64,000 bases of DNA, taken from positions 3,472,001 to 3,536,000 of the forward strand of contig NZ_JAFBBU010000001.1 in assembly GCF_016907385.1 (NCBI RefSeq), read 5' to 3'. The notes beneath the pieces were generated by a model. The model saw only the letters and a program-made list of their open reading frames with translations, made no database searches and was not told where the DNA came from. Positions within the stretch are counted from its first letter, which is position 1, and each line of letters starts with the position of its first letter. This document shows, in pieces, positions 1-64,000 of the stretch. Source of the stretch: Subtercola frigoramans. GTDB taxonomy: Bacteria; Actinomycetota; Actinomycetes; Actinomycetales; Microbacteriaceae. A program made the translations under genes and the position numbers.

Positions 1-551
1 ACCGGGTCCGCTTCGGGGGCGAGCGCAAGACCGGTTCGCGCGCCGGATGCGGCACCCGCGCCAGCCGCAAAACCCGCAGATTCGGGGCCGCGCCGCAGGG
101 CATCCCTTCGCCTGTTCGCCCGCCGGTTGACCCGGTCGACGATCTTCACATTGTCGAGCACCGACAGCCAGGGCAGCAGCGCCGGCACCTGCGGCATGAA
201 CGCGATTCTCTTCGCCTCAGATGCTTCGGCCGGCGTGCTGCCGAAGATGCTCACCGAGCCGGCGTCCGGATGCTCGAGGCCGGCGATCATGCGCAGCAAC
301 GTCGATTTTCCGCACCCACTCGGGCCGATCACGCTCACGAACCGACCGCGTTGCACCCGCAGATCGACGGCGCCCAGTGCGACCCGGCGCTCGGATGCCC
401 CGCGCCGGCTCGACTCTGCGCGCCCGTAACTCTTCGAGGCACCCTCGACGACCAACTCGGCGGTTTCAGCCGCACCGAGGTCGCCAGAAGCAGATTCGCG
501 CACCATTCGACTATAAGAGTTCGCGGGAGTGTCGAGCTGCGCGTGGTTCAT
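1..551 (-). CDS. ABC transporter ATP-binding protein (partial, C-terminal end outside window)
   Basis: Reading leftwards from ATG at 551 gives an ABC ATPase of the nitrate/sulfonate/taurine (SsuB/TauB) type that would power import by a membrane permease. The Walker A motif GPSGCGKST lies about 75 residues in, followed by LLRMIAGLEHPDAGSVSIFG and a Q-loop (AFMPQVPALLPWLSVLDNV). An AGGA ribosome-binding site sits 5 nt before the 551 start; a second ATG at 506 is in frame. After the Q-loop the visible part becomes Arg/Ala/Gly-rich (RRANRRRDALRRG, then an Ala/Gly run), which is not usual for this family and may be an inserted linker. Signature and Walker B motifs lie beyond base 1, so substrate is unknown. 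Confidence 0.85.
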   Translation of the reverse strand, partial: MNHAQLDTPANSYSRMVRESASGDLGAAETAELVVEGASKSYGRAESSRRGASERRVALGAVDLRVQRGRFVSVIGPSGCGKSTLLRMIAGLEHPDAGSVSIFGSTPAEASEAKRIAFMPQVPALLPWLSVLDNVKIVDRVNRRANRRRDALRRGPESAGFAAGAGAASGARTGLALAPEADP

Positions 552-563
552 GCGTCCTGTTCA

Positions 564-633
564 TTACGAACGGGTAATAAGGAGAATGTCATTCCCGATC
601 GGTAATCTGAATATACTTATTACCCCAGGGGAA
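564..633. promoter_or_regulatory. Three equally spaced 14-bp imperfect palindromes, probable HipB operators
   Basis: Sites TTACGAACGGGTAA (564-577), TTCCCGATCGGTAA (592-605) and TTACCCCAGGGGAA (620-633) start exactly 28 bp apart. They share TT(A/C)C at the left and GG(T/G)AA or GTAA at the right. They lie just before the hipB-like gene (start 650), whose product has an XRE helix-turn-helix. Autoregulation by HipB at repeated operators is known for the family; that these are the sites is inference. The ribosome-binding sequence AGGAAGGGA follows the last site. Confidence 0.7.
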
Positions 634-649
634 TAGGAAGGGAACGACG

Positions 650-922
650 ATGCACGCCTCGATTCGGTCGGCCGCAGACCTCGGAGCCTTCGTGCGCCGC
701 ATTCGCCTGCAGAACAATCTCACCCAGGGGGAGCTCGCCCGCGCCTTGGGCAGCTCGCAACGGTATGTCTCCGAGTTGGAGGCGGGCAAACCCAAGCGCG
801 CCGATGACAATTACTTCGACTTTCTCGCGAAGCTGGGCATCGGGCTTACCGCAGAGGCCGCGGAAGCGAACCCGGCCCCCGAGAGGCCCTCCAAGGCCGG
901 TGATGTATCCAGTGCCCGCTGA
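650..922 (+). CDS. hipB: HipB-like XRE-family antitoxin/repressor
   Basis: A 90-residue protein with a single XRE helix-turn-helix (residues about 10-65: FVRRIRLQNNLTQGELARALGSS, then YVSELEAGKPKR). In HipBA modules the antitoxin binds the kinase toxin and represses the operon from palindromic operators, and three such palindromes lie immediately upstream. A strong AGGAAGGGA ribosome-binding site precedes the ATG. The gene overlaps the downstream hipA-like start (903) by 20 nt, the usual translationally coupled arrangement. The C-terminal 20 residues are Pro/Ala-rich and probably disordered, as in antitoxins degraded by proteases. Confidence 0.85.
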   Translation: MHASIRSAADLGAFVRRIRLQNNLTQGELARALGSSQRYVSELEAGKPKRADDNYFDFLAKLGIGLTAEAAEANPAPERPSKAGDVSSAR

Positions 923-2195
923 TCTGACCCTCGACGTAACCCTGTACGGCACCCCCATCGGCGAACTGACCCGGGGTCCGTCGGGCAAAGCCTCCTTCGA
1001 ATGGAGCCGCGAAGGGGAAGCACGGTGGAAGCTGCGCGCCACACCCCTTTCCCATTCACTTCCGGTCGGTACGACAAGCTCTCACGCAACAGAGTCATTC
1101 TTCGGAGCACTGTTGCCAGAGGGGCGGTGGCTCGACCAGCTGTCGAATGCACTCCACGTAGCGAGCAACGACATCGTCGGTCTACTGAGTGAAGTCGGCG
1201 CCGATCTCGCCGGTGCCCTGGTTGTCGGGAGTGCACGGGAAACGCTCGAGCCGATGCGGGTAGGCACAGACGAGATGCAGCAACTCCTCGCTCGGGCCGC
1301 TGGCTTCATGCTGGGCGGCGGCGGTTCTGCGCTCGCTGGTTTCCAGCGCAAACTGACGCTGACCCGCTTGGACGGCCACTGGGTCAATGGGAATGGTGCG
1401 ATCGCATCCAGCCACATCATCAAGCCCGTCGCCGAGGACAACCGTGACCTGATCGAGGGCGAGAACTATGTTCTGACTCTGGCACGGTCGTTGGGCCTCC
1501 TGAACTTCGAATCGTGGACCGAGATGATCGGTTCGACACCGGTGCTCGTCATCGAGCGTTACGACCGGAAGCGAACTTCGGCCGGTATTGAGCGCATCCA
1601 TCAGGAGGATCTCTCCCAGGCACTGGGATTGCCGTGGGGTGGCGACGACAAGTTCGAGCGGAACAATGCTGGAGCCAACCTGAGAGCAATCGCTGCTGTT
1701 CTCGACCGGGACCGGACGATCTTCGATGAGGGTGAGCCCGACCGCGAAAAGCTGCTGAAATACACCGTTCTGAACGTCGCAGCAGGCAATACCGACGCCC
1801 ACGCCAAGAACTTCTCGATGCTGAGGCCCGCACATGGAGCAGCCACACTCGCGCCCTTCTACGACGCTTCACCTCTTGCCCTCGGCTTCGAAGCACCGCT
1901 CGACCTCGCTATGACGATCGGGGGAGAGAGGTTCGTCACGAAGATCACCGTCGACCACCTGACCGACGAAGCACAGAGTTGGGGACTCGAACCCCGCCGG
2001 GCCCGCGAGGTCATCGAAGAGACCCTGAGTCGAATCATCGATGGCACGCAGGTGATCGAAGCACACGACAGCATCGCTGCCCACGTTCCCGGCTATATTC
2101 GCGGGCAAGCTCGCAATCTGGCGGCCGGTCGACCCGCGCGGCTGGACACTCCCATTCCGCCCATCCTGATGCGCAAGCTTGGCAGCTCTGACTGA
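903..2195 (+). CDS. hipA: HipA-like serine/threonine kinase toxin
   Basis: About 430 residues, the normal HipA length. The N-terminal HipA_N fold starts LTLDVTLYGTPIGEL. The middle has AGFQRKLTL, matching the P-loop region where HipA autophosphorylates a serine. The C-terminal kinase domain shows IERYDRK, HQEDLSQALG and the catalytic/Mg-binding stretch NVAAGNTDAHAKNFSML. HipA proteins phosphorylate translation factors such as glutamyl-tRNA synthetase and cause growth arrest; the target here is unknown. The ATG at 903 was chosen because it gives a clean HipA_N start and overlaps hipB; the frame is open further upstream to 765 but only inside hipB. Catalytic residues look intact, so the toxin is probably active. 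Confidence 0.85.
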   Translation: MYPVPADLTLDVTLYGTPIGELTRGPSGKASFEWSREGEARWKLRATPLSHSLPVGTTSSHATESFFGALLPEGRWLDQLSNALHVASNDIVGLLSEVGADLAGALVVGSARETLEPMRVGTDEMQQLLARAAGFMLGGGGSALAGFQRKLTLTRLDGHWVNGNGAIASSHIIKPVAEDNRDLIEGENYVLTLARSLGLLNFESWTEMIGSTPVLVIERYDRKRTSAGIERIHQEDLSQALGLPWGGDDKFERNNAGANLRAIAAVLDRDRTIFDEGEPDREKLLKYTVLNVAAGNTDAHAKNFSMLRPAHGAATLAPFYDASPLALGFEAPLDLAMTIGGERFVTKITVDHLTDEAQSWGLEPRRAREVIEETLSRIIDGTQVIEAHDSIAAHVPGYIRGQARNLAAGRPARLDTPIPPILMRKLGSSD

Positions 2196-2283
2196 CCTTG
2201 CTACAGCACATTCCGCGGCGCGAAATACACAGCTTCGCGGGCCGGAGAGATTCTTCGCGCGGCATCTGGCCTGGCAGGCCGGC

Positions 2284-3792
2284 TCAGGCGGGGAGGCGCA
2301 CCGGGCGGATGCCCTCACCCGCCGAGCGCGTGAGCCTAAGCGCTTCGACGGTCGAGAGCAGCGTGAGCAGGCCGATCACGAGAAAGCTGAACTGGAACGC
2401 ACCGAGCGGCACCAGGCTCGTCACGCCAGACGCGGGGCCGGCCGCGCTGCCGACCGCGGAGGACGCAGCCGCCCCCGAATTCACGACCGCCTCGCCGACG
2501 CGCAGTGCGACGGCGGCGATGGCGACGCCGAATCCGGCAGCGACCTGCTGGGTCGTCGACGCGAGCGTATTCGCCGCCGGCATGCCCGGCCCGGCGATGT
2601 CGGCGAAGGCGATGGTGTTGTACGCGGTGAAGCCCGTCGACCGCATGATCCCGCTGAAGATCATCAACGCGATCACCAGGGCGAACGGCGTCTGCGCTGT
2701 GAGAAACGCGCTGAGAACCATGCTGAGCGCGGCACCGATCGTTGCCGCGATGATCACCGTGCGAAACCCGAACCGGCGCAGCAGCGGGGTGGTCGCAGGC
2801 TTGATGGCAATGTTGCCGACAAAGACGAACAGCACCAGGGTTCCGGCGAGTATCGGTGAATAGCCGAAGGAATCCTGGAACATCAGCGGCAGCAGGAAAG
2901 GCACCGCGTTGACGGTCACGCGAAAGACCGATCCGCCGGCGTGTGCCAGCCGGAAGGTCTCGATGCGGAGGGCGGCGAGCTCGAGCAGCGGATGGGCCGT
3001 GCGCCTCAGGTGCCAGACCGCAGCGGCCAGCAGGCCGATGCCGAGAATCGCGAGCGCCAGCAGCTCCACGACAGAAGAGCCCGCTTCTCCCGAAGCCGAG
3101 CCGCCCGGGCCGGCGCCAGCCAACACCGAACCGAGGTAGACGAGCACCCCGAGCCCGATACTCGTGAGAGCGAGCCCCACCCAGTCGAGTGCCGGCGGCC
3201 TCGCCCGCTGTTCGTTCGGCAGGATGCGCAGCGCCACGATGAACGCAACCAGGCCGAGCGGCACGTTGATCAGGAAGATCCAGTGCCACGAGGCGTAGGT
3301 TGTGAGCACTCCGCCGACGAGCGGCGCAATCACCGGAGCCGCGAGCGCCGGCCAGGTGAGCAGGGCAATGGTTCTGACCAGGTCACGTTTGTCGGTCATC
3401 CGGAGCACTGCGAGCCTGCCGACGGGCACCATCATCGCCCCGCCCGCGCCCTGCAGCACCCGGAAGACGGTCAGTTCGACGAGGTTCTGGCTGAGCGCAC
3501 AGAGCACGGAGGCGACGGTGAAGACGGCGATCGCGGTGATGAACACCGGGCGGCCGCCGAAGCGCTGCGTCACCCAGCCGCTCAGCGGAATCAGCACGGC
3601 GAGGGTCAGCAGGTAGGCCGTGATCGTGACGCCGACCGCGAGCGAGGGCACACCGAGTGACACCCCGATGCTCGGGGCGGCGGTGGTGAGAATGGTGCCG
3701 TCGAGGTTCTCCATGAAGAAGGTGCCGGCCACCAGCAGGGCGACAGAGCGCTGGCGATTCGGATGCCCGGGGTCTTCGCCCGCGGCAGCCAT
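2284..3792 (-). CDS. DHA2-type (EmrB/QacA) MFS multidrug efflux transporter
   Basis: A 502-residue, about 14-helix major facilitator. The N-terminus has FFMENLDGTILTTAAPSIG, the motif-C/D1 signature of drug:H+ antiporters of the DHA2 group, and WVTQRFGGRPVF as the loop 2-3 motif. The ATG at 3792 overlaps by one base the TGA of the upstream SMR gene, so the two genes form a translationally coupled efflux operon. An open frame continues to 4029 but that part is only the SMR gene read in another frame. Substrate cannot be told from sequence. No drug-binding regulator is adjacent. Confidence 0.88.
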   Translation of the reverse strand: MAAAGEDPGHPNRQRSVALLVAGTFFMENLDGTILTTAAPSIGVSLGVPSLAVGVTITAYLLTLAVLIPLSGWVTQRFGGRPVFITAIAVFTVASVLCALSQNLVELTVFRVLQGAGGAMMVPVGRLAVLRMTDKRDLVRTIALLTWPALAAPVIAPLVGGVLTTYASWHWIFLINVPLGLVAFIVALRILPNEQRARPPALDWVGLALTSIGLGVLVYLGSVLAGAGPGGSASGEAGSSVVELLALAILGIGLLAAAVWHLRRTAHPLLELAALRIETFRLAHAGGSVFRVTVNAVPFLLPLMFQDSFGYSPILAGTLVLFVFVGNIAIKPATTPLLRRFGFRTVIIAATIGAALSMVLSAFLTAQTPFALVIALMIFSGIMRSTGFTAYNTIAFADIAGPGMPAANTLASTTQQVAAGFGVAIAAVALRVGEAVVNSGAAASSAVGSAAGPASGVTSLVPLGAFQFSFLVIGLLTLLSTVEALRLTRSAGEGIRPVRLPA

Positions 3793-4130
3793 CAGCGTTT
3801 GGCTCCCAGCTCCAGGAGCAGCACGCCGCCGATGACGAGAACGATGCCGGCGATCTGCACCCAGCTGAGGAACTCCTTGAAGACGAGCCAGCTCACGATG
3901 GTCACGACGACCACGCCGGCGCCGGCCCACACGGCGTAGGCGATGCCGAGCGGCACTCCGCGCGAGAGGGTGAGGCTCAGCAGCACGAACGAAGCGATAT
4001 AGCCGACCACCACGATGGCGTAGGCCCACCAGCGGTTTGCGAGCGTGACGCCTTCGCCGGAGGTGAACTTCAGGAAGGTCGTGGCGACGACTTCAGAGGC
4101 GATCGCCAGCGCGAGAAAGACGTACCCCAC
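3792..4130 (-). CDS. Small multidrug resistance (SMR/EmrE-QacE-like) efflux protein
   Basis: A 112-residue protein with four predicted membrane helices, the standard SMR size. The first helix contains IASEVVATTFLK with the essential membrane-embedded glutamate (residue 13) that binds protons and cationic drugs. Later helices contain GIAYAVWAGAGVV and IAGIVLVIGGVLLLEL, both typical. SMR proteins work as antiparallel dimers in the plasma membrane and export quaternary cations or guanidinium. It is first gene of a two-gene operon with the MFS exporter. A GAAAGGGGGCG ribosome-binding site precedes the ATG at 4130. Confidence 0.9.
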   Translation of the reverse strand: MGYVFLALAIASEVVATTFLKFTSGEGVTLANRWWAYAIVVVGYIASFVLLSLTLSRGVPLGIAYAVWAGAGVVVVTIVSWLVFKEFLSWVQIAGIVLVIGGVLLLELGAKR

Positions 4131-4160
4131 CGTTCATCGCCCCCTTTCTCCGCGCTCGGC

Positions 4161-4847
4161 TCAGCCGAACGAGACGTGCTGCAGCACCCAGGCGTGCATG
4201 GCAACGGCCGCAGCGGCCGAGGCGTTCATCGACCGGGTCGACCCGAACTGGCTGATCTCGACGATGGAGCTGGCCGACGCAATCGCGGCCTCCGACAGGC
4301 CGGGGCCCTCCTGGCCGAACAGAAGGACGCAGCGCTCAGGGAATGCGAAGGTCTCGATGATCACGCTGCCCGGAACGTTGTCGATCGCGATGATCTGCAG
4401 ATCATCCTTCGCCGCCCACGCCACGAAGTCGGCAACGGTTTCGTGGTGCAGGATGTGCTGGTAGCGGTCGGTCACCATCGCACCGCGCCGGTTCCAGCGC
4501 TTGCGGCCGATCACGTGCACGGTGTCGGCGCCGAACGCGTTGGCGCTGCGCACGATGGACCCGATGTTCATGTCGTGCTGCCAGTTCTCGATGGCGACGT
4601 GGAAGGGATGCCGGTGCTCGTCGAGATCGGCGACGATCGCGGCCATCGACCAGTAGCGGTACCGGTCGATGACGTTTCGCGAGTCCCCGCGTTCGAGCAG
4701 CTCGGGGTCGTAGTGCGCGTCGACCGGATGCTCGCCCTGCCAGGGGCCGACCCCGTTGGTCGTGAGCTCGACCGAGGGATTCGTTTTGGCATCTGGCACC
4801 CAACCACGATAGCCGGTGTCGCTTGCGGGCCCACAATTGCCGGTCAT
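4161..4847 (-). CDS. SpoU/TrmH-family RNA 2'-O-methyltransferase
   Basis: A 228-residue SPOUT-class methyltransferase. The three family motifs are present in order: motif 1 NIGSIVRSANAFG (about residue 95), motif 2 LLFGQEGPGLS (about 175) and motif 3 ISQFGSTRSMNASAAAAVA (about 200), which together form the knotted SAM-binding site. The N-terminal ~75 residues lack a clear substrate-binding domain and are acidic/His-rich. These enzymes methylate the 2'-OH of a tRNA or rRNA ribose. The target cannot be assigned. The gene stands alone and is divergent from mntH, with a hairpin element in between. Confidence 0.88.
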   Translation of the reverse strand: MTGNCGPASDTGYRGWVPDAKTNPSVELTTNGVGPWQGEHPVDAHYDPELLERGDSRNVIDRYRYWSMAAIVADLDEHRHPFHVAIENWQHDMNIGSIVRSANAFGADTVHVIGRKRWNRRGAMVTDRYQHILHHETVADFVAWAAKDDLQIIAIDNVPGSVIIETFAFPERCVLLFGQEGPGLSEAAIASASSIVEISQFGSTRSMNASAAAAVAMHAWVLQHVSFG

Positions 4848-4890
4848 CCATCGCCCGGCTCACCCCACCATAGGTCGGTGCGACTGCCAC

Positions 4891-4955
4891 ATCGATCGAC
4901 CTGACCCGACACGCCCCGTCCGTGCGGGTGAAACGGCGTGTCGCGTCAGATCGAT
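4891..4955. repeat. Intergenic hairpin element, TGACGCGACACGCC family (copy 1)
   Basis: Left arm 4891-4915 and right arm 4935-4955 are complementary over about 21 bp; the left arm has four extra bases (GACC) after ATCGATC. Each half carries TGAC(C/G)CGACACGCC. The loop is about 19 nt. It lies between two divergent genes, so it is not an ordinary terminator. Three more copies lie at 42200-42256, 42351-42407 and 43411-43467. Confidence 0.8.
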
Positions 4956-4994
4956 CCCGCGGGCCCCCCGAGCGCAGCCAGCGGCCATGGTGTC

Positions 4995-5020
4995 GAAATG
5001 TTAGACGCGTCTAACATTTC
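4995..5020. promoter_or_regulatory. Perfect 26-bp palindrome, probable MntR operator of mntH
   Basis: The core is TTAGACGCGTCTAA (5001-5014) and the symmetry is perfect from 4995 to 5020. It ends 24 nt before the mntH start codon, so a bound repressor would cover the promoter or transcription start. DtxR/MntR-family repressors bind such palindromes when loaded with Mn(II), and a gene of that family (6423-7157) sits just beyond mntH. Assignment to that regulator is inference from position and family. Confidence 0.85.
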
Positions 5021-5044
5021 TCCCGAAGATTGCTACGATGAAGC

Positions 5045-6385
5045 ATGGCCCAGGCGACCACGGAGCGCGATCGACCCGCTTCTGTGCGCCCGACGCGCAT
5101 CATCTTCCTGCTCGGCCCGGCGTTCGTTGCCGCCATCGCCTATGTCGACCCGGGCAATGTGGCGGCGAACCTCACGGCGGGTGCCCGCTACGGCTACCTT
5201 CTCGTCTGGGTGCTGGCGGCGGCGAACGGCATGGCCATGCTCATTCAGTACCAGTCGGCCAAACTCGGCATCGTCACCGGCGAGAGCCTGCCCGAGATTC
5301 TCGGGCGCCGCATGCGTACCGGCGGCAGGCGTGCCTTCTGGGTGCAGGCCGAACTCGTGGCGGCGGCGACCGACCTGGCCGAGGTCATCGGCGGGGCCAT
5401 CGCCCTGCAGTTGCTCTTCGGCCTGCCGCTGCTGCTCGGCGGCCTCATCGTCGGCGTCATCTCGATGACGATCCTCGCTGTGCAGTCCCGCCAGGGGCAG
5501 CGCCCTTTCGAGACCGTCATCATCACTCTGCTGGCCATCATCGCTTTCGGCTTCCTCGCCGGCCTGTTCGTCAGCCCCGTGCACTGGGGCCAGGCCGCCG
5601 CAGGCCTCGTGCCGCACTTCGCGGGGCCCGACACCGTTCTGCTCGCGGCAGGGATGCTCGGGGCAACCGTGATGCCGCACGCGATCTACCTGCACTCCTC
5701 TCTCGCCCGCGACCGGCACGGACCCTCGCTCGACGCCTACCGTGCCCGCTCGAAGAAGTTCACGCCCCAAGCCTTCACTCCGAAGCCGTTCACCCCTTCG
5801 ACGGGCGAATTCTCGGCCATCCGCCGCCTTCTCGTCGTGACGCGCTGGGACGTCGCGGCAGCGCTGCTGCTCGCCGGCGCCGTCAACATCGCCATGCTCC
5901 TCACCGCGGCAGCGAACCTCGGCGGTGTCTCGGGCACCGACACCATCGCCGGCGCCCACGCAGCCATCGTCGCCGCCCTCGGCCCGGTCATCGGCGTGAT
6001 CTTCGCGGTCGGGCTCCTGGCCTCCGGCCTCGCCTCCACCTCGGTCGGCTCCTACGCGGGCGCCACGATCATGGCGGGCCTCCTGAAATTCCGCGTGCCG
6101 CTCCTGGTGCGCCGCGTCATCACTCTCATCCCTGCGCTGCTCATCCTCGGCCTCGGGGTCAACCCGACGTGGGCGCTCGTGCTCTCGCAGGTCTTCCTGA
6201 GCCTCGGCATTCCGTTCGCACTGATTCCGTTGGTGCGCCTGACCGGCGACCGGATGCTCATGGGCCCCTTCGCCGATCGGCTCCCCCTGCGCATCGCCTG
6301 CTGGGTCGTGGCCGCACTCATCGTCGCGCTGAATGTCGCCCTCATCGTGCTGACGATCAGCGGCGCCGGGGGCACGGGCGGCTAG
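5045..6385 (+). CDS. mntH: NRAMP-family Mn(II)/divalent metal:H+ symporter MntH
   Basis: A 446-residue NRAMP transporter with 11 predicted helices. Helix 1 contains the metal-binding motif DPGNV (here YVDPGNVAANL) and helix 6 carries MPHAIYLHSSL; the Asp, Asn and Met of these motifs coordinate the metal. The family also shows GAIALQLLFGLP in the middle. Residues about 235-260 (RSKKFTPQAFTPKPFTPSTGEF) form a cytoplasmic loop with a repeated (A/K)FTP unit, which is unusual. ATG at 5045 is the only start in frame near the operator. The palindrome at 4995-5020 and the DtxR-type gene downstream point to Mn-dependent repression. Confidence 0.93.
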   Translation: MAQATTERDRPASVRPTRIIFLLGPAFVAAIAYVDPGNVAANLTAGARYGYLLVWVLAAANGMAMLIQYQSAKLGIVTGESLPEILGRRMRTGGRRAFWVQAELVAAATDLAEVIGGAIALQLLFGLPLLLGGLIVGVISMTILAVQSRQGQRPFETVIITLLAIIAFGFLAGLFVSPVHWGQAAAGLVPHFAGPDTVLLAAGMLGATVMPHAIYLHSSLARDRHGPSLDAYRARSKKFTPQAFTPKPFTPSTGEFSAIRRLLVVTRWDVAAALLLAGAVNIAMLLTAAANLGGVSGTDTIAGAHAAIVAALGPVIGVIFAVGLLASGLASTSVGSYAGATIMAGLLKFRVPLLVRRVITLIPALLILGLGVNPTWALVLSQVFLSLGIPFALIPLVRLTGDRMLMGPFADRLPLRIACWVVAALIVALNVALIVLTISGAGGTGG

Positions 6386-6396
6386 GGCCGCCTCAA

Positions 6397-6441
6397 CCCG
6401 TCGTAACTAAACCCGTCGTAACTCAGCCCGTCGTAACCCAG
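6397..6441. repeat. Three tandem 15-bp repeats across the 3' end of the DtxR-family gene
   Basis: Copies start at 6397, 6412 and 6427, each CCCGTCGTAAC followed by four variable bases. The unit is five codons long on the minus strand (VTTG plus one). The TGA stop of the regulator (6425-6423) exists only because the middle copy has CTGAG where the next has CTGGG. Confidence 0.85.
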
Positions 6442-7157
6442 ACCGCCTCGACGCCGCCTCGACTCAGCCTGACGCACGCCTCGGTGGACTCCAATCGCAC
6501 GCACACCTCGCCGGATTCGGACTCGGGTTCGCGTTCGGGTCGGGGTTCGCAGACGCTGAGCCGGGCATCCAGAACCAGGCCGGCCTCGCCGAGCGATCGA
6601 AGCACAATCGGGTCGGCGTCAGAGATGCGCAGAACGACGAGTGGATGCCCGGGCACGGCGTCGCCCAGCCGAAATGCACTCTGCCGCAGGGTGTCGAGCC
6701 GAACAGCTTCGGCCGGGCGCGAGGCTCCCTCGGCCGAGGGGATCGGGTCGCCGTGCGGGTCGCGCAACGGATACCCGAGCGCCCTGTCCATGCGGGCGAT
6801 CATGGTGTTCGACACGGCGTGTTCGAGCACCTCGGCCTCGTCGTGCACCTCGTCCCAGGCATAGTCGAGAACCTCGACGAGAAACGTCTCGACGAGCCGG
6901 TGGCGGCGAACCATCTCGACGGCCACCGCGCGGCCATCATCGGTGAGCTCGATGCTGCCGTAGGGCTCGTGGACGACCATGCCGAGCCCGGCGAGCTTGC
7001 GGATGCCATCGGAGACCGTCGCTGTACTGACACCCGTGCGCTCAGCGAGGTGCTTGACCGTGATTCGAGATGCTGCGTCGTCGCCTGGCCATTCAGACGC
7101 CGCCCAGATCACTTTCAGGTAGTCCTGTGCAGCATTCGTGAGGTCGGAAAGCGGCAT
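6423..7157 (-). CDS. mntR: DtxR/MntR-family metal-dependent transcriptional repressor
   Basis: A 244-residue regulator with three domains. Residues 1-65 form the winged helix (LAERTGVSTATVSDGIRKLAGLGMV). Residues 65-140 form the metal-binding/dimerization domain (MVRRHRLVETFLVEVLDYAWDEVHDEAEVLEHAVS, with the His/Glu/Cys-position ligands HRL..E and HDEAE..EH). The C-terminus is an SH3/FeoA-like domain. It lies convergent with mntH, which has a matching palindromic operator, so Mn(II) sensing is the best guess; iron (IdeR-like) is the alternative. The C-terminal end falls in a 15-bp tandem repeat. Confidence 0.85.
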   Translation of the reverse strand: MPLSDLTNAAQDYLKVIWAASEWPGDDAASRITVKHLAERTGVSTATVSDGIRKLAGLGMVVHEPYGSIELTDDGRAVAVEMVRRHRLVETFLVEVLDYAWDEVHDEAEVLEHAVSNTMIARMDRALGYPLRDPHGDPIPSAEGASRPAEAVRLDTLRQSAFRLGDAVPGHPLVVLRISDADPIVLRSLGEAGLVLDARLSVCEPRPEREPESESGEVCVRLESTEACVRLSRGGVEAVWVTTG

Positions 7158-7268
7158 GCGGCAAGTCTAATGAGAGTCACCCGGCGAAGAATCGGAGATC
7201 ACCCGGCACACCCGAGCTGAAATCTCAATCCCTGCCGCCAGATAGTTAGCAAAAATAAACTTTCGATC

Positions 7269-7604
7269 ATGGCATCACCTCGCACCGTTCATCCCGTCCG
7301 GGCCACGCGGCCCTCTCCCACTCCCGCTCAGCTCTCACCACAGGCCTCCGACGTGCCCACTCCCGCGAGCGCGACTGACGTCCCCACCCACACCATCCAT
7401 CTCAACGGCAACGACTACCTGGCCACCGCCGTGATGACGGAGATCTTCCGCAGGCGCGCGCAGAGGATCGTCGACCGCGGCGAGTCCGAACTCGTGCCCC
7501 TCCTGCACAGCCGCGGAGTAGAGCTGCTGCTCATCACGCCCACGACCGACGTTGCCGTCGTTCCCATCGAAATCGGCGGAGGGGCCACCCTCCGTCTGAC
7601 GTAG
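7269..7604 (+). CDS. Hypothetical protein, 111 residues
   Basis: I do not recognise a family. The first ~40 residues are Pro/Ser/Thr/Ala-rich and likely disordered; residues 43-111 look like a small folded alpha/beta domain (IHLNGNDYLATAVMTEIFRRRAQRIVDRG, then VELLLITPTTDVAVVPIEIGGGATL). There is no signal peptide or membrane helix. An AT-rich stretch (TTAGCAAAAATAAAC) just upstream may hold the promoter. No clear ribosome-binding site is visible. Codon use fits the neighbours, so it is probably a real gene, divergent from the DtxR-type regulator. Confidence 0.6.
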   Translation: MASPRTVHPVRATRPSPTPAQLSPQASDVPTPASATDVPTHTIHLNGNDYLATAVMTEIFRRRAQRIVDRGESELVPLLHSRGVELLLITPTTDVAVVPIEIGGGATLRLT

Positions 7605-7725
7605 CCACCCGGCGATTGCCCTCTCCGGGTGGCGCTCCGGCAGCCGTACCTGGCTGTCATAACCCACGCGTGCGTCAGGCACAAGTGGATGCGAGCGCTC
7701 GCGTGCTGCCTCTAGCGTTCTTCGT

Positions 7726-8616
7726 ATGACGTTCAACGACAACTCCAAACTCGACTCGAGCCGAGTCTCCAAACGCGGCCGAACGGGGATTGCCGTCGGC
7801 GGTGGCGGGGCGGTCGTTGCGATCGGCCTGTTCCTGCTGTCACAACTTCTCGGAGTCGATCTGACCGGGCTGGCGGGCGGCATCCAGCAGGGCTCCGGCT
7901 CAACCTCACAGGGAGCCGAGCAGGCTCTTGACTGCCAGACCGGTGCCGATGCGAACGCTCGGGTCGACTGCCTCATGGTGGGAGCCTCCAATTCGCTCGA
8001 TGCGTATTGGGCAGTCGAGGCGCCGAAACTCGGGGTCAGCTACCAGAGCCCGGCCGACTTTGTGCTCTTCGAGGGCGGCACGAGCACGGGATGCGGCCAG
8101 GCGTCGAGTGCGACCGGCCCGTTCTACTGCCCGGTCGACCAGACGATCTACGTCGACACGACCTTCTTCGACGAGCTTCGAAGCCAGTTCGGCGCCTCGG
8201 GCGGCACCCTCAGCGAGATGTACGTCGTTGCTCACGAGTGGGGCCACCACATCCAGCAGCGCGCGGGAACCTTCGACGGCACCGACCGTACCGCAACCGG
8301 CGCGAGCTCGGACTCTGTGCGCACGGAGCTGCAGGCAGACTGTTACGGCGGGGCGTGGGCGGCCGCAGCATCCACCACCACCGATGCGTCGGGAGTGTCG
8401 TTCATCGAACCGCTCACCAGCCAGCAGATCGCCGACGCACTGAACGCCGCCTCGGCGATCGGAGACGACCGGATCCAGCAGCAGTCTGGTGGCTCGGTGA
8501 ACCCCGAGACATGGACGCACGGGTCGAGTGAGTCACGCCAGCGGTGGTTCCAGACGGGATTCACCTCCGGCGCGGCGGCCTGTGACACCTTCGGGGTCGA
8601 CGCCTCGCAGCTCTGA
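7726..8616 (+). CDS. Neutral zinc metallopeptidase (YpfJ family, Pfam Zn_peptidase)
   Basis: A 296-residue membrane-anchored protein. One helix at residues 22-48 (GIAVGGGGAVVAIGLFLLSQLLG) would anchor it, with the peptidase outside. The zinc motif HEWGHHIQQRAG is at about residue 168 and a downstream ELQADCYGGAWA supplies the third ligand region. Pairs of cysteines (DC...DC, CG...YC) suggest extracellular disulfides. The family is widespread but its substrates are unknown. A ribosome-binding site is weak (GCGTTCTTCGT). It stands alone in its orientation with the HAD gene 190 bp downstream. Confidence 0.88.
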   Translation: MTFNDNSKLDSSRVSKRGRTGIAVGGGGAVVAIGLFLLSQLLGVDLTGLAGGIQQGSGSTSQGAEQALDCQTGADANARVDCLMVGASNSLDAYWAVEAPKLGVSYQSPADFVLFEGGTSTGCGQASSATGPFYCPVDQTIYVDTTFFDELRSQFGASGGTLSEMYVVAHEWGHHIQQRAGTFDGTDRTATGASSDSVRTELQADCYGGAWAAAASTTTDASGVSFIEPLTSQQIADALNAASAIGDDRIQQQSGGSVNPETWTHGSSESRQRWFQTGFTSGAAACDTFGVDASQL

Positions 8617-8803
8617 ACGTAGCAGGCATCAACGGTGGGTTGCATCGCTGAGACCAGCCTCCGACGGGCCGCGGGCTCATGGCGCATGCACTGCCGTGCC
8701 ACAACAACGCCCAGGTGACTCGCAGTACCCTTGGGAGGTGAGCAACGGTGCGCGACCTGCCGGTCTCGCGATCACGTGCTTGAGAGCATCTAAAAGGAGC
8801 GCC

Positions 8804-9604
8804 ATGTCTCGTCGTGACGAAATCGAATGCTGGCTGACCGACATGGACGGCGTGCTCGTCCACGAGAACCAGGCCCTCCCCGGTGCCGCCGCCCTTCTGC
8901 AGCAGTGGCGCGACGAGGGAAAGCCCTACCTCGTTCTCACGAACAATTCGATGTTCACGCCTCGCGACCTGAGCGCCAGGCTGCTCGCGTCGGGGCTCGA
9001 AGTGCCCGAAGAGTCGATCTGGACCTCGGCGCTCGCCACGGCCGCCTTCCTCAAGTCCCAGAAGCCCGGCGGTTCGGCCTTCGTGATCGGCGAGGCCGGC
9101 ATCACGACCGCCCTGCATGAGGCTGGCTTCATCCTCACCGACACGAACCCCGACTACGTGGTCGTCGGCGAGACCCGCAACTACTCTTTCGAAGCGATCA
9201 CCCGCGCCATCCGCCTCATCTCGGCGGGCGCGCGCTTCATCGTGACCAACCCCGACGCGACCGGGCCGAGCACCGAAGGCCCGCTGCCCGCAACCGGGGC
9301 GGTCGCCGCGCTGATCACCAAGGCCTGCGGCAAAGAGCCCTACGTCGTCGGCAAGCCCAACCCCATGATGTTCCGCTCAGCGCTCAACAAGATCGGCGCC
9401 CACTCCGAGAACACCGGGATGATCGGCGACCGCATGGACACCGACGTCGTTGCCGGCATCGAGGCGGGGCTGCACACCATCCTGGTTCTCACCGGCATCA
9501 GCGACCAGGCCGAGATCGACAAGTACCCGTTCCGCCCCGACGAGATCCTGCAGGGCGTCTTCGAGTTGCTCTCCCCCGACCCCGTCGAGTCCGACGAGAT
9601 CTGA
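8804..9604 (+). CDS. HAD-superfamily (class IIA, NagD-like) phosphatase
   Basis: A 266-residue HAD hydrolase. Motif I is DMDGVLVHENQALPGA (nucleophile Asp at about 11), motif II is LTNNSM, motif III is VGKPNPMMF with the lysine, and motif IV is GDRMDTDVVAGIEAG. This arrangement with a large C2 cap is class IIA, which includes NagD (UMP/nucleotide phosphatase) and 4-nitrophenyl/phosphoglycolate phosphatases. The ATG at 8804 was preferred over an open frame back to 8528 because AAAGGAGC precedes it and homology begins there. Physiological substrate unknown. Confidence 0.88.
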   Translation: MSRRDEIECWLTDMDGVLVHENQALPGAAALLQQWRDEGKPYLVLTNNSMFTPRDLSARLLASGLEVPEESIWTSALATAAFLKSQKPGGSAFVIGEAGITTALHEAGFILTDTNPDYVVVGETRNYSFEAITRAIRLISAGARFIVTNPDATGPSTEGPLPATGAVAALITKACGKEPYVVGKPNPMMFRSALNKIGAHSENTGMIGDRMDTDVVAGIEAGLHTILVLTGISDQAEIDKYPFRPDEILQGVFELLSPDPVESDEI

Positions 9605-9617
9605 CCGAAGCGCGGAG

Positions 9618-9929
9618 TCAACCTCTCAGTTTGCGCTCGAATTCTGGGACATCGTTCGCCACTGTGTCGAGGATGAGTCGGATGTCGATAAAGGCATAAC
9701 CGTGGGCGATGCGGTTTCGAGTCGCCCAGATGACTTTCCAATCATCGCCGAAGGTCTCTTCACGAAATGTTGCGCTCGTCTGAGAAATTGACTCAATCGC
9801 CGCTGCCAAGCGCAGACTGACAGCATCGGCCACGATGTCGTCTTCGATATCAGATCGGGCAACGTGCCGCTTGAGCGCCTCGATGTGGTCGAGAGCGTCA
9901 CTGATCAACTCTGCGTCTGATCTGCTCAC
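9618..9929 (-). CDS. hepT: HepT-like (DUF86) HEPN ribonuclease toxin
   Basis: A 103-residue all-alpha HEPN protein. The catalytic RX4-6H motif and the HXY motif are both visible in RNRIAHGY near residue 73. In characterised HepT/MntA systems the tyrosine is AMPylated by the partner nucleotidyltransferase, which blocks RNase activity. The GTG start overlaps the TGA of the mntA gene by 4 nt, so translation is coupled. The stop is convergent with the NagD-like gene 13 nt away. The active residues look intact. Confidence 0.85.
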   Translation of the reverse strand: MSRSDAELISDALDHIEALKRHVARSDIEDDIVADAVSLRLAAAIESISQTSATFREETFGDDWKVIWATRNRIAHGYAFIDIRLILDTVANDVPEFERKLRG

Positions 9930-10411
9930 AGCGGTATCGCTTCGCTGAGCACCTGACCGGCGAGGTTCCTTCGGAGACTCCGCGCCGGAATGAGATCGAC
10001 ACCTGCTCCAACGATCCGGGAGATGTCATCTTCCATGCGCGCAAGGGTGAACAGGCCGATACCGTCTGGTATGTCTACGAGGAGATCGACATCTGACGCG
10101 GCAGTATCTGTTCCGCGCGCCACACTGCCGAAGATGCGTACATTGCGAACCCCGTGAACTGCGGTGATTTCAAGAATCTTCTTGCGATTCTCACTCAAGC
10201 GTCGGCCGAGCACCGATGTACCGTGAAAGCGGAGGAGTCGAGAAACTTCAGGCTGACTGCGGCCGATTGCAGCAGCGATATCTCGTTGCGAGAGCCCCGC
10301 CGAGACGCCGGCGCGAACGGCACCCACGAGAAGGCTGCGTGACCGCTCGTGGAGCTCGAGGGACTGCCGGGCATCCGCTCGCAACCGCTCGATCACCGCT
10401 TCTTCACTCAT
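9926..10411 (-). CDS. mntA: MntA-type nucleotidyltransferase antitoxin with N-terminal HTH
   Basis: A 161-residue protein. Residues about 20-65 form an XRE-like helix-turn-helix (VSAGLSQRDIAAAIGRSQPEVSRLLRFHG). Residues 75-160 form the minimal nucleotidyltransferase domain with GSVARGTDTAASDVDLLVD, an exact GSX10DXD motif. MntA enzymes transfer AMP to the HepT toxin. Most MntA proteins lack a DNA-binding domain; here the fused HTH could repress the operon from the palindrome that abuts the start codon (10412-10425). ATG at 10411 was chosen because homology begins there; the open frame to 10690 lies inside the DUF2207 gene. No ribosome-binding site precedes it. Confidence 0.87.
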   Translation of the reverse strand: MSEEAVIERLRADARQSLELHERSRSLLVGAVRAGVSAGLSQRDIAAAIGRSQPEVSRLLRFHGTSVLGRRLSENRKKILEITAVHGVRNVRIFGSVARGTDTAASDVDLLVDIPDGIGLFTLARMEDDISRIVGAGVDLIPARSLRRNLAGQVLSEAIPL

Positions 10412-10425
10412 ATAGCAAATGCTAT
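10412..10425. promoter_or_regulatory. Palindrome ATAGCA-AA-TGCTAT directly before the mntA start
   Basis: The inverted repeat (arms 6 bp, spacer 2) touches the start codon of the HTH-containing antitoxin gene. There is no Shine-Dalgarno sequence, so the transcript may be leaderless and the palindrome may overlap the promoter. Binding by the MntA HTH is inference. Confidence 0.55.
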
Positions 10426-10458
10426 CAGATACAGCGGATACGGGAGCGGACTTCAGGA

Positions 10459-12399
10459 CTAGACGCCGCCGCCTCCGCCGCCGCCACCGCCACCACCCGA
10501 GAAGCCGCCTCCCCCGGAGCCGCCGCTCGAGCTGCTCGACGTGCTGGCGGCGAGGCTCGAGTCGACGACACTCGACCACGAGTTGATCGCCGAGGCGAAG
10601 AGCACCGCGTTGAACACCCCGGAATTGCCCGAGTACCAGTCGGGTTGCGAGCCCAGGCTCTCGTAATAGGTGCCGAGCACCTTCGCCCACTCGTCTTCGA
10701 GACCCAGCAGCACCGCGTACGGCAGCAGCTTCTCGTAGATCTTCACAACCTGGCCCCAGTCGGGCGCATTCACCTGCGTCTTGAGCGCCCCCTCGGGCGT
10801 CTGCAGCATGGCGAAACGGTCTTTCTCCGCCAACCGGATGTACAGCTCGACACCCTTGATGTAGTCGCGAAGCTCTGACCCCTTGGCAGTGAGCGGTTTC
10901 TTGAACGCCGCGGTGAAGACGACCACCAGCGACAGTCCGCAGGCGACGAGCAGCGCGAAGGGAATGGCTCCGCCGAAGTCGTCGTTCATCGCCGCCGTGC
11001 CCGTGAAGAACGCCAGAACCCCGAACAGGATGACCGCCAGAGCGAACAGCGAACTGATGAGGTTGGTGCCGCCGCGAATGTACCCCTCGGTGATCGCTGC
11101 CTTGCGGGTCGACTGCATGAGCCCATAGATGCCCTTGCTCAGAGCCGTATCCTGCTTCTCGATCTGCTTCCAGGCGCCGACCTGCAGCTCAGCGCCGAAC
11201 AGCAACCTCGCCAGGTCGAGTTCGGTGGCGTCGAGCCCCTCCACACTTGCCAGGCGCAGCCAGTACGTTTTGCCGCCGCCGCCGAACAAACCGGAACTCT
11301 CCTTCTCCTGCTCGACGATCTGGATGTTGTGCAGCACGGCAAGGCTGACGAACGACGCAGCTGGTGCCCGCTTCGTCGTCTTGCTGACGACAGAGGCCAT
11401 TGGCAGGTTGACGCCCTTCGGCACGGTGTACTCGGCGATGGTAGTGGGGCGACCCGGTGCATCCCGAAGCAGGGTCAGGCGCAGGATGATCGCCCCGACC
11501 GCCACCAGCACAGCCAGTAGCGCGAACACGAGTTCGGCGATGGCCGCGCCCGAGGCGAAGAACGAGTTGTCACGCAGGGTGAACGTGGTCGGGGCGAACC
11601 CGATCGCGACGGTCAGGTTCTCGCCGGCGCCCAGGTTGTTGGCCGAGGTCTGGAACACGGTGCCGTCGACCGCTTCGTCCGGTGTCGAATCGGCCGCTGC
11701 GCTGATGTCACAGGTCTGCGACGAGCCCTGCGCGCCAACGTAGCACGAGGTCATGCCGTTCAACGCGCCGGCGAGGTCAGCCGCGACATGCACGCTCGCC
11801 GTGACGCTGCCGAACGACTGCTTCCACGCTGTGCCGTTGGTGTCCCAGTAGAACTCCTGGTCATTCGTGTCGGAGAAGTACTGCACGACGTTGTTCTGGG
11901 TGTACGTGATCACGTAGACCTGCGAGCCGTGAACATAGTCCGGTGCCGCGATGGTGAGGAGCAGCAGGCCGTCTTGCGTGTCGGTCGAATACGAGCGAGC
12001 GGTTCCCGACCCATCGGTCACCGACACAACGCTCACATCGGTGGGGTGCCCGTCGTACTTGAGCGGGATGGCGCGCAGAATGCCGTGGTTCTGGTTCGAA
12101 GTGGGGAACTGGGCATCCAGAGTCTCGACGGTCGTCAGCGTGGCACGCCCAGCGGAGTCGCGGCCGAGCGTGTAGTCGCCGGCGAAGCTGTTGAACGTGA
12201 AGTCGTTGACGTCACCCCGCACGGCACTCACGGCAGGGCGGTCGGTCGCGGTGTTCGCGGCAGACGCCGATGCGTGGGCCACGGTCGCCGGCACCGAAGC
12301 CGTCGCAGCTGCAGGCGCGCCAAGAAGAATGATCAGTGCGACTACACCGATCGTCGAAACCGCTGCCCGCAGGCCCCGCATGCCTCGTGGAACCCTCAT
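10459..12399 (-). CDS. DUF2207-family membrane protein with Gly-rich C-terminus
   Basis: About 646 residues. A signal peptide (residues about 8-35, VVALIILLGAPAAATA) is followed by a ~220-residue extracellular beta-rich domain, a membrane helix (LVFALLAVLVAVGAIILRL), a cytoplasmic segment, then two more helices (NLISSLFALAVILFGVLAFF and IPFALLVACGLSLVVVF) and a C-terminal domain. The protein ends in a run of eleven glycines and a Val after SSSSSGGSGGGGFSGG, which is characteristic of DUF2207 proteins. Function is unknown. ATG at 12399 is favoured because GAAGGG lies 7 nt before it; GTG at 12405 is also possible. Confidence 0.85.
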   Translation of the reverse strand: MRVPRGMRGLRAAVSTIGVVALIILLGAPAAATASVPATVAHASASAANTATDRPAVSAVRGDVNDFTFNSFAGDYTLGRDSAGRATLTTVETLDAQFPTSNQNHGILRAIPLKYDGHPTDVSVVSVTDGSGTARSYSTDTQDGLLLLTIAAPDYVHGSQVYVITYTQNNVVQYFSDTNDQEFYWDTNGTAWKQSFGSVTASVHVAADLAGALNGMTSCYVGAQGSSQTCDISAAADSTPDEAVDGTVFQTSANNLGAGENLTVAIGFAPTTFTLRDNSFFASGAAIAELVFALLAVLVAVGAIILRLTLLRDAPGRPTTIAEYTVPKGVNLPMASVVSKTTKRAPAASFVSLAVLHNIQIVEQEKESSGLFGGGGKTYWLRLASVEGLDATELDLARLLFGAELQVGAWKQIEKQDTALSKGIYGLMQSTRKAAITEGYIRGGTNLISSLFALAVILFGVLAFFTGTAAMNDDFGGAIPFALLVACGLSLVVVFTAAFKKPLTAKGSELRDYIKGVELYIRLAEKDRFAMLQTPEGALKTQVNAPDWGQVVKIYEKLLPYAVLLGLEDEWAKVLGTYYESLGSQPDWYSGNSGVFNAVLFASAINSWSSVVDSSLAASTSSSSSGGSGGGGFSGGGGGGGGGGGV

Positions 12400-12438
12400 C
12401 GGCACACCCTTCTCGCGAGCAGTTGTCAGCTTTCGACT

Positions 12439-13092
12439 CTACTCGCTGGACGGCGTGGCGGGCACAGCGGGCACAGCGGGCACAGCGAACCCGGGGGCGG
12501 CGAAGTTCCCCGTGATCGGCCCGCTCGAGGTGCGGCTCACGAAGCAGTAGTAGTCGCGCATACCGGCCTTCCATTGTGCGTCGGTGACGGGGTAGGCGGC
12601 CTGCCAGACGACGTCGGGATACGCCGCCAGCAGCGCCGGGTCGAATGCACCCGACTGCTGGCACAGCAGGTTCAGCTGCGCGGCGACACCGGCTTGACCT
12701 GGAAACGCGGCCGCCGGATCGTCGCCGAGAGACCCTCGACTGGTGACCTGGGCAGAATGAGCCGCGGCACAGTCGACGACGGTGAACTTCTGCTGCCACG
12801 CCGAGGTGAAGGGGCTGATGCATTCGCCACCGCGGAGCTCGTTCCACACGTAGCTCCCGGCCAGCTGCGGGCCGGCAGTCGAGGTCGGCGTGGGCGTCGG
12901 GCTCGGCGTGGGGGTCTCAACGACCGTCGGTGTACCGCTTGGCGCTGCGACCGGCGACAGGATGCCCGGCAGCCGTGTGCCGAGAAAGAACAGCCCGCCC
13001 AGCACGAGCACCGCGACGGCAGCCACTCCGGTGGGCATCAGCCAGGCTCGCCCCGGCCCCTGGCGGCGTCTTCGGCGCGGCGCCTCACTCAC
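12439..13092 (-). CDS. Membrane-anchored protein with septum-formation-like domain
   Basis: A 217-residue protein with an Arg-rich N-terminus, one membrane helix (residues 17-45), a Pro/Thr linker (TPTPSPTPTPTSTAG) and an extracellular domain. The pattern GGECISPF...W...FTVVDCAAAHSAQV resembles the paired-Cys motif of the Septum_form family (DUF4190-associated) in Actinobacteria; this is a weak recognition. The C-terminal tail AVPAVPAVPAT is encoded by a perfect 9-bp tandem repeat (12458-12487). It lies between the DUF2207 gene and pyrE on the same strand. Exact function unknown. Confidence 0.6.
   Translation of the reverse strand: MSEAPRRRRRQGPGRAWLMPTGVAAVAVLVLGGLFFLGTRLPGILSPVAAPSGTPTVVETPTPSPTPTPTSTAGPQLAGSYVWNELRGGECISPFTSAWQQKFTVVDCAAAHSAQVTSRGSLGDDPAAAFPGQAGVAAQLNLLCQQSGAFDPALLAAYPDVVWQAAYPVTDAQWKAGMRDYYCFVSRTSSGPITGNFAAPGFAVPAVPAVPATPSSE
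12458..12487. repeat. 9-bp tandem repeat (GCGGGCACA), just over three copies
   Basis: The repeat lies in the coding sequence of the 12439-13092 gene and encodes its Ala-Val-Pro tail. Because the unit is three codons, copy-number change keeps the frame. Confidence 0.8.
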
Positions 13093-13251
13093 CTTGCGCC
13101 TGGCTCAGTGCGCACGTGCCGCGAGACGTCTTGGTGGCACTGTCACCTGTGCTCGTTCCCGCGCTGCGTGCGTCGCCTCGGCGACCGTCGGCAGGAGATG
13201 AATCCGTCGACACGGATCTCCGCAGCTGAGGCAATCGTGGACCCGTCCGAC

Positions 13252-13800
13252 TCAGCTCAAACCAAGGTCGTCGAGCCCGATCGCGTAGTAGTAGGGGTAC
13301 CCGGCCGACTCGATTCGTTCGCGGGCCTCGGTGTTGCGGTCGACGACCACAGCGACACCGACGACGATCGCACCGACCTTCTCGAGCGCCTCGATCGCCT
13401 TCAGCGGCGAGCCGCCCGTGGTGGAAGTGTCTTCGAGCACGATGACTCGCTTGCCTTCGAGGTCAGGGCCCTCGACCTGCTTGCCGCGGCCGTGGTCTTT
13501 CGGCTCCTTGCGCACGACGAACGCATCGTACGTCGCTCCGCGTGCTGCGCCCTGGTGCAGGATGGCGGCGGCCACGGGGTCGGCGCCCATCGTGAGCCCG
13601 CCGACGGCGAAGACATCGGGGATGTCGGCGATCAGGTCGAGCATGACCTGCCCGATCAGCGGAGCGACCCGGTGGTCGAGGCTCACCTTGCGCAGGTCGA
13701 CGTAGTACGTCGCCTTCTTGCCGCTGGTGAGGGTGAAGTCGCCGTGGAACACCGCTTCGTCGGAGATGTACGTGATGAGTTGTTCGCGCGCGAGGGTCAC
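13252..13800 (-). CDS. pyrE: Orotate phosphoribosyltransferase
   Basis: A 182-residue OPRTase for the fifth step of pyrimidine synthesis, converting orotate and PRPP to OMP. The PRPP-binding motif VIVLEDTSTTGGS is at about residue 118, and the lysine/arginine loop VVRKEPKDHGRGKQVEG precedes it. The N-terminal region FTLTSGKKATYYVDLRKVSLD matches the family. Length is normal. The start at 13800 (GTG, MTLAREQL) is supported by homology. It is not next to other pyr genes, which is common for pyrE in this group. A hairpin element separates it from divergent xth. Confidence 0.93.
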   Translation of the reverse strand: MTLAREQLITYISDEAVFHGDFTLTSGKKATYYVDLRKVSLDHRVAPLIGQVMLDLIADIPDVFAVGGLTMGADPVAAAILHQGAARGATYDAFVVRKEPKDHGRGKQVEGPDLEGKRVIVLEDTSTTGGSPLKAIEALEKVGAIVVGVAVVVDRNTEARERIESAGYPYYYAIGLDDLGLS

Positions 13801-13845
13801 GCCCCCATTTTAGGCGAATGACTGCGACCCCACGTGTCGCGGGTG

Positions 13846-13911
13846 TCGTGAGGCTGATGCGCCGAGGTGCGCGCGGTGCGCGCGGCTCGATTCGGCGCAG
13901 CGGCCTCACGA
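13846..13911. repeat. Intergenic hairpin element, TGAGGC...GCCTCA family (copy 1)
   Basis: Arms 13846-13865 and 13892-13911 match in 18 of 20 positions; the loop is 26 nt and itself GC-repeat rich. It lies between divergent pyrE and xth. It shares TGAGGC ends and the 13-mer GCGGCCTCACGAG with the element at 45954-46013, while the inner arm sequences differ. Confidence 0.75.
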
Positions 13912-13943
13912 GAGCGCGCGGAAAGAACTTATAGGCTGGCGGC

Positions 13944-14780
13944 ATGCGTGTTGCGACCTGGAATGTGAACTCGATCCGTGCCCGCGTGGGCCGCGTCGCC
14001 GATTGGCTGGTGCGCGAAGACATCGACGTGCTCGCCATGCAGGAGATCAAGTGCCGGGAGACGCAGTTTCCCTACGAGCCGTTCACCGAAGCCGGCTACG
14101 AGGTTGAACTCCACGGCCTCAACCAGTGGAACGGCGTCGCCTTCGCGAGCCGCCTCCCGATGGAGGACCTCACGGTCGGCTTCGAGGGTGTACCCGGTTT
14201 CGGCAAGCCCGACAGCGATGGGGCCCTCCCCTCCGAGGCGCGTGCGCTCGGTGTCACCGTGAGCGGGGTGCGGTTGTGGAGCCTCTACGTTCCGAACGGC
14301 CGCGAGCTCGGCGACCCGCACTACGACTACAAGCTGGCCTGGTTGAAGCAGCTCGCTGCGGAGACCCGCGGGTGGATCGCCGATCATCCGGAACAGCCGT
14401 TGGCGCTGATGGGCGACTGGAACATCGCCCCCCTCGACACCGACGTCTGGGACATCTCGGTCTTCGAGGGCAGCACCCACACTTCAGCGCCCGAGCGTGC
14501 TGCCTTTGCCGAATTCGAGGCGCTCGGGCTGAGCGATGTGGTTCGCCCCCTCGTGCCGACCGGGTACACCTACTGGGACTACAAGCAGCTGCGCTTTCCC
14601 CGCAACGAGGGCATGCGAATCGACTTCATCATGGGTTCGGCGCCGTTCGCCTCCCTGGTGACCGATGCCCGCATCGACCGTAACGAACGCAAAGGTGATG
14701 CACCGAGCGACCACGTGCCCGTCGTCGTCGACCTCGATGTCGACACCGAAGACGACGATGACCGGCCGATGGTCTTCTGA
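13944..14780 (+). CDS. xth: Exodeoxyribonuclease III (AP endonuclease family)
   Basis: A 278-residue EEP-fold enzyme that repairs abasic sites and acts as a 3'-5' exonuclease. Family motifs appear in order: WNVNSIRAR near the start, AMQEIKC with the metal-binding Glu, LYVPNGRELGDPHYDYKL, LMGDWNIAP with the catalytic Asp/Asn, and a C-terminal SDHVPVVVDLD with the catalytic His. Length is normal. The last ten residues (DTEDDDDRPMVF) are acidic. Monocistronic as far as can be seen. Confidence 0.92.
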   Translation: MRVATWNVNSIRARVGRVADWLVREDIDVLAMQEIKCRETQFPYEPFTEAGYEVELHGLNQWNGVAFASRLPMEDLTVGFEGVPGFGKPDSDGALPSEARALGVTVSGVRLWSLYVPNGRELGDPHYDYKLAWLKQLAAETRGWIADHPEQPLALMGDWNIAPLDTDVWDISVFEGSTHTSAPERAAFAEFEALGLSDVVRPLVPTGYTYWDYKQLRFPRNEGMRIDFIMGSAPFASLVTDARIDRNERKGDAPSDHVPVVVDLDVDTEDDDDRPMVF

Positions 14781-14822
14781 CCCGCGGATACCGCTGCTCG
14801 TGCTCTCACGACCTCCAACTGC

Positions 14823-15749
14823 TCAGGCTGGTGCCAGCAGTGCCGAGATCACCAGCAGCACGGGGAGCGACGCGATCGTGGTGACCAGCACGGTATCGCG
14901 CGCGAGAACGACACCCACGTCGTAGCGGAACGCATAGTTGAAGATGTTCTGGGCCGTGGGCAGTGCCGCCAGAACAACGACCGCGAACAGGTGCACACCG
15001 TCGAGCTGAAAGACGTAACGCGCCAGGAGCAATGCCACGACCGGCATCAGCACGCTCTTGAGCAGTGCGGCGGTGACGATCTCTGTGCGCCCCGCGCCTG
15101 CCCGGAGGGGGCGCTGCCCGGCCAGCGACATTCCGAAGGTGACGAGCACGAGGGGTACCGCCGCACCACCGACCAGGATGAAGGGCTGCAGCAGGGCATC
15201 CGGAATCTGCCACCCGCTCGCGGCAACGATGAAGCCTGCAAGCGAACCGAGAATGATCGGATTCCGCACGGGTTGCAGCAGGATCGACTTCACCGACAGT
15301 TGGCCCCGGGTCGACACGTCGAGCAGGGCGAGCAGGATCGGCGCCATGACGATGACCTGGAACATCAGCAGGGGCGCCACGAACTGGGCACTGCCGAGAA
15401 CGTAGACCGAGACCGGCAGGCCGATGTTGTTCGCGTTGGCGTACGAGGAGGCAGCCGCGCCGATCGTCGTGTCGGCTATGCCCCGGCGGAAGAAGATGCG
15501 CGAAAGCACGACGTAGGCGAGCGACGACGCGGCCACGGCACCGATCGACACCACCAGGAACGATGAGAAGATCACTCTCAGGTCGGCTTTCGCCAGCACA
15601 CTGAAGAGCAGAGCCGGGCTGGCGATGAAGAAGACGAATCGATTCAGCACTACCGGGGCATCGGAGGGCAGGATCCTGATGCGCTGGATGACGTACCCCA
15701 CCACGATCACGAAACCGATGATCGCAAAGCCCGTCAGCACGCCGCCCAT
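14823..15749 (-). CDS. AEC-family (auxin efflux carrier-like) transporter
   Basis: A 308-residue protein with about ten predicted membrane helices in two repeated halves, typical of AEC/bile-acid-like carriers. The first half begins TGFAIIGFVIVVGYVIQR; the second half contains the conserved LPTAQNIFNYAFRY stretch. AEC carriers in bacteria move organic acids such as malate or malonate, but substrate cannot be told. Start ATG at 15749. A larger open frame extending to 15831 adds no homologous sequence. Confidence 0.85.
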   Translation of the reverse strand: MGGVLTGFAIIGFVIVVGYVIQRIRILPSDAPVVLNRFVFFIASPALLFSVLAKADLRVIFSSFLVVSIGAVAASSLAYVVLSRIFFRRGIADTTIGAAASSYANANNIGLPVSVYVLGSAQFVAPLLMFQVIVMAPILLALLDVSTRGQLSVKSILLQPVRNPIILGSLAGFIVAASGWQIPDALLQPFILVGGAAVPLVLVTFGMSLAGQRPLRAGAGRTEIVTAALLKSVLMPVVALLLARYVFQLDGVHLFAVVVLAALPTAQNIFNYAFRYDVGVVLARDTVLVTTIASLPVLLVISALLAPA

Positions 15750-15852
15750 GCGCTAGTTCGCCGCAGCAGAGGCTGCAGGATCCGGCATCGCGGTGGCCGA
15801 AGTAGCCGAGTCTGAACCAGCGGAATCGCACACAGCTGATACGCCCGGCGAC

Positions 15853-15889
15853 GGCATCGGCATAGGCATAGGCGTAGGCATAGGCGACG
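15853..15889. repeat. Imperfect hexanucleotide tandem repeat (GGCATA)
   Basis: Six units of the type GGCATA/GGCGTA/GGCATC lie between the end of the acyltransferase gene (15908) and the start of the AEC gene (15749). No function is visible. A short plus-strand frame across it encodes only Gly-Ile repeats and is not called. Confidence 0.7.
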
Positions 15890-15907
15890 CTGCTCGCGAT
15901 GCGGTCA

Positions 15908-18268
15908 CTACTTCGACCCCGACCCGGGCTCCACGCCCATGGCCGCAGTCAGTGCTGACTTCAGATACGGTGCCAGTGTCGTCGCGAAGGTGTTCGTGAG
16001 GTGATCCTGGTCGCGGTAGACGTTCGCCCCGCCGATCACCGCGAAACAGTCTGTCGCACTGCAGAACGTGCTGCTGAAGTCGAGCAGCATCACCTTGTCA
16101 CCGGCCGCAGCTGACGATGCAACTGCCATCGCAACCGGCGGGTCTGCGACGAGAGCATCTGCCCTGGGTTCGACGCAGTCGACGGACGCTGCTGCCGGCG
16201 TCGTGGTGCGAAGGCACTTGTTCGGATCATCGGCCCAGACAGGGTTGTCCACCATGGTCACGACCGGGGTGCCCTTCGCCGTCACTTCGGCCCACGCGCC
16301 ACTGAATCCGATGGCGAGAGCCGTCCCGTCACGCGAACCTCCGGGCGACGTCGCATCGGCGAGCGCAGCCGTGAAGACGACGTCGAACGGCTGCACGGCG
16401 GCGAGCTCGGTCGACAGGTGTGCACGCCAGGTGGCGCACGACGCCGAGAAGGCATCGTTGCCGGGCAGCGGGTCAGTGCTCCACGGGCATCCGCCCTTGA
16501 TGTAGGTGGTCAACGCCCAGCCGTTGTCGTTTGCGAGCTGGATGAACGGCTGAAGCAGCGCGAAGGCGTGACTGTCGCCGATCAACGCCACACGCTTCGC
16601 CGCCGGGTCGCTCGAACCGAAATGGCAGGCGAACAGCGCAGAGTCGTTCAGTGTGACGAGGCACTCCGGGTGACTCGGGCGATCGGCGTTGCCGAAGCCG
16701 GGCGACGGGATGATCGTGTCGGCCAGCGCCGGGTTCACGCAGCCAGGCGTGGTCGGCGCGGGCGCGGGCAGCTGTGACGTCTCTGGGAGACCAGCAGCAC
16801 TGTCGATGATCACGGTGCCGTCTGCCGCGGCCGCAGCCACGGCAGCGCTCGCACCGAACCCGCTCACGACAGCGCCGGGCCCGGATGCGGCACCGAAGCA
16901 CTCGGGCGGGCTCGCGACGGTGGCCGCCAGTTCGCTCGCGGCCGCGTCGTACTTGGGCTGCTGCACCGCCCACACACCGCCGATCACCAGGGTCATGACG
17001 CCCATGCCGGCCACCATCATGCCGAAGGTGCGGCGGGGCCTGCGCGCAGGGGAAGCCCAGAACTGCCAGCGCCGCGCGGGGTCTTCGACGAACTTCTTCG
17101 TCAGCCACGCCAGCACGAAGGCGAGCGCGAACAGGGCTACCCGGTTGTAGATCGACAGCCCCCAACCCGGAACGAACGGCGCGATCACAATCAGCGGCCA
17201 GTGCCAGAGGTAGAGCGAATACGAAATGTCGCCGATGAACCGCGGCACCCGCATGCTCAACACCCGGCCACTGTCGTACCACCGCGTGGAGCGGTGGGCA
17301 ACGATGATCGCAGCGGTTCCCAGCACCGGCAGCAGGGCGGCGTAACCGGGGAACGGCGTGTTGCGGTCGAAGGTGAACCCCGCATACAAGAGTGCGACGA
17401 TGCCCGCATACCCCAGCGCGTTGCTGAGCCAGCCGCGGGTCGGCCGCAACCGGGGCAGTAGGGCCAACAGTGCCCCGACCCCGAACTCCCACACCCGGGT
17501 GTAGGTGACGAAGTAGGCCGAAGCGGGGTCGTTCTTCGTGTACACCACAGACAGGACGAACGACAGGATGCTCGCCGCCGCCACCAGCGTGATCATGGCG
17601 TTCCACCGGCCGTTGGCCGCGAATCTCGCTCCGAGGGCTGAACCCAGACCCGGGCTGGTACCGGGAGCGCTTGAAGCGGGCGCACCGGTGCGGGACTTGC
17701 GCAGCCGGTTCACCCCGAACGCCGAGGCGCCCAGGAGCAGGATCGGCCAGACCAGGTAGAACTGCTCTTCGAGCGAGAGCGACCAGTAGTGCTGAACGAG
17801 AGACGCGTCGTTCGACGCGGCCAGGTAGTCGACCGAGTTCGCTGCGAGCGCCCAGTTCTCCACATAGAACGTGCTCGCGATGATCTCGCGTACGTTCTCG
17901 GTGAGGGCGCTCAGCGGCATCACGACGAGCAGGGCGATCGCACTGAACACGAGCACGAGCAGCGATGCCGGCAGAAGCCGCCTCACACGCTTTGCCCAGA
18001 AGTTCGGCAGTCTGATGCGGTCGGTGCGCTCGAGCTCCCGTGAGAGCTGCTGCGTGATGAGAAAACCGGAGATCACGAAGAAGACATCGACACCGATGTA
18101 CCCGCCGGTCAGGCGCCCCGGCTCGAAGTGGTAGATGACGACCAGGAGTACCGCGATCGCGCGCAACCCCTGGATGTGCGGCATGAAATGCGAGGGAGCG
18201 GAGGTGGTGCCGGGTGTGCCGAGGGCGGTGCCCACACCGGACCTGCCGTGCCTGCTCGAGGTTTTCAT
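15908..18268 (-). CDS. Acyltransferase-3/SGNH fusion (OafA/OatA-like O-acyltransferase)
   Basis: About 786 residues. Residues ~30-420 form the ten-helix acyltransferase_3 domain, starting IQGLRAIAVLLVVIYHF with the catalytic His region and VDVFFVISGFLITQQ. After an extracellular linker, residues ~560-786 form an SGNH hydrolase-like domain with ALIGDSHAFAL (Ser nucleophile) and a C-terminal YRDQDHLTN (Asp/His). Such fusions O-acetylate cell-wall peptidoglycan or surface polysaccharides. ATG at 18268 (MKTSSRHG) is the best start; upstream frame to 18328 overlaps the promoter of the divergent gene. The acceptor here is unknown. Confidence 0.88.
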   Translation of the reverse strand: MKTSSRHGRSGVGTALGTPGTTSAPSHFMPHIQGLRAIAVLLVVIYHFEPGRLTGGYIGVDVFFVISGFLITQQLSRELERTDRIRLPNFWAKRVRRLLPASLLVLVFSAIALLVVMPLSALTENVREIIASTFYVENWALAANSVDYLAASNDASLVQHYWSLSLEEQFYLVWPILLLGASAFGVNRLRKSRTGAPASSAPGTSPGLGSALGARFAANGRWNAMITLVAAASILSFVLSVVYTKNDPASAYFVTYTRVWEFGVGALLALLPRLRPTRGWLSNALGYAGIVALLYAGFTFDRNTPFPGYAALLPVLGTAAIIVAHRSTRWYDSGRVLSMRVPRFIGDISYSLYLWHWPLIVIAPFVPGWGLSIYNRVALFALAFVLAWLTKKFVEDPARRWQFWASPARRPRRTFGMMVAGMGVMTLVIGGVWAVQQPKYDAAASELAATVASPPECFGAASGPGAVVSGFGASAAVAAAAADGTVIIDSAAGLPETSQLPAPAPTTPGCVNPALADTIIPSPGFGNADRPSHPECLVTLNDSALFACHFGSSDPAAKRVALIGDSHAFALLQPFIQLANDNGWALTTYIKGGCPWSTDPLPGNDAFSASCATWRAHLSTELAAVQPFDVVFTAALADATSPGGSRDGTALAIGFSGAWAEVTAKGTPVVTMVDNPVWADDPNKCLRTTTPAAASVDCVEPRADALVADPPVAMAVASSAAAGDKVMLLDFSSTFCSATDCFAVIGGANVYRDQDHLTNTFATTLAPYLKSALTAAMGVEPGSGSK

Positions 18269-18396
18269 ATCGCCCCATGGTACTTCGGCGCATCCTGACG
18301 TATCCTCCGACCCGGCGTCGGTGCACAATTCGACCGGCTCCCCTCGGTTGTGGAGGAGCTGTTCTGCTCGAACAGTCGGAGGCCTATCCTGTGACT

Positions 18397-18843
18397 ATGA
18401 AATTTCGCACGACCCTGCGGGCCAGTGGCAAGACGGCCACGGGAATCCATGTACCGACAGACGTCTACGAGTCGCTCGGCACCGCCAAGCGTCACGCCGT
18501 GAACGTCACGATCAACGGGTATTCCTACCGCAGCACGGTGACGCCCTATCGCGGCGAGATCATGCTGCCGGTCAGCGCTGAGGTGCGCTCGGGGGCAGGA
18601 ATCGCGGCCGGCGACGAGATCGACGTCGACCTCGTGCTCGACGACCAGCCTCGCGAAGTGACCGTTCCTGACGATTTCGCCGCTGCCCTCGACGCCGAGC
18701 CTGCCGCCCGCACCTTCTTCGACTCGCTCTCGTACAGCAACAAACGCCGACTCACCGTCTCGATCGACGATGCCAAGACACCCGAGACCCGCCGGCGGCG
18801 CATCGAGAAGTCCGTGGCCACTCTCGCCACGGGATCCCTCTAG
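18397..18843 (+). CDS. DUF1905/YdeI-like protein
   Basis: A 148-residue protein. Residues 1-80 match the DUF1905 beta-barrel domain (RTTLRASGKTATGIHVPTDVYESLG ... AGDEIDVDLVLD). Residues 88-148 match the YdeI/OmpD-associated segment (VPDDFAAALDAEPAARTFFDSLSYSNKRR ... RRRRIEKSV). The family occurs widely in Actinobacteria without known function. GTG at 18391 is in frame just before the ATG and could be the start (V-T-M). Divergent from the acyltransferase, 128 bp apart. Confidence 0.82.
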   Translation: MKFRTTLRASGKTATGIHVPTDVYESLGTAKRHAVNVTINGYSYRSTVTPYRGEIMLPVSAEVRSGAGIAAGDEIDVDLVLDDQPREVTVPDDFAAALDAEPAARTFFDSLSYSNKRRLTVSIDDAKTPETRRRRIEKSVATLATGSL

Positions 18844-19026
18844 CGTTCACGCCCGAAGCGTCTCACGGGCTGCAGACGCACTTTAGTCGCTCAAAGCAGC
18901 GCGTTCGCGCAACAAAACCTCCAGATCATCACGAAACTGCGGCGGGATCTTGCCTAGGGTCGAGAGTCAGAGGATGCCCGCCAACCCGTGTGGCGCACCT
19001 CTGTCATTTCTCGATGGGAGGTTCTC

Positions 19027-20553
19027 ATGTCAACTCGAATCACTGCGCGTCGCTCTTCCCCAGACCGACTCACCGCTGACCAATTCACCACAAGCGCAAT
19101 CGCTGGCGAACCGGAGGTGGTCGAAGATGAGGCCTCCGGCCACTCGGGCCGAGCATCCATGTCGCCTGCATGGCGCTCGCTGAAATCTGCTGTCACGCTG
19201 CTTCGCGCCTTCCAAGAGCCGGACGGCTCCGTGCGTCTCAGGCCCGACACCAAGTCGGGCGCTGAAACACCGAGCGTAGACGCAGACCCACGCGCAGACC
19301 CAGAAGCAGTGGTCGACCGCGCGCTTCTCGACGACGTTGTTTCAAGGATCGCAGCGAGCCTGCGAGAACTGGCGTTCGAGTTCGCCCACGATGCCCTCTA
19401 TCTCGAGGCGAGTGCAGTCGATTTCGAGCGCTGGGCCTCCGAGGGCTATGCCGTTCCCGACTTTCTCGACTCGCTCACCGCGTTCCACCCCGAGCATCAC
19501 CGGGTCGATGGGCTTAGACACGTCGTCGTCTTTCCGATGTTCACGCAGAACGGCAGTACCCAACGACTCTTCGAGGCTGTTGCGGTCGAGGTCATCTGGC
19601 CGGAGTTCGTGGCCGAGCTCGAAGCCGGCGACTACTCGAATGCGCTCTTCGTGCCCATCCGCTTTCTGGACTTCACCGATGGGTACGACACCAACTCGGC
19701 GGTGCTCTTCCCCGAAACCGTCGCGATGCGCGCGATCCCTGCCTTCACCTGGGGTGCGATCTTCGCCGACCGCGAAGCAGCCCGGTTCCGGCTCGTGGTG
19801 CGCGAAGCCGCGGAGATCACCAGGCTCGAGCTCCCGGCCGCGGCACAGGAGCCGCTCGACGACCAGGAATTGGCCGAAGAGACCTTCGTCATGTGGGACC
19901 TCATCCACGACCGCACGCACATGCGCGGGGACCTACCCTTCGACCCGTTCATGATCAAGCAGCGCATGCCGTACTTCCTCTACACGCTCGAGGAGCTGCG
20001 CTGCGACCTGACCGCCTTTCGTGAGGCCGTTCGCATCGAGCGCGAAGCGGCCCTGCCCGCCCACACCCTCGAAACCGCGCACCGAGTGCAGTACGCGATC
20101 ATCTTCGACCGCATCTTCCGATTCGCCCTGACCGGCAGCCGCGTTCGCAACTACGACGGCCTCGGCGGCCAACTGCTCTTTGCCTGGCTGCACCAGCACC
20201 GCGTACTGCACTGGACAGACACCCGCCTCACCATCGACTGGCCCGAGGTCGCCGACGTCGTTATCGCCCTCGGCGCGGCGATCGACGAGCTGTACTGGCG
20301 TTCGATTGACCGCCCGAAGGTCGCCCACTGGCTCGCCGCCTATGAACTGGTCTCGGCGACCGTCACCCCGAGTCCCTCCTCGGTCTGGGCGAAGGGCCCG
20401 GATGCCCTGCCGCTCGACGGCGCACCACGAGGTCTCACCGACGCCGTGTTGCCCGACGAGTTCCCGCTGTCGATGTTCTACGAGGCACTGAACAAGAAGA
20501 TGTCAGGCGTCATCGAGTCGACGGCCGGAATCACCGCGCTCGACGCGCGCTGA
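19027..20553 (+). CDS. DUF6421-like protein (possible metal-binding HDxxH)
   Basis: A 508-residue soluble protein that resembles the actinobacterial DUF6421 family as I remember it; no function is known. The GGGAGG ribosome-binding site just upstream supports ATG at 19027. The first ~110 residues are low-complexity and variable. From residue ~115 on the sequence is well-folded alpha/beta. The stretch WDLIHDRTHMRGDLPFDPFMIKQRMP, then YTLEELRCDL, gives His-Asp-x-x-His followed ~25 residues later by Glu-Glu, which resembles a degenerate HExxH...E zinc site. That reading is speculation. It stands between two unrelated genes. Confidence 0.7.
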   Translation: MSTRITARRSSPDRLTADQFTTSAIAGEPEVVEDEASGHSGRASMSPAWRSLKSAVTLLRAFQEPDGSVRLRPDTKSGAETPSVDADPRADPEAVVDRALLDDVVSRIAASLRELAFEFAHDALYLEASAVDFERWASEGYAVPDFLDSLTAFHPEHHRVDGLRHVVVFPMFTQNGSTQRLFEAVAVEVIWPEFVAELEAGDYSNALFVPIRFLDFTDGYDTNSAVLFPETVAMRAIPAFTWGAIFADREAARFRLVVREAAEITRLELPAAAQEPLDDQELAEETFVMWDLIHDRTHMRGDLPFDPFMIKQRMPYFLYTLEELRCDLTAFREAVRIEREAALPAHTLETAHRVQYAIIFDRIFRFALTGSRVRNYDGLGGQLLFAWLHQHRVLHWTDTRLTIDWPEVADVVIALGAAIDELYWRSIDRPKVAHWLAAYELVSATVTPSPSSVWAKGPDALPLDGAPRGLTDAVLPDEFPLSMFYEALNKKMSGVIESTAGITALDAR

Positions 20554-20624
20554 CGCGCACCGACGACGCCCGCGCGCTGTGTGGGCGAACCCTGCGCGGG
20601 CGCGCGCGGCCGAGACCGGTTCCG

Positions 20625-20693
20625 CCACGGAATAGTCCACGCTGAATCGCGCGTGCACGCTGCACGCGACACCGCGTGTGGACTATTCCGTGG
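20625..20693. repeat. Long perfect hairpin with nested palindrome in the 326-bp gap 20554-20879
   Basis: Outer arms CCACGGAATAGTCCAC (20625-20640) and GTGGACTATTCCGTGG (20678-20693) are perfectly complementary. Inside lies CGCGTGCA-CGC-TGCACGCG (20650-20668). A degenerate second copy without a right arm follows (CCACGAATCGTCCACC at 20747-20762 and a CTCGCGTGCAC-like core near 20779-20800). Nothing else is seen in this intergenic gap except the promoter region of the aldolase gene. Confidence 0.85.
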
Positions 20694-20879
20694 ACGGGCG
20701 CCCTGGCGTGAACCCCGTGCCGGGCCACCGATTCGGGGTCTCTCGCCCACGAATCGTCCACCCGTTCATCCACACTCAGTCTCGCGTGCACACAGCTCGC
20801 GCGCCGACAGTGTCACATCCGGGCGTTTGCTGCGCCAAATGCAAGAGACGTGCACCTGTCGTGAGAGAGACTGGATGCT

Positions 20880-22052
20880 GTGACCGACGCAGCCCCCACA
20901 ACTCCCTCCACTCAACCGACCACCGCGGCACTTCCACCAGGCACACCCGACACCGCGCCAAAGTCAGCCACCGCGGCAGCAGGCGCGCTCTCCTTCGAAC
21001 CCGGGCAGCGCCTGCACGACCCCGCGCTCCGGGGCTTCGCGTCGGACAACTATGCGGGCGTGCATCCAGAGATTCTGGCCGCCCTCGCCGCGGCCAACGA
21101 GGGCCACCAGATCGCGTACGGCGAAGACGTCTACACCGCCCGGCTGCAGCAGGTGATGCAGGGTCACTTCGGCGAACAGGCTACCGCCTTCCCCGTGTTC
21201 AACGGCACGGGCGCCAACGTGCTCAGCCTGCAGTCGATGCTGCCGCGCTGGGGCGCCGTGGTCTGCGCGAGCACGGCGCACATCAACACCGACGAGAACG
21301 CGGCCCCCGAACGCGTGGGCGGTCTCAAGCTGCTGACCGTCGAAGCGCCAGAGGGCAAGCTCACCCCCGAACTCATCGACCGCGAGGCCTGGGGTTGGGG
21401 CGACGAGCACCGCGCGCAGCCCCTCGCCGTGTCGATCACGCAGAGCACCGAGCTCGGCACTCTCTACACGCCGCAGGAGATCCGTGCGATCGCCGACCAC
21501 GTGCACGATCGCGGCATGCGCCTGCACCTCGACGGCGCCCGCCTGTCGAACGCCGCAGCCTCACTCGGTGTGCCGCTCCGCGAGTTCACCACCGACGCCG
21601 GCGTCGACGTGCTCTCGTACGGCGGGACCAAGAACGGCCTGCTCTACGGCGAGGCCGTCGTCGTGCTCGACCCCGCGGCATCCGACGGCCTCAGCTACCT
21701 CCGCAAGATGAACATGCAGCTCGCGTCGAAGATGCGCTTCGTTTCGGCCCAGCTGATCGCCCTGCTCGAAGGCGACCTGTGGCTGCGATCGGCTTCACAC
21801 TCGAACGCCATGGCCCAGCGGCTGCGAGCAGCAGTCGAGCGGATGCCCGGGGTCACGCTGACCCAGCCGACCCAGTCGAACGCGGTGTTCGCCATCGTGC
21901 CGCCCGGGGTCGCCGACGCGCTTCGTGAGGTGTTCCGCTTCTACGACTGGAACAACGCCACCGGTGAGGTGCGCTGGATGTGCTCATTCGACACGACCGA
22001 GCACGACGTCGATGCCTTCACGGCTGCCCTCGGCACTCTCCTCCCCGCCTAA
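20880..22052 (+). CDS. Threonine aldolase-family PLP enzyme (low-specificity L-threonine aldolase/beta-eliminating lyase)
   Basis: A 390-residue fold-type I PLP enzyme that would cleave threonine or allo-threonine to glycine and acetaldehyde. The family start FASDNYAGVHPEILAAL, the cofactor-stacking region FNGTGANVLSL, HLDGARLSNAA (Asp/Arg near the pyridine ring) and the Schiff-base lysine in SYGGTKNGLL are all visible. The GTG at 20880 gives a 40-residue Pro/Thr/Ala-rich N-terminal extension; a later start is possible but none is better supported. A strong hairpin follows the stop. Confidence 0.88.
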   Translation: MTDAAPTTPSTQPTTAALPPGTPDTAPKSATAAAGALSFEPGQRLHDPALRGFASDNYAGVHPEILAALAAANEGHQIAYGEDVYTARLQQVMQGHFGEQATAFPVFNGTGANVLSLQSMLPRWGAVVCASTAHINTDENAAPERVGGLKLLTVEAPEGKLTPELIDREAWGWGDEHRAQPLAVSITQSTELGTLYTPQEIRAIADHVHDRGMRLHLDGARLSNAAASLGVPLREFTTDAGVDVLSYGGTKNGLLYGEAVVVLDPAASDGLSYLRKMNMQLASKMRFVSAQLIALLEGDLWLRSASHSNAMAQRLRAAVERMPGVTLTQPTQSNAVFAIVPPGVADALREVFRFYDWNNATGEVRWMCSFDTTEHDVDAFTAALGTLLPA

Positions 22053-22083
22053 CCCCCTCCCCCCCTCCATCCAAACCGTTGGC

Positions 22084-22134
22084 TGTACCAACTTCTGCGG
22101 CATCGGACGAGGAATAGCAGCAGAAGTTGGTACA
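22084..22134. terminator. 15-bp perfect stem-loop after the threonine aldolase gene
   Basis: TGTACCAACTTCTGC (22084-22098) pairs with GCAGAAGTTGGTACA (22120-22134). With two mismatches the stem extends to about 21 bp. The loop is 21 nt and no U-run follows, so it may be a stem-loop terminator or a member of the intergenic hairpin class seen elsewhere in the window. Confidence 0.7.
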
Positions 22135-22268
22135 CCCAAGTGCGGGGCGGTAGGACGGGACCGAGGAACGATACGCTCGCATGGAATATTGTGCGAGAAC
22201 ACATGTTGTACAGAACGTGGCAACGGCGCCTCACCATCACTGGCAGAGAATCCCAAGGAGCCACAACC

Positions 22269-22865
22269 ATGACACTCATCGACACCACTGCGCCCACTCG
22301 CACCGCTGAAACCAGCACCCCCATTCTCGACGTTCTGGCAGAGCGCTGGAGCCCGCGGTCCTTCGACCCCACTGCAGATGTCACCGAAGCAGACCTCACC
22401 GCAGCCCTCGAAGCAGCCCGCTGGTCGGCATCAGCGGCCAACACGCAGCCGTGGAAGTTCATCGTCGCCCGCCGCGGCACCCCGACGTTCGACCTGATCA
22501 ACGAGAACCTGATGGGCTTCAACCAGGTCTGGACGCCGAACGCGGCAGTGCTGATCGTCAACGTCGCCGAGGTCATCGACGAGAGCGGCAAGCCGCAGCG
22601 CTGGGCCTTGTACGACCTCGGGCAGGCTGCCGCGAGCCTCGCGATCCAGGCTCACGCCGACGGGCTGCATGTGCACCAGATGGGCGGCATCCAGGCTGAA
22701 GGACTTCGCACTGCGTTCGGCCTCGACGAGCGGTGGGAGCCCCTGACCGTCACCGCACTCGGCGTGGTCGCCCCCGCTGCCGACCTTCCTGACGAGGCGA
22801 CGCGCGCCCGTGAGGTTGCGCCGCGCGTGCGCAAGCCCCTCGCCGAGATCGTCGTCGGTCTCTGA
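22269..22865 (+). CDS. Nitroreductase-family FMN oxidoreductase
   Basis: A 198-residue nitroreductase. The FMN-binding N-terminal segment LAERWSPRSFDPTADV and the ARWSASAANTQPWKFIVARR motif are typical; AVYDLG-like ALYDLGQAAASLAIQAHADGLHVHQMGGI is the dimer/FMN region. AAGGAG lies upstream of ATG 22269, which also marks the homology start. These enzymes reduce nitro or quinone compounds with NAD(P)H; native substrate unknown. Confidence 0.88.
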   Translation: MTLIDTTAPTRTAETSTPILDVLAERWSPRSFDPTADVTEADLTAALEAARWSASAANTQPWKFIVARRGTPTFDLINENLMGFNQVWTPNAAVLIVNVAEVIDESGKPQRWALYDLGQAAASLAIQAHADGLHVHQMGGIQAEGLRTAFGLDERWEPLTVTALGVVAPAADLPDEATRAREVAPRVRKPLAEIVVGL

Positions 22866-22872
22866 CCTCAAC

Positions 22873-22977
22873 GCCGGTTGAGGGAGGCGAGCGCGGCGGG
22901 CATAGCCCGGCGTATCGAAACCCCCACACGAAACTGGTTTCGATACGCCCCACAGGTGGGGCTACTCAACCGACGGC
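22873..22977. repeat. Inverted pair of GGTTGAG...CGTATCGAAACC repeats
   Basis: One copy reads GGTTGAG...CGTATCGAAACC rightwards (22873-22925); the second reads the other way, GGTTTCGATACGCC...CTACTCAACC (22936-22977). Together they form a long imperfect hairpin between the nitroreductase and acs genes. Related copies are at 35834-35866 and, partly, 30221-30240. Confidence 0.8.
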
Positions 22978-23049
22978 CAAGGGGCGGGCTGTTACATCGC
23001 GTGACGCGGGTGCGGCCGAAGCCTGCCGCGACGAGGTAGCGTCGAACGA

Positions 23050-25188
23050 GTGTCAGCCACCATCGAGAACCTCCTCAGCGAGAATCGCCTCTATCCGCCG
23101 AGCGAGGCGTTCTCCTCCGCCGCGAACGTCGACGCCGGTGAATATGAACGTGCAGCCGCCGATCCCGTCGCCCACTGGGAACAGCAGGCAGATCGCCTCG
23201 ACTGGCACGAGCGCTGGCACACGGCGCACACCTGGCAGCCCGCCACCCCGCTCTCCCGCGGAGACGCGTGGACGGCGTTTGGCAACGGCAGCGTCGAAAG
23301 CGATCCGAGCGCCATCGGCATGGCACCCGCAGACTTCACCGGACTGGATGTCGACGGCGAACCCCTGCTGAGCATCCCGAGCGCCCAGTGGTTCGTCGGC
23401 GGAAAACTGAACGTCGCCGTCAACTGTGTCGACCGGCACGTGGGTGCGGGTCGAGGCGACGTGGTCGCAATCAACTTCGAGGGCGAGCCGGGCGACCGCG
23501 AGCAGATCACCTACTCCGAGCTTCAGCGCCGCGTGGCGAAGGCCGCGAACGCGCTCACTGCTCTCGGTATCGTGGCCGGCGACCGTGTCGTCGTGTACCT
23601 GCCCGTCATCCCCGAGACGATCGTCGTCACGTTGGCGATCGCGCGTATCGGGGCAATCCACTCGCTCGTGTTCGGTGGGTTCTCGGCCGAGGCGCTGAAG
23701 TTCCGGGTCGAAGACACGGGCGCCAAGCTGCTGGTCACCAGCGACGGGCAGTTCCGGCGGGGCAAGGCTGTGCCGGTCAAGGCGAACGCCGACGAGGCCG
23801 TGGCCGGCCCCGAGAACGGCGTGAACACCGTCGAGCATGTGCTGGTCATCCGTCGCACCGGAGACCTCACACCCGAGCTGCCGTGGACCCCCGGGCGCGA
23901 CGTGTGGTGGCACGACGTGGTCGACACGCAGCCAGACACACACGAGGCAGAGTACTTCGACTCCGAGCATCCACTGTTCATCATCTACACCAGCGGCACG
24001 ACCGGTAAACCCAAGGGCCTCGTGCACACCAGCGGGGGCTACCTGACGCAGGCCAGCTGGAGCCACTGGGCCGCCTTCGACGCAAAGCCCACCGACGTCT
24101 ACTGGTGCACCGCCGACCTCGCCTGGGTCACCGCACACACCTACGTTCTCTACGGCCCGTTTTCGAACGGTGCGACGAGCGTCATCTACGAGGGCACGCC
24201 GAACACCCCGCACTCTGGCCGGCACTTCGAGATCATCGAACGGTACGGCGTCACCACGTACTACACGGCACCAACGCTGATCCGCACGTTCATGACGTGG
24301 TTCCCCGACCGTTTGCCGGGCGAGTTCGACCTGTCGAGCATCCGGCTGCTCGGTACCGTCGGTGAGGCGATCAACCCCGAGGCCTGGGTGTGGTTCCACG
24401 AGCAGGTCGGCGGCGGGCGGGCGCCGATCGTCGACACCTGGTGGCAGTCAGAGACGGGCTCGGCCGTCATTGCGCCGTTGCCCGGCGTCACCACGCTGAA
24501 GCCCGGCTCAGCAACGTTCGCGCTGCCCGGACTCACCGCGCGCATCGTCGACGAGCAGGGCGAACAGGTGCCGTTCGGATCAGGGGGCTACCTCGTTCTC
24601 GACGGTACGTGGCCGTCGATGGCCCGAACCGTCTGGGGCAACCCCGAGCGATACCGCGACTCGTACTGGCGGAAGTACGCGGCACAGGGCTTCTTCTTTG
24701 CCGGCGACGGCGCCAAGTACGACCACGAGGGCTACATCTGGCTGCTTGGGCGCGTCGACGACGTGATCAACGTGTCGGGGCACCGCCTCTCGACCATCGA
24801 GATCGAGTCGGCGCTGGTTTCGCACGCGCACGTCGGCGAAGCAGGCGTGGTCGGGGTCACCGACGCGACGACGGGCGAGGCGATCGCCGCGTTCGTGATC
24901 CCCTCCCGCGACATCTCGGCTCAGGACGCTGCAGACCCCGCCTTCTGGGCGACCCTCGAGGCCGAGCTGGCCGCCGTTCTGCGCGCGCATGTGACCCGCG
25001 AGATCGGCGCCATCGCCAAGCCTCGTGACCTCATCGTCGTGCCGGACCTGCCGAAGACACGTTCGGGCAAGATCATGCGGCGCCTGCTCGGCGATCTGGT
25101 GGATGGCCGCCCCCTCGGCGACACGACGTCGCTGCAAGACGAAACCGTGCCTCACCGCATCGCCGCCATTCTTGCATCCAGACCCTGA
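23050..25188 (+). CDS. acs: Acetyl-CoA synthetase-like AMP-forming acyl-CoA ligase
   Basis: A 712-residue ANL-superfamily ligase that would activate acetate (or a similar short acid) to its CoA ester via an adenylate. Motifs: ACAS_N start, A3 loop YTSGTTGKPKG (about residue 315), substrate-pocket VDTWWQSETG retaining the Trp typical of acetate specificity, A8 hinge region YIWLLGRVDDVINVSGHRLS, and C-terminal PKTRSGKIMRRLL with the acetylatable lysine. Where canonical Acs has GWVTGHSY this protein has AWVTAHTY, so a non-standard paralog or different acid is possible. It is ~60 residues longer than usual Acs. GTG start at 23050. Confidence 0.87.
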   Translation: MSATIENLLSENRLYPPSEAFSSAANVDAGEYERAAADPVAHWEQQADRLDWHERWHTAHTWQPATPLSRGDAWTAFGNGSVESDPSAIGMAPADFTGLDVDGEPLLSIPSAQWFVGGKLNVAVNCVDRHVGAGRGDVVAINFEGEPGDREQITYSELQRRVAKAANALTALGIVAGDRVVVYLPVIPETIVVTLAIARIGAIHSLVFGGFSAEALKFRVEDTGAKLLVTSDGQFRRGKAVPVKANADEAVAGPENGVNTVEHVLVIRRTGDLTPELPWTPGRDVWWHDVVDTQPDTHEAEYFDSEHPLFIIYTSGTTGKPKGLVHTSGGYLTQASWSHWAAFDAKPTDVYWCTADLAWVTAHTYVLYGPFSNGATSVIYEGTPNTPHSGRHFEIIERYGVTTYYTAPTLIRTFMTWFPDRLPGEFDLSSIRLLGTVGEAINPEAWVWFHEQVGGGRAPIVDTWWQSETGSAVIAPLPGVTTLKPGSATFALPGLTARIVDEQGEQVPFGSGGYLVLDGTWPSMARTVWGNPERYRDSYWRKYAAQGFFFAGDGAKYDHEGYIWLLGRVDDVINVSGHRLSTIEIESALVSHAHVGEAGVVGVTDATTGEAIAAFVIPSRDISAQDAADPAFWATLEAELAAVLRAHVTREIGAIAKPRDLIVVPDLPKTRSGKIMRRLLGDLVDGRPLGDTTSLQDETVPHRIAAILASRP

Positions 25189-25209
25189 CCCTGCGCGCTG
25201 GAGCTATAA

Positions 25210-25232
25210 GCGAGCATCCAGTGGATGCTCGC
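25210..25232. terminator. Hairpin GCGAGCATCC-AGT-GGATGCTCGC after acs
   Basis: A perfect 10-bp stem with a 3-nt loop, 21 nt after the acs stop. A second hairpin, CCGACAGAG-CTACG-CTCTGTCGG, follows at 25246-25268. Neither has a U-run. Confidence 0.65.
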
Positions 25233-25313
25233 CGCGACGCCAGCGCCGACAGAGCTACGCTCTGTCGGGACAACGCGATTGCGATCCACCTCACCGCACC
25301 CCGGCCAGGCAAG

Positions 25314-25386
25314 AACGCAATCGTCGGCCCTCGTTCAAACCGACACGCTATTCGCGTCGGTTCGGCTCAGGGCCGACGATTGCGTT
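25314..25386. terminator. 18-bp perfect stem-loop between convergent acs and clpB
   Basis: AACGCAATCGTCGGCCCT (25314-25331) pairs perfectly with its complement at 25369-25386, which is followed by TT. A nested AACCGAC...GTCGGTT hairpin fills the loop. Position between convergent genes suggests a bidirectional terminator; the clpB stop codon (25388) follows at once. Confidence 0.75.
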
Positions 25387-25387
25387 T

Positions 25388-27577
<2,190 letters not shown>

Positions 27578-27615
27578 GTGATTTCTCCTGTGTTCCATGA
27601 ACTCGGGTCTAGAAA

Positions 27616-27636
27616 GTTGAGTCCTTTGCACTCAAC
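27616..27636. promoter_or_regulatory. HAIR box (HspR operator) upstream of clpB
   Basis: GTTGAGT-N7-ACTCAAC is a perfect inverted repeat with the 7-bp spacing of the HAIR element (CTTGAGT-N7-ACTCAAG). It lies 39 bp before the clpB start, and hspR is encoded at 30241-30657. Confidence 0.9.
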
Positions 27637-27708
27637 TTTACGCTTTCGTCCGCTAGATTTCCAGTGTTTGAGTGATCATCACCCCGTTATCAGCCGGTTC
27701 AACATAAA

Positions 27709-29292
27709 GTGTTCACAGTGAAGAGTATTTTGAGGCGTGAACTGGGGTCCCCGCTCATCCTTGGCCTGGTGGGGTCTCTCTTCATCGCGCTCGGCTCCCT
27801 CGCCGTCGGCTGGCTCGGCCCCGGCTCGAATGTTCGCAGCTGGGCTTTCATCGACGCGCTGCGTTCGAACGTCTTTCTCGTGCACGCCGCCACCATCGTG
27901 GTCATCGCGGCCAGCCTGCTGCTGGTGATCGCCTGGCTCAAACTCGGCGTGCAATTGCGATCGAACCCGGCGGATGCCCTGCGGCGCGTCATCGTCGCCG
28001 CAGGCGTCTGGGCGGTTCCCCTCATCGTCGCGGTTCCCCTGTATTCGCGCGACCTCTTCGCCTACGTCGGCCAGGGCAGGCTCATGGTGGGCGGCTTCAA
28101 CCCCTACCTCGACGGCATCTCAGCGATCCAGGGCTGGTTCAACATCGGGGTCGACCCGCTCTGGGCGAGCGCGAAGACGCCGTATGGGCCCGTCTACCTC
28201 TGGATCGAGCAGGTGGTCGTCGGGTCGGTCGGCACCTCGCCCATCACCGCCGTTGCCATCTTCCGGCTCATCGCCGTGCTGGGCGTGGCGGGCATCGCCT
28301 TCTACGCGTACCGCATCGCACGGCTGCGCGGGCTCGACCCCTCGCAGGTGCTGTGGCTCGTTCTCGGGAGCCCGATCATCATGTTCAACTTCATCGTGGG
28401 TGGCCACAACGACGCCTTGATGCTCGCCTTCCTGATCGCCGGCATGTACTACGCCATGATCAAACGGCCGATCATCGGCACCATCCTCGTGACGCTCGCG
28501 ATCGGGGTGAAACCCATCGCCCTGATCGCCCTGCCTGTCATCGGCATCATCTGGGCGGGCCAGAACCGCACCGTCCGCAGCACAATCAAGTACTGGGTCG
28601 CCACGGCCGCGATCTCATTCGCCATTCTGGGTGTGCTCGGTTACGCCATGAATGTCGGGTTCGGCTGGATCTTCACCCTCGCGACCCCGGGGGCCGTGGC
28701 CCACTGGTATGCGCCGATCAACATCCTCGCGATCGGGCTCGGCGGGGCGTTCGGGGCCGTCGGCCTCGACGGCGAGATCGGCGCGAACATCATCAAGTAC
28801 ACAGCGATGGCACTCATGGCGGTGATCGTTGTGTGGCTGATGCTCACCAAGCGCAACATCGACCCCATGATGCGCCTCAGCTTCGCGTTCGCTGCGCTGG
28901 TTCTCTCCTCAGCGGTCATCCACCCGTGGTACGCCGCGTGGGTCATTGTGCTCTTCGCCGTCTCCGGCGTGCGCGCCGGTCTCCAGACGCACCTCATCGT
29001 CTCGGCCTCGATCTTCTTCGCCTGCGTGAGCATCGCCGAAGGCATGGACATCTCCGACGCCGTGCAGGGTGACGTCGGCGCGGCAATCCTGCGAACCGTG
29101 ATCATCTCCGGCGGGGCCATCGCGCTGATCGCCGCCTACTGCATCCACGAAGACCTGTCGATCGCACTGCTTCGCCAACGAATCCGCGAGGCCAGGCAGC
29201 GCTGGGCCGTTTCACGCGCATCGACCGGCACCTCGCGACGTGCGTCCGGGCGTCCTGCATCCCACCCGGCGAAGACCCTCACCAAGCCCTGA
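27709..29292 (+). CDS. mptB: MptB-like polyprenol-phosphomannose-dependent alpha-1,6-mannosyltransferase
   Basis: A 527-residue GT-C fold membrane protein with about 12-13 helices. The first extracellular loop has VPLYSRDLFAYVGQGRLMVGGFNPY, containing the GT-C acidic motif expected to act as catalytic base. Later SPIIMFNFIVGGHNDALMLA is conserved in the MptA/MptB family, which elongates the mannan core of lipomannan-like glycolipids using polyprenyl-phosphate mannose. The C-terminal tail is basic and cytoplasmic. GTG at 27709 or GTG at 27718 could start translation. Divergent from clpB, with 131 bp between. Confidence 0.82.
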   Translation: MFTVKSILRRELGSPLILGLVGSLFIALGSLAVGWLGPGSNVRSWAFIDALRSNVFLVHAATIVVIAASLLLVIAWLKLGVQLRSNPADALRRVIVAAGVWAVPLIVAVPLYSRDLFAYVGQGRLMVGGFNPYLDGISAIQGWFNIGVDPLWASAKTPYGPVYLWIEQVVVGSVGTSPITAVAIFRLIAVLGVAGIAFYAYRIARLRGLDPSQVLWLVLGSPIIMFNFIVGGHNDALMLAFLIAGMYYAMIKRPIIGTILVTLAIGVKPIALIALPVIGIIWAGQNRTVRSTIKYWVATAAISFAILGVLGYAMNVGFGWIFTLATPGAVAHWYAPINILAIGLGGAFGAVGLDGEIGANIIKYTAMALMAVIVVWLMLTKRNIDPMMRLSFAFAALVLSSAVIHPWYAAWVIVLFAVSGVRAGLQTHLIVSASIFFACVSIAEGMDISDAVQGDVGAAILRTVIISGGAIALIAAYCIHEDLSIALLRQRIREARQRWAVSRASTGTSRRASGRPASHPAKTLTKP

Positions 29293-29315
29293 CGGGCAAC
29301 GCTCCCTCGGGCGCG

Positions 29316-30194
29316 TCAGAGGCCGAGCTTGTCGACCCAGTGGCTGAGGAACGCAGCGCCCGCCTCGTCGTGGATCAGGTCGCCCTCGACGATGACCGGG
29401 TACGGCTTCTCGAGTATGCCGTCGGAGGGCCGAACATCCACGTGGGCGACCTCGTACCCCGCCGCGTGCAGGTAGTCGGCCATCTTGTAGTCGCTGCGCG
29501 AGTCGCCGACGGTTCGCCAGAGCGGCGGCAGGTCGCCCTCTTCGATGAAGTGCGACAGCGCGCGCTCGGCGCCGCGGTCTTTGTCGAGCGTCACCGATTC
29601 GACGTCGGTCGAGATGATCGTCGGGTCGATGCGGAACGGGATGTGCCCCGCCGCATTCCTGACCTCGCGGTCGCCGTAGCGCGCACCCAGTCCACGCTCC
29701 ACCAGGGCGTCGAAGGCGACCTCGTTGTACCGCAATTGGGCACGCTGGTACGTCTCGGCATCGACCGTCGTCAACTGCTCGACAGACACCATGGCGAGCT
29801 TGGTCTCGTCGAAGAACATCAGCTCGCTGAACTGCTCGCGAACGACGGCACGGATGCCCGCGGCGAACTCGGCCGGCAACGCCACCGTCTCGTCGACCTG
29901 CGTCTCACCAGCACCCTCCGGTCCGACCGTGAACCAGACAGCACCCTTCTCGGCGACCACGAACATGCGCCCCCCGTTCGCCAGGGCTGCGCCGAGCCCC
30001 CTGGCCAGCAGCGGCGCGATGACCTGCTCCTTGACGAAGTCGGCTGACCGGCCCGTGATGAACGCAATCGGCACGCCGCCCGCCGTCAGGGTGACGAGGT
30101 CGGTGAGGATGCTCGGCAGCACGACTGACCGCGTGACAGGTGAGGCGATGGGCCCGTCGATGTCGAGAAGAAGGCCGAGTGCGGGGGTCGTCAT
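29316..30194 (-). CDS. HAD-superfamily hydrolase
   Basis: A 292-residue HAD protein. Motif I is LLLDIDGPIASP (nucleophile Asp and +2 Asp), motif II FITGRS, motif III lysine in LDKDRGAER and motif IV VGDSRSDYKMADYL. The large cap after motif II resembles the Cof/sucrose-phosphatase (class IIB) group. It would remove phosphate from an unknown small molecule. Convergent with mptB, 23 nt apart. Confidence 0.82.
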   Translation of the reverse strand: MTTPALGLLLDIDGPIASPVTRSVVLPSILTDLVTLTAGGVPIAFITGRSADFVKEQVIAPLLARGLGAALANGGRMFVVAEKGAVWFTVGPEGAGETQVDETVALPAEFAAGIRAVVREQFSELMFFDETKLAMVSVEQLTTVDAETYQRAQLRYNEVAFDALVERGLGARYGDREVRNAAGHIPFRIDPTIISTDVESVTLDKDRGAERALSHFIEEGDLPPLWRTVGDSRSDYKMADYLHAAGYEVAHVDVRPSDGILEKPYPVIVEGDLIHDEAGAAFLSHWVDKLGL

Positions 30195-30220
30195 GCCCCC
30201 ATTCTCCCATCCCCGTCACA

Positions 30221-30240
30221 CGCCGGTTGAGTAGCGGGGC
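30221..30240. repeat. Partial GGTTGAGTAGC repeat
   Basis: CGCCGGTTGAGTAGCGGGGC matches the left part of the repeats at 22873 and 35834 but lacks the CGTATCGAAACC half. It abuts the hspR stop codon. Confidence 0.6.
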
Positions 30241-30657
30241 TTAGGGGCGCCAGACCACCACTTCGGTGCGGCGCTGGGCGCGAACCCCACTCTTGAGGCT
30301 GACAACATCACCCTCGAGGCCTGCGGCAAACACACGCCGGCCCGGGCGGTTGAGAAGTTCATCGGCGAGGGCGGTCTCGAGCTCGCGCACACGCCTGGCC
30401 AGCTGCTGATTGACGTTCTCCAGCTCGAGGATGCGCCTGATGCCCTCGAGTGAGATGCCCTCGGCACCCAGCCGGGCTATCTCTCGCAACTGCATGACAT
30501 CACGAAGCGAGTACCGCCTCGACTTGCCAGCCGTGCGGCTGGGGCTGACCAGCCCCAGCCGATCGTACTGGCGCAGGGTCTGCGGGTGCATCTCCGCGAG
30601 TTCGGCGGCGACCGCGATGGCAAACAGTGGAGCGTTCTCGTCTACTGGCATTGTCAT
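30241..30657 (-). CDS. hspR: HspR heat-shock repressor (MerR family)
   Basis: A 138-residue MerR-type regulator, last gene of the dnaK operon. The winged helix (FAIAVAAELAEMHPQTLRQYDRLGLVSPSRT, then SRRYSLRDVMQLREIARL) is followed by a coiled coil and a C-terminal VVVWRP tail like that needed for DnaK-assisted repression in other HspR proteins. HspR binds HAIR boxes, and three are present: one at clpB and two at dnaK. This gives autoregulation with DnaK as co-repressor (family knowledge). Confidence 0.93.
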   Translation of the reverse strand: MTMPVDENAPLFAIAVAAELAEMHPQTLRQYDRLGLVSPSRTAGKSRRYSLRDVMQLREIARLGAEGISLEGIRRILELENVNQQLARRVRELETALADELLNRPGRRVFAAGLEGDVVSLKSGVRAQRRTEVVVWRP

Positions 30658-30721
30658 CGCAGGTCACCTCACCGTTCTGTTGGATTCGCGGGCACTGGGC
30701 TGGTGGGCTGGCGCCGTTCTT

Positions 30722-31723
30722 CTACTCGTGCGCCTTGGCCAGGAGTTCGGCACGCGGGTTCTCCTGGGGCTCCAGCGCGTGGAACGCCTCGAGTGCATCG
30801 CGTGCCTCCGGCGAAAGGTGCGACGGAACCGCCACCTGAACGACAGCGAGCAGGTCGCCCGTGCCCTTCGGCGTGTCGACCCCGCGGCCCTTGACCCGCA
30901 GCACACGGCCGCTGGGTGTACCGGCACCGACCCGCAGTTTCACGGGCTCGCCGCCCAGGGTCGGCACCTCGATTGTCGCCCCGAGGGTCGCCTCGACGAA
31001 GGTGACGGGCACGTTGACCCGGAGGTTCAGCCCGTCGCGTTCGAAGATCGGATGCTTCCGCACAGCAATCGTCAGAACGATGTCGCCGGCCTCGCCGCCG
31101 TCAGGGCTGGCTTCGCCCTTGCCACGCAGTTTGATCTTCTGCCCGTCAGAGACGCCGGCAGGGATCTTGACCGTGATGGTCTTGCCCTCTGACGTCTGCA
31201 GCTTGATGGTGTCGCCCTTGGTCGCGGTGAGGAAGTCCACCGTGGTTCGTGCGGCGACATCACGCCCGCGGGTCGGCCCGCCGTAGCCGCGGAACCCGCC
31301 GCTGGGCTGGCCGAATCCGGGCTGGCTGCCACCGAACATGCCGCCGAGAAGGTCGTCGAAACCGCCCTGCTGGTAGGAGTAGCTCGTGTTCGCTCCACCA
31401 CCGCCACGACCTCCACCGAACATGCCACCGAAGACGTCTTCGAAGCCGCCGCCCTGGCCCTGGCCACCCGCCGTGAAGCGGGCGCCAGAACCCATCGCGC
31501 GAATCTGGTCGTACTCCTTGCGCTGTTCGGGGTCGGCGAGAACCGAGTGGGCTTCGCTGATCTCCTTGAACTTCGCCTCGGCGGCAGCGTCACCCGGGTT
31601 GGAGTCGGGGTGGAACTGCCGCGCGAGCTTGCGATACTGCTTCTTCAGGTCGGCAGGCGTGACATCTTTCGACACCTCGAGGACTTTGTAGAAGTCCTTG
31701 TCGAACCAATCCTGGCTAGCCAT
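30722..31723 (-). CDS. dnaJ: DnaJ-type co-chaperone without zinc finger (type II)
   Basis: A 333-residue J protein. The J domain (residues 8-72) has the HPD motif in ARQFHPDSNPG. A long Gly/Phe region (about 78-150, GGMFGGGRGGGGA, GGMFGGSQPGFG) follows, then CTD I/II (ITVKIPAGVSDGQKIKLRGKGEAS). The CXXCXGXG zinc finger is missing, as in CbpA/DnaJ1 of actinobacterial dnaK operons. It stimulates DnaK ATPase and delivers substrates. Its start overlaps the grpE stop by 8 nt. Confidence 0.93.
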   Translation of the reverse strand: MASQDWFDKDFYKVLEVSKDVTPADLKKQYRKLARQFHPDSNPGDAAAEAKFKEISEAHSVLADPEQRKEYDQIRAMGSGARFTAGGQGQGGGFEDVFGGMFGGGRGGGGANTSYSYQQGGFDDLLGGMFGGSQPGFGQPSGGFRGYGGPTRGRDVAARTTVDFLTATKGDTIKLQTSEGKTITVKIPAGVSDGQKIKLRGKGEASPDGGEAGDIVLTIAVRKHPIFERDGLNLRVNVPVTFVEATLGATIEVPTLGGEPVKLRVGAGTPSGRVLRVKGRGVDTPKGTGDLLAVVQVAVPSHLSPEARDALEAFHALEPQENPRAELLAKAHE

Positions 31724-32453
31724 TCGGCACCGCTACGACAACCTTCGCCGCGCGGAGCAGCGTCGAACCGAGGTAGTAACCGGTCTCGACGACATCAGAG
31801 ATGGTCTCGACCTGCACGTCTGCGCTCGGCTGCTGGAAGATCGCCTCGTGCAGCTGGGGATCGAAGGCCTCGCCGGCAGCACCGAAGGGCTTGAGGCCGA
31901 AACGCTCGACTCCGGTGCGGAGTTTCGCCGCAATGGAGGCGAATGGCCCCTCGGCGAGGTCGCCGTGCTTCTCAGCACGGTCGAAGTCGTCGAGAACCGG
32001 CAGCAGAACCTTCACCACGTCGCCGACCGTTCGTTCACGCTCGACCTCACGGTTGGCTTCGGTGCGCTTGCGATAGTTGGCGTACTCAGCGGTCACCCGC
32101 TGCAGGTCGGCGAGACGTTCGGCCGCCAGGTCTACCGCGGCAGTCGCCTCAGCCTCTCCGGCGCTCACAGCATCCAGAAAACTCAGATCGTCGTCGTTGA
32201 ACTGGTCATCTCCCACGGTCTCCTCTTCTCCTGTTGCTTCTGCGTTCTCGCCCTCACCGGCATCGGTGTGCGTTTCGACATCGGGTCCTTCGGCCTCGAT
32301 GAAGGCGGCGTCTTCGACGGGTTCGCCCGTCACCGGGTCTGTCGCATCTGCGGCAGACCCGGTAGGGGCGCTGGACCCGGCAGGCGTACCTGTCGGATCG
32401 AACGGGCCAGAAGACTCGTCACTGCCGCGGCCTGACTTGTCTTTCTTGCCCAT
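31716..32453 (-). CDS. grpE: GrpE nucleotide-exchange factor
   Basis: A 245-residue GrpE that releases ADP from DnaK. The N-terminal ~90 residues are acidic and disordered. The coiled coil (LQRVTAEYANYRKRTEANREVERE) and C-terminal beta domain (FGAAGEAFDPQLHEAIFQQPS ... VVETGYYLGSTLLRAAKVVVA) are typical. Start is 2 nt after the dnaK stop; end overlaps dnaJ. Confidence 0.93.
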   Translation of the reverse strand: MGKKDKSGRGSDESSGPFDPTGTPAGSSAPTGSAADATDPVTGEPVEDAAFIEAEGPDVETHTDAGEGENAEATGEEETVGDDQFNDDDLSFLDAVSAGEAEATAAVDLAAERLADLQRVTAEYANYRKRTEANREVERERTVGDVVKVLLPVLDDFDRAEKHGDLAEGPFASIAAKLRTGVERFGLKPFGAAGEAFDPQLHEAIFQQPSADVQVETISDVVETGYYLGSTLLRAAKVVVAVPNG

Positions 32454-32455
32454 GA

Positions 32456-34327
<1,872 letters not shown>

Positions 34328-34388
34328 GTGCTTTACTCCTTCTTGGCCTGTCGGCCGGCTAAAGATGCTCCAGACCCAGATACGTATA

Positions 34389-34409
34389 CTTGAGTCCTAT
34401 ACGCTCAAG
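34389..34409. promoter_or_regulatory. HAIR box 1 (HspR operator) of the dnaK operon
   Basis: CTTGAGT-N7-GCTCAAG, one base from the HAIR consensus, 61 bp before the dnaK start. Confidence 0.92.
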
Positions 34410-34451
34410 TTTACTCACAAGCGATCAGGTGTCAAGTTCGAAGTGCAGAAA

Positions 34452-34472
34452 CTTGAGTAGATGTGACTCAAC
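34452..34472. promoter_or_regulatory. HAIR box 2, shared between dnaK and the divergent MFS gene
   Basis: CTTGAGT-N7-ACTCAAC lies 63 bp from box 1 and only 44 bp before the MFS start at 34517. It could repress both directions. Confidence 0.88.
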
Positions 34473-34516
34473 TTTCAATACACCTTCGGTTTACCCAGAA
34501 ACTGTACTGTGTGCTC

Positions 34517-35818
34517 ATGACAGCAACGGCGGCAGGCCCGACTGGCCCCACCACGATCATCCCTCGCACGCGAGTTCTGGCCTGGGGACTGTGGGACTGG
34601 GGCGGAGCTGCCTTCAACGCCGTGGTCACCACCTTCGTCTTCACCGTCTACCTCACGGGTAAGTCATTCGGCGGGGAGGCCTTCGTCTCAGCCCAGCTCG
34701 GCTGGACCCTGGGGGTCGCCGGCATCCTGGTGGCTCTCCTGGCGCCGATCACGGGGCAGCGCTCCGATGTCTCGGGCCGGCGCAAGTTCTGGCTCGCGGT
34801 CAACACCTACATCGTCGTCGTAGTCACCGCGCTGATGTTCTTCGTCGAACCATCGCCCAGCTACCTGTGGCTGGGCCTGCTGCTGCTGGCCGTCGGCACG
34901 GTGTTCTTCGAGTTCGCCTCGGTGAACTACAACGCGATGCTCACCAGCGTCTCGACGCGGGCGACCATCGGCAAGGTCAGCGGGTTCGGATGGTCGATGG
35001 GGTACTTCGGCGGAATCGTGCTGTTGCTCATCGTGTACTTCGGCCTCATCCACCCTGCACCCGACGGCGACAACGGTTTGGCCGTGCGCCTCTCGATGCT
35101 GATCGCAGCGGCGTGGCTCGGCCTCTTTGCGCTGCCCGTGCTGATCGCCGTGCCCGAGTACACCGCTCCTGCAGCGAGCCGCCGCGAGAAAGTCAGCTTC
35201 TTCGGATCCTACGTGCGCCTCGGGCACGACATCGCGCGGCTGTGGCGCACGAGCCGGCACACCGTCTACTTCCTGATCGCCAGCGCCGTGTTCCGCGACG
35301 GGCTGACCGGGGTCTTCACCTTCGGCGGCATCCTGGCAGCCGGCACCTTCGGGTTCTCGGCGGGTGAGGTCATCATCTTCGCGATCGCAGCCAACGTGAC
35401 GGCGGGCGTCTCGACCGTGGTGATAGGCCGTCTCGACGACCGGATCGGCCCGAAGCCGGTGATCGTGGGCGCCCTGGTGGGGCTGGTCATCTGCGGGCTC
35501 GCCGTGTTCTTTCTGCACGACGCCGGCCAGACGGCCTTCTGGGTGTTCGGCCTGGCGCTCTGCCTGTTCGTCGGCCCTGCCCAGTCGGCCAGCCGGTCGT
35601 TCCTCGCACGGGTGATTCCTGCGGGCCGCGAGGGTGAGGTCTTCGGCCTCTACGCGACTACCGGCAAGGCGGCGACCTTCCTCGCACCGACCGCCTTCGC
35701 CATCTTCGTGACGATCGGCGGCGCACAGTACTGGGGCATCCTGGGCATCGTGCTCGTGCTCGCTGTGGGTCTCGCTGTGCTCATCCCCGTGTCGGCGAAG
35801 CAGCCCGAGCTCAGCTGA
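34517..35818 (+). CDS. UMF1-like MFS transporter
   Basis: A 433-residue, 12-helix major facilitator resembling the UMF1/Atg22-like group. The start TRVLAWGLWDWGGAAFNAVVTTFVFTVYL and the loop APITGQRSDVSGRRKFWL are typical. Bacterial members may export amino acids or small metabolites; substrate unknown. ATG at 34517 is preferred over the open frame from 34463, which lies in the HAIR box. Its promoter region is shared with the HspR-controlled dnaK operon, so heat-linked control is possible. Confidence 0.82.
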   Translation: MTATAAGPTGPTTIIPRTRVLAWGLWDWGGAAFNAVVTTFVFTVYLTGKSFGGEAFVSAQLGWTLGVAGILVALLAPITGQRSDVSGRRKFWLAVNTYIVVVVTALMFFVEPSPSYLWLGLLLLAVGTVFFEFASVNYNAMLTSVSTRATIGKVSGFGWSMGYFGGIVLLLIVYFGLIHPAPDGDNGLAVRLSMLIAAAWLGLFALPVLIAVPEYTAPAASRREKVSFFGSYVRLGHDIARLWRTSRHTVYFLIASAVFRDGLTGVFTFGGILAAGTFGFSAGEVIIFAIAANVTAGVSTVVIGRLDDRIGPKPVIVGALVGLVICGLAVFFLHDAGQTAFWVFGLALCLFVGPAQSASRSFLARVIPAGREGEVFGLYATTGKAATFLAPTAFAIFVTIGGAQYWGILGIVLVLAVGLAVLIPVSAKQPELS

Positions 35819-35833
35819 GCACTGCCCTTCAGA

Positions 35834-35866
35834 CCGCTGGTTGAGTAGCGGAGCGTATCGAAACCC
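35834..35866. repeat. GGTTGAGTAGC...CGTATCGAAACC intergenic repeat
   Basis: A compact copy of the repeat found as an inverted pair at 22873-22977. It sits between convergent MFS and crtEb genes. Confidence 0.75.
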
Positions 35867-35916
35867 CTCGCAGGCACGCTCCGATCCCAGGATTACTAGG
35901 GCGTGTCTCCCAGGCG

Positions 35917-36792
35917 CTACCCAACGAGCGGCGTGAGGGCCCAGTACCAGATGAGCAGCATGGTCACGAAGAACCCTGTGGCGAAGTTCAGGTAGAGAAA
36001 ACGTCGCCAGCCGGCGTTGGCGAGCTCAGCATCCGTGTCGGTGATCGACCAGTACGGCAGCACACTCAGGGCATACGGCAGGGCCAGCACGGCCGCGAGA
36101 GGCCCGGGCCAGCTCGTCAACAGCATGAGCACGCCGCCGAGCACGTAGGCGAAGAACGCGAAGCACACCGTCTGGCGGCCACCGATGACGGTGGCGATCG
36201 AGGCGATGCCGCCTTCCCGGTCGGCCACGATGTCCTGCACCGCGCCGAACGCGTGACTGGCGATGCCCCAGAGAAAGAACGCCGCGAGAATCGCCCACAG
36301 TTGCGGAGTGAAGACCGCGCCGGCGAGCACCAGGCCGTAGACGGCCGGGCTCGCGAAGTGTGTGCTCGAGGTCAATGAGTCGACGAACGGGCGTTCTTTG
36401 AACCGCAGTTTCGGCGCGCTGTACGCGATCACCGCGAAGACACTGATGGCAAGAACCAGCCACGAAAGGGGCGAGCCCACGAACACGAGATACACGAGAA
36501 ACGGGATGTTCGTGACCGCCGCGCTCCACAGGGTCAGCTTGTGCAGCGAGCGCCCGAGCACCGCCCCCTCGACACCGCCCTTGCGAGGGTTTCGCAGGTC
36601 GGATTCGTAGTCGAACACATCGTTGATGCCGTACATCGCCAGGTTGTAGGGCACGAGAAAGTACAGGGTGCCGAGCACGAAAGTCAGGTCGACCTGGCGG
36701 GTGGTCAGCAGGTAGGCGGCCGCGAACGGGAACGCGGTGTTGATCCATGACAGCGGGCGCGACGAGAGCAGCACCTGGCCGAGCTTGCTCAC
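35917..36792 (-). CDS. crtEb: Lycopene elongase/UbiA-family prenyltransferase
   Basis: A 291-residue UbiA prenyltransferase with about nine helices. The first Asp-rich motif is NDVFDYESDLRNPRKGG and the second DIVADREGG. In C50 carotenoid pathways this enzyme adds two dimethylallyl units to lycopene to give flavuxanthin-type products. The GTG at 36792 overlaps the crtYf stop by 4 nt, and the gene is last in the crt operon, the same order as in decaprenoxanthin clusters of Corynebacterium. The open frame to 37212 overlaps crtYf and is not used. Confidence 0.9.
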   Translation of the reverse strand: MSKLGQVLLSSRPLSWINTAFPFAAAYLLTTRQVDLTFVLGTLYFLVPYNLAMYGINDVFDYESDLRNPRKGGVEGAVLGRSLHKLTLWSAAVTNIPFLVYLVFVGSPLSWLVLAISVFAVIAYSAPKLRFKERPFVDSLTSSTHFASPAVYGLVLAGAVFTPQLWAILAAFFLWGIASHAFGAVQDIVADREGGIASIATVIGGRQTVCFAFFAYVLGGVLMLLTSWPGPLAAVLALPYALSVLPYWSITDTDAELANAGWRRFLYLNFATGFFVTMLLIWYWALTPLVG

Positions 36793-37169
36793 GAGTGCTC
36801 CTCGGGGTGGGTCTGGTGTGGGTGGCTGTGTGCGCTTCTCTGGCCTGCAGCAGCAGTGAGCGGCGGTCGAGCTGCCGCACGAGCGGGCATTAGCATCCAG
36901 AGCGCGGGCAGCAGCACGGCTGCGCCGATCGCGTAGGCGAAGTCCTCGAGGGGGGCGATGCCGATGAAGGCGCCGGAGATCAGCGCCTGGTTGTAGCCGA
37001 CCAGCCCGATACCGATCATGACGTTGTCGAACACAGCCGTGATGACGAGCAGCACCGCCAGGGTGACGAGCACCGGCACGACGGCCGGTTTGCGGCGAAC
37101 GATCCTCGCCACGGCGAACAGCACCACCGCCACCGCGAGAAAGAAGGCGTTCAGGGCCCAGTACGTCAC
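36789..37169 (-). CDS. crtYf: Heterodimeric C50 carotenoid epsilon-cyclase subunit CrtYf
   Basis: A 126-residue, three-helix lycopene-cyclase-domain protein. The conserved GIAPLEDFAYAIGAAVL carries the Pro-x-Glu-Asp motif of the second half of the cyclase. It works with CrtYe to cyclise both ends of the C50 chain. The His/Pro-rich C-terminal tail (HSHPHQTHPEEHS) is outside the domain. Start overlaps the crtYe stop by 4 nt. Confidence 0.88.
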   Translation of the reverse strand: MTYWALNAFFLAVAVVLFAVARIVRRKPAVVPVLVTLAVLLVITAVFDNVMIGIGLVGYNQALISGAFIGIAPLEDFAYAIGAAVLLPALWMLMPARAAARPPLTAAAGQRSAHSHPHQTHPEEHS

Positions 37170-37546
37170 GATGGGCGCCCCGGACGACGGCTGTCGAGGC
37201 CGCTCTGGACACGAACAGCGTGCACGTCGCGCTCGCCTCTGCCGATCATCCGCGATACCGCAGCGAACACGTTCATCGTGAGGTAGCAGAGCAGCGTGAG
37301 AAAGAAGACTTCTTCCAGCGGCAGCTCGCGCGCGATCACGATTCCGGTCATGAACGCCGTCTCGCCGCGAAAGAAGATGCCGAGGCCGATGCCGGCGACA
37401 TCCCAGAGCAGAAAGAACAGAACCCCAACCGGGAGAACGATGGATGCCCGGCGAGCGTCGGCCCAGAAGAACAGCCGGAACCGCCGGTCGAGCATCACCA
37501 TTCCCGTCAGCGCGACGAGCAGCCCGAGCAGGTAGAGAACGGCCAT
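37166..37546 (-). CDS. crtYe: Heterodimeric C50 carotenoid epsilon-cyclase subunit CrtYe
   Basis: A 126-residue membrane protein, first half of the cyclase. RELPLEEVFFLTLLCYLTMNVF contains the Pro-x-Glu-Glu motif; DRRFRLFFWADAR is the conserved N-terminal loop. ATG at 37546 is 2 nt after the crtI stop; the longer frame to 37846 lies in crtI. The last 20 residues are basic. Confidence 0.88.
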   Translation of the reverse strand: MAVLYLLGLLVALTGMVMLDRRFRLFFWADARRASIVLPVGVLFFLLWDVAGIGLGIFFRGETAFMTGIVIARELPLEEVFFLTLLCYLTMNVFAAVSRMIGRGERDVHAVRVQSGLDSRRPGRPS

Positions 37547-37548
37547 GC

Positions 37549-39429
37549 TCAGAGCGGCTCGGGCAGGGCGGTGGTCGAGGTGTCGCCGCGCAGGCGCTTG
37601 ATGACGAGCTCGGCGCTGATCAGGCACATCGGCAGGCCGATGCCCGGGATCGTCGAGCCGCCGGCGTAGAGCAGGCCGTCGACCTTCTTGCTCACGTTGC
37701 CGGCGCGGAAGAACGCACTCTGGCCGAGGGTGTGGGCAGGTCCCAGCGCCGTTCCGTTCCAGGTGTTGAGGTCGTCTTTGAAGTCGCCGGGGCCGACCGT
37801 GCGGCGAACCGTGATGCGCGAAGCGAAGTCGTCGATGCCGGCCCAACTGCCGATCTGCGCGATCGCCTCGTCGGCGATGGCCTCGACCTGGGCTGAGCCC
37901 TTGCCGTCTTCGCCGCCGTGCCCGATCGAGGGGTCGGCGGGGATGGGCACGAGAACGAAGATGTTCTCGAAGCCCTCCGGAGCGACCGAATCATCTGTCG
38001 CGCTCGGCCGGCACACGTAGATCGAGGCGGGGCTCGGCACCGAAGTGGGTTTGCGCCTGCCGAAGCCGGCCTTGCCGAAGATCTCGCCGAAGTCGTCCTT
38101 CCAACTCTTAGTGAAGAAGAGCGTGTGGTGGGCGAGCTCGGGCAGGGGACCTGAGACGCCGAGGTAGATGAGCACCGCACTGGGGCCCGCGGTCTTCTTC
38201 TTCCAGTAGGAGTCAGGGAACGTCTGCAGCTCGGGTAGAAGCATGGTGGTCTCGACGTGTTCGAGGTCTGTGGCAGCAACGACCACGTCAGCGTCGAGCG
38301 AGTGGGCCGTGCCTGCGGCGTCGAGGTAGTGGATGCCCGAGACCTTCGGCTTTCGCTTCGTCGATGCTGCGACAGGCGGGTCTCCGGCGGGTTCGCTCGT
38401 TGCATCCCGTGGCTCGACAACGGTGCCGGCAGCCGAGCCCGCAGGCTGGAGGCCCCCGTGTCGTGCCGGGTCGTAGTCGACTTCACCCTCGAGCACGCGC
38501 TTCAGTTCGGCACGGTCGATCACGTTGGTGTCGAACTCCTGGGTGTCGTAGTCGTACGGGCCTGCTGGCTCGAGCTCGACAGCAGCGGCGGCCTCTGCCT
38601 GGTCGTCGATGGTTGTGATCGTCGTCACGCTCGCACCCGTGATGATGGTGACTCCGGCGGCGATGGCGATGTGTTCGATACTCTCGATCACCCGCGCAAA
38701 TCCACCCTGGGGGTACAACACCCCATCGTCGAGATCGAGGTGACTCATCAGGTGATACATGCTCGGAGTGGAATATGGCGAGGAGCCGAGGAATACCGCG
38801 GGGTAGCCGAGAATCTGCTGCAGGCGCGGGTCGCGAACCGTGCGCCCGGCAAAGCTGTTGAGCGACTCGAGCAGGAGGCGCACCAGGCGGGGAGACCGCT
38901 TGAGCACGGGCTGCTTGAGCAGCGGACGGAAGTCCTCGAACGTCGAGTACAGGAAGTACTTCTTGGCCAGCTCGTAGGTCTCGGCAGCAGAATCGAGGTA
39001 GCCCGCCATCCGCACGCCCGACCCTGGCTCGATCGACTCGAACAGGTCGAGGTTCTCATCTCGTGAGGCCGCGATGTCGATCGGTTTGAATTCGTCTTGG
39101 AAGAGCACGCGGTAGCCGGGGTCGAGCTTGGACAGGTCGAGCTGCTCAGCGGCATTCGTGCCCATGAGTTTGTAGAAGTGGTCGAAGACCTCGGGCATCA
39201 GGTACCACGACGGGCCGGTGTCGAAACGGAACCCGTCCTTCTCCCATAGACCCGCGCGCCCGCCGACGGCCGGCTGCTTCTCGACGACGGTCACGTCGTA
39301 CCCTTCGCGAGCCAACAACGAAGCGGTGGCGAGGCCACTGATGCCCGCACCGATCACTACGGCGCGCTGCGGGCGGTCACTCGCGCTGTCGATCGGGTCA
39401 CTCGACGGGCTGGCTTCGGGGGACGTCAC
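37549..39429 (-). CDS. crtI: Phytoene desaturase with large internal insertion
   Basis: A 626-residue flavoprotein that converts phytoene to lycopene. The FAD dinucleotide motif VVIGAGISGLATASLLAREGYDV is at residues 24-45 and the C-terminal signature GLLYAGGSTIPGIGLPMCLISAELV is intact. Bacterial CrtI is usually near 500-550 residues. The extra length lies at residues ~275-365: an Ala/Glu/Pro-rich block containing EPAGPYDYDTQEFDTNVIDRA and RDATSEPAGDPPVAAS. It looks disordered. The GTG start at 39429 overlaps the crtB stop by 4 nt. Confidence 0.93.
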   Translation of the reverse strand: MTSPEASPSSDPIDSASDRPQRAVVIGAGISGLATASLLAREGYDVTVVEKQPAVGGRAGLWEKDGFRFDTGPSWYLMPEVFDHFYKLMGTNAAEQLDLSKLDPGYRVLFQDEFKPIDIAASRDENLDLFESIEPGSGVRMAGYLDSAAETYELAKKYFLYSTFEDFRPLLKQPVLKRSPRLVRLLLESLNSFAGRTVRDPRLQQILGYPAVFLGSSPYSTPSMYHLMSHLDLDDGVLYPQGGFARVIESIEHIAIAAGVTIITGASVTTITTIDDQAEAAAAVELEPAGPYDYDTQEFDTNVIDRAELKRVLEGEVDYDPARHGGLQPAGSAAGTVVEPRDATSEPAGDPPVAASTKRKPKVSGIHYLDAAGTAHSLDADVVVAATDLEHVETTMLLPELQTFPDSYWKKKTAGPSAVLIYLGVSGPLPELAHHTLFFTKSWKDDFGEIFGKAGFGRRKPTSVPSPASIYVCRPSATDDSVAPEGFENIFVLVPIPADPSIGHGGEDGKGSAQVEAIADEAIAQIGSWAGIDDFASRITVRRTVGPGDFKDDLNTWNGTALGPAHTLGQSAFFRAGNVSKKVDGLLYAGGSTIPGIGLPMCLISAELVIKRLRGDTSTTALPEPL

Positions 39430-40427
39430 TTCTGCTCCTTGGTGGTTCGGCCTGCTCGTGGGTGGCCTGTGTTCGGTTTGCCCTTGTTCGATATAGCTGC
39501 TGCGGGGCTTGCTCTCCCCGCTGTGGGTAGTCGTCCTGCTGCGACTTCTGCCGCAATCCGCAGCTTGATGGGATTCGGCACCCTGATACGGGTCTCGGCC
39601 AGGACTGCCGCCGGTGTCTCGCGAAGGCGCCTGGTGAGCTCACCGAACAAGCCCTGCGCGAGCGCCACGGCCCGGCGGCTCGACTTCGGAAGGAGGGGCA
39701 GAACACCTCGGGCGATGTGCAGGTCGTTCTCGATGTCGGCGATGATCTCCGCCTTCGACCCCTCGCCGAACGACGTGACGGTCACGCCGGGAAAGTAGCT
39801 GCGGCCGAGACCCGCGAAGTCGGCAGACAGATCGCGCAGAAAGTTGATCTTCTGGAACGCTGCCCCCAGGTGCCGGGCGCCGTCGACCAGCGCCGCACGC
39901 TCCGAGTCGCTGAAGGTATGCCCCTGGAGGAATGCAGCGAGGCACATCAGCCCGACGACTTCGGCTGAGCCGTACACGTACACGTCGAAGCTCTCTGGGG
40001 TGTGCTCCGTCGCAGAGATGTCGGCGCGCATCGACGCGAAGAACGGCTCGACGAGCTCCGGGCCGAATTCGACCTCGCGGGCCGTCAGCGCGAACGCGTG
40101 TACCACCAGGTTGGTGCTGTAACCCACCCTCATCGCCTCGAGCGTGTCCCGTTCGAGGGTGTCGAGGAGCACGGAGATCTGCTCGGCACTCAGGTTGGCC
40201 GAAGCCGCCACCCCGTCGACGACCTCGTCGGCGAGACGCACGAGTGCGTAGATGTTCTCCACGTGCCCACGCACCCCGGCGCCGAGAAGCCGTGACGCCA
40301 GGCCGAACGAGGTCGAATAGCGGTGGATGACGATGCGAGCCGTCTCGTGCGCGACGGCATCATAGAGAGAACGCGCTTGCTTCACTTCGGTCTGGGCCAC
40401 AGGGGCTCGTCGATCTGCTGTGGCCAC
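39426..40427 (-). CDS. crtB: Phytoene synthase
   Basis: About 333 residues. It condenses two GGPP into phytoene. The first Asp-rich motif is VRLADEVVDG, and the second region is LRDLSADFAGLGRSYFPG; YSTSFGLASRLLG and YVYGSAEVVGLMCL also match squalene/phytoene synthases. The C-terminal ~40 residues are Pro/Gly/Lys-rich and outside the domain. GTG at 40427, 2 nt past the crtE stop, is the likely start; the open frame to 40655 overlaps crtE. Start is not certain. Confidence 0.9.
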   Translation of the reverse strand: MATADRRAPVAQTEVKQARSLYDAVAHETARIVIHRYSTSFGLASRLLGAGVRGHVENIYALVRLADEVVDGVAASANLSAEQISVLLDTLERDTLEAMRVGYSTNLVVHAFALTAREVEFGPELVEPFFASMRADISATEHTPESFDVYVYGSAEVVGLMCLAAFLQGHTFSDSERAALVDGARHLGAAFQKINFLRDLSADFAGLGRSYFPGVTVTSFGEGSKAEIIADIENDLHIARGVLPLLPKSSRRAVALAQGLFGELTRRLRETPAAVLAETRIRVPNPIKLRIAAEVAAGRLPTAGRASPAAAISNKGKPNTGHPRAGRTTKEQK

Positions 40428-40429
40428 GG

Positions 40430-41500
40430 TCAGCGCACCCGCCCGAGTACGGTCTCGATGATGGGCCTGAACTCGTCGCGCACTGCGTCGGGCAGGGCAG
40501 ACGAGTCGAGCTCGTCTGCCGCACGGTTGGCGAACTCGCGGGCAAGATCTTCGGCGTAGGCACGTGCTCCACAATCCTCGAGCGCGCGCCTCACGACGGC
40601 GGCCTGCTCCCAGGTGAGGTCGGGCAGCCCGAGCCAGCGTGAGATCTCGAGCCACTCAGGGCGTTCCGAGGCGTACGCGATCAACACCGTGCGCTTGCCT
40701 TCGCGCAGGTCGCCGATCGTGGTCTTGCCCGTGGCCGTCTCGTCTCCGAAGACGCCGAGCAGATCATCCACTATCTGGTAAGCGATGCCGATGTTGCGGC
40801 CAAACGATGCGAGCGCACGCACGGCTTCGTCGCTCGCCCCCGCCAGGACGGCGCCGGCCTCGACAGGCGATTCGAAGGAGTAGACGGCCGTCTTGAGGCG
40901 CTCCATGTCGACGACCTCGTCGACCGAGGGCATCGACCGGTGCTGCGAGAAATCGACGTCGAAGAGTTCACCAGCCGCTGAGGCGAACAGCGCCTCGTCG
41001 AAGATGTCATGCAGGCGTGCGCGAACCTCGCCATCGATGCCACTGCGGTCGAGCAGTCTGAATGCATAGAAGAGGGCGAGGTCACCGGCGATGACTGCGA
41101 CCGAGAGCCCGCGGTGTTCGGCTGCGGGTATCGGGATTCCGGCGGTCTGGGCGAAGTCTCGGTAGACCCCCGAGACGTTGACGCCGCCCCGGCGGATGAA
41201 GTCCCGGTCGATCACGTCGTCGTGCACGATGAGTGCCGTGTGCAGCAGTTCGAAAGCCGCCCCGACGTGCGCCGCAGCCTCGAGATCTGTGCCGCCCAGC
41301 GACTCGTAGGCGCCCATCACCATCGACGGGCGAAAGCGCTTGCCGCCCGAGGTATTCTTTTCCAGCGTCTGCCACAACGTGAGGTACCGCGGGCCGATTG
41401 CAGACGCGCGGTTCTTGGCTAGGCTGAAGAAACGATCGAGCACTTCGTCGACATGTTTCTGCCGCCTGGTGCCTGCGACCACGAGATCCTGTGGGTCCAC
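40430..41500 (-). CDS. crtE: Geranylgeranyl diphosphate synthase
   Basis: About 356 residues. The first Asp-rich motif is VHDDVIDRDFIRRG and the second is YQIVDDLLGVFGDE; GGKRFRPSMVM is the IPP-binding region. It supplies GGPP for phytoene and is first in the crt operon. GTG at 41500 (VDPQDLV) or 41518 could be the start. Only 37 bp separate the 41500 start from the divergent idi start, so at least one transcript probably has little or no leader. Confidence 0.92.
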   Translation of the reverse strand: MDPQDLVVAGTRRQKHVDEVLDRFFSLAKNRASAIGPRYLTLWQTLEKNTSGGKRFRPSMVMGAYESLGGTDLEAAAHVGAAFELLHTALIVHDDVIDRDFIRRGGVNVSGVYRDFAQTAGIPIPAAEHRGLSVAVIAGDLALFYAFRLLDRSGIDGEVRARLHDIFDEALFASAAGELFDVDFSQHRSMPSVDEVVDMERLKTAVYSFESPVEAGAVLAGASDEAVRALASFGRNIGIAYQIVDDLLGVFGDETATGKTTIGDLREGKRTVLIAYASERPEWLEISRWLGLPDLTWEQAAVVRRALEDCGARAYAEDLAREFANRAADELDSSALPDAVRDEFRPIIETVLGRVR

Positions 41501-41537
41501 GTTTCGAGCGTAGTCCACAGACAGAAATGAGAGTGTG

Positions 41538-42089
41538 ATGACAGTCGTCCAAGAACAGGTCGTACTGCTGTCTGACGCCGGATTGCCCATCGGCGTGGCC
41601 GACAAAGCCACCGTGCATACGGCAGATACCCAGCTTCATCTCGCCTTCTCCTGCCACGTTTTCGACCAGGCGGGGCGCCTGCTCGTGACCAGGCGTTCCC
41701 TGGCCAAACGCACCTGGCCGGGGGTCTGGACCAACTCGTTCTGCGGCCATCCCGCGCCGGGTGAGGCGATGGACGACGCCGTCCTGCGCCGCGCCGATGC
41801 CGAGCTCGGTGTCACCCTCGATTCCTTCGAGGTCGCGCTGCCCGACTTCCGCTACCGGGCCGTCGACGCGGCCGGCGTTGTCGAGAACGAGATCTGCCCG
41901 GTCTACACGGCTGTGGTGACGGATGCCCTGCAGCCCAATCCCGACGAAGTCTGTGAATCGCAGTGGGTCGATCCGGATGCCCTGCTCACCGCTATCGCTG
42001 CGACCCCCTGGGCCTTCAGCCCGTGGCTCACCCTGCAGTTGCCGCAACTCGCCCTCGCTCGTCCCCTCCTGCGCACGCAGTCCCGCTGA
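41538..42089 (+). CDS. idi: Isopentenyl-diphosphate delta-isomerase, type I
   Basis: A 183-residue Nudix-fold isomerase that makes DMAPP from IPP. KRTWPGVWTNSFCGHPAPGEAMDDAVLRR holds the catalytic Cys (FCGHP), and ENEICPVY contains the catalytic Glu. It provides DMAPP both for chain starting by CrtE and for the two extra C5 units of a C50 carotenoid, which fits its place beside the crt operon. GTG at 41535 directly before the ATG is an alternative start. Confidence 0.92.
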   Translation: MTVVQEQVVLLSDAGLPIGVADKATVHTADTQLHLAFSCHVFDQAGRLLVTRRSLAKRTWPGVWTNSFCGHPAPGEAMDDAVLRRADAELGVTLDSFEVALPDFRYRAVDAAGVVENEICPVYTAVVTDALQPNPDEVCESQWVDPDALLTAIAATPWAFSPWLTLQLPQLALARPLLRTQSR

Positions 42090-42100
42090 GCTCACCCCCC

Positions 42101-42156
42101 GCGTCGCCCGTCGCCCGTCGCCCGTCACCCGTCAGCCGTCACGCGTCACCCGTCAC
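42101..42156. repeat. Eight tandem 7-bp units, (C/G)CGTC(A/G)(C/G)
   Basis: Eight consecutive units such as CCGTCGC and CCGTCAC with no length change, starting 12 bp after the idi stop. The rest of the gap (42090-42399) holds hairpin elements and no gene. Confidence 0.85.
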
Positions 42157-42199
42157 GCTTCCTGCTCCCGCTCTGCACCTGGCTTGGGCTTCGGCCGCC

Positions 42200-42256
42200 C
42201 GAGCTGACGCCACACGCCCTCCATTCGGGCACCCAAGGGCATCTCGCGTCAGCTCG
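42200..42256. repeat. Intergenic hairpin element, TGACGCGACACGCC family (copy 2)
   Basis: Arms begin CGAGCTGACGC on both sides and match over most of 21 bp (left CCACACGCCCT versus right complement GAGATGCCCT). The loop is 15 nt. It is the most diverged copy. Confidence 0.75.
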
Positions 42257-42350
42257 ATCACACGGCACTCTCCTCCCCGCCGAAGCCACCGTCCAGAACG
42301 AACCCGCCCACATCGCCGAATCACCATGTGTGCGAGCAGCCCCCAGCCCA

Positions 42351-42407
42351 CGAAATGACTCGACACGCCCTCCATCCGTGGGCAGGAGGGCGTGTCACGT
42401 CATTTCG
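42351..42407. repeat. Intergenic hairpin element, TGACGCGACACGCC family (copy 3)
   Basis: Arms 42351-42373 and 42385-42407 match in 21 of 23 positions with an 11-nt loop. The right arm supplies the TGA stop codon of the DUF559 gene (42402-42400). Confidence 0.85.
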
Positions 42408-43344
42408 CGCCACCCCGCCAGGCCGATTCTGCGAGAGCTCGTCGAACACGCTCGACAGCTTCGACTGCCGAAGACGCCATGTGCCGCTTTCGAATGTGCA
42501 CGACGACGAAGCCTGCCCGAACAAGACGCTCATCTCGGTCGAGGTCGTGCTCGTACTGCTCCTCGTTCTCCCGGTGCTGGGACCCGTCATATTCGACCAG
42601 CACGCGCTCGTTGCGGTAGGCCATGTCTGCATAGCCGATCCGACTCCCACTCGAGTCGACCATCTCGGCGCTGAGTTCCGGCTCCGGCAGTCCAGCTCGC
42701 AGCAACGCAAGGCGAAGCCGAGTCTCCTGCCGGGATTCCGCACCCTCGCGCACCAGCTCCAATGCGGTTCGAACCAATTGCGCTCCTCGGCCCGAGTACG
42801 ACGAACACCGGGTCGCGAGCGTTGTGAGATCGACGTATGGCCGGGCATCCGCGGTGTTCGTCACTCTGGGTTCGACGACGAAATGGTCTCCCGCGACAAC
42901 CAATTCGTCGAGCGGCAGGATGCTCGCCAAACCGATCCACGTCGAAGTCGGGTCTGAGACCGGCAGCCCGTATCGGTGAATGACCTGCAGACCTTCGAGC
43001 GAACTCTGGTGCCCGATGACTCCCGAGGTTCGCGGAGCACGGCGTGGTGCGAATATCGACGCGTGCAGCCCAGGCTGCTCTTCGAAGCGGTGCGCCAAAG
43101 GGACTCCCCAGATTTTCGCGGCCGTCAGGTGACTGAAGAACGAACCCGGGCGCATCTGCCGCGCATAAGCGCTCCACGTCGAATATTCGCCAATCGGCTG
43201 CGCTGCAACCACTCGCACACCGCGGAACGGTATCCGGAGATCCCTGCCCCGGAGTCGTTTGACGCTCAGCCCGACGGCGCGACCTTCGGCAACGGTGAAT
43301 GGATGCGTGCCGAGTTGCCTCGGCACGGGCTTGAATTTCGACAT
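42400..43344 (-). CDS. AbiEi-like/DUF559 endonuclease-domain protein
   Basis: About 314 residues. The N-terminal half resembles the winged-helix AbiEi-type domain common in Actinobacteria (VAEGRAVGLSVKRLRGRDLRIPFRGVRVV). The C-terminal ~100 residues are DUF559, a Vsr-like PD-(D/E)XK fold: VLVEYDGSQHRENEEQYEHDLDRDERL, then GFVVVHIRKRH. The acidic EYDG and DLDRD positions and the His suggest an active nuclease. Function in this family is not established. ATG at 43344 is preferred; GTG at 43365 is possible. The gene is bracketed by hairpins 42351-42407 and 43411-43467. Confidence 0.78.
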   Translation of the reverse strand: MSKFKPVPRQLGTHPFTVAEGRAVGLSVKRLRGRDLRIPFRGVRVVAAQPIGEYSTWSAYARQMRPGSFFSHLTAAKIWGVPLAHRFEEQPGLHASIFAPRRAPRTSGVIGHQSSLEGLQVIHRYGLPVSDPTSTWIGLASILPLDELVVAGDHFVVEPRVTNTADARPYVDLTTLATRCSSYSGRGAQLVRTALELVREGAESRQETRLRLALLRAGLPEPELSAEMVDSSGSRIGYADMAYRNERVLVEYDGSQHRENEEQYEHDLDRDERLVRAGFVVVHIRKRHMASSAVEAVERVRRALAESAWRGGAK

Positions 43345-43410
43345 CGAACCATAGTGCCGCCCCACTCGGGGCCGTCACGAGTTATCCACAGGCGATCTAC
43401 GTCAGCCGTG

Positions 43411-43467
43411 CGAGATGACGCGACACGCCCCGTAGAGCCGCACTTGAGGGCGTGTCGCGTCAGCTCG
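43411..43467. repeat. Intergenic hairpin element, TGACGCGACACGCC family (copy 4)
   Basis: CGAGATGACGCGACACGCCC (43411-43430) pairs with its complement at 43448-43467 with one mismatch; the loop is 17 nt. It lies 67 bp before the DUF559 gene start. Confidence 0.85.
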
Positions 43468-43502
43468 TGGCCGGCCACTGGGGCACAGAGCGCCAGGCCG
43501 AT

Positions 43503-44195
43503 TCAGGGCGCGACTACGAGGGTGAATCCGCCGTCGACGAGGCGCACGGAGACCTGGGTGAGGCTCCGGACGACGAGGTCGGCGTCGAGCTCGTGTGCGG
43601 GGTGGGTGCCCGCGATACCCACGGTGAAGCAGCCGGCGGCGCGGCCCGCGGCCAGGCCGGCGGGAGCATCCTCGAACACCACGCAGTCCGCGGCATCGAA
43701 GCCGAGGCGGCGAGCGCCTTCGAGGAATGGGTCCGGGTTCGGCTTTCCCCGGGGCGTGTCGTCGATCGTCACGACGACGCTCGGCGCCGGAAAGTCGGCT
43801 GCACGAAGCCGCACCGGGGCCAGATCACGGTTGCATGACGTGACGATGGCTCGCCGATCATCCGGAAGGCTTGAGATCAACTCTGCTGCACCCTCGAGTA
43901 CGGTGATGCCGTCGACGTCGGCAAGTTCGAGCTGCTGAACGCGGGCGAGTGCTGCTTCGACCTGCGCAGGGGCAACGAGTTCGGCGATGAGCGATCGCGC
44001 AGGCCTGCCATGCATGCCCTCGCGAAACGAGTCATGGATGCCCCACTCCTGCCCCCAACGGATCCACGACCGGTCGACGGCGGGGGTCGAGTCGATGAGT
44101 GTGCCGTCCATGTCGAACAGTGCCGCCCTGAAGACTCGGTCGATCGGGCGGGTGTCGGAGGGGCCGGATTCGGGCGCGGCAGAGGCTGAAGTCAC
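43503..44195 (-). CDS. HAD-superfamily phosphatase (beta-PGM/glycerol-3-phosphatase-like)
   Basis: A 230-residue HAD class IA protein. Motif I FDMDGTLIDSTPAVDRSW, motif II VTSCNRDLA, motif III GKPNPDPFLEGA and motif IV VFEDAPAGLAAGRAAG are all present. It resembles sugar-phosphate or glycerol-3-phosphate phosphatases. The N-terminal 20 residues are extra. Substrate unknown. It is separated from the DUF559 gene by a hairpin element. Confidence 0.85.
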   Translation of the reverse strand: MTSASAAPESGPSDTRPIDRVFRAALFDMDGTLIDSTPAVDRSWIRWGQEWGIHDSFREGMHGRPARSLIAELVAPAQVEAALARVQQLELADVDGITVLEGAAELISSLPDDRRAIVTSCNRDLAPVRLRAADFPAPSVVVTIDDTPRGKPNPDPFLEGARRLGFDAADCVVFEDAPAGLAAGRAAGCFTVGIAGTHPAHELDADLVVRSLTQVSVRLVDGGFTLVVAP

Positions 44196-44357
44196 CCACC
44201 AAGGCTACGGTGTGCCATCAGATCCCTTCGGGACGTCTGGGCGCACCCACGCGCATCGGCACCCCTGGTGGGGAGCCCAGGAGCGTCGCGAGAAGGGTCG
44301 GGAGCCGGACACGGCGCGTCAGTGCGAGTCAGTGCGCGTCGCTGGGGTTAGTGCGCC

Positions 44358-45263
44358 TCAGTGCGCCACGGTGATGGCTGACGACACGGTGTACTGGCCG
44401 TCAGGCATCCATTCTGCGGTGAAGGTCACCGATGAGACGGCGGTCGAGCCCGTGCGGGGGTTCATGTTCTGCACCGTCGAGAAGACGACGGTGATGCCGC
44501 CGCGCAGGGCAGTCTCGGCCAAGGTGCACTTCGATTCGAAATCTGTGCCGGTTCCGTAGACGGTGAGGCACGTGTCGCCGTCGGGCCCCAGGGCCACGAA
44601 TGCTGTGGTCGGAGTGAACTGCGAAGTACGAAGCAGGCGGAACGAACTGATCACCAGCCCGACCGGGAAGCCCTGGGTCGGCATGTCGGCTGAGGTCTGC
44701 GGCCTTGCGAAGATCTGGGCCGGCGACTGGGCCTCGGCCTCGGCCGGCGACAGTGCAGGGAACGTGCTCGCTGCCGCATCGCTTGCGGATACATCGGATG
44801 CGGCCAGCGTTCTGGGTTGTGTTCGGCCCGCGAACAGCATCGAAGTGACAGCGACGACAGCGAGCACGGCCACGACGATGCCCAGCGAGAGGAGCACCCA
44901 CTTGCGCCTCAGTGATCGCGTGTGATCGCGCCGGCGGGCGGCCTCGGCCGACGCCGTCGACTCACGTAGCCCTGCCGCGTATCGCTCGTCGTCGATCGCC
45001 TGCTCGAGGGCGGCGAGCTCGGCAGCCTTCTGCTCCCGCAGGTCATCGGGCGTACCCGGCCTGAAGACCGCCCGGCGTAGCTCGGCCCGCTGCGCCTCTT
45101 CGTCAGGGCGAGCTTCCGATCGCGGGCCGCCCGGCGACGGCTCACCGACGATCCCCGTCGCTGACCCGGCAATGCGGCCCAGGCCGGCGCCGCTCACGCC
45201 AACCCGGCCCGGCGACGAATTGTTGTCAGAGCTGTGACCTGCGCTGGGCTCGTCTGCGAGCAT
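44358..45263 (-). CDS. Hypothetical single-pass membrane protein
   Basis: About 301 residues, no recognised family. A ~125-residue cytoplasmic part with a short charged helix (LREQKAAELAALEQAIDDERYAAGLRE) resembling a SHOCT-like or coiled-coil segment precedes a membrane helix (WVLLSLGIVVAVLAVVAVTSMLF) and an extracellular domain with one Cys pair (DTCL...SKCTL). The start is unsure: ATG 45263, GTG 45296 or GTG 45320; the last two run toward or into the dcd stop. Immediately downstream of dcd on the same strand. The upstream 160-bp gap 44196-44357 has a short GTCAGTGCG(A/C) repeat only. Confidence 0.6.
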   Translation of the reverse strand: MLADEPSAGHSSDNNSSPGRVGVSGAGLGRIAGSATGIVGEPSPGGPRSEARPDEEAQRAELRRAVFRPGTPDDLREQKAAELAALEQAIDDERYAAGLRESTASAEAARRRDHTRSLRRKWVLLSLGIVVAVLAVVAVTSMLFAGRTQPRTLAASDVSASDAAASTFPALSPAEAEAQSPAQIFARPQTSADMPTQGFPVGLVISSFRLLRTSQFTPTTAFVALGPDGDTCLTVYGTGTDFESKCTLAETALRGGITVVFSTVQNMNPRTGSTAVSSVTFTAEWMPDGQYTVSSAITVAH

Positions 45264-45306
45264 CCATTCGGCTATCTGTAGTCGGCGAGGCACCCAGCCG
45301 GCGGGG

Positions 45307-45897
45307 CTAGAGCTGCCCACCCGAGACGTCGGTGCGGTGAAAGTTCAGGTGCGATCGGCTCGCGGTGGGCCCGCGCTGGCCCTGGTAGCGCGAGCTGTAC
45401 TGCGCTGAACCGTATGGATGCTCGGCGGCAGACGACAGCTGAAAGAAGCACAGCTGCCCGATCTTCATGCCGGGCCACAGTTTGATCGGAAGAGTGGCGA
45501 CGTTGCTCAGCTCAAGCGTCACGTGCCCACTGAAGCCCGGGTCGATGAAGCCGGCCGTGGAATGGGTGAGCAGACCCAGCCGCCCGAGCGAACTCTTGCC
45601 CTCGAGCCGTGCCGCGATGTCGTCGGGCAGGGTGACCTGCTCGTAGGTCGAGCCGAGGACGAACTCACCGGGGTGCAGGATGAACGGCTCATCGGCGACG
45701 GCCTCGATGAGGCGTGTCAGCTCGGGCTGGTCGGCGGCCGGGTCGATGAAGGGGTACTTGTGGTTGTCGAAGAGCCGGAAGAAGCGGTCGAGCCGAACAT
45801 CCACGCTCGAGGGCTGCACCATCGAGGGCTCGTAGGGCTCGAGCCCGACACGCCCGCTGTCGAGTTCGGCCCGAATGTCGCGGTCTGAGAGAAGCAC
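45307..45897 (-). CDS. dcd: dCTP deaminase (probably bifunctional, dUMP-forming)
   Basis: A 196-residue trimeric dUTPase-fold enzyme. [34 protein letters not shown] contains the nucleotide-binding Ser-Ser and the catalytic Glu region, and [13 protein letters not shown] the N-terminal strand. Actinobacterial Dcd proteins often make dUMP directly from dCTP. The C-terminal [19 protein letters not shown] covers the active site. Start ATG 45897 ([12 protein letters not shown]) is well conserved. Confidence 0.92.
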
Positions 45898-45953
45898 GCG
45901 GCCAGCTTACCTTTTGGGCGGCGCGGAACGCAGTCGCGTTTGCAGGGGCCAGC

Positions 45954-46013
45954 TGAGGCATCTCCGACGAAAGGAGGCCGGAATCACAACCTCATTTCGT
46001 CGTGGCGGCCTCA
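45954..46013. repeat. Intergenic hairpin element, TGAGGC...GCCTCA family (copy 2)
   Basis: Left arm 45954-45977 and right arm 45990-46013 share TGAGGC, CGACGAAA and GAGG blocks, with a five-base unmatched stretch. The loop is 12 nt. The outer right end reads GCGGCCTCACGAG, identical to the end of the 13846-13911 element. Confidence 0.7.
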
Positions 46014-46120
46014 CGAGTGAAAGGAGGCGGGAGCGGCCAGCCCGGATGGGTGGAGCGGAGGCAGGGCGGGGATGGTAGCCGGGCGGGCCGGGAGGCAGCT
46101 GTAGCCCGGACGACGCGCAG

Positions 46121-46162
46121 CGGCAGCGGCAGCGGCAGCGGCAGCGGCAGCGGCAGCGGCAG
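46121..46162. repeat. (CGGCAG)7 hexanucleotide tandem repeat
   Basis: Seven perfect copies end one base before the stop codon of the FAD oxidase gene (46164). A long plus-strand frame crosses it as Ser-Gly repeats but is antisense to the oxidase and not a gene. Confidence 0.9.
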
Positions 46163-46163
46163 T

Positions 46164-47729
46164 TCAGTACGACTGCGGCTGCGTGAAGAGGCCGCGGGGG
46201 TCGTACTGGGCCTTCAGCGCCGTGAGGCGCGGCAGGTTCGCTCCGAAGTAGGCGGTCTGGGCATCCGGAACCGTCGCATCGCAGTAGTTCACGTAGGCCC
46301 AGTTCTGCCAGTGGTTCGTCATGGTGGTGCGGAACCCGCGAACATACTCGTCGTACGCCGCAGGGTCGGCGCCGACGGCGAAGGTCGCCGTGTACTGCAC
46401 GGTCATCAGCGCCTTGCGGTGCACGAAGGCGGTCGCAGCGGGGTCGATGTTCGCGACGACGCCGCCCAGGGCATCCATCGAGATGCCGCCCTCGGTCATG
46501 CCCGAGACGTTCTGCGCGGCATTCACCTGGGCGATGAGGTCGGCGATGCCCGAGGCGTCGAGGGCGGTGTACCCGATATTGGATGTTCCCGACGACGGTT
46601 CACGGGTGAGTGCCCCGCCTGGGCCGGTGTTGCACTCGGCGACGGGGGTGTCCTGGCAGCCTGCCTCGATCATCATCGCCTCGACGTAGCTGTGGTGGAA
46701 CGACTGGTTCGTGGTGGGCGACGCGTTCACGCCGTTCAGCAGCGGGGCGATCTGCTGCGAGAGTGGGCCGCTGCCGATCCAGGTGCCGGAGACCGACACG
46801 CTCGGTTGGCCGGGGTGCGAATCGCCGCCCAACAGTTTGAGCGTGGACCAGAGGCCGTTGTCAGCCGAGGGAGCCCAGCCCTGCCATGCGGCGATGACGT
46901 CTGCGGCGGCCGACCAGGGCCATTCGACGTACCACGTGGTCACGTCGGGCGCGTCGCGCGTGGCGAAGGTGAGGCCGGTGACGACCCCGAGCATCCCACC
47001 GCCGCCGCCCTGCGACGCCCAGAACAGGTCTGCGTCGTTCGACGCGCTGGCCTGGTGCACAACGCCGTCGGCGGTGACGATCTCGACGCCGGTGAGCTGG
47101 TCGCAGGCCAGCCCGAACGCGCGCACGAGCACCCCGACGCCACCGCCCAGCGTGAGCCCAGTGACCCCGACCGTGGCGCACGAGCCCCCGGCGATCGCCC
47201 GGCCGGCCATGCCGACGGTGTTGTAGACCTCGGCCAGCGACGCACCGGCCCCGACCTCTACAGTCGAGCCGTCGGCCGACAGCGTCACGCCGGTCAGCGC
47301 AGCAGTACTAAGCACGAGCGAGGGCGGCACGCCAGACCCGGATGCCCCACCCGCCGACCACCCGACATAGTTGTGGCCTCCCGAGCGCAGCGCCACCGGA
47401 ACTCCGTACTTCGTCGCGAACGCGAGCCCGGCAGCCACATCAGCAGCCGACGACGCCTCGAGAATGGCGAGCGGGGCCGCGTCATCGAATCGCGGGTTCT
47501 CGGTGAGCTTCGCCGTGCCGTAACTCGCATCGGCCGGCAGCAGCACGGCGCCTTTCACCGACTGCGAGAGCTCGGCCCAGACCGGAGGCCCCACCGGCGT
47601 CGGCGTGACCGTAGCTGTGGGGCTCGCCGGCGGCACAGGTGCGGGGCTCGAGCAGGCCGCCAGCACAGATGCGGCCGCGACCGAACTGCCCGCTGTCAGC
47701 AGAAACTGTCGACGCGAAAGAGCTGTCAT
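46164..47729 (-). CDS. Secreted FAD-linked oxidase (berberine-bridge-enzyme-like), Tat lipoprotein
   Basis: A 521-residue FAD_binding_4/BBE protein. The signal SRRQFLLTAGSSVAAASVLAACSS has a twin-arginine motif and a lipobox (LAAC), so it is likely exported folded by Tat and lipid-anchored. SGGHNYVGWS gives the His and GGSCATVGVTG the Cys for bicovalent FAD. The C-terminal BBE motif NYCDATVPDAQTAYFGANLPRLTALKAQYDP is complete. Such enzymes oxidise sugars, polyols or alkaloid-like compounds with O2; substrate unknown. Divergent from the F420-type gene, 49 bp apart. Confidence 0.88.
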   Translation of the reverse strand: MTALSRRQFLLTAGSSVAAASVLAACSSPAPVPPASPTATVTPTPVGPPVWAELSQSVKGAVLLPADASYGTAKLTENPRFDDAAPLAILEASSAADVAAGLAFATKYGVPVALRSGGHNYVGWSAGGASGSGVPPSLVLSTAALTGVTLSADGSTVEVGAGASLAEVYNTVGMAGRAIAGGSCATVGVTGLTLGGGVGVLVRAFGLACDQLTGVEIVTADGVVHQASASNDADLFWASQGGGGGMLGVVTGLTFATRDAPDVTTWYVEWPWSAAADVIAAWQGWAPSADNGLWSTLKLLGGDSHPGQPSVSVSGTWIGSGPLSQQIAPLLNGVNASPTTNQSFHHSYVEAMMIEAGCQDTPVAECNTGPGGALTREPSSGTSNIGYTALDASGIADLIAQVNAAQNVSGMTEGGISMDALGGVVANIDPAATAFVHRKALMTVQYTATFAVGADPAAYDEYVRGFRTTMTNHWQNWAYVNYCDATVPDAQTAYFGANLPRLTALKAQYDPRGLFTQPQSY

Positions 47730-47778
47730 CCGGTCAGCTTAGAGGCACTCAGAGGATGCTCGCGCTACTGTTTCACTC

Positions 47779-48201
47779 ATGACAACCGACACCGGGGCAC
47801 AGGCTGCGCTGCTCGCGCTGGGCGACGAATCATTCGTCTCCCTCACAACCTTCAGGAAGACGGGCGCGCCCGTTTCGACCCCGGTGTGGATCGCCCGCTA
47901 CGGCAACTACCTGGTGGTGACGACGCCGGCCGAGAGCGGCAAGGTCAAACGGTTGCGCAATAACGCGCAGGTCGAGCTGCGGCCCTGTGACCGCATGGGC
48001 AAGGTGAAGCCGGGCGCCCGGGCGGTCGAGGGCGTGGCCGAGATTCTGGATGATGCCGACTCCGTCGAGCGGATCTCGGCGGTGTTCGCCCGCACGTACC
48101 GGCTGGAGTACCGCATCTTCATGCTGATCGAACGGCTCGGCAAGGCGGGGCGCAAGCCTCGCGTGATGCTGCGGATCGCGGCACCCGACCAGGCGCACTA
48201 G
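47779..48201 (+). CDS. PPOX-class (probably F420-dependent) flavin/deazaflavin oxidoreductase
   Basis: A 140-residue split-barrel protein. FVSLTTFRKTGAPVSTPVWIARYGNYLVVTTPAESGKVKRLRNNAQVEL is typical of PPOX-class F420-dependent enzymes of Actinobacteria. Substrate unknown. Its TAG stop shares bases with the TAG of the convergent isomerase gene (CTAG at 48198-48201), so the two coding sequences overlap by 4 bp. Confidence 0.82.
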   Translation: MTTDTGAQAALLALGDESFVSLTTFRKTGAPVSTPVWIARYGNYLVVTTPAESGKVKRLRNNAQVELRPCDRMGKVKPGARAVEGVAEILDDADSVERISAVFARTYRLEYRIFMLIERLGKAGRKPRVMLRIAAPDQAH

Positions 48202-48965
48202 AGAAGCGCCGCAGCCTCGTCGAGAATCGACCCGAGTGCGGCAGGGTCGTGGGCGAACCGGCCGAGAAAGAGGCCGTCGACCGCGCCCGCGAGCACGGTC
48301 AGCAGGCCTGGCCCCGCGCTGCCGCCGTAGATCACGCGCAGATCGGCCAGGCGCCGGTCGCTCTCCAGAGCTTCGCGAACGGCCGTACACACCGGGATGA
48401 TGTGTTCGGCCGGAGCAGGCTCAGGAGCACCGATCGCCCACTGCGGTTCGTACGCGACGATGACGCTGCTGCCGGCCGGGGCATCGGCGAGCGCCGAGCG
48501 GAGCTGCCGAATGACCTCGTCAGCGGCAACGGCCGCTGACCCCCGGGCCGCCTCCCCCACGCAGAGAACCGGAGTGAGGCCGTTGCGCAGTGCGGCGGCG
48601 GTCTTCCGTTGCACCACCTCTTCGGTCTCGCCGAAGAGCCTGCGGCGTTCTGCATGCCCGACCTCGACGAGCGTGCAGCCGATCTCGCCCAGCATGGGTG
48701 CGCTGACCTCGCCGGTCAGGGCGCCGGAGTCGTCGGTCGACACGTCCTGCGCCCCGACCCTGACCCCACTCGGGGCGAGAATCTCCACGACAGCGGGAAT
48801 GGCCGGGTACCCCGGGATCACGAAGAGTTCGACCAAGCCGCCGGCGACGAGCGGGTTCGACGAGGCCAGGCCCGCCACAGCACGGGCATAGCCGAGAGTC
48901 TTCTCGTAGGAGAAGTACATCTTGGTGCTGACACCGATGGTGAATACGGGCCTGGTCTTCGTCAT
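48198..48965 (-). CDS. lerI: TIM-family isomerase, probable L-erythrulose-1-phosphate isomerase
   Basis: A 255-residue triose-phosphate-isomerase-fold enzyme. The TPI catalytic residues are in place: Lys in VSTKMYF, His in VEVGHAERRR and Glu in VAYEPQWAIG; IYGGSAGPG is the phosphate loop. The operon context (DhaKL kinase, RpiB-like isomerase, PGDH-like oxidoreductase) argues for the LerI role, converting L-erythrulose-1-P to D-erythrulose-4-P, and not for glycolysis. A housekeeping TPI next to gap/pgk would be expected elsewhere. Last gene of the operon. Confidence 0.8.
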   Translation of the reverse strand: MTKTRPVFTIGVSTKMYFSYEKTLGYARAVAGLASSNPLVAGGLVELFVIPGYPAIPAVVEILAPSGVRVGAQDVSTDDSGALTGEVSAPMLGEIGCTLVEVGHAERRRLFGETEEVVQRKTAAALRNGLTPVLCVGEAARGSAAVAADEVIRQLRSALADAPAGSSVIVAYEPQWAIGAPEPAPAEHIIPVCTAVREALESDRRLADLRVIYGGSAGPGLLTVLAGAVDGLFLGRFAHDPAALGSILDEAAALL

Positions 48966-49001
48966 GGAACGACTTTCTGTGGTGAGCGGTTGTGCCGCCC
49001 G

Positions 49002-50390
49002 TCAGTGGACGAGAGCGGTGACGTCGGTCTGCTCGGCATCTGCGTCGACCGCCTTACCGCGGCTGGCGAGAATCGTCATGAGCAGCGCGGAGATCAGCAT
49101 GAACCCGCCGACCACGAACATGGGCACGATGTAGCCGCCCGTCCAGTCGTGCACCCATCCCGTGATGAACGGTGCCGAGAATCCGGCCAGGTTGCCGATG
49201 GTGTTGATCAACGCGATGCCCGCTGCTGCTGCAACACCAGTGAGGAACTGGGTCGGAACCGTCCAGAAGTTCGGCAGGGCGGCGAAGATCGCACACGCAG
49301 TGACGGTGATGATGGCGATCGTGGCGGCAGGCGAACCGGCGAGCAGGGCCAGGGGGATGCTCACCCCACCGACGAGCGCCGGGATCACGATGTGCCAGGT
49401 CTTCAGGCCTCGGCGGGTGGCATCCCGAGACCAGAGGTAGAGCACGACCGCGGCGGGAACATACGGGATCGCCGTGATGAGGCCCTTCTGCACGAAGTCG
49501 AATTTCACCCCGGCAGTCGTCTGGAAGCCGTCGATGATGGTCGGGAGGAAGAAGGCGAGGGCATAGAGACCGTAGATGAACCCGAAGTAGATGAAGGCGA
49601 GCATCCACACCCTGCCCATCTTGAGGGCGCTGAAAGTGCTGGCCTTCTTGGCGCCGGCCTTGGCCTTCTTGGCCTCGGCCTTGATCTTCGCTGCATTCTC
49701 GTCGTCGAGGCTCGTGAGTAACCAGGTGCGCTCAGGTTCAGTGAGCCACTTCGCGTCTTTGGGGCTCGTGAGGTAGAACCAGGCGATGATACCGACGACG
49801 ATCGCGGGGATGGCGACGACCAGGTACATGAATCGCCAGCCCTCGAGGCCGAACACGCCATTCGACTGAAGTAGCAGCCCCGCGAGCGGAGCACCGATGA
49901 CCGTGGTCAGGGGCTGCGCCAGGTAGAACAGCGCGAGGATCTTGCTGCGGTGCTGCGAAGGCACCCAGAGGCTCAGAAAGAGAATCGCACCAGGAAAGAA
50001 GCCGGCTTCGGCCACACCGAGCAGGAATCGCAGAATCGCGAGCTGTTCGAAGTTCTGCACCCAGGTGAACAGGGCCGCGACAATACCCCACGAGACCATG
50101 ATGCGCGAGAGCCAGCGGCGAGCGCCGAACCGCACGAGAGCGACATTCGAGGGCACCTCCAGCAGGATGTAGCCGATGAAGAACACGCCCGACGCGAAGC
50201 CGAACTGGGCAGCGGTCAGCCCGAGGTCGGCGTTCATGCCATTCGGGGCAGCGAAGCCCACGGCGGTGCGGTCGAGATAGTTGATGAAGAACATCAGGGC
50301 GACGAAGGGAACGACCCTGAAGGCGACCTTTCGCACCGTCGACTTCTCGACGGCTGACTGGGGCGGGCGTTGCGTGGCGGTGGTGTCCAC
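49002..50390 (-). CDS. ACS-family MFS transporter (sugar-acid/anion:H+ symporter)
   Basis: A 462-residue, 12-helix carrier of the anion:cation symporter group (tartrate, hexuronate, galactonate carriers). FFINYLDRTAVGFAAPNGMNADLGLTAAQFGFASGVFFIGYILLEVPSN is the family start. A charged Lys/Ala loop (residues ~230-250, KIKAEAKKAKAGAKKAS) separates the halves. Its place in the operon suggests it imports the acid substrate. GTG at 50390 has AAAGGAG 6 nt upstream; the frame to 50774 is not used. Confidence 0.88.
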   Translation of the reverse strand: MDTTATQRPPQSAVEKSTVRKVAFRVVPFVALMFFINYLDRTAVGFAAPNGMNADLGLTAAQFGFASGVFFIGYILLEVPSNVALVRFGARRWLSRIMVSWGIVAALFTWVQNFEQLAILRFLLGVAEAGFFPGAILFLSLWVPSQHRSKILALFYLAQPLTTVIGAPLAGLLLQSNGVFGLEGWRFMYLVVAIPAIVVGIIAWFYLTSPKDAKWLTEPERTWLLTSLDDENAAKIKAEAKKAKAGAKKASTFSALKMGRVWMLAFIYFGFIYGLYALAFFLPTIIDGFQTTAGVKFDFVQKGLITAIPYVPAAVVLYLWSRDATRRGLKTWHIVIPALVGGVSIPLALLAGSPAATIAIITVTACAIFAALPNFWTVPTQFLTGVAAAAGIALINTIGNLAGFSAPFITGWVHDWTGGYIVPMFVVGGFMLISALLMTILASRGKAVDADAEQTDVTALVH

Positions 50391-50591
50391 AGTGACTCCT
50401 TTGCAATAAGTATTTCGTAAACGGCGGTGTTCAGAGGTGCGGGTGGTGCAGGTGAGGCGGGGTGGTGAGGCAGTGCGGGTGCTGCAGGTCGTGCGCGGTG
50501 TGGCGGTCATGCTGGTGGTGCGGGGTGTGGCGCGAGCGGCGCCGGTGTTGCCGCTCTGCCGAGTGGTTCTGGATGCCCGGGGCAGAGCTGC

Positions 50592-50632
50592 CCGGAACGC
50601 GCGGGTATCGGGTACCCCACCGCGCGTTCCGG
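50592..50632. terminator. 13-bp perfect stem-loop inside the operon gap 50391-50647
   Basis: CCGGAACGCGCGG pairs with CCGCGCGTTCCGG across a 15-nt loop, between the oxidoreductase stop (50648) and the MFS start (50390). It may attenuate the two distal genes. The rest of the 257-bp gap is GC-rich with no gene. Confidence 0.65.
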
Positions 50633-50647
50633 AACTCGGTGTGCTGC

Positions 50648-51517
50648 CTACCGCTCGATCGTGTCGAGGTGGAGCATGCGCGAGAGCACGAGGTCGAGCT
50701 CGTCGTCGCGGAAGATCTTCTTCCAGTCGTCTTTGACGATCGACTCGCGGCCGTAGTCCATGGCGATCAGGCACGCGTCGGAGAACGGGTTGTCACCCTT
50801 CAGCGTGTTCGCGAGCGCGACCTGCGTGTGGCCGAGCAGAATCGCCCGCGCTGCAGGATACGGAACGCCCATGGTGTTGACGGCCTCGTCGAGCGACTCC
50901 TTGAGGAGCTGGCCGATCATGCACGCAATGGTCTCGACGAGGGTCGGCTCAAGCTGGGCGAGCTGCTTGACAGTGACCCAGTGCACGTCGATCACCGGTG
51001 CATAGATGACTCGGATGGCCTCTTCGGCGATCTGGCGCTTGCTCTCGTCGTCGGACTCGATGGCCGCGACCACATCCTGCGGCGCTGCGATTCCGCCGAA
51101 GGTGTCGGCATACTCCTCCGGCGTGTGGCGCTCGAGGAAGACCGAGGGGTGGCAGGGGTGCGCCACGGCGAAGACGATGTCCTCCCGCTTGGCGAGCAGT
51201 CCCGCGTAGGCGGCAGCCGGGTCGAGCGTGAGCAGCACGGTGCCCGGCTTCAGCAGCGGTACCACGGCCGCCGATACCGCGGCGAGCGCGAGGTCTGGCA
51301 CGGCGAGCACCACGACATCAACGTCGCGAACGGCTGCGTCGGTCTCGGTGATGCTTCGGCCAGCGTCGGTGACGCGCTGCTGGCCCGCCGGCGAATTCTC
51401 ACTGTAGAACACCGTGTGATCCGTCTTCACGAGGTTGTTAGACACCCGCGTTCCCATTTTTCCGCCAGCGCCGACAACGGCGATGGTCAGGGTCGTAGTG
51501 GTGGTCGTCATGGTCAT
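50648..51517 (-). CDS. NAD-binding PGDH-C-domain oxidoreductase, probable D-apionate oxidoisomerase (ApnO-like)
   Basis: A 289-residue protein with an N-terminal Rossmann motif (VVGAGGKMGTRVSNNL) and a helical C-terminal domain of the phosphogluconate-dehydrogenase-C type (HWVTVKQLAQLEPTLVETIACMIGQLLKESLDEAVNTMGVP). The HPCHPSVF stretch lies near the substrate site. ApnO enzymes belong to this class and turn D-apionate into 3-oxo-isoapionate; assignment rests on the surrounding genes. Start ATG 51517 (or 51511) overlaps the TIM-barrel stop by 4 nt. Confidence 0.72.
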   Translation of the reverse strand: MTMTTTTTTLTIAVVGAGGKMGTRVSNNLVKTDHTVFYSENSPAGQQRVTDAGRSITETDAAVRDVDVVVLAVPDLALAAVSAAVVPLLKPGTVLLTLDPAAAYAGLLAKREDIVFAVAHPCHPSVFLERHTPEEYADTFGGIAAPQDVVAAIESDDESKRQIAEEAIRVIYAPVIDVHWVTVKQLAQLEPTLVETIACMIGQLLKESLDEAVNTMGVPYPAARAILLGHTQVALANTLKGDNPFSDACLIAMDYGRESIVKDDWKKIFRDDELDLVLSRMLHLDTIER

Positions 51518-52317
51518 CTGCTCCTCAGGTAGTTCAGGTTGTGGGTGTTCCAGGTGTTCTCCTGCGCGATCGTCTCGTCGATCGATTCGCCCAGGGGAAG
51601 CCAGTGTTCGATGATCTGATTGATGCCGCGCTCATCGGGGCGCACCTTCTCAACGAGGTAGTCGTAGTCGAGCAGGCCGGTTCCGAGGGGGGCGCCCTCG
51701 AGCGTGAAACCCACCCATCCACCACGCCGGGTGAATGCGAAGTCTTTGACGTGCAGGTTGACGACGTAGGGCTGCGTGCGGTCGATCACGTCGCGCGGGT
51801 TCTCGAGCGCCGCGACGCTGTTCGCCGGGTCGAGGCAGATGCCGAGGCGCGGATGCCCGACAGCCTCCACCAGCGACACAAGATCTGTCGAGGCGACCTG
51901 TTCATAGGTCTCGAGGGCGAGCGTCACACCGGCCTCGTCGTAGGCAGGGAGAACTTCGCGCAGGCTCGTTTCGGCCTCAGCCGCCGTGGGTCGCTCCGTC
52001 GGGGAGAACAGCATGCTGCGCACGAGCTTTGCACCGAGGTGATCGGCGATCTGCAGGAAGCTCCGAAGATGTTCCGGTGAGACCCCCTTAGTGCCGAGCT
52101 CGAGGGTCACCCCGAGGTCTCCGGCGGTGCGGGCGACGGCCTGCAGGGCATCCGGCGTCATCTCGGCCAGCGGCGCGTAGTCGCAGATCTGAAAGACCTC
52201 GACCCCGCGAGCAGCCGTGTCGCGCAGCATGGCGTGAAGGTCGAGCCTGGCGGGTGCCAGCTCGGAGTGCTGCCAGAAGTAGGCGTAGGTGCTGAGGCCG
52301 ATCACGAGAGCCGGCAC
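51514..52317 (-). CDS. Sugar-phosphate isomerase/epimerase-like TIM barrel, possible 3-oxo-isoapionate decarboxylase (OiaX-like)
   Basis: About 267 residues of the AP-endonuclease-2/xylose-isomerase-like fold. Metal-ligand positions look intact: LALETYEQ (Glu), GICLDPAN (Asp), VNLHVKDF (His) and IIEHWLP (Glu). In D-apionate pathways an enzyme of this fold decarboxylates 3-oxo-isoapionate to L-erythrulose; hydroxypyruvate-isomerase-like activity is the alternative. The start is unclear: GTG 52317 lacks a ribosome-binding site, while an ATG overlapping the rpiB-like stop (52356) reads only 17 codons in another frame before a stop. Confidence 0.7.
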   Translation of the reverse strand: MPALVIGLSTYAYFWQHSELAPARLDLHAMLRDTAARGVEVFQICDYAPLAEMTPDALQAVARTAGDLGVTLELGTKGVSPEHLRSFLQIADHLGAKLVRSMLFSPTERPTAAEAETSLREVLPAYDEAGVTLALETYEQVASTDLVSLVEAVGHPRLGICLDPANSVAALENPRDVIDRTQPYVVNLHVKDFAFTRRGGWVGFTLEGAPLGTGLLDYDYLVEKVRPDERGINQIIEHWLPLGESIDETIAQENTWNTHNLNYLRSR

Positions 52318-52354
52318 CGTCTGCGGCGAATGCCCGCGGTGACGAATCCGGTCA

Positions 52355-52825
52355 TCAGCAGGACCCCGTCGTCTCGTACTCCGACAGCACGGCGACCTTC
52401 TCGGCACTGGCGCTGGTCTCGTCGAAGCGGTAGGTGAGCCATTCGCGAACGAGTCGGCGGGCGAGTTCGATGCCCACCACGCGCTGGCCCATGGTGAGAA
52501 CCTGGGCGTTGTTGCTCAGCACGGCACGCTCGACAGAGAAGCTGTCGTGAGCGGTCACGGCACGGATGCCCGCAACCTTGTTTGCCGCAATGGCGACACC
52601 GAGCCCGGTGCCGCAGAACAGCAGGGCACGGTCGGCCTTGCCGGCGGCAACCAGTTCGGCGGCCGCGATGGCGACCTTCGGGTAGGCGGTGTGGCCACTC
52701 GCGTCCACCCCCACGTCTTCGACGGAGGCGACCAACGGGTTCGCCTCCAGGTCGCGCTTGAGGATCTCCTTGTAGTCGAACCCGGCGTCGTCTGAACCGA
52801 TCACGATGCGAAGCTGGTCAGTCAT
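52355..52825 (-). CDS. derI: RpiB/LacAB-family sugar-phosphate isomerase, probable D-erythrulose-4-phosphate isomerase
   Basis: A 156-residue RpiB-fold protein. The catalytic Cys loop [23 protein letters not shown] is present. Two positions differ from ribose-5-P isomerases: [11 protein letters not shown] has Asp where RpiB has His (SDHAGF), and VLSNNAQVL replaces HN.AN. Such changes suit a shorter sugar phosphate, and DerI-type enzymes interconvert D-erythrulose-4-P and D-erythrose-4-P. The start overlaps the kinase stop by 8 nt. Confidence 0.78.
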
Positions 52826-54563
52826 TGTGTGTCTCCTTGGCTGTGGCGTCTCGCAGCACGGCGGCGATCGCCGTCACGATGAGGCCGAGTGAATGGGCGC
52901 CGGCGTCGGGCGTACCGAGGCTCTTCTCGGCGTGGGGGCGGGCACGGCCCACGCGAGGGAGGAGTGACGCGGTCGCCGCAGCGGAGTCGCTCGCGACGAG
53001 GGCCGCGGTGTTCCAGGCGTCGGCGAGGGTTGCCCCGCCATCGATCTCGCGGCTGAGAACATCGCTGAAGGGAACCAGCGCATCGACCATCGTCTTGTCA
53101 CCCAGTTCGGCACCGAACGTGAGAATCCCGTTCGTGGCCGCCTGCACGCCGGCGCCGACTGCGGCGGCCGTGGGCTTGTCGGTGTCACCGAGCTCGGAGC
53201 CGAGCGCCTTCAACGCAACGCCCCACAGGGCGCCCGACGTTCCGCCGGCGCGGTCGGCCCACGCATCGGCGGCGCGATGGAGCAGAGTCTCGGCGCCCGC
53301 ACCGGCCGAGAGGGCTTCGAGAGCAGCCGCCGATGCCGCGCGGGCTCCGCGCTGCATGCCGATTCCGTGGTCGCCGTCGCCGGCGACGGCGTCGATGCGC
53401 CCGAGCTCCTCGACGTTCTCATTGACGACCTCGAGCAGGGCTTCGAGAGCCAGGTACGCGGTTCGGGCTGCCTTCTGCGATTCGATGGACGACTCGGGGA
53501 TGATCTCCTCGACGTCGACGTCGAGTTCTGTTGCATCGAGCTGCTCTGTGGCCCGCACGGAGCCCTTGCGGTACGCAGGGGTATCTGCGGGCGCTCGCCA
53601 GAAGCGCTCGAGTTCGTCGTCGAGCCAGAAGAGGGTGAGCGAGACGCCGGCCATGTCGAAGCTCGTGACCAGTTCGCCCACCTCGGGGTCGACGATCGTG
53701 ACTCCCGCAGCATCGAGCAGCTGCGAGACGCTGCGGTAGACCACGAACAACTCTTCGTACTTCACCGAGCCGAGCCCGTTCAGAATCAGTCCGACCCGCT
53801 GGCCCTCGGCCTGCTCGATTCCCTCGGGCAGCTCGGCGAGCAGCGCCTCCACGAACTGGCGGGCGAGGTCGTCGGCGGTGGGAACATCGGTCTCGCCGAT
53901 CCCCGGCTCACCGTGGATTCCCATTCCCACGGCCATGCGACCCTCTGGCACGCTGAAGAGCGGTTCCGGGGCACCGGGGAGCGTGCATCCGGTGAAGGCG
54001 ACACCGAATGAGCGAGTGCGTTCGTTCGCCAGGGTTGCAACGCGAACGACCTCGTCGAGCGAATAGCCCTCTTCGGCTGCTGCTGCGGCCGACTTGAAGA
54101 CGGTGAGGTCGCCGGCGATTCCGCGGCGCTTGTTCTTCTCTGCCGGCGAGGCGCTCGAGATGTCGTCGGTGACGGCCACCGTTCGGGTCGGGATGCCCGC
54201 GGCATTCAGTGCATCCTGCGCCTGGGTGAAGTGCAGCACGTCGCCGGCGTAGTTGCCGTAGCTGAGGAGGACGCCGCCGCCCCGGTCGGCTGCCTTGGCG
54301 ACGGTTTCGACCTGGTGCGCAGAGGGGGAAGCGAAGAGGTTGCCCATGGCGGCGCCGTGGGCGAGACCCTGGCCGACGATGCCGCCGAAGGCCGGGTAGT
54401 GGCCCGAGCCGCCGCCGACCACGACGGCCACTGTGTTCTCCGGAGTGTGCGTGCTCCGCACGACGCCTCCGTTGACTCGGCGAACCTGGTTCTGGTTGGC
54501 GGCGACGAACCCGTCGATCATCTCATCGGCGAAATCGACCGGGTCGTTGTACAGGCGAGTCAT
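52818..54563 (-). CDS. lerK: DhaKL-type fused kinase, probable erythrulose kinase (LerK/DerK-like)
   Basis: A 581-residue ATP-dependent dihydroxyacetone-kinase-family protein. The DhaK part (1-330) has [18 protein letters not shown] and GMGIHGEPG with the His that forms a covalent hemiaminal with the ketose. The DhaL part (375-581) has [16 protein letters not shown], which binds Mg-ATP. As first gene of an operon with LerI- and DerI-like isomerases it most likely makes L-erythrulose-1-P. Plain dihydroxyacetone kinase is the alternative. Start ATG 54563. Confidence 0.85.
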
Positions 54564-54626
54564 GAGCGGGGTATCTCCAGCGGTGCAGATAAGGGGCGAC
54601 GGTGCGGCTGTCGTCCACTATAGCTC

Positions 54627-54665
54627 AACCGGTTGACCAATTGGCAAGTATTTGGTCAACCGGTT
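54627..54665. promoter_or_regulatory. Inverted pair of AACCGGTTGACCAA sites, probable GntR operator
   Basis: AACCGGTTGACCAA (54627-54640) and TTGGTCAACCGGTT (54652-54665) are exact inverted copies with an 11-nt spacer. They lie between the kinase gene and the divergent GntR gene; TATAGT on the minus strand (54622-54617) could be the -10 of the operon promoter. Confidence 0.85.
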
Positions 54666-54720
54666 TGGTGATCGTGTCTCTCGCGCGAATCGCAGCTCGC
54701 CGGTTGGTAACCTGAGCACT

Positions 54721-55464
54721 ATGCCGGCGTATCCCGCTCAACCCACTGACCAGATCAGCTCGGCCCTCAGCTCGATCGCGACCGGAAGTGCCGTGTCTGC
54801 CGTCGCGAAGCGGCTTCTCGACCTCTTCACAAGTGGCGACATCGAGGTCGGCACCCGGCTCCCCCCTGAGCGGGAACTGGCCGCGAGACTGCAGATCGGG
54901 CGATCAGCCGTGCGCGAAGCACTCGCTGCCCTCGAGATTCTCGGCGTCGTCGACGTGCGGCCCGGCAGTGGCACCTACCTGCGGGGCACCACCTCAGAGT
55001 TGTTGCCCGAGACGCTGAGCTGGGGGCTGATGCTCGGCGAACCGCGCACCCGCGACCTCATCGCGATCCGCGGGCAATTGGAGATCTTCGCGGCCCAGCT
55101 CGCCGCCGAGAACATCAGCGCAGACTCGCTCCAGCGAATCGGCCAGCACCTCGTCGCGCAGGCGGAGGCGGGAGACAACCGAACCCGGTTCATCGAGGCC
55201 GATCTGAAGTTCCACCTGGAGATCGCGAAGAGCGCAGACAACAAGGTGCTGATCGACCTGCTGCAGAGCATCCGCTCGCTTCTGCGCATCTGGGTCGAAC
55301 GAGGGCTGCAGAGCGACACCGATGCCGCGGCCGCCTATGAGGAGCACGACCGCATCTACCAGGCGCTGAAGGCCGGGGACCCAGCGGCAGCGGCAGCGGC
55401 GATGGCCGAACACATGCACACGGCGGGCGAGCGACTGACGCGTACGCTCGACGGTGGGCATTAG
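54721..55464 (+). CDS. GntR-family (FadR/FCD subfamily) transcriptional regulator
   Basis: A 247-residue regulator. The N-terminal winged helix (GDIEVGTRLPPERELAARLQIGRSAVREALAALEILGVVDVRPGSGTYL) is typical, and the C-terminal FCD domain (FIEADLKFHLEIAKSADN, DHDRIYQAL-like EEHDRIYQALKAGD, AEHMHTAGERL) carries Asp/His metal-ligand positions and would bind the sugar acid. Divergent from the catabolic operon with an inverted operator pair between them, so local control is likely. Confidence 0.88.
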   Translation: MPAYPAQPTDQISSALSSIATGSAVSAVAKRLLDLFTSGDIEVGTRLPPERELAARLQIGRSAVREALAALEILGVVDVRPGSGTYLRGTTSELLPETLSWGLMLGEPRTRDLIAIRGQLEIFAAQLAAENISADSLQRIGQHLVAQAEAGDNRTRFIEADLKFHLEIAKSADNKVLIDLLQSIRSLLRIWVERGLQSDTDAAAAYEEHDRIYQALKAGDPAAAAAAMAEHMHTAGERLTRTLDGGH

Positions 55465-55487
55465 GGGCAGCGGCCACATCGGCGGAC

Positions 55488-55561
55488 TGGAGCGAGTGAC
55501 GGGAATCGAACCCGCGCTATCAGCTTGGGAAGCTGAAGTTCTACCATTGAACTACACTCGC
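55488..55561 (-). tRNA. tRNA-Gly (anticodon CCC)
   Basis: The minus strand reads GCGAGTG...TAGTTCAATGGTAGAAC (D arm), anticodon stem-loop TCAGC-TTCCCAA-GCTGA with anticodon CCC, GGGTTCGATTCCC (T arm) and CACTCGC closing the acceptor stem. CCA is encoded (55490-55488). All four stems pair. Confidence 0.95.
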
Positions 55562-55828
55562 GTGGCCTGCGATCCGCATTTTCACCCGGTTCTTGTGTGC
55601 AAGGTCTCCAATGTTACCGGCTGAATCGACCCCCTGTTCATGATGCTCGGCCGAAACACCCCGTCACATGCCTCTTTTGAGTAATGCTCGGATAATATCT
55701 ATCGACGTGACTTCAGCATCTCGTCGAATGGTTGATGGGCCTTTTCTCCGTCGGAACAAGGCCCCGCATCACTCGCCATGCTGTTCGGGCCACGTTTCTC
55801 TACAGCCGCGAGCGAAAGCGAATATCGA

Positions 55829-56851
55829 ATGGTTCCACCAAATCTCGTCCTCCCGGAGAACTACCCTGAGCTCCTCCAGTCGCTGAAGTTTCAGATTCGG
55901 AACGCACAGTTCCAGGCGCAGCGAGCAGTGAACACCGGACTGATCCGGCTGTACTGGTCCATAGGCAACACGATCCTCATCCAACAGGAACGCGACGGCT
56001 GGGGCTCCGGAGTCGTCGCTCGTCTCGCGGCTGATCTCCAGAAGGAATTCCCCGGAATGACGGGCATCTCACGCAGCAGCCTGAACTACATGCGAGCCAT
56101 GGCTGCAAGCTGGCCAGAAGGAGATTCAATTTTCCAGCAAGCTGCTGGAAAATTGCCATGGGGCCACATCATGATCCTGATCGACAAGCTCGAAGATCAG
56201 CCTTCCCGCAACTGGTACGCGGCCGAAGCCGTCACCCGCGGCTGGTCGCGCAACATGCTCTTGAACCAGATCAAGAACAAGACCCTCGAACGATCCGGCG
56301 CCGCCCCCAGCAACTTCGAAAGCAGCCTAGATCGAGCGGATTCCGAGCTGGCCCAGCAGATCGCCAAGGATCCATACGTCTTCGACTTCCTCGACCTAAG
56401 AGGTGAAGCCGCAGAACGCGAACTCGAGAGAGCACTCACCGGAAGAATCTCCGAAACACTCCACGAACTCGGCCAAGGTTTCGCGTTCGTCGGCAGGCAG
56501 GTCCACTTCGACGTCGGAGGAGACGACTTCTACCTCGACCTGCTCTTCTTCCACATCGAACAGGCCCGCTACGTCGTCATCGAACTCAAGACCGGCAAAT
56601 TCGAACCCGGGTACGCTGGCCAACTCGGCTTCTACACCGCACTCGTCGACGACAGACTCCGCCTCGAAGCTCATGCACCGACCGTGGGAATCCTCGTCTG
56701 TGGCAGCCGCAACGACCACACCGTGCGGTACTCCCTCGGCCGCACCGACTCACCGATGGCCGTCTCGACGTACACGTATGAGTCGCTGCCACCAAACGAG
56801 AAATCGGCGCTCCCCGACGCAGACGCAATCGCCGCCGCACTCGACGCGTAG
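55829..56851 (+). CDS. DUF1016 (YhcG-like) PD-(D/E)XK nuclease-domain protein
   Basis: About 340 residues. The N-terminal DUF1016_N region has LIRLYWSIGNTILIQQERDGWGSGVVARLAADLQKEFP and KLPWGHIMILIDKL; the C-terminal nuclease core has GDDFYLDLLFFHIEQARYVVIELKTGKF with the Asp and Glu-x-Lys of the PD-(D/E)XK site. Family members are linked to recombination and mobile DNA, but function is unsettled. ATG 55829 was chosen by homology; an open frame from 55778 exists. Local AT-rich stretches and a perfect internal palindrome (56127-56155) set it apart from neighbours. The gap 55562-55828 upstream shows no gene. Confidence 0.83.
   Translation: MVPPNLVLPENYPELLQSLKFQIRNAQFQAQRAVNTGLIRLYWSIGNTILIQQERDGWGSGVVARLAADLQKEFPGMTGISRSSLNYMRAMAASWPEGDSIFQQAAGKLPWGHIMILIDKLEDQPSRNWYAAEAVTRGWSRNMLLNQIKNKTLERSGAAPSNFESSLDRADSELAQQIAKDPYVFDFLDLRGEAAERELERALTGRISETLHELGQGFAFVGRQVHFDVGGDDFYLDLLFFHIEQARYVVIELKTGKFEPGYAGQLGFYTALVDDRLRLEAHAPTVGILVCGSRNDHTVRYSLGRTDSPMAVSTYTYESLPPNEKSALPDADAIAAALDA
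56127..56155. repeat. Perfect 13-bp inverted repeat within the DUF1016 gene
   Basis: CAATTTTCCAGCA and TGCTGGAAAATTG flank a 3-nt centre (AGC). It is AT-rich against a GC-rich background and encodes SIFQQAAGKLP. Confidence 0.85.
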
Positions 56852-56956
56852 AGGTACGTCCATAACGCCTCTCACGACCCCCGATCTCAGCAATCCGCAT
56901 TCCCGCCCGCGGTCAGCCCGACGGCTGTGATCTGCGGCTGCGATCGACTGCGGCGC

Positions 56957-57967
56957 TTACCGCACGCGGGCGTGGCTCCGGCTCCGCGCGACAGGGACGG
57001 GTGGCGCGGCGACCGCTGCACCCACAAGGCCAACCAGCTCGCCGATGCCTTCGACGATCATCCGCACCTCGTCACCTTCGCGAAGCGGCGCGGGATCAAG
57101 ACCGCCACGACGACCCCACAGTTCAGCGAGACACCCGCCGTTGCCGACCGTTCCAGAGCCGAGAACGTCGCCCGCCACAACCCGCGAGTTGCGCGAGGCA
57201 TAGGCCACCAGTTCACCGAACGGCCAGCCCATGTTCGACACCAGGTCTTCGCCGATGAGTCGGCCGTTGACGCGAACCTCGGCCCGCACCGCGAGAAACC
57301 CCTCGTCGTCTGCGAAGTGCTGCAGTTCATCAGCGGTGACGATCCACGGGCCCAGGCTGGTACCGAAATCCTTGCCCTTGGCCGGGCCGAGGCGCACTTT
57401 CATCTCACGAGACTGCAGGTCGCGTGCCGACCAGTCGTTCATGATCGTGTAGCCGAAGATGGCGGCCTGGCTCTCGTCGGCGGTCAGGTTCGCCCCGCCC
57501 GGCCCGCCGATGACCGCCGCCACCTCCAATTCGAAGTCGAGGCGCTCGGTCTCTGGCGGGCTCACCGCGTCGCCCGGGCCGAGAACGGTGTGCGGGTTGG
57601 TGAAATAGAAGGTCGGCGCCTGGTACCATTCGGGCACCACCTCGCTCCTGCCGTCGACCGAGGCGCTCACGCCTTCGACGTGCTCTTCGAAGGCGACGAA
57701 ATCACGGATGCTCGCCGGCACCAGCGGCGCCAGAAGCTGCACCTCGGCGAGCGCCCGACCCGTCTCGTGGCGAGCGGTTTCGTACAGCCCTGACGCAGCG
57801 TCGAGGCCGCGAGCGAGAACCTCGGCGACAGTGAGGCCAGCTGCGAAGTCGACAACCCGGTCGCCGATGACGAAGCCTTCGCCGACGGCAGATCCGTCAG
57901 GCTCGACAGACAGACCTGTACTGGCGGCGCCCTCACCGACCACGACGACCCACCTCGCGATCTTCAC
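56957..57967 (-). CDS. Fumarylacetoacetate hydrolase-family protein (1)
   Basis: A 336-residue FAH-fold hydrolase/isomerase. FELEVAAVIGGPGGANL carries the metal-binding Glu pair, YTIMNDWSARDLQSREM the Asp, and the last third GDVLGSGTVGNGGCLAELWG is the conserved C-terminal motif. Family members hydrolyse or decarboxylate ring-cleavage products. Last gene of the 57-63 kb operon; its start overlaps the amidohydrolase stop by 4 nt. Substrate unknown. Confidence 0.85.
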   Translation of the reverse strand: MKIARWVVVVGEGAASTGLSVEPDGSAVGEGFVIGDRVVDFAAGLTVAEVLARGLDAASGLYETARHETGRALAEVQLLAPLVPASIRDFVAFEEHVEGVSASVDGRSEVVPEWYQAPTFYFTNPHTVLGPGDAVSPPETERLDFELEVAAVIGGPGGANLTADESQAAIFGYTIMNDWSARDLQSREMKVRLGPAKGKDFGTSLGPWIVTADELQHFADDEGFLAVRAEVRVNGRLIGEDLVSNMGWPFGELVAYASRNSRVVAGDVLGSGTVGNGGCLAELWGRRGGLDPAPLREGDEVRMIVEGIGELVGLVGAAVAAPPVPVARSRSHARVR

Positions 57968-58995
57968 CGCGCCACCCGCACCGCAAGCAGCGCCTCAGCG
58001 TTGCCCGCCAGGATGCGCGCCACCTCGCCACCGCCCAGCCCGGCACCCTTCACGAACGACACCGGGTCTTCTGGCCCCATGTCGAACGGGAAGTCGCTGC
58101 CCATCAGCACCTGCGAGGCACCGGCCACCTCGACGAGGTACCGCAGTGCCCGCGCATCGTGCACCACCGTGTCGAACCAGATCGAGCGCAGGTAGCTCGA
58201 CGGTTCGTGCGCACAGCCGCGGGCCTCTGGCCGCACCCGCCAGGCGTGGTCCGAGCGGCCGATCGCCGTGGGCAGGTAGCCGCCGCCGTGCGCGGCGAGC
58301 AGTTTCAGGGCCGGATGCCTGTCGAACACCCCCGAGAAGATGAGGTGCGAGAGCGCGACCGCATTCTCGGTCGGCTGGCCCACCGTGTTCGAGAGGTAGT
58401 AGCGATCGAGTCGCTCGTCGAGACTGCAGCCGAACGGGTGCAGAAAGACGATGGCTCCCAGCTCCACTGCCCGCGCCCAGAACGGTTCGAGCCGCTCGTC
58501 TGACAGCTCGACATCACCGGCGAACGACGAGATCTCGACGCCCGCCAGCCCTCGGCCGAGAACGGCATCGTCGAGGCACTCGACAAGGCGCGATGGATGC
58601 TGCAGCGGCACCACACCGAGACCGGTGAGCCGTTCGGGGTTACCGGCGACGTGTTCCGCGACGAGGCGATTGGTCTCAAGGGCGATCCAGACGGCGAGGC
58701 CCTCTTCGGCCCAGGGGTAGAAGTGACTGGGCGAGGCACTCACCCATTGCCTGTCGACGCCCTGGGCATCCATCGCCGCCAACCGTGCCCCGAGGTCGGT
58801 GAGCCGCGCGAAACGCTCGCGGATCATCACCCCCGAGGCGGCGAGGCTCTCGGGACCGTTGCGGCGGGCATCCAGCGCCTGGGCTTCGGCGAAAGCCTCG
58901 GGCGCGCGGTTCTGCACCGCACCCTGCAGCGAGGGCAGAAGAACGTGCGCGTGCACGTCGGTGGTGGCGTGGTCGATCATACTTTCGGTGCTCAT
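57964..58995 (-). CDS. Amidohydrolase-2 (ACMSD-like) decarboxylase/hydrolase
   Basis: About 343 residues. DVHAHVLLP supplies the first metal ligands (HxH), FLHPFG the next His, LLAAHGGGY another, and MGSDFPFDMGP the catalytic Asp. This is the aminocarboxymuconate-semialdehyde decarboxylase family, which removes CO2 from aromatic acids or ring-cleavage intermediates. ATG 58995 overlaps the monooxygenase stop by 4 nt; the frame to 59073 is not used. Confidence 0.85.
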   Translation of the reverse strand: MSTESMIDHATTDVHAHVLLPSLQGAVQNRAPEAFAEAQALDARRNGPESLAASGVMIRERFARLTDLGARLAAMDAQGVDRQWVSASPSHFYPWAEEGLAVWIALETNRLVAEHVAGNPERLTGLGVVPLQHPSRLVECLDDAVLGRGLAGVEISSFAGDVELSDERLEPFWARAVELGAIVFLHPFGCSLDERLDRYYLSNTVGQPTENAVALSHLIFSGVFDRHPALKLLAAHGGGYLPTAIGRSDHAWRVRPEARGCAHEPSSYLRSIWFDTVVHDARALRYLVEVAGASQVLMGSDFPFDMGPEDPVSFVKGAGLGGGEVARILAGNAEALLAVRVAR

Positions 58996-60131
58996 GCGGG
59001 CTGGGCCATTCTCTGTGCGATTCCGAAGATGAGACCGGGGGCATCGGCGTCGCGATTGCCTTCGAGCTGCCACTGCCCGAGCTGCACCGACGCATCGACG
59101 ACGGCTTGAGCTCGCGGAAGGCGCCGGGCGGCAAAGGCACTCCAGAGAGCCTCATCCACCGTGTCGGCGGCGACCAGCAGCTCGGTCAGCACATACGCAT
59201 CTTCGAGTGCTTGCGCACCACCCTGCGCAATCGTCGGGGGGCAACTGTGGGCGGCGTCGCCGATGACGACCACGCGGCCTCGATTCCACGCCTCCGGTAC
59301 GACGTGGGAGGTGAACCAGGTGTAGTTGACCCGGGCATCGCCGCGGGCCAGGTCGTCACGAATCGACTGCCACGGACCGCTGTACGCGCGCGACTGCTCG
59401 ATCATGATGCGTGCGCCGTCTTCGGGCGACACCCCGGCTCGGTCCTGGGCGGCCTCGACGATATAGACGTACATCGAATCGTCGCCGGTCGGCGTATACC
59501 CGGCGATGTACGCCGGGCCGCCGTAGTAGAGCTCGGTGTGCTCCACTTCGTCGGGGCGCGAGACGAACGCCCGCCAGATGCCCATCCCCGTCGACTGCGG
59601 CGTCGTCTCGATGCCGATCAGCTCGCGAACCGCAGAGTGCACCCCGTCGGCCCCGACCACCAGGTCGTATGGGCCGACCGACTCGCCGCCGACCCACACC
59701 TCGACCGTGTCGCCGCCGATCGCCTCCAGCCCGGTCACCGGTGCACCGAAGTGCACCCGCACTCCGAGTTCTTCGGCTCGTTCCAGCAGGATCCTGTTGA
59801 GGTCAGGCCGATACATGCCCATCGCCGCCGGGTAGTCCGGGCCGCCACTCTTCACCTCCGGCAGTTCAGCGATGATCGGGGCATCGGGCCCCGGCGCACG
59901 CAGCGTCAGTCCCTCGAAGACGTACCCGGCGTCACGGATGCTCGGCCACACCCCGAGCGCATCGAACACCCGCAGCGCGTTTCCCTGCAGCGTGATCCCC
60001 GATCCGATTGCGCTGAGCTCGGGTTTCTGCTCGAACACGTCGACCGTTACCCCCGCCTTGGCGAGCTGGATCGCCGTCGCGAGCGCCGCGACTCCGCCGC
60101 CGGCGATGGCGACATTACTGACTGCTGTCAT
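58992..60131 (-). CDS. FAD-dependent monooxygenase (salicylate-hydroxylase-like)
   Basis: A 379-residue class A flavin monooxygenase. NVAIAGGGVAALATAIQLAKAG is the GxGxxG FAD motif, LVVGADGVHSAVRELIG the DG motif, and VVVIGDAAHSCPPTIAQGGAQALEDAYVL the GD motif. It likely hydroxylates an aromatic acid or N-heterocycle ahead of ring cleavage. An 80-nt gap separates it from the cyclase-family gene. Confidence 0.88.
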   Translation of the reverse strand: MTAVSNVAIAGGGVAALATAIQLAKAGVTVDVFEQKPELSAIGSGITLQGNALRVFDALGVWPSIRDAGYVFEGLTLRAPGPDAPIIAELPEVKSGGPDYPAAMGMYRPDLNRILLERAEELGVRVHFGAPVTGLEAIGGDTVEVWVGGESVGPYDLVVGADGVHSAVRELIGIETTPQSTGMGIWRAFVSRPDEVEHTELYYGGPAYIAGYTPTGDDSMYVYIVEAAQDRAGVSPEDGARIMIEQSRAYSGPWQSIRDDLARGDARVNYTWFTSHVVPEAWNRGRVVVIGDAAHSCPPTIAQGGAQALEDAYVLTELLVAADTVDEALWSAFAARRLPRAQAVVDASVQLGQWQLEGNRDADAPGLIFGIAQRMAQPA

Positions 60132-60210
60132 CTCAGAACCTCTCTGTTCTGTTGTTCTTCATTCTGGTCTGTGGTGTGTCTGCTGGCGTGTGCGTCTGGT
60201 GGCGTGCGTG

Positions 60211-61209
60211 TCAGAAGACGGCGACGGGGTTGATCGGCGACCCGACGGCCCCGGTGATGGCCAGCGGCGACGCGACGAGCAGGAACTCGAAGCGCCCGCG
60301 TTCGATGCAGGCTTCGGCGAGGGCATCCAGGTCCCACAGCTCACCGATCGTGAGCCCGATGTTCGGTATCGCCACCTGGTGCAGCGGCTGGAAGGCCGGC
60401 ACATCGAACTCGTTGGGTCGCACCTCGAACCCCCACGTGTCGGTGGCGATCGCGGCGATCTCGCTGCGGTGGATCCAGCCGGCCGTGGTGAGAGACAGCC
60501 CGGGTGCCGGGCCGCCCGCATAGTCGCCCCAGCCAGTGCGGCGAGCGCGAGTCAGCTGACCCGTGCGCACGAGCAGCATGTCGCCGGTGCCGACCACACT
60601 CGTCGCTCCCTGCGCCGAGATGCACGCGTTGAGATCGTCGGCGGTGATGGCGTAGCCGTCGTCGAGCTCACCGGTGTCGGGCCGCAGAAAGCGCCCGAGG
60701 TCGAGCAGGACCCCGCGCGAGACACCCGACGCCGCCGCGTGCTCGATGCCGGTCACCAGATCGCCTTCGCTCGTCACGACATCGCCGGCCCGGCGCCCGT
60801 TCCAGGCGAAACCGTGGTCGAAGATGTGCCCGAGTCCATCCCACTGCGTGGAACACTGCAGCGGCATGGCGATGACGTCGTCTGCCCCGCCGATGCCGTG
60901 CGGAAAGCCCTGCGACCCGCGCTCGGCATCGGTTCCCGTGTCGAGCATGGTGTGCACCGGGTTCGTGCGCCGACGCCAGCCCTTCTGCGGCCCGTTCATG
61001 TCGAACGGCTGGGTCAACGACAGCACTGTACCCTCGGTGACGAGGGCGGCAGCCTGTTTGCGCTTCGCCGCATCGATGAAGTTCAGCGTTCCGAGAACGT
61101 CATCCGCGCCCCAGCGCCCCCAGTTGCGGTACGCCTCTGCCCGCGCGACGATCTCCGCCTCGGGGTTGTTGCGGTCAAGACCGGCCGGATGCTCGGCAGG
61201 AGTCGTCAC
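60211..61209 (-). CDS. Cyclase/kynurenine-formamidase-like metal hydrolase
   Basis: A 332-residue member of the cyclase family. The signature is CSTQWDGLGHIFDHG, a variant of the HxGTHxDxPxH metal site in which Gln-Trp-Asp-Gly-Leu-Gly-His is kept. Long N- and C-terminal parts (WGADDVLGTLNFID; FEVRPNEFDVPAFQPLHQVAIPNIGLTIGELWDL) are like the large subgroup around isatin hydrolase. It probably opens a lactone or lactam. Its start overlaps the upstream FAH gene by 4 nt. Confidence 0.82.
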   Translation of the reverse strand: MTTPAEHPAGLDRNNPEAEIVARAEAYRNWGRWGADDVLGTLNFIDAAKRKQAAALVTEGTVLSLTQPFDMNGPQKGWRRRTNPVHTMLDTGTDAERGSQGFPHGIGGADDVIAMPLQCSTQWDGLGHIFDHGFAWNGRRAGDVVTSEGDLVTGIEHAAASGVSRGVLLDLGRFLRPDTGELDDGYAITADDLNACISAQGATSVVGTGDMLLVRTGQLTRARRTGWGDYAGGPAPGLSLTTAGWIHRSEIAAIATDTWGFEVRPNEFDVPAFQPLHQVAIPNIGLTIGELWDLDALAEACIERGRFEFLLVASPLAITGAVGSPINPVAVF

Positions 61210-62180
61210 GACGCATCCCCCTCAGCCACACACCGCACCACCTGGGTACCGAGGCCCTCGATCGACCCCGTCATGACGTCGCCGTCACGCAGGAACCGCT
61301 TCCAATGCTGGCCGTTACCGGCCGGGCTGCCCGTCAGCAGCAGGTCGCCGGGCAGCAGCGGCATCGTCTGAGAGGCACCCGATACGAGGGCGGCGACGTC
61401 GAACAGCAGATCGCTGGTCGAGCCATCTTGCTTCGTCTCTCCGTTCAGGTCGAGGCGCAGGTTTGTGTCGCTGGTGTCGACGAACTGGGCAGGCACCAGG
61501 AACGGTCCCGTCGGCAGAAAGCCGGGGGCATTCTTCGCGCGGTACCAGTCAGTGCCGATCTCCTTCATGTCTTTGCGAAAGACCAGGTCACGGGTGGTGA
61601 CGTCGTTCACGATCGTGTAGCCGGCGACGTGCTGAAGTGCCTCCGCGCGGCTCACGTGAAAAGCCCGCGAACCGATCACGACGGCGAGCTCGAGCTCCCA
61701 GTCGTGCACCTCACTGTAGGCAGGCAGCACGAGCGGTTCGTCATCACCCACGACACAGGCCGGAAGTCCGATGAAGAAGTACGGGTCGCCGTGGGCGGCG
61801 CGCTTGTCCATCATCTCGGCCGCGAACTCGCGAGCCTCCTCCGGGGTGCGCGATCCGTCCTGCGTCAGGCCAGCCGCAACGAGCTGGATGACGTGTTCGC
61901 GGTAGTTGGCGCCGGCTTGCAGCACCTGGCGGGGCTCGACGGGGGCGGTGAGAACAACCTCGCCCACGGGCATCCACTCATCGCCTTCAGCCGCCGCCAG
62001 GGCGGCCAGCCGGTTCCAGTCGGGTGCGCCGAGAAAGGTGTTGAGGTCTGGCGCACCGAGGTCAGACGGGCCGAGCGGTCGAATGCGCTCGCCGGCGACC
62101 AGCCCGAGCTGTACTGCATCGCCGTCGCGGTATCGTGCGAGGGCGAAGGGCGCGGTGAAACGGTTGGTCTGTGCCGTCAC
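61206..62180 (-). CDS. Fumarylacetoacetate hydrolase-family protein (2)
   Basis: A 324-residue FAH-fold enzyme. VHDWELELAVVIG holds the metal-binding Glu residues and YTIVNDVTTRDLVFRKDM the Asp; PGDLLLTGSPAGNGQHWKRFL is the C-terminal motif. It differs clearly from the 56957-57967 paralog, so the operon has two distinct hydrolase/decarboxylase steps. Follows the VOC dioxygenase by 3 nt. Confidence 0.85.
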   Translation of the reverse strand: MTAQTNRFTAPFALARYRDGDAVQLGLVAGERIRPLGPSDLGAPDLNTFLGAPDWNRLAALAAAEGDEWMPVGEVVLTAPVEPRQVLQAGANYREHVIQLVAAGLTQDGSRTPEEAREFAAEMMDKRAAHGDPYFFIGLPACVVGDDEPLVLPAYSEVHDWELELAVVIGSRAFHVSRAEALQHVAGYTIVNDVTTRDLVFRKDMKEIGTDWYRAKNAPGFLPTGPFLVPAQFVDTSDTNLRLDLNGETKQDGSTSDLLFDVAALVSGASQTMPLLPGDLLLTGSPAGNGQHWKRFLRDGDVMTGSIEGLGTQVVRCVAEGDAS

Positions 62181-62183
62181 GGC

Positions 62184-63203
62184 CTAGCCCCGGCCCTGTT
62201 CGGCGTACGGGTTGAGCAGCGCCGCGCGGATCTCCTCTGGCACACCCTCCTCGGTCGCGCTGGGCCCGTCGGCAGCCGGGAACGACTCGGTCATCGACAT
62301 CGGCATAGCGCCGTTTCGGTAGAAGTTGTTCGAGCCGAGCGACGGCTTCCAGGTGTTCGGAGTCCAGTCGGGCACGTAGTTGCGGTAGCCGCCGGTGTTG
62401 AGCTCGATGCGCAGGCTCGACGGCTCACGGTAGTAGAGGAACACTTGTTCGCCGATGCCGTGGATCGACGGGCCGTACTCGATGGGAACGCCGTTCTCCA
62501 TCAGCACGTCGGCGGCGATCAGCACCTCTTCGCGGGTGTCGACCCAGAAGGCGTAGTGGTTGATGCGGCCGGCTCGGCTCGAGCCGTCGAGCACGACACC
62601 GAGGTCGTGGGACTTCTCGTTCGTGGTGAGCACCGAGAAAACCGAGATGGGCGCCTCGTCGAGCACAGTACGGGCCATGATGCGAAAGCCGAGAACGTCG
62701 TTGTACCAAGCGGCGAAGGCGTCGACGTCGCTGGTGGCGACCGTCACGTGGTCGAGCTGGCGCGGGGCCCCCGCAATCGGGCTGCGGCGCGAGGGGCGGT
62801 CGGGGTAGATCGAGGCCACGTCGTTCGCGCTGTCGTGGTGACGCGTCACGTCCCAGTGCAGCGTCATGCTGTGACCCCAGGGGCCCGTGAACCGGTAGGC
62901 CCGCCCGATGTGGGGCACCTCGACCCATTCGCCTGCTGCGCCGGCGGCCTCGATGCGCTTCGCCGCCCCCTCGAGCGCCTCGGCACTCGAGGTGCGCCAC
63001 GCCATCGTGTCGAGTGCGGGCTCGTCGCCGGGCACGACGACGACACTGTAGGCGTAGTAGTCACCCCAGCAACGGAGGTAGACGGCGCCGTCGATTCGAT
63101 CGACAACGGTGAGACCCACCCTGTTGACGTAGAAGTCGACCGACGCCTCAACGTCGGGAGTTGTGATCGCAACATAGGAGAGGTGCGAGAGAAGCGTGAT
63201 CAT
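62184..63203 (-). CDS. VOC-family extradiol ring-cleavage dioxygenase
   Basis: A 339-residue two-domain type I extradiol dioxygenase (catechol 2,3-dioxygenase class). The C-terminal domain keeps the Fe(II) ligands: His in QLDHVTVATSDVD, His in INHYAFWVD and Glu in SLRIELNTGGY. The N-terminal VOC domain starts HLSYVAITTPDVEASVDFYVNRVGL. It is first gene of the operon and divergent from the LysR regulator, so ring meta-cleavage is likely the central step. The ring substrate is unknown. Confidence 0.88.
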   Translation of the reverse strand: MITLLSHLSYVAITTPDVEASVDFYVNRVGLTVVDRIDGAVYLRCWGDYYAYSVVVVPGDEPALDTMAWRTSSAEALEGAAKRIEAAGAAGEWVEVPHIGRAYRFTGPWGHSMTLHWDVTRHHDSANDVASIYPDRPSRRSPIAGAPRQLDHVTVATSDVDAFAAWYNDVLGFRIMARTVLDEAPISVFSVLTTNEKSHDLGVVLDGSSRAGRINHYAFWVDTREEVLIAADVLMENGVPIEYGPSIHGIGEQVFLYYREPSSLRIELNTGGYRNYVPDWTPNTWKPSLGSNNFYRNGAMPMSMTESFPAADGPSATEEGVPEEIRAALLNPYAEQGRG

Positions 63204-63295
63204 CTTTGATCCTTTCCGGGGCCCCGATGGGCCGGCGTGCGGGCAGTGATACCAGTCTCGAAGGCAGATCTGTATCAGGGAACCACATATCGCCT

Positions 63296-64000
63296 ATGCT
63301 TCATATCACTGACAATGATGCCCTCACCCCTGCGAAGGACCACGACGACGTGCCCGAACCCGCCCCCCTCTCCCGGCTCGACCTGAACCTGTTGGTGGCG
63401 CTCGACGCGCTACTCACCGAACGCAGCGTGACCCGCGCTGCCGAACGCCTCCATCTGAGCCAGCCTGCCCTCAGCGCATCGCTCTCCCGGCTGCGTACGC
63501 ACTTCAATGACCCGATCCTGGCTCGTCGTGGCAATGCCTACGAGCTCACGCCGCTGGCGTTTCGCCTCATCGAGAACACCTCCACGGCCCTCGCGTCGGC
63601 GCGCAGAGTATTCGAGAGCCAGGCGACCTGGGCGCCGACCGAATCCGTTCGGGAATTTTCGATCTACGGCTCGGACTACGGGTTCGTCACGGTCGGCAAG
63701 GTCGTCTCCGAGCTCGCCGCCGAGCGCGCACCCGGCGTTCGCTTCAGCTTCATGCTGCACAACCCCACCATCGTCGAAGACGCAGCGAATCGCCTGCGAT
63801 CCGTCGACGGCATGGTCATTCCGCACGGCCACGTCACCGAGCTGCCGTTCGCAGACCTCTGGCGCGACGACTGGGTCGCCCTTGTCGCGGAGTCCAACGA
63901 TGAGGTGGGTGCCACGCTCTCGCTCGAGAACATGGCGGCCTCGCCGTGGGTGATGAACTTCCAGACCCGGTCGGCGTACACTTCGGCCGCGCGACAGGTG
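63296..64000 (+). CDS. LysR-family transcriptional regulator (partial, C-terminus outside window)
   Basis: The visible 235 residues contain the LysR winged helix (LDLNLLVALDALLTERSVTRAAERLHLSQPALSASLSRLRTHFNDPILARRGNAYELT) and the start of the effector domain. The N-terminal pattern resembles the NodD/PcpR branch that senses aromatic compounds. ATG 63296 or GTG 63350 may start it. Divergent from the dioxygenase operon, so it probably activates it in response to the substrate or an intermediate. The 92-bp gap contains spaced ATAT motifs but no clear site. Confidence 0.88.
   Translation, partial: MLHITDNDALTPAKDHDDVPEPAPLSRLDLNLLVALDALLTERSVTRAAERLHLSQPALSASLSRLRTHFNDPILARRGNAYELTPLAFRLIENTSTALASARRVFESQATWAPTESVREFSIYGSDYGFVTVGKVVSELAAERAPGVRFSFMLHNPTIVEDAANRLRSVDGMVIPHGHVTELPFADLWRDDWVALVAESNDEVGATLSLENMAASPWVMNFQTRSAYTSAARQV

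What the first reader, a model, noticed from the sequence alone, without database searches (positions are those of the whole stretch)
42200..43467. DUF559 nuclease-like gene enclosed by three hairpins of one sequence family
Hairpins at 42200-42256, 42351-42407 and 43411-43467 share the half-site TGACGCGACACGCC; a fourth copy is at 4891-4955. Three of four copies seen in 64 kb are within 1.3 kb of the DUF559 gene, one on each side, and the 3' copy provides its TGA stop. The flanking symmetry recalls REP elements with their RAYT enzyme. I infer that the nuclease may recognise, spread with, or be carried by these palindromes. This would be a REP-like system based on a Vsr/PD-(D/E)XK fold and, to my knowledge, undescribed.
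Basis: partly seen in the sequence, partly recalled or inferred. Interest (0 to 1): 0.78.

Follow-up and report, generated by a model that had tools for sequence, protein, structure and literature searches.

The report
Nuclease gene with matching dispersed palindromes
In certain actinobacteria a little-studied kind of gene, a DNA-binding part joined to a part that looks like a DNA-cutting enzyme, often sits between two copies of a short palindrome that is also scattered over the same chromosome, each gene lineage having its own palindrome; this resembles the known REP/RAYT system but with an unrelated enzyme.

Summary
The window (by inference a Subtercola chromosome) has four copies of a 57-bp palindrome, three beside one gene whose product models as an AbiEi-like DNA-binding half plus a Vsr/homing-endonuclease-like half. 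The genome holds at least 21 such places (16 built the model). Of 72 relatives of the gene in named genomes with both flanks held, 40 have matching palindromes on both sides, against 1 of 148 neighbouring ORFs and 0 of 275 other ORFs. Gene lineages differ in palindrome; pairs at 70-97% protein identity share it in 98% of 97 cases. Two further families are multi-copy in genomes with the cognate gene type and absent from those without; a third is dispersed but no clean test. One solitary copy is missing at the orthologous site of a relative; the window unit is missing beside the same neighbour in 11 of 11 other genomes of the genus. The genes mostly stay in one syntenic place. This works like REP/RAYT, but enzyme and end tag differ. 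Binding, cutting and copying are inferred. Orphan copies without a cognate gene exist (G004), and a second mobilising enzyme was not excluded.

The parts
42400..43365 (-). Gene of the AbiEi-like + DUF559/Vsr-like nuclease (ORF as listed; by comparison with relatives the start is more likely the ATG at 43344, giving 314 aa)
   Evidence: ORF; Pfam DUF559; alignment of 58 proteins; structure; fold matches
43411..43467 (.). Upstream palindrome, family F1, 57 bp
42351..42407 (.). Downstream palindrome, family F1, 57 bp; contains the gene's stop codon
42200..42256 (.). Second downstream palindrome, family F1, right arm partly decayed
4897..4953 (.). Solitary F1 palindrome
43382..43390 (-). TGTGGATAA box (identical to the DnaA-box consensus as recalled) between the upstream palindrome and the start codon; a box in the gene's orientation lies in front of 15 of 27 genes of the clade
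   Evidence: one further gene, L140, has it in the opposite orientation; 24 of 73 named genes, searched in the gene's orientation only; background 5 in 573,556 bases, 3 of them in front of DUF559 genes
25316..25384 (.). Palindrome of family F2, which also flanks another DUF559 gene of this genome (2,660,046)
20625..20693 (.). Palindrome like the one upstream of the DUF559 hit at 976,715 of this genome (13 of 14 arm positions; that hit is below the Pfam cut-off)
22079..22139 (.). Palindrome like the one at the 3' end of the DUF559 gene at 3,328,551 of this genome (14 of 14 arm positions)
41535..42089 (+). Left neighbour (NUDIX, idi-like): in 10 of 11 other genomes of the genus it lies next to the right neighbour, and in none of the 11 is a DUF559 gene found there
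43503..44195 (-). Right neighbour (HAD hydrolase), other edge of the empty site

Best explanation
It is a REP-like system with an unrelated enzyme. SHOWN: a chromosomal gene for an AbiEi-like plus Vsr-like protein is often enclosed by two copies of a palindrome of about 50-70 bp; each gene lineage has its own palindrome; in the families counted the palindrome is dispersed, 8 to 92 half-sites per genome in genomes that hold the cognate gene type; copies differ in presence between species. INFERRED: the AbiEi-like half binds the two arms as inverted-repeat half-sites in double-stranded DNA (as AbiEi and Rv2827c bind pairs of 23-bp inverted repeats spaced 3-13 bp), which also gives autoregulation through the upstream copy. 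The Vsr-like half then nicks or cuts at or near the palindrome, and repair or recombination copies the palindrome (more rarely the whole unit) to new places. The gene is a resident, mostly vertically inherited source, and the palindromes are its dispersing satellites.
Against: No binding, cutting or movement was measured. Orphan copies exist: G004 has 12 F1 places but no DUF559 gene flanked by F1, and 4 F2 half-sites without a gene flanked by F2-like arms. The F3-type gene of G011 has no F3 arm in the 2.5-3.6 kb held round it, its upstream side being cut by the contig end. 13 of 121 clade genes showed no palindrome; 32 of 72 named genes and 17 of 27 of the first set fail the strict both-sides test. 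In 400 kb of the own genome taken at spaced places only 5 of 20 strong palindromes match a DUF559-flanking family, against 2 by the reversed control. Most of the more distant relatives read lack such palindromes. The overall rank correlation of protein and palindrome similarity is weak (0.16): the relation is a threshold. No clear target-site duplication was found. Loops of copies within a family mostly differ, which simple cut-and-paste of the whole element does not predict. A Y1 (RAYT) transposase in these genomes was not looked for.
Confidence: 0.68

Rival explanations
1. Operators only: the palindromes are binding sites of the AbiEi-like half, used for autoregulation at the gene and as a small regulon or chromosome-marking set elsewhere. 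They arise and stay by selection, and the nuclease half has another job (defence or repair).
For: Known AbiEi-type antitoxins autoregulate through pairs of 23-bp inverted repeats (PMC7319586 passages). Arms are conserved while loops differ, also between orthologous copies of G001 and G010. Arm positions 4 and 5 fail to pair in 8 and 7 of 16 copies although the CGA/TCG tips are kept, which suits two protein half-sites more than a hairpin.
Against: A downstream copy beside the stop is not needed for autoregulation. Copies come in clusters and up to 92 half-sites per genome and differ in presence between species of one genus. In the idi-HAD gap G001 has a palindrome of its own F3 family and G002 one of another sequence, not tied to a gene, which speaks for insertion rather than a conserved regulon.
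Confidence: 0.2
2. Passenger: the palindromes are non-autonomous elements moved by another enzyme (a Y1 transposase or an unknown one), and DUF559 genes merely became flanked by them.
For: Orphan palindromes exist in G004. Known REPs of the GTAG class are linked to Y1 RAYT proteins (PMC3733652 passages). RAYT genes were not searched for in these genomes.
Against: The palindrome changes with the DUF559 lineage, not with the genome: paralogues in one genome have unrelated palindromes (26 pairs). Other ORFs are almost never enclosed by matching palindromes (1 of 423).
Confidence: 0.09
3. Ordinary transcription terminators or chance inverted repeats of a G+C-rich genome.
For: Genes often end in hairpins (recalled); control ORFs have some strong hairpin downstream in 51 of 148 and 61 of 275 cases, the former partly because they border the same palindromes.
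Against: Sequence-specific arms; fixed length (56-57 bp in 27 of 27 F3 copies read); no T-run after the F1 copies printed; matching copies on both sides; counts far over reversed-pattern controls.
Confidence: 0.03

Closest known systems
REP/REPIN elements with RAYT (TnpA-REP, Y1 HUH transposase)
   Same: Resident gene enclosed by copies of a palindrome that is dispersed in the same genome; many families, each with its own enzyme; palindromes patchy between species (the RAYT side partly recalled, partly from passages of PMC3733652).
   Different: Enzyme models as AbiEi-like + PD-(D/E)XK Vsr-like, not HUH; tips are usually CGA...TCG, not GTAG; the element is one palindrome of about 50-70 bp with arms near 20 bp, not a 20-40-bp REP.
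AbiEi antitoxins (type IV toxin-antitoxin), e.g. S. agalactiae AbiEi and M. tuberculosis Rv2827c
   Different: No AbiEii toxin gene beside it in the window; fused to a nuclease-like half; sites are dispersed genome-wide and lie on both sides of the gene.
EDxHD homing endonuclease I-Bth0305I, and Vsr
   Different: Not seen inside an intron or intein; no cytosine methyltransferase next to the window gene; enclosed by palindromes.
CGTC-tagged REPs without a known enzyme (PMC3733652, passages)
   Same: Dispersed palindromes for which no dedicated enzyme was found.
   Different: Reported there from other phyla; no link to DUF559 was tested here.

Membership tests
REP/RAYT system | Enzyme is a Y1 HUH transposase | tested here: not met
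   Pfam gives DUF559; the model aligns with AbiEi and Vsr/I-Bth0305I
REP/RAYT system | Gene enclosed by cognate palindromes | tested here: met
   40 of 72 and 10 of 27 genes, controls 1 of 148 and 0 of 275
REP/RAYT system | The same palindrome dispersed in many copies | tested here: met
   F1 21 places; F3 12-92 half-sites; F2 13-14; Arthrobacter family 8-29
REP/RAYT system | GTAG or CGTC tag at one end | tested here: not met
   Tips are mostly CGA...TCG, in F3 ATCGA...TCGAT
REP/RAYT system | Gene vertically inherited in one place | tested here: met
   Seven of eight groups compared are syntenic on both sides; the eighth was grouped by a loose likeness of palindromes; the window gene is an exception
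REP/RAYT system | Enzyme binds and processes the palindrome | not testable with these tools
   needs purified protein
AbiE type IV toxin-antitoxin | AbiEi fold | tested here: met
AbiE type IV toxin-antitoxin | Adjacent AbiEii nucleotidyltransferase toxin | tested here: not met
   Window neighbours are NUDIX and HAD proteins; not checked at the other loci
Vsr / EDxHD homing endonuclease | Vsr-like PD-(D/E)XK domain with acidic/His active site | tested here: met
Vsr / EDxHD homing endonuclease | Gene lies in or interrupts its own target, and cleavage drives homing | tested here: inconclusive
   Enclosed by palindromes; empty site known, target not resolved

The most novel reading that the evidence does not exclude
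AbiEi-Vsr nucleases are a second, independently evolved class of palindrome-propagating enzymes. They recognise inverted half-sites in duplex DNA, nick them, and drive the copying of the palindrome to new intergenic places. Several unrelated enzyme-palindrome pairs live side by side in one chromosome, across Microbacteriaceae, Micrococcaceae and some further actinobacterial families.
Probability: 0.58. Interest if true: 0.92.

Novelty: new variant of a known kind. Interest (0 to 1): 0.85.

Why it matters
DUF559 proteins occur in all 13 genomes of the first set and are mostly unexplained: 14 papers of the library name the domain, and the two that also hold a palindrome word concern other things by title and start of abstract. 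A cognate palindrome gives each such protein a predicted DNA substrate that can be tested at once. If the nuclease spreads the palindromes, small dispersed repeats in actinobacteria have a source, and the REP/RAYT logic has been invented twice with unrelated enzymes. The large set of natural enzyme-site pairs also suits a study of how specificity evolves.

Tried and rejected
Chance or terminators: rejected on controls. Rfam on 41500-44300: only a chance match far below threshold. Hairpin-only selection: covariation is modest (9 cells changed on both sides, 19 of 500 shuffles as high; covariation score 11 of 500; but the number of pairs with a change on both sides is no higher than chance, 340 of 500), and arm positions 4-5 are open in about half the copies, so hairpin and duplex dyad both remain possible. 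Insertion into larger inverted repeats: flank complementarity is not above shuffles for F3, F1 in G000 and F1 in G004; G021 is borderline (4 of 300). Target-site duplication: none visible beyond the tips; an ATCGA at one empty site is suggestive only. Plasmid or phage carriage: by tblastn with the window protein 4 of 72,556 plasmid and 1 of 50,697 phage records have a relative, so rejected as the usual vehicle. PDB by Foldseek alone gave no E under 0.001; the second look gave the matches cited.

Unclean spots: of 116 control ORFs, 7 reach score 23, one of them the window gene itself; in the mismatched-pair null two of 150 pairs scored 171 and 146 and one 30, not examined. One search used 49 of 52 DUF559 hits; three long proteins (about 1260 aa) were not fetched. 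One search used 73 and one search used 72 of 80 named loci, the rest lacking flank; four named loci are the same genes as loci of the G set. The split into clade-i and other genes was made by eye. Family F2 was first taken as a presence test; on checking it is not a clean one: G008 has a related gene (69% identity over 221 aa) with F2-like arms that the 20-base pattern misses, and genes of its clade were not looked for in seven of the genomes. Literature searches: of which only the rows listed were seen (for example 12 of 592 and 12 of 1,370); the library holds open-licence papers only.

Full report
WHAT IS THERE. They are copies of one 57-bp palindrome, consensus CGAnnTGACGCGACACGCCC, 17 variable bases, GGGCGTGTCGCGTCAnnTCG. 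The gene between the copies at 42351 and 43411 is on the minus strand and carries DUF559 at its C-terminus. A covariance model from 16 copies finds 21 places in the 3.68-Mb genome; the 16 match by construction, and 150 of 4425 candidates were scored. The genome also has eight DUF559 hits, six over the cut-off. The genus is inferred: named Subtercola loci L213, L218 and L222 give hits identical to those of same-genus handles G008, G010 and G011 (taxonomy).

THE TURNING POINT. In two other genera the model's diverged matches also enclosed a DUF559 gene: G021 (copies 1060 bp apart, as in the window) and G019 (1013 bp apart), each with its own palindrome sequence. A search for palindromes without reference to the window family then showed that many of 49 DUF559 genes in 13 genomes are enclosed by mutually matching palindromes, and that the sequence differs from gene lineage to gene lineage.

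STATISTICS. Eighty named loci were fetched with an alignment of 21 such proteins. Of 73 with both flanks, 62 have a strong palindrome upstream, 50 downstream, 45 both. With the stricter demand that the two sides match in at least 12 of 14 arm positions: 40 of 72 named genes, 10 of 27 genes of the same clade in the first set and 3 of 22 other DUF559 genes, against 1 of 148 neighbouring ORFs and 0 of 275 ORFs in element-rich regions (Fisher 7e-23 for 40/72 against 1/148 and 6e-12 for 10/27 against 0/275). Where both sides have a palindrome (60 genes), the arms agree at 14 of 18 or better in 83%, against 4% of cross-gene pairs. Protein pairs at 70-97% identity share the palindrome in 97.9% of 97 pairs; at 60-70% in 46% of 26, at 50-60% in 30% of 54, under 45% in 2.1% of 4692. 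Twenty-six paralogue pairs within one genome do not share one, so the palindrome goes with the gene and not with the genome. Related species are not independent, and the overall rank correlation is weak (0.16; 0 of 500 permutations as high).

DISPERSAL. Half-sites of the Arthrobacter family occur 8-29 times in 11 of 11 genomes whose DUF559 gene has that palindrome and 0 times in the three others searched, one of them an Arthrobacter whose gene has another palindrome; the reversed pattern gives 0 or 1. Family F3 occurs 92, 75, 18 and 12 times in G001, G010, G008 and G011 and 0 times in the other eight genomes of the genus, controls 0. An F3-type gene was found in just these four: L150, L274 and L148 with F3 palindromes, and L278 of G011 by protein only (71% identity to L150), its contig being cut upstream and no F3 arm lying in the stretch held. 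A gene of G005 at 60% identity to L278 has a different palindrome. The four may be close kin, so this is not four independent events. Family F2 occurs 13 and 14 times in G000 and G003, whose syntenic genes it flanks, 4 times in G004 and 0 times in nine others; it shows dispersal, but is no clean presence test, because G008 has a related gene with F2-like arms too diverged for the pattern and clade members were not looked for in seven genomes. Against the rule, G004 holds 12 copies of the window family without a DUF559 gene flanked by it. In the window six of seven strong palindromes belong to families that flank one of this genome's own DUF559 hits, four families in all (reversed control 0); in 400 kb taken at spaced places only 5 of 20 do, with 2 by the control. 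So the window is rich in them, and most strong palindromes elsewhere are something else.

MOVEMENT. The two neighbours of the window unit are adjacent (13-130 bp between alignments) in 10 of 11 other genomes of the genus; in G003 another ORF lies between. No DUF559 gene was found beside the idi-like gene in any of the 11. In that same gap G001 has a solitary F3 palindrome and G002 a palindrome of another sequence, not tied to a gene. At a second site G001 and G010 share an F3 copy that G008 lacks, although G008 has the F3 gene; the loops of the two orthologous copies differ while the arms agree at all but two positions, and the empty site shows a single ATCGA. The 27 F3 copies read in 20 stretches of G001 are 56-57 bp long, with no shared flank beyond the AT next to the tips. 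In contrast, DUF559 genes of one family are syntenic between species on both sides in seven of eight groups compared. The picture is a resident gene and dispersing palindromes. Whether the window unit was gained in this lineage or lost in the others is open.

A FURTHER CONSTANT. TGTGGATAA, identical to the DnaA-box consensus as I recall it, lies in front of 15 of 27 clade genes in the gene's orientation (one more, L140, in the opposite one), against 5 in 573,556 bases of other loci, three of those five being in front of DUF559 genes. It lies in front of 24 of 73 named genes, searched in one orientation. Its role is unknown; a link of expression to replication is a guess.

RANGE. At E 1e-20, 46 of 246 Actinomycetota genomes (40 of 171 genera) have relatives, with nine candidates scored per genome. 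Of 29 loci read from that search, matching palindromes on both sides are seen by eye in L324, L326, L327, L332 and L341, and in most distant loci none.

NOVELTY. The library gave 14 papers that name DUF559, two of them with a palindrome word, both on other subjects by title and start of abstract. Among the rows listed, searches on REP, RAYT, AbiEi and actinobacterial palindromes showed nothing on this link. Of PMC3733652 only passages were read: GTAG REPs linked to Y1 enzymes, CGTC REPs without a known enzyme, and no occurrence of the word Actinobacteria. Subscription papers are not covered.

VERDICT. The association is shown well beyond chance; that the enzyme recognises and spreads the palindromes is the best reading at about 0.68, with operators-only at 0.2.

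Noticed in passing
window 20625-20693, 22079-22139, 25316-25384: Palindromes of three further families, each also found beside another DUF559 hit of the same genome (976,715; 3,328,551; 2,660,046).
   Followed up: partly
window 13846-13911: A 66-bp palindrome that matches no DUF559-flanking family of this genome.
   Followed up: no
L017 1450-1600 (G000 about 574,850-575,000): Three direct repeats of about 42 bp made of a left half-site of the window family plus spacer, the last belonging to a full palindrome.
   Followed up: no
G000 3.03-3.52 Mb: 10 of 15 separate F1 sites lie in 13% of the chromosome that includes the DUF559 gene (p 2.6e-6, interval chosen after looking); by eye F3 in G001 is spread over 0.1-3.9 Mb.
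   Followed up: partly
L033, L035, L154, L170, L168: DUF559 genes that look shortened or internally deleted while one or both palindromes remain.
   Followed up: no
window 43382-43390 and 5' regions of many relatives: TGTGGATAA box between upstream palindrome and start codon, nearly always in the orientation of the gene.
   Followed up: partly
window 42100-42160: Short degenerate tandem repeats of the type CGTCNCC between the idi-like gene and the first palindrome.
   Followed up: no
L303-L322 (G001): Distant F3 copies that share a loop (L313 and L322; L304 and L310 in part) hint at copying over long distance, while most loops differ.
   Followed up: partly
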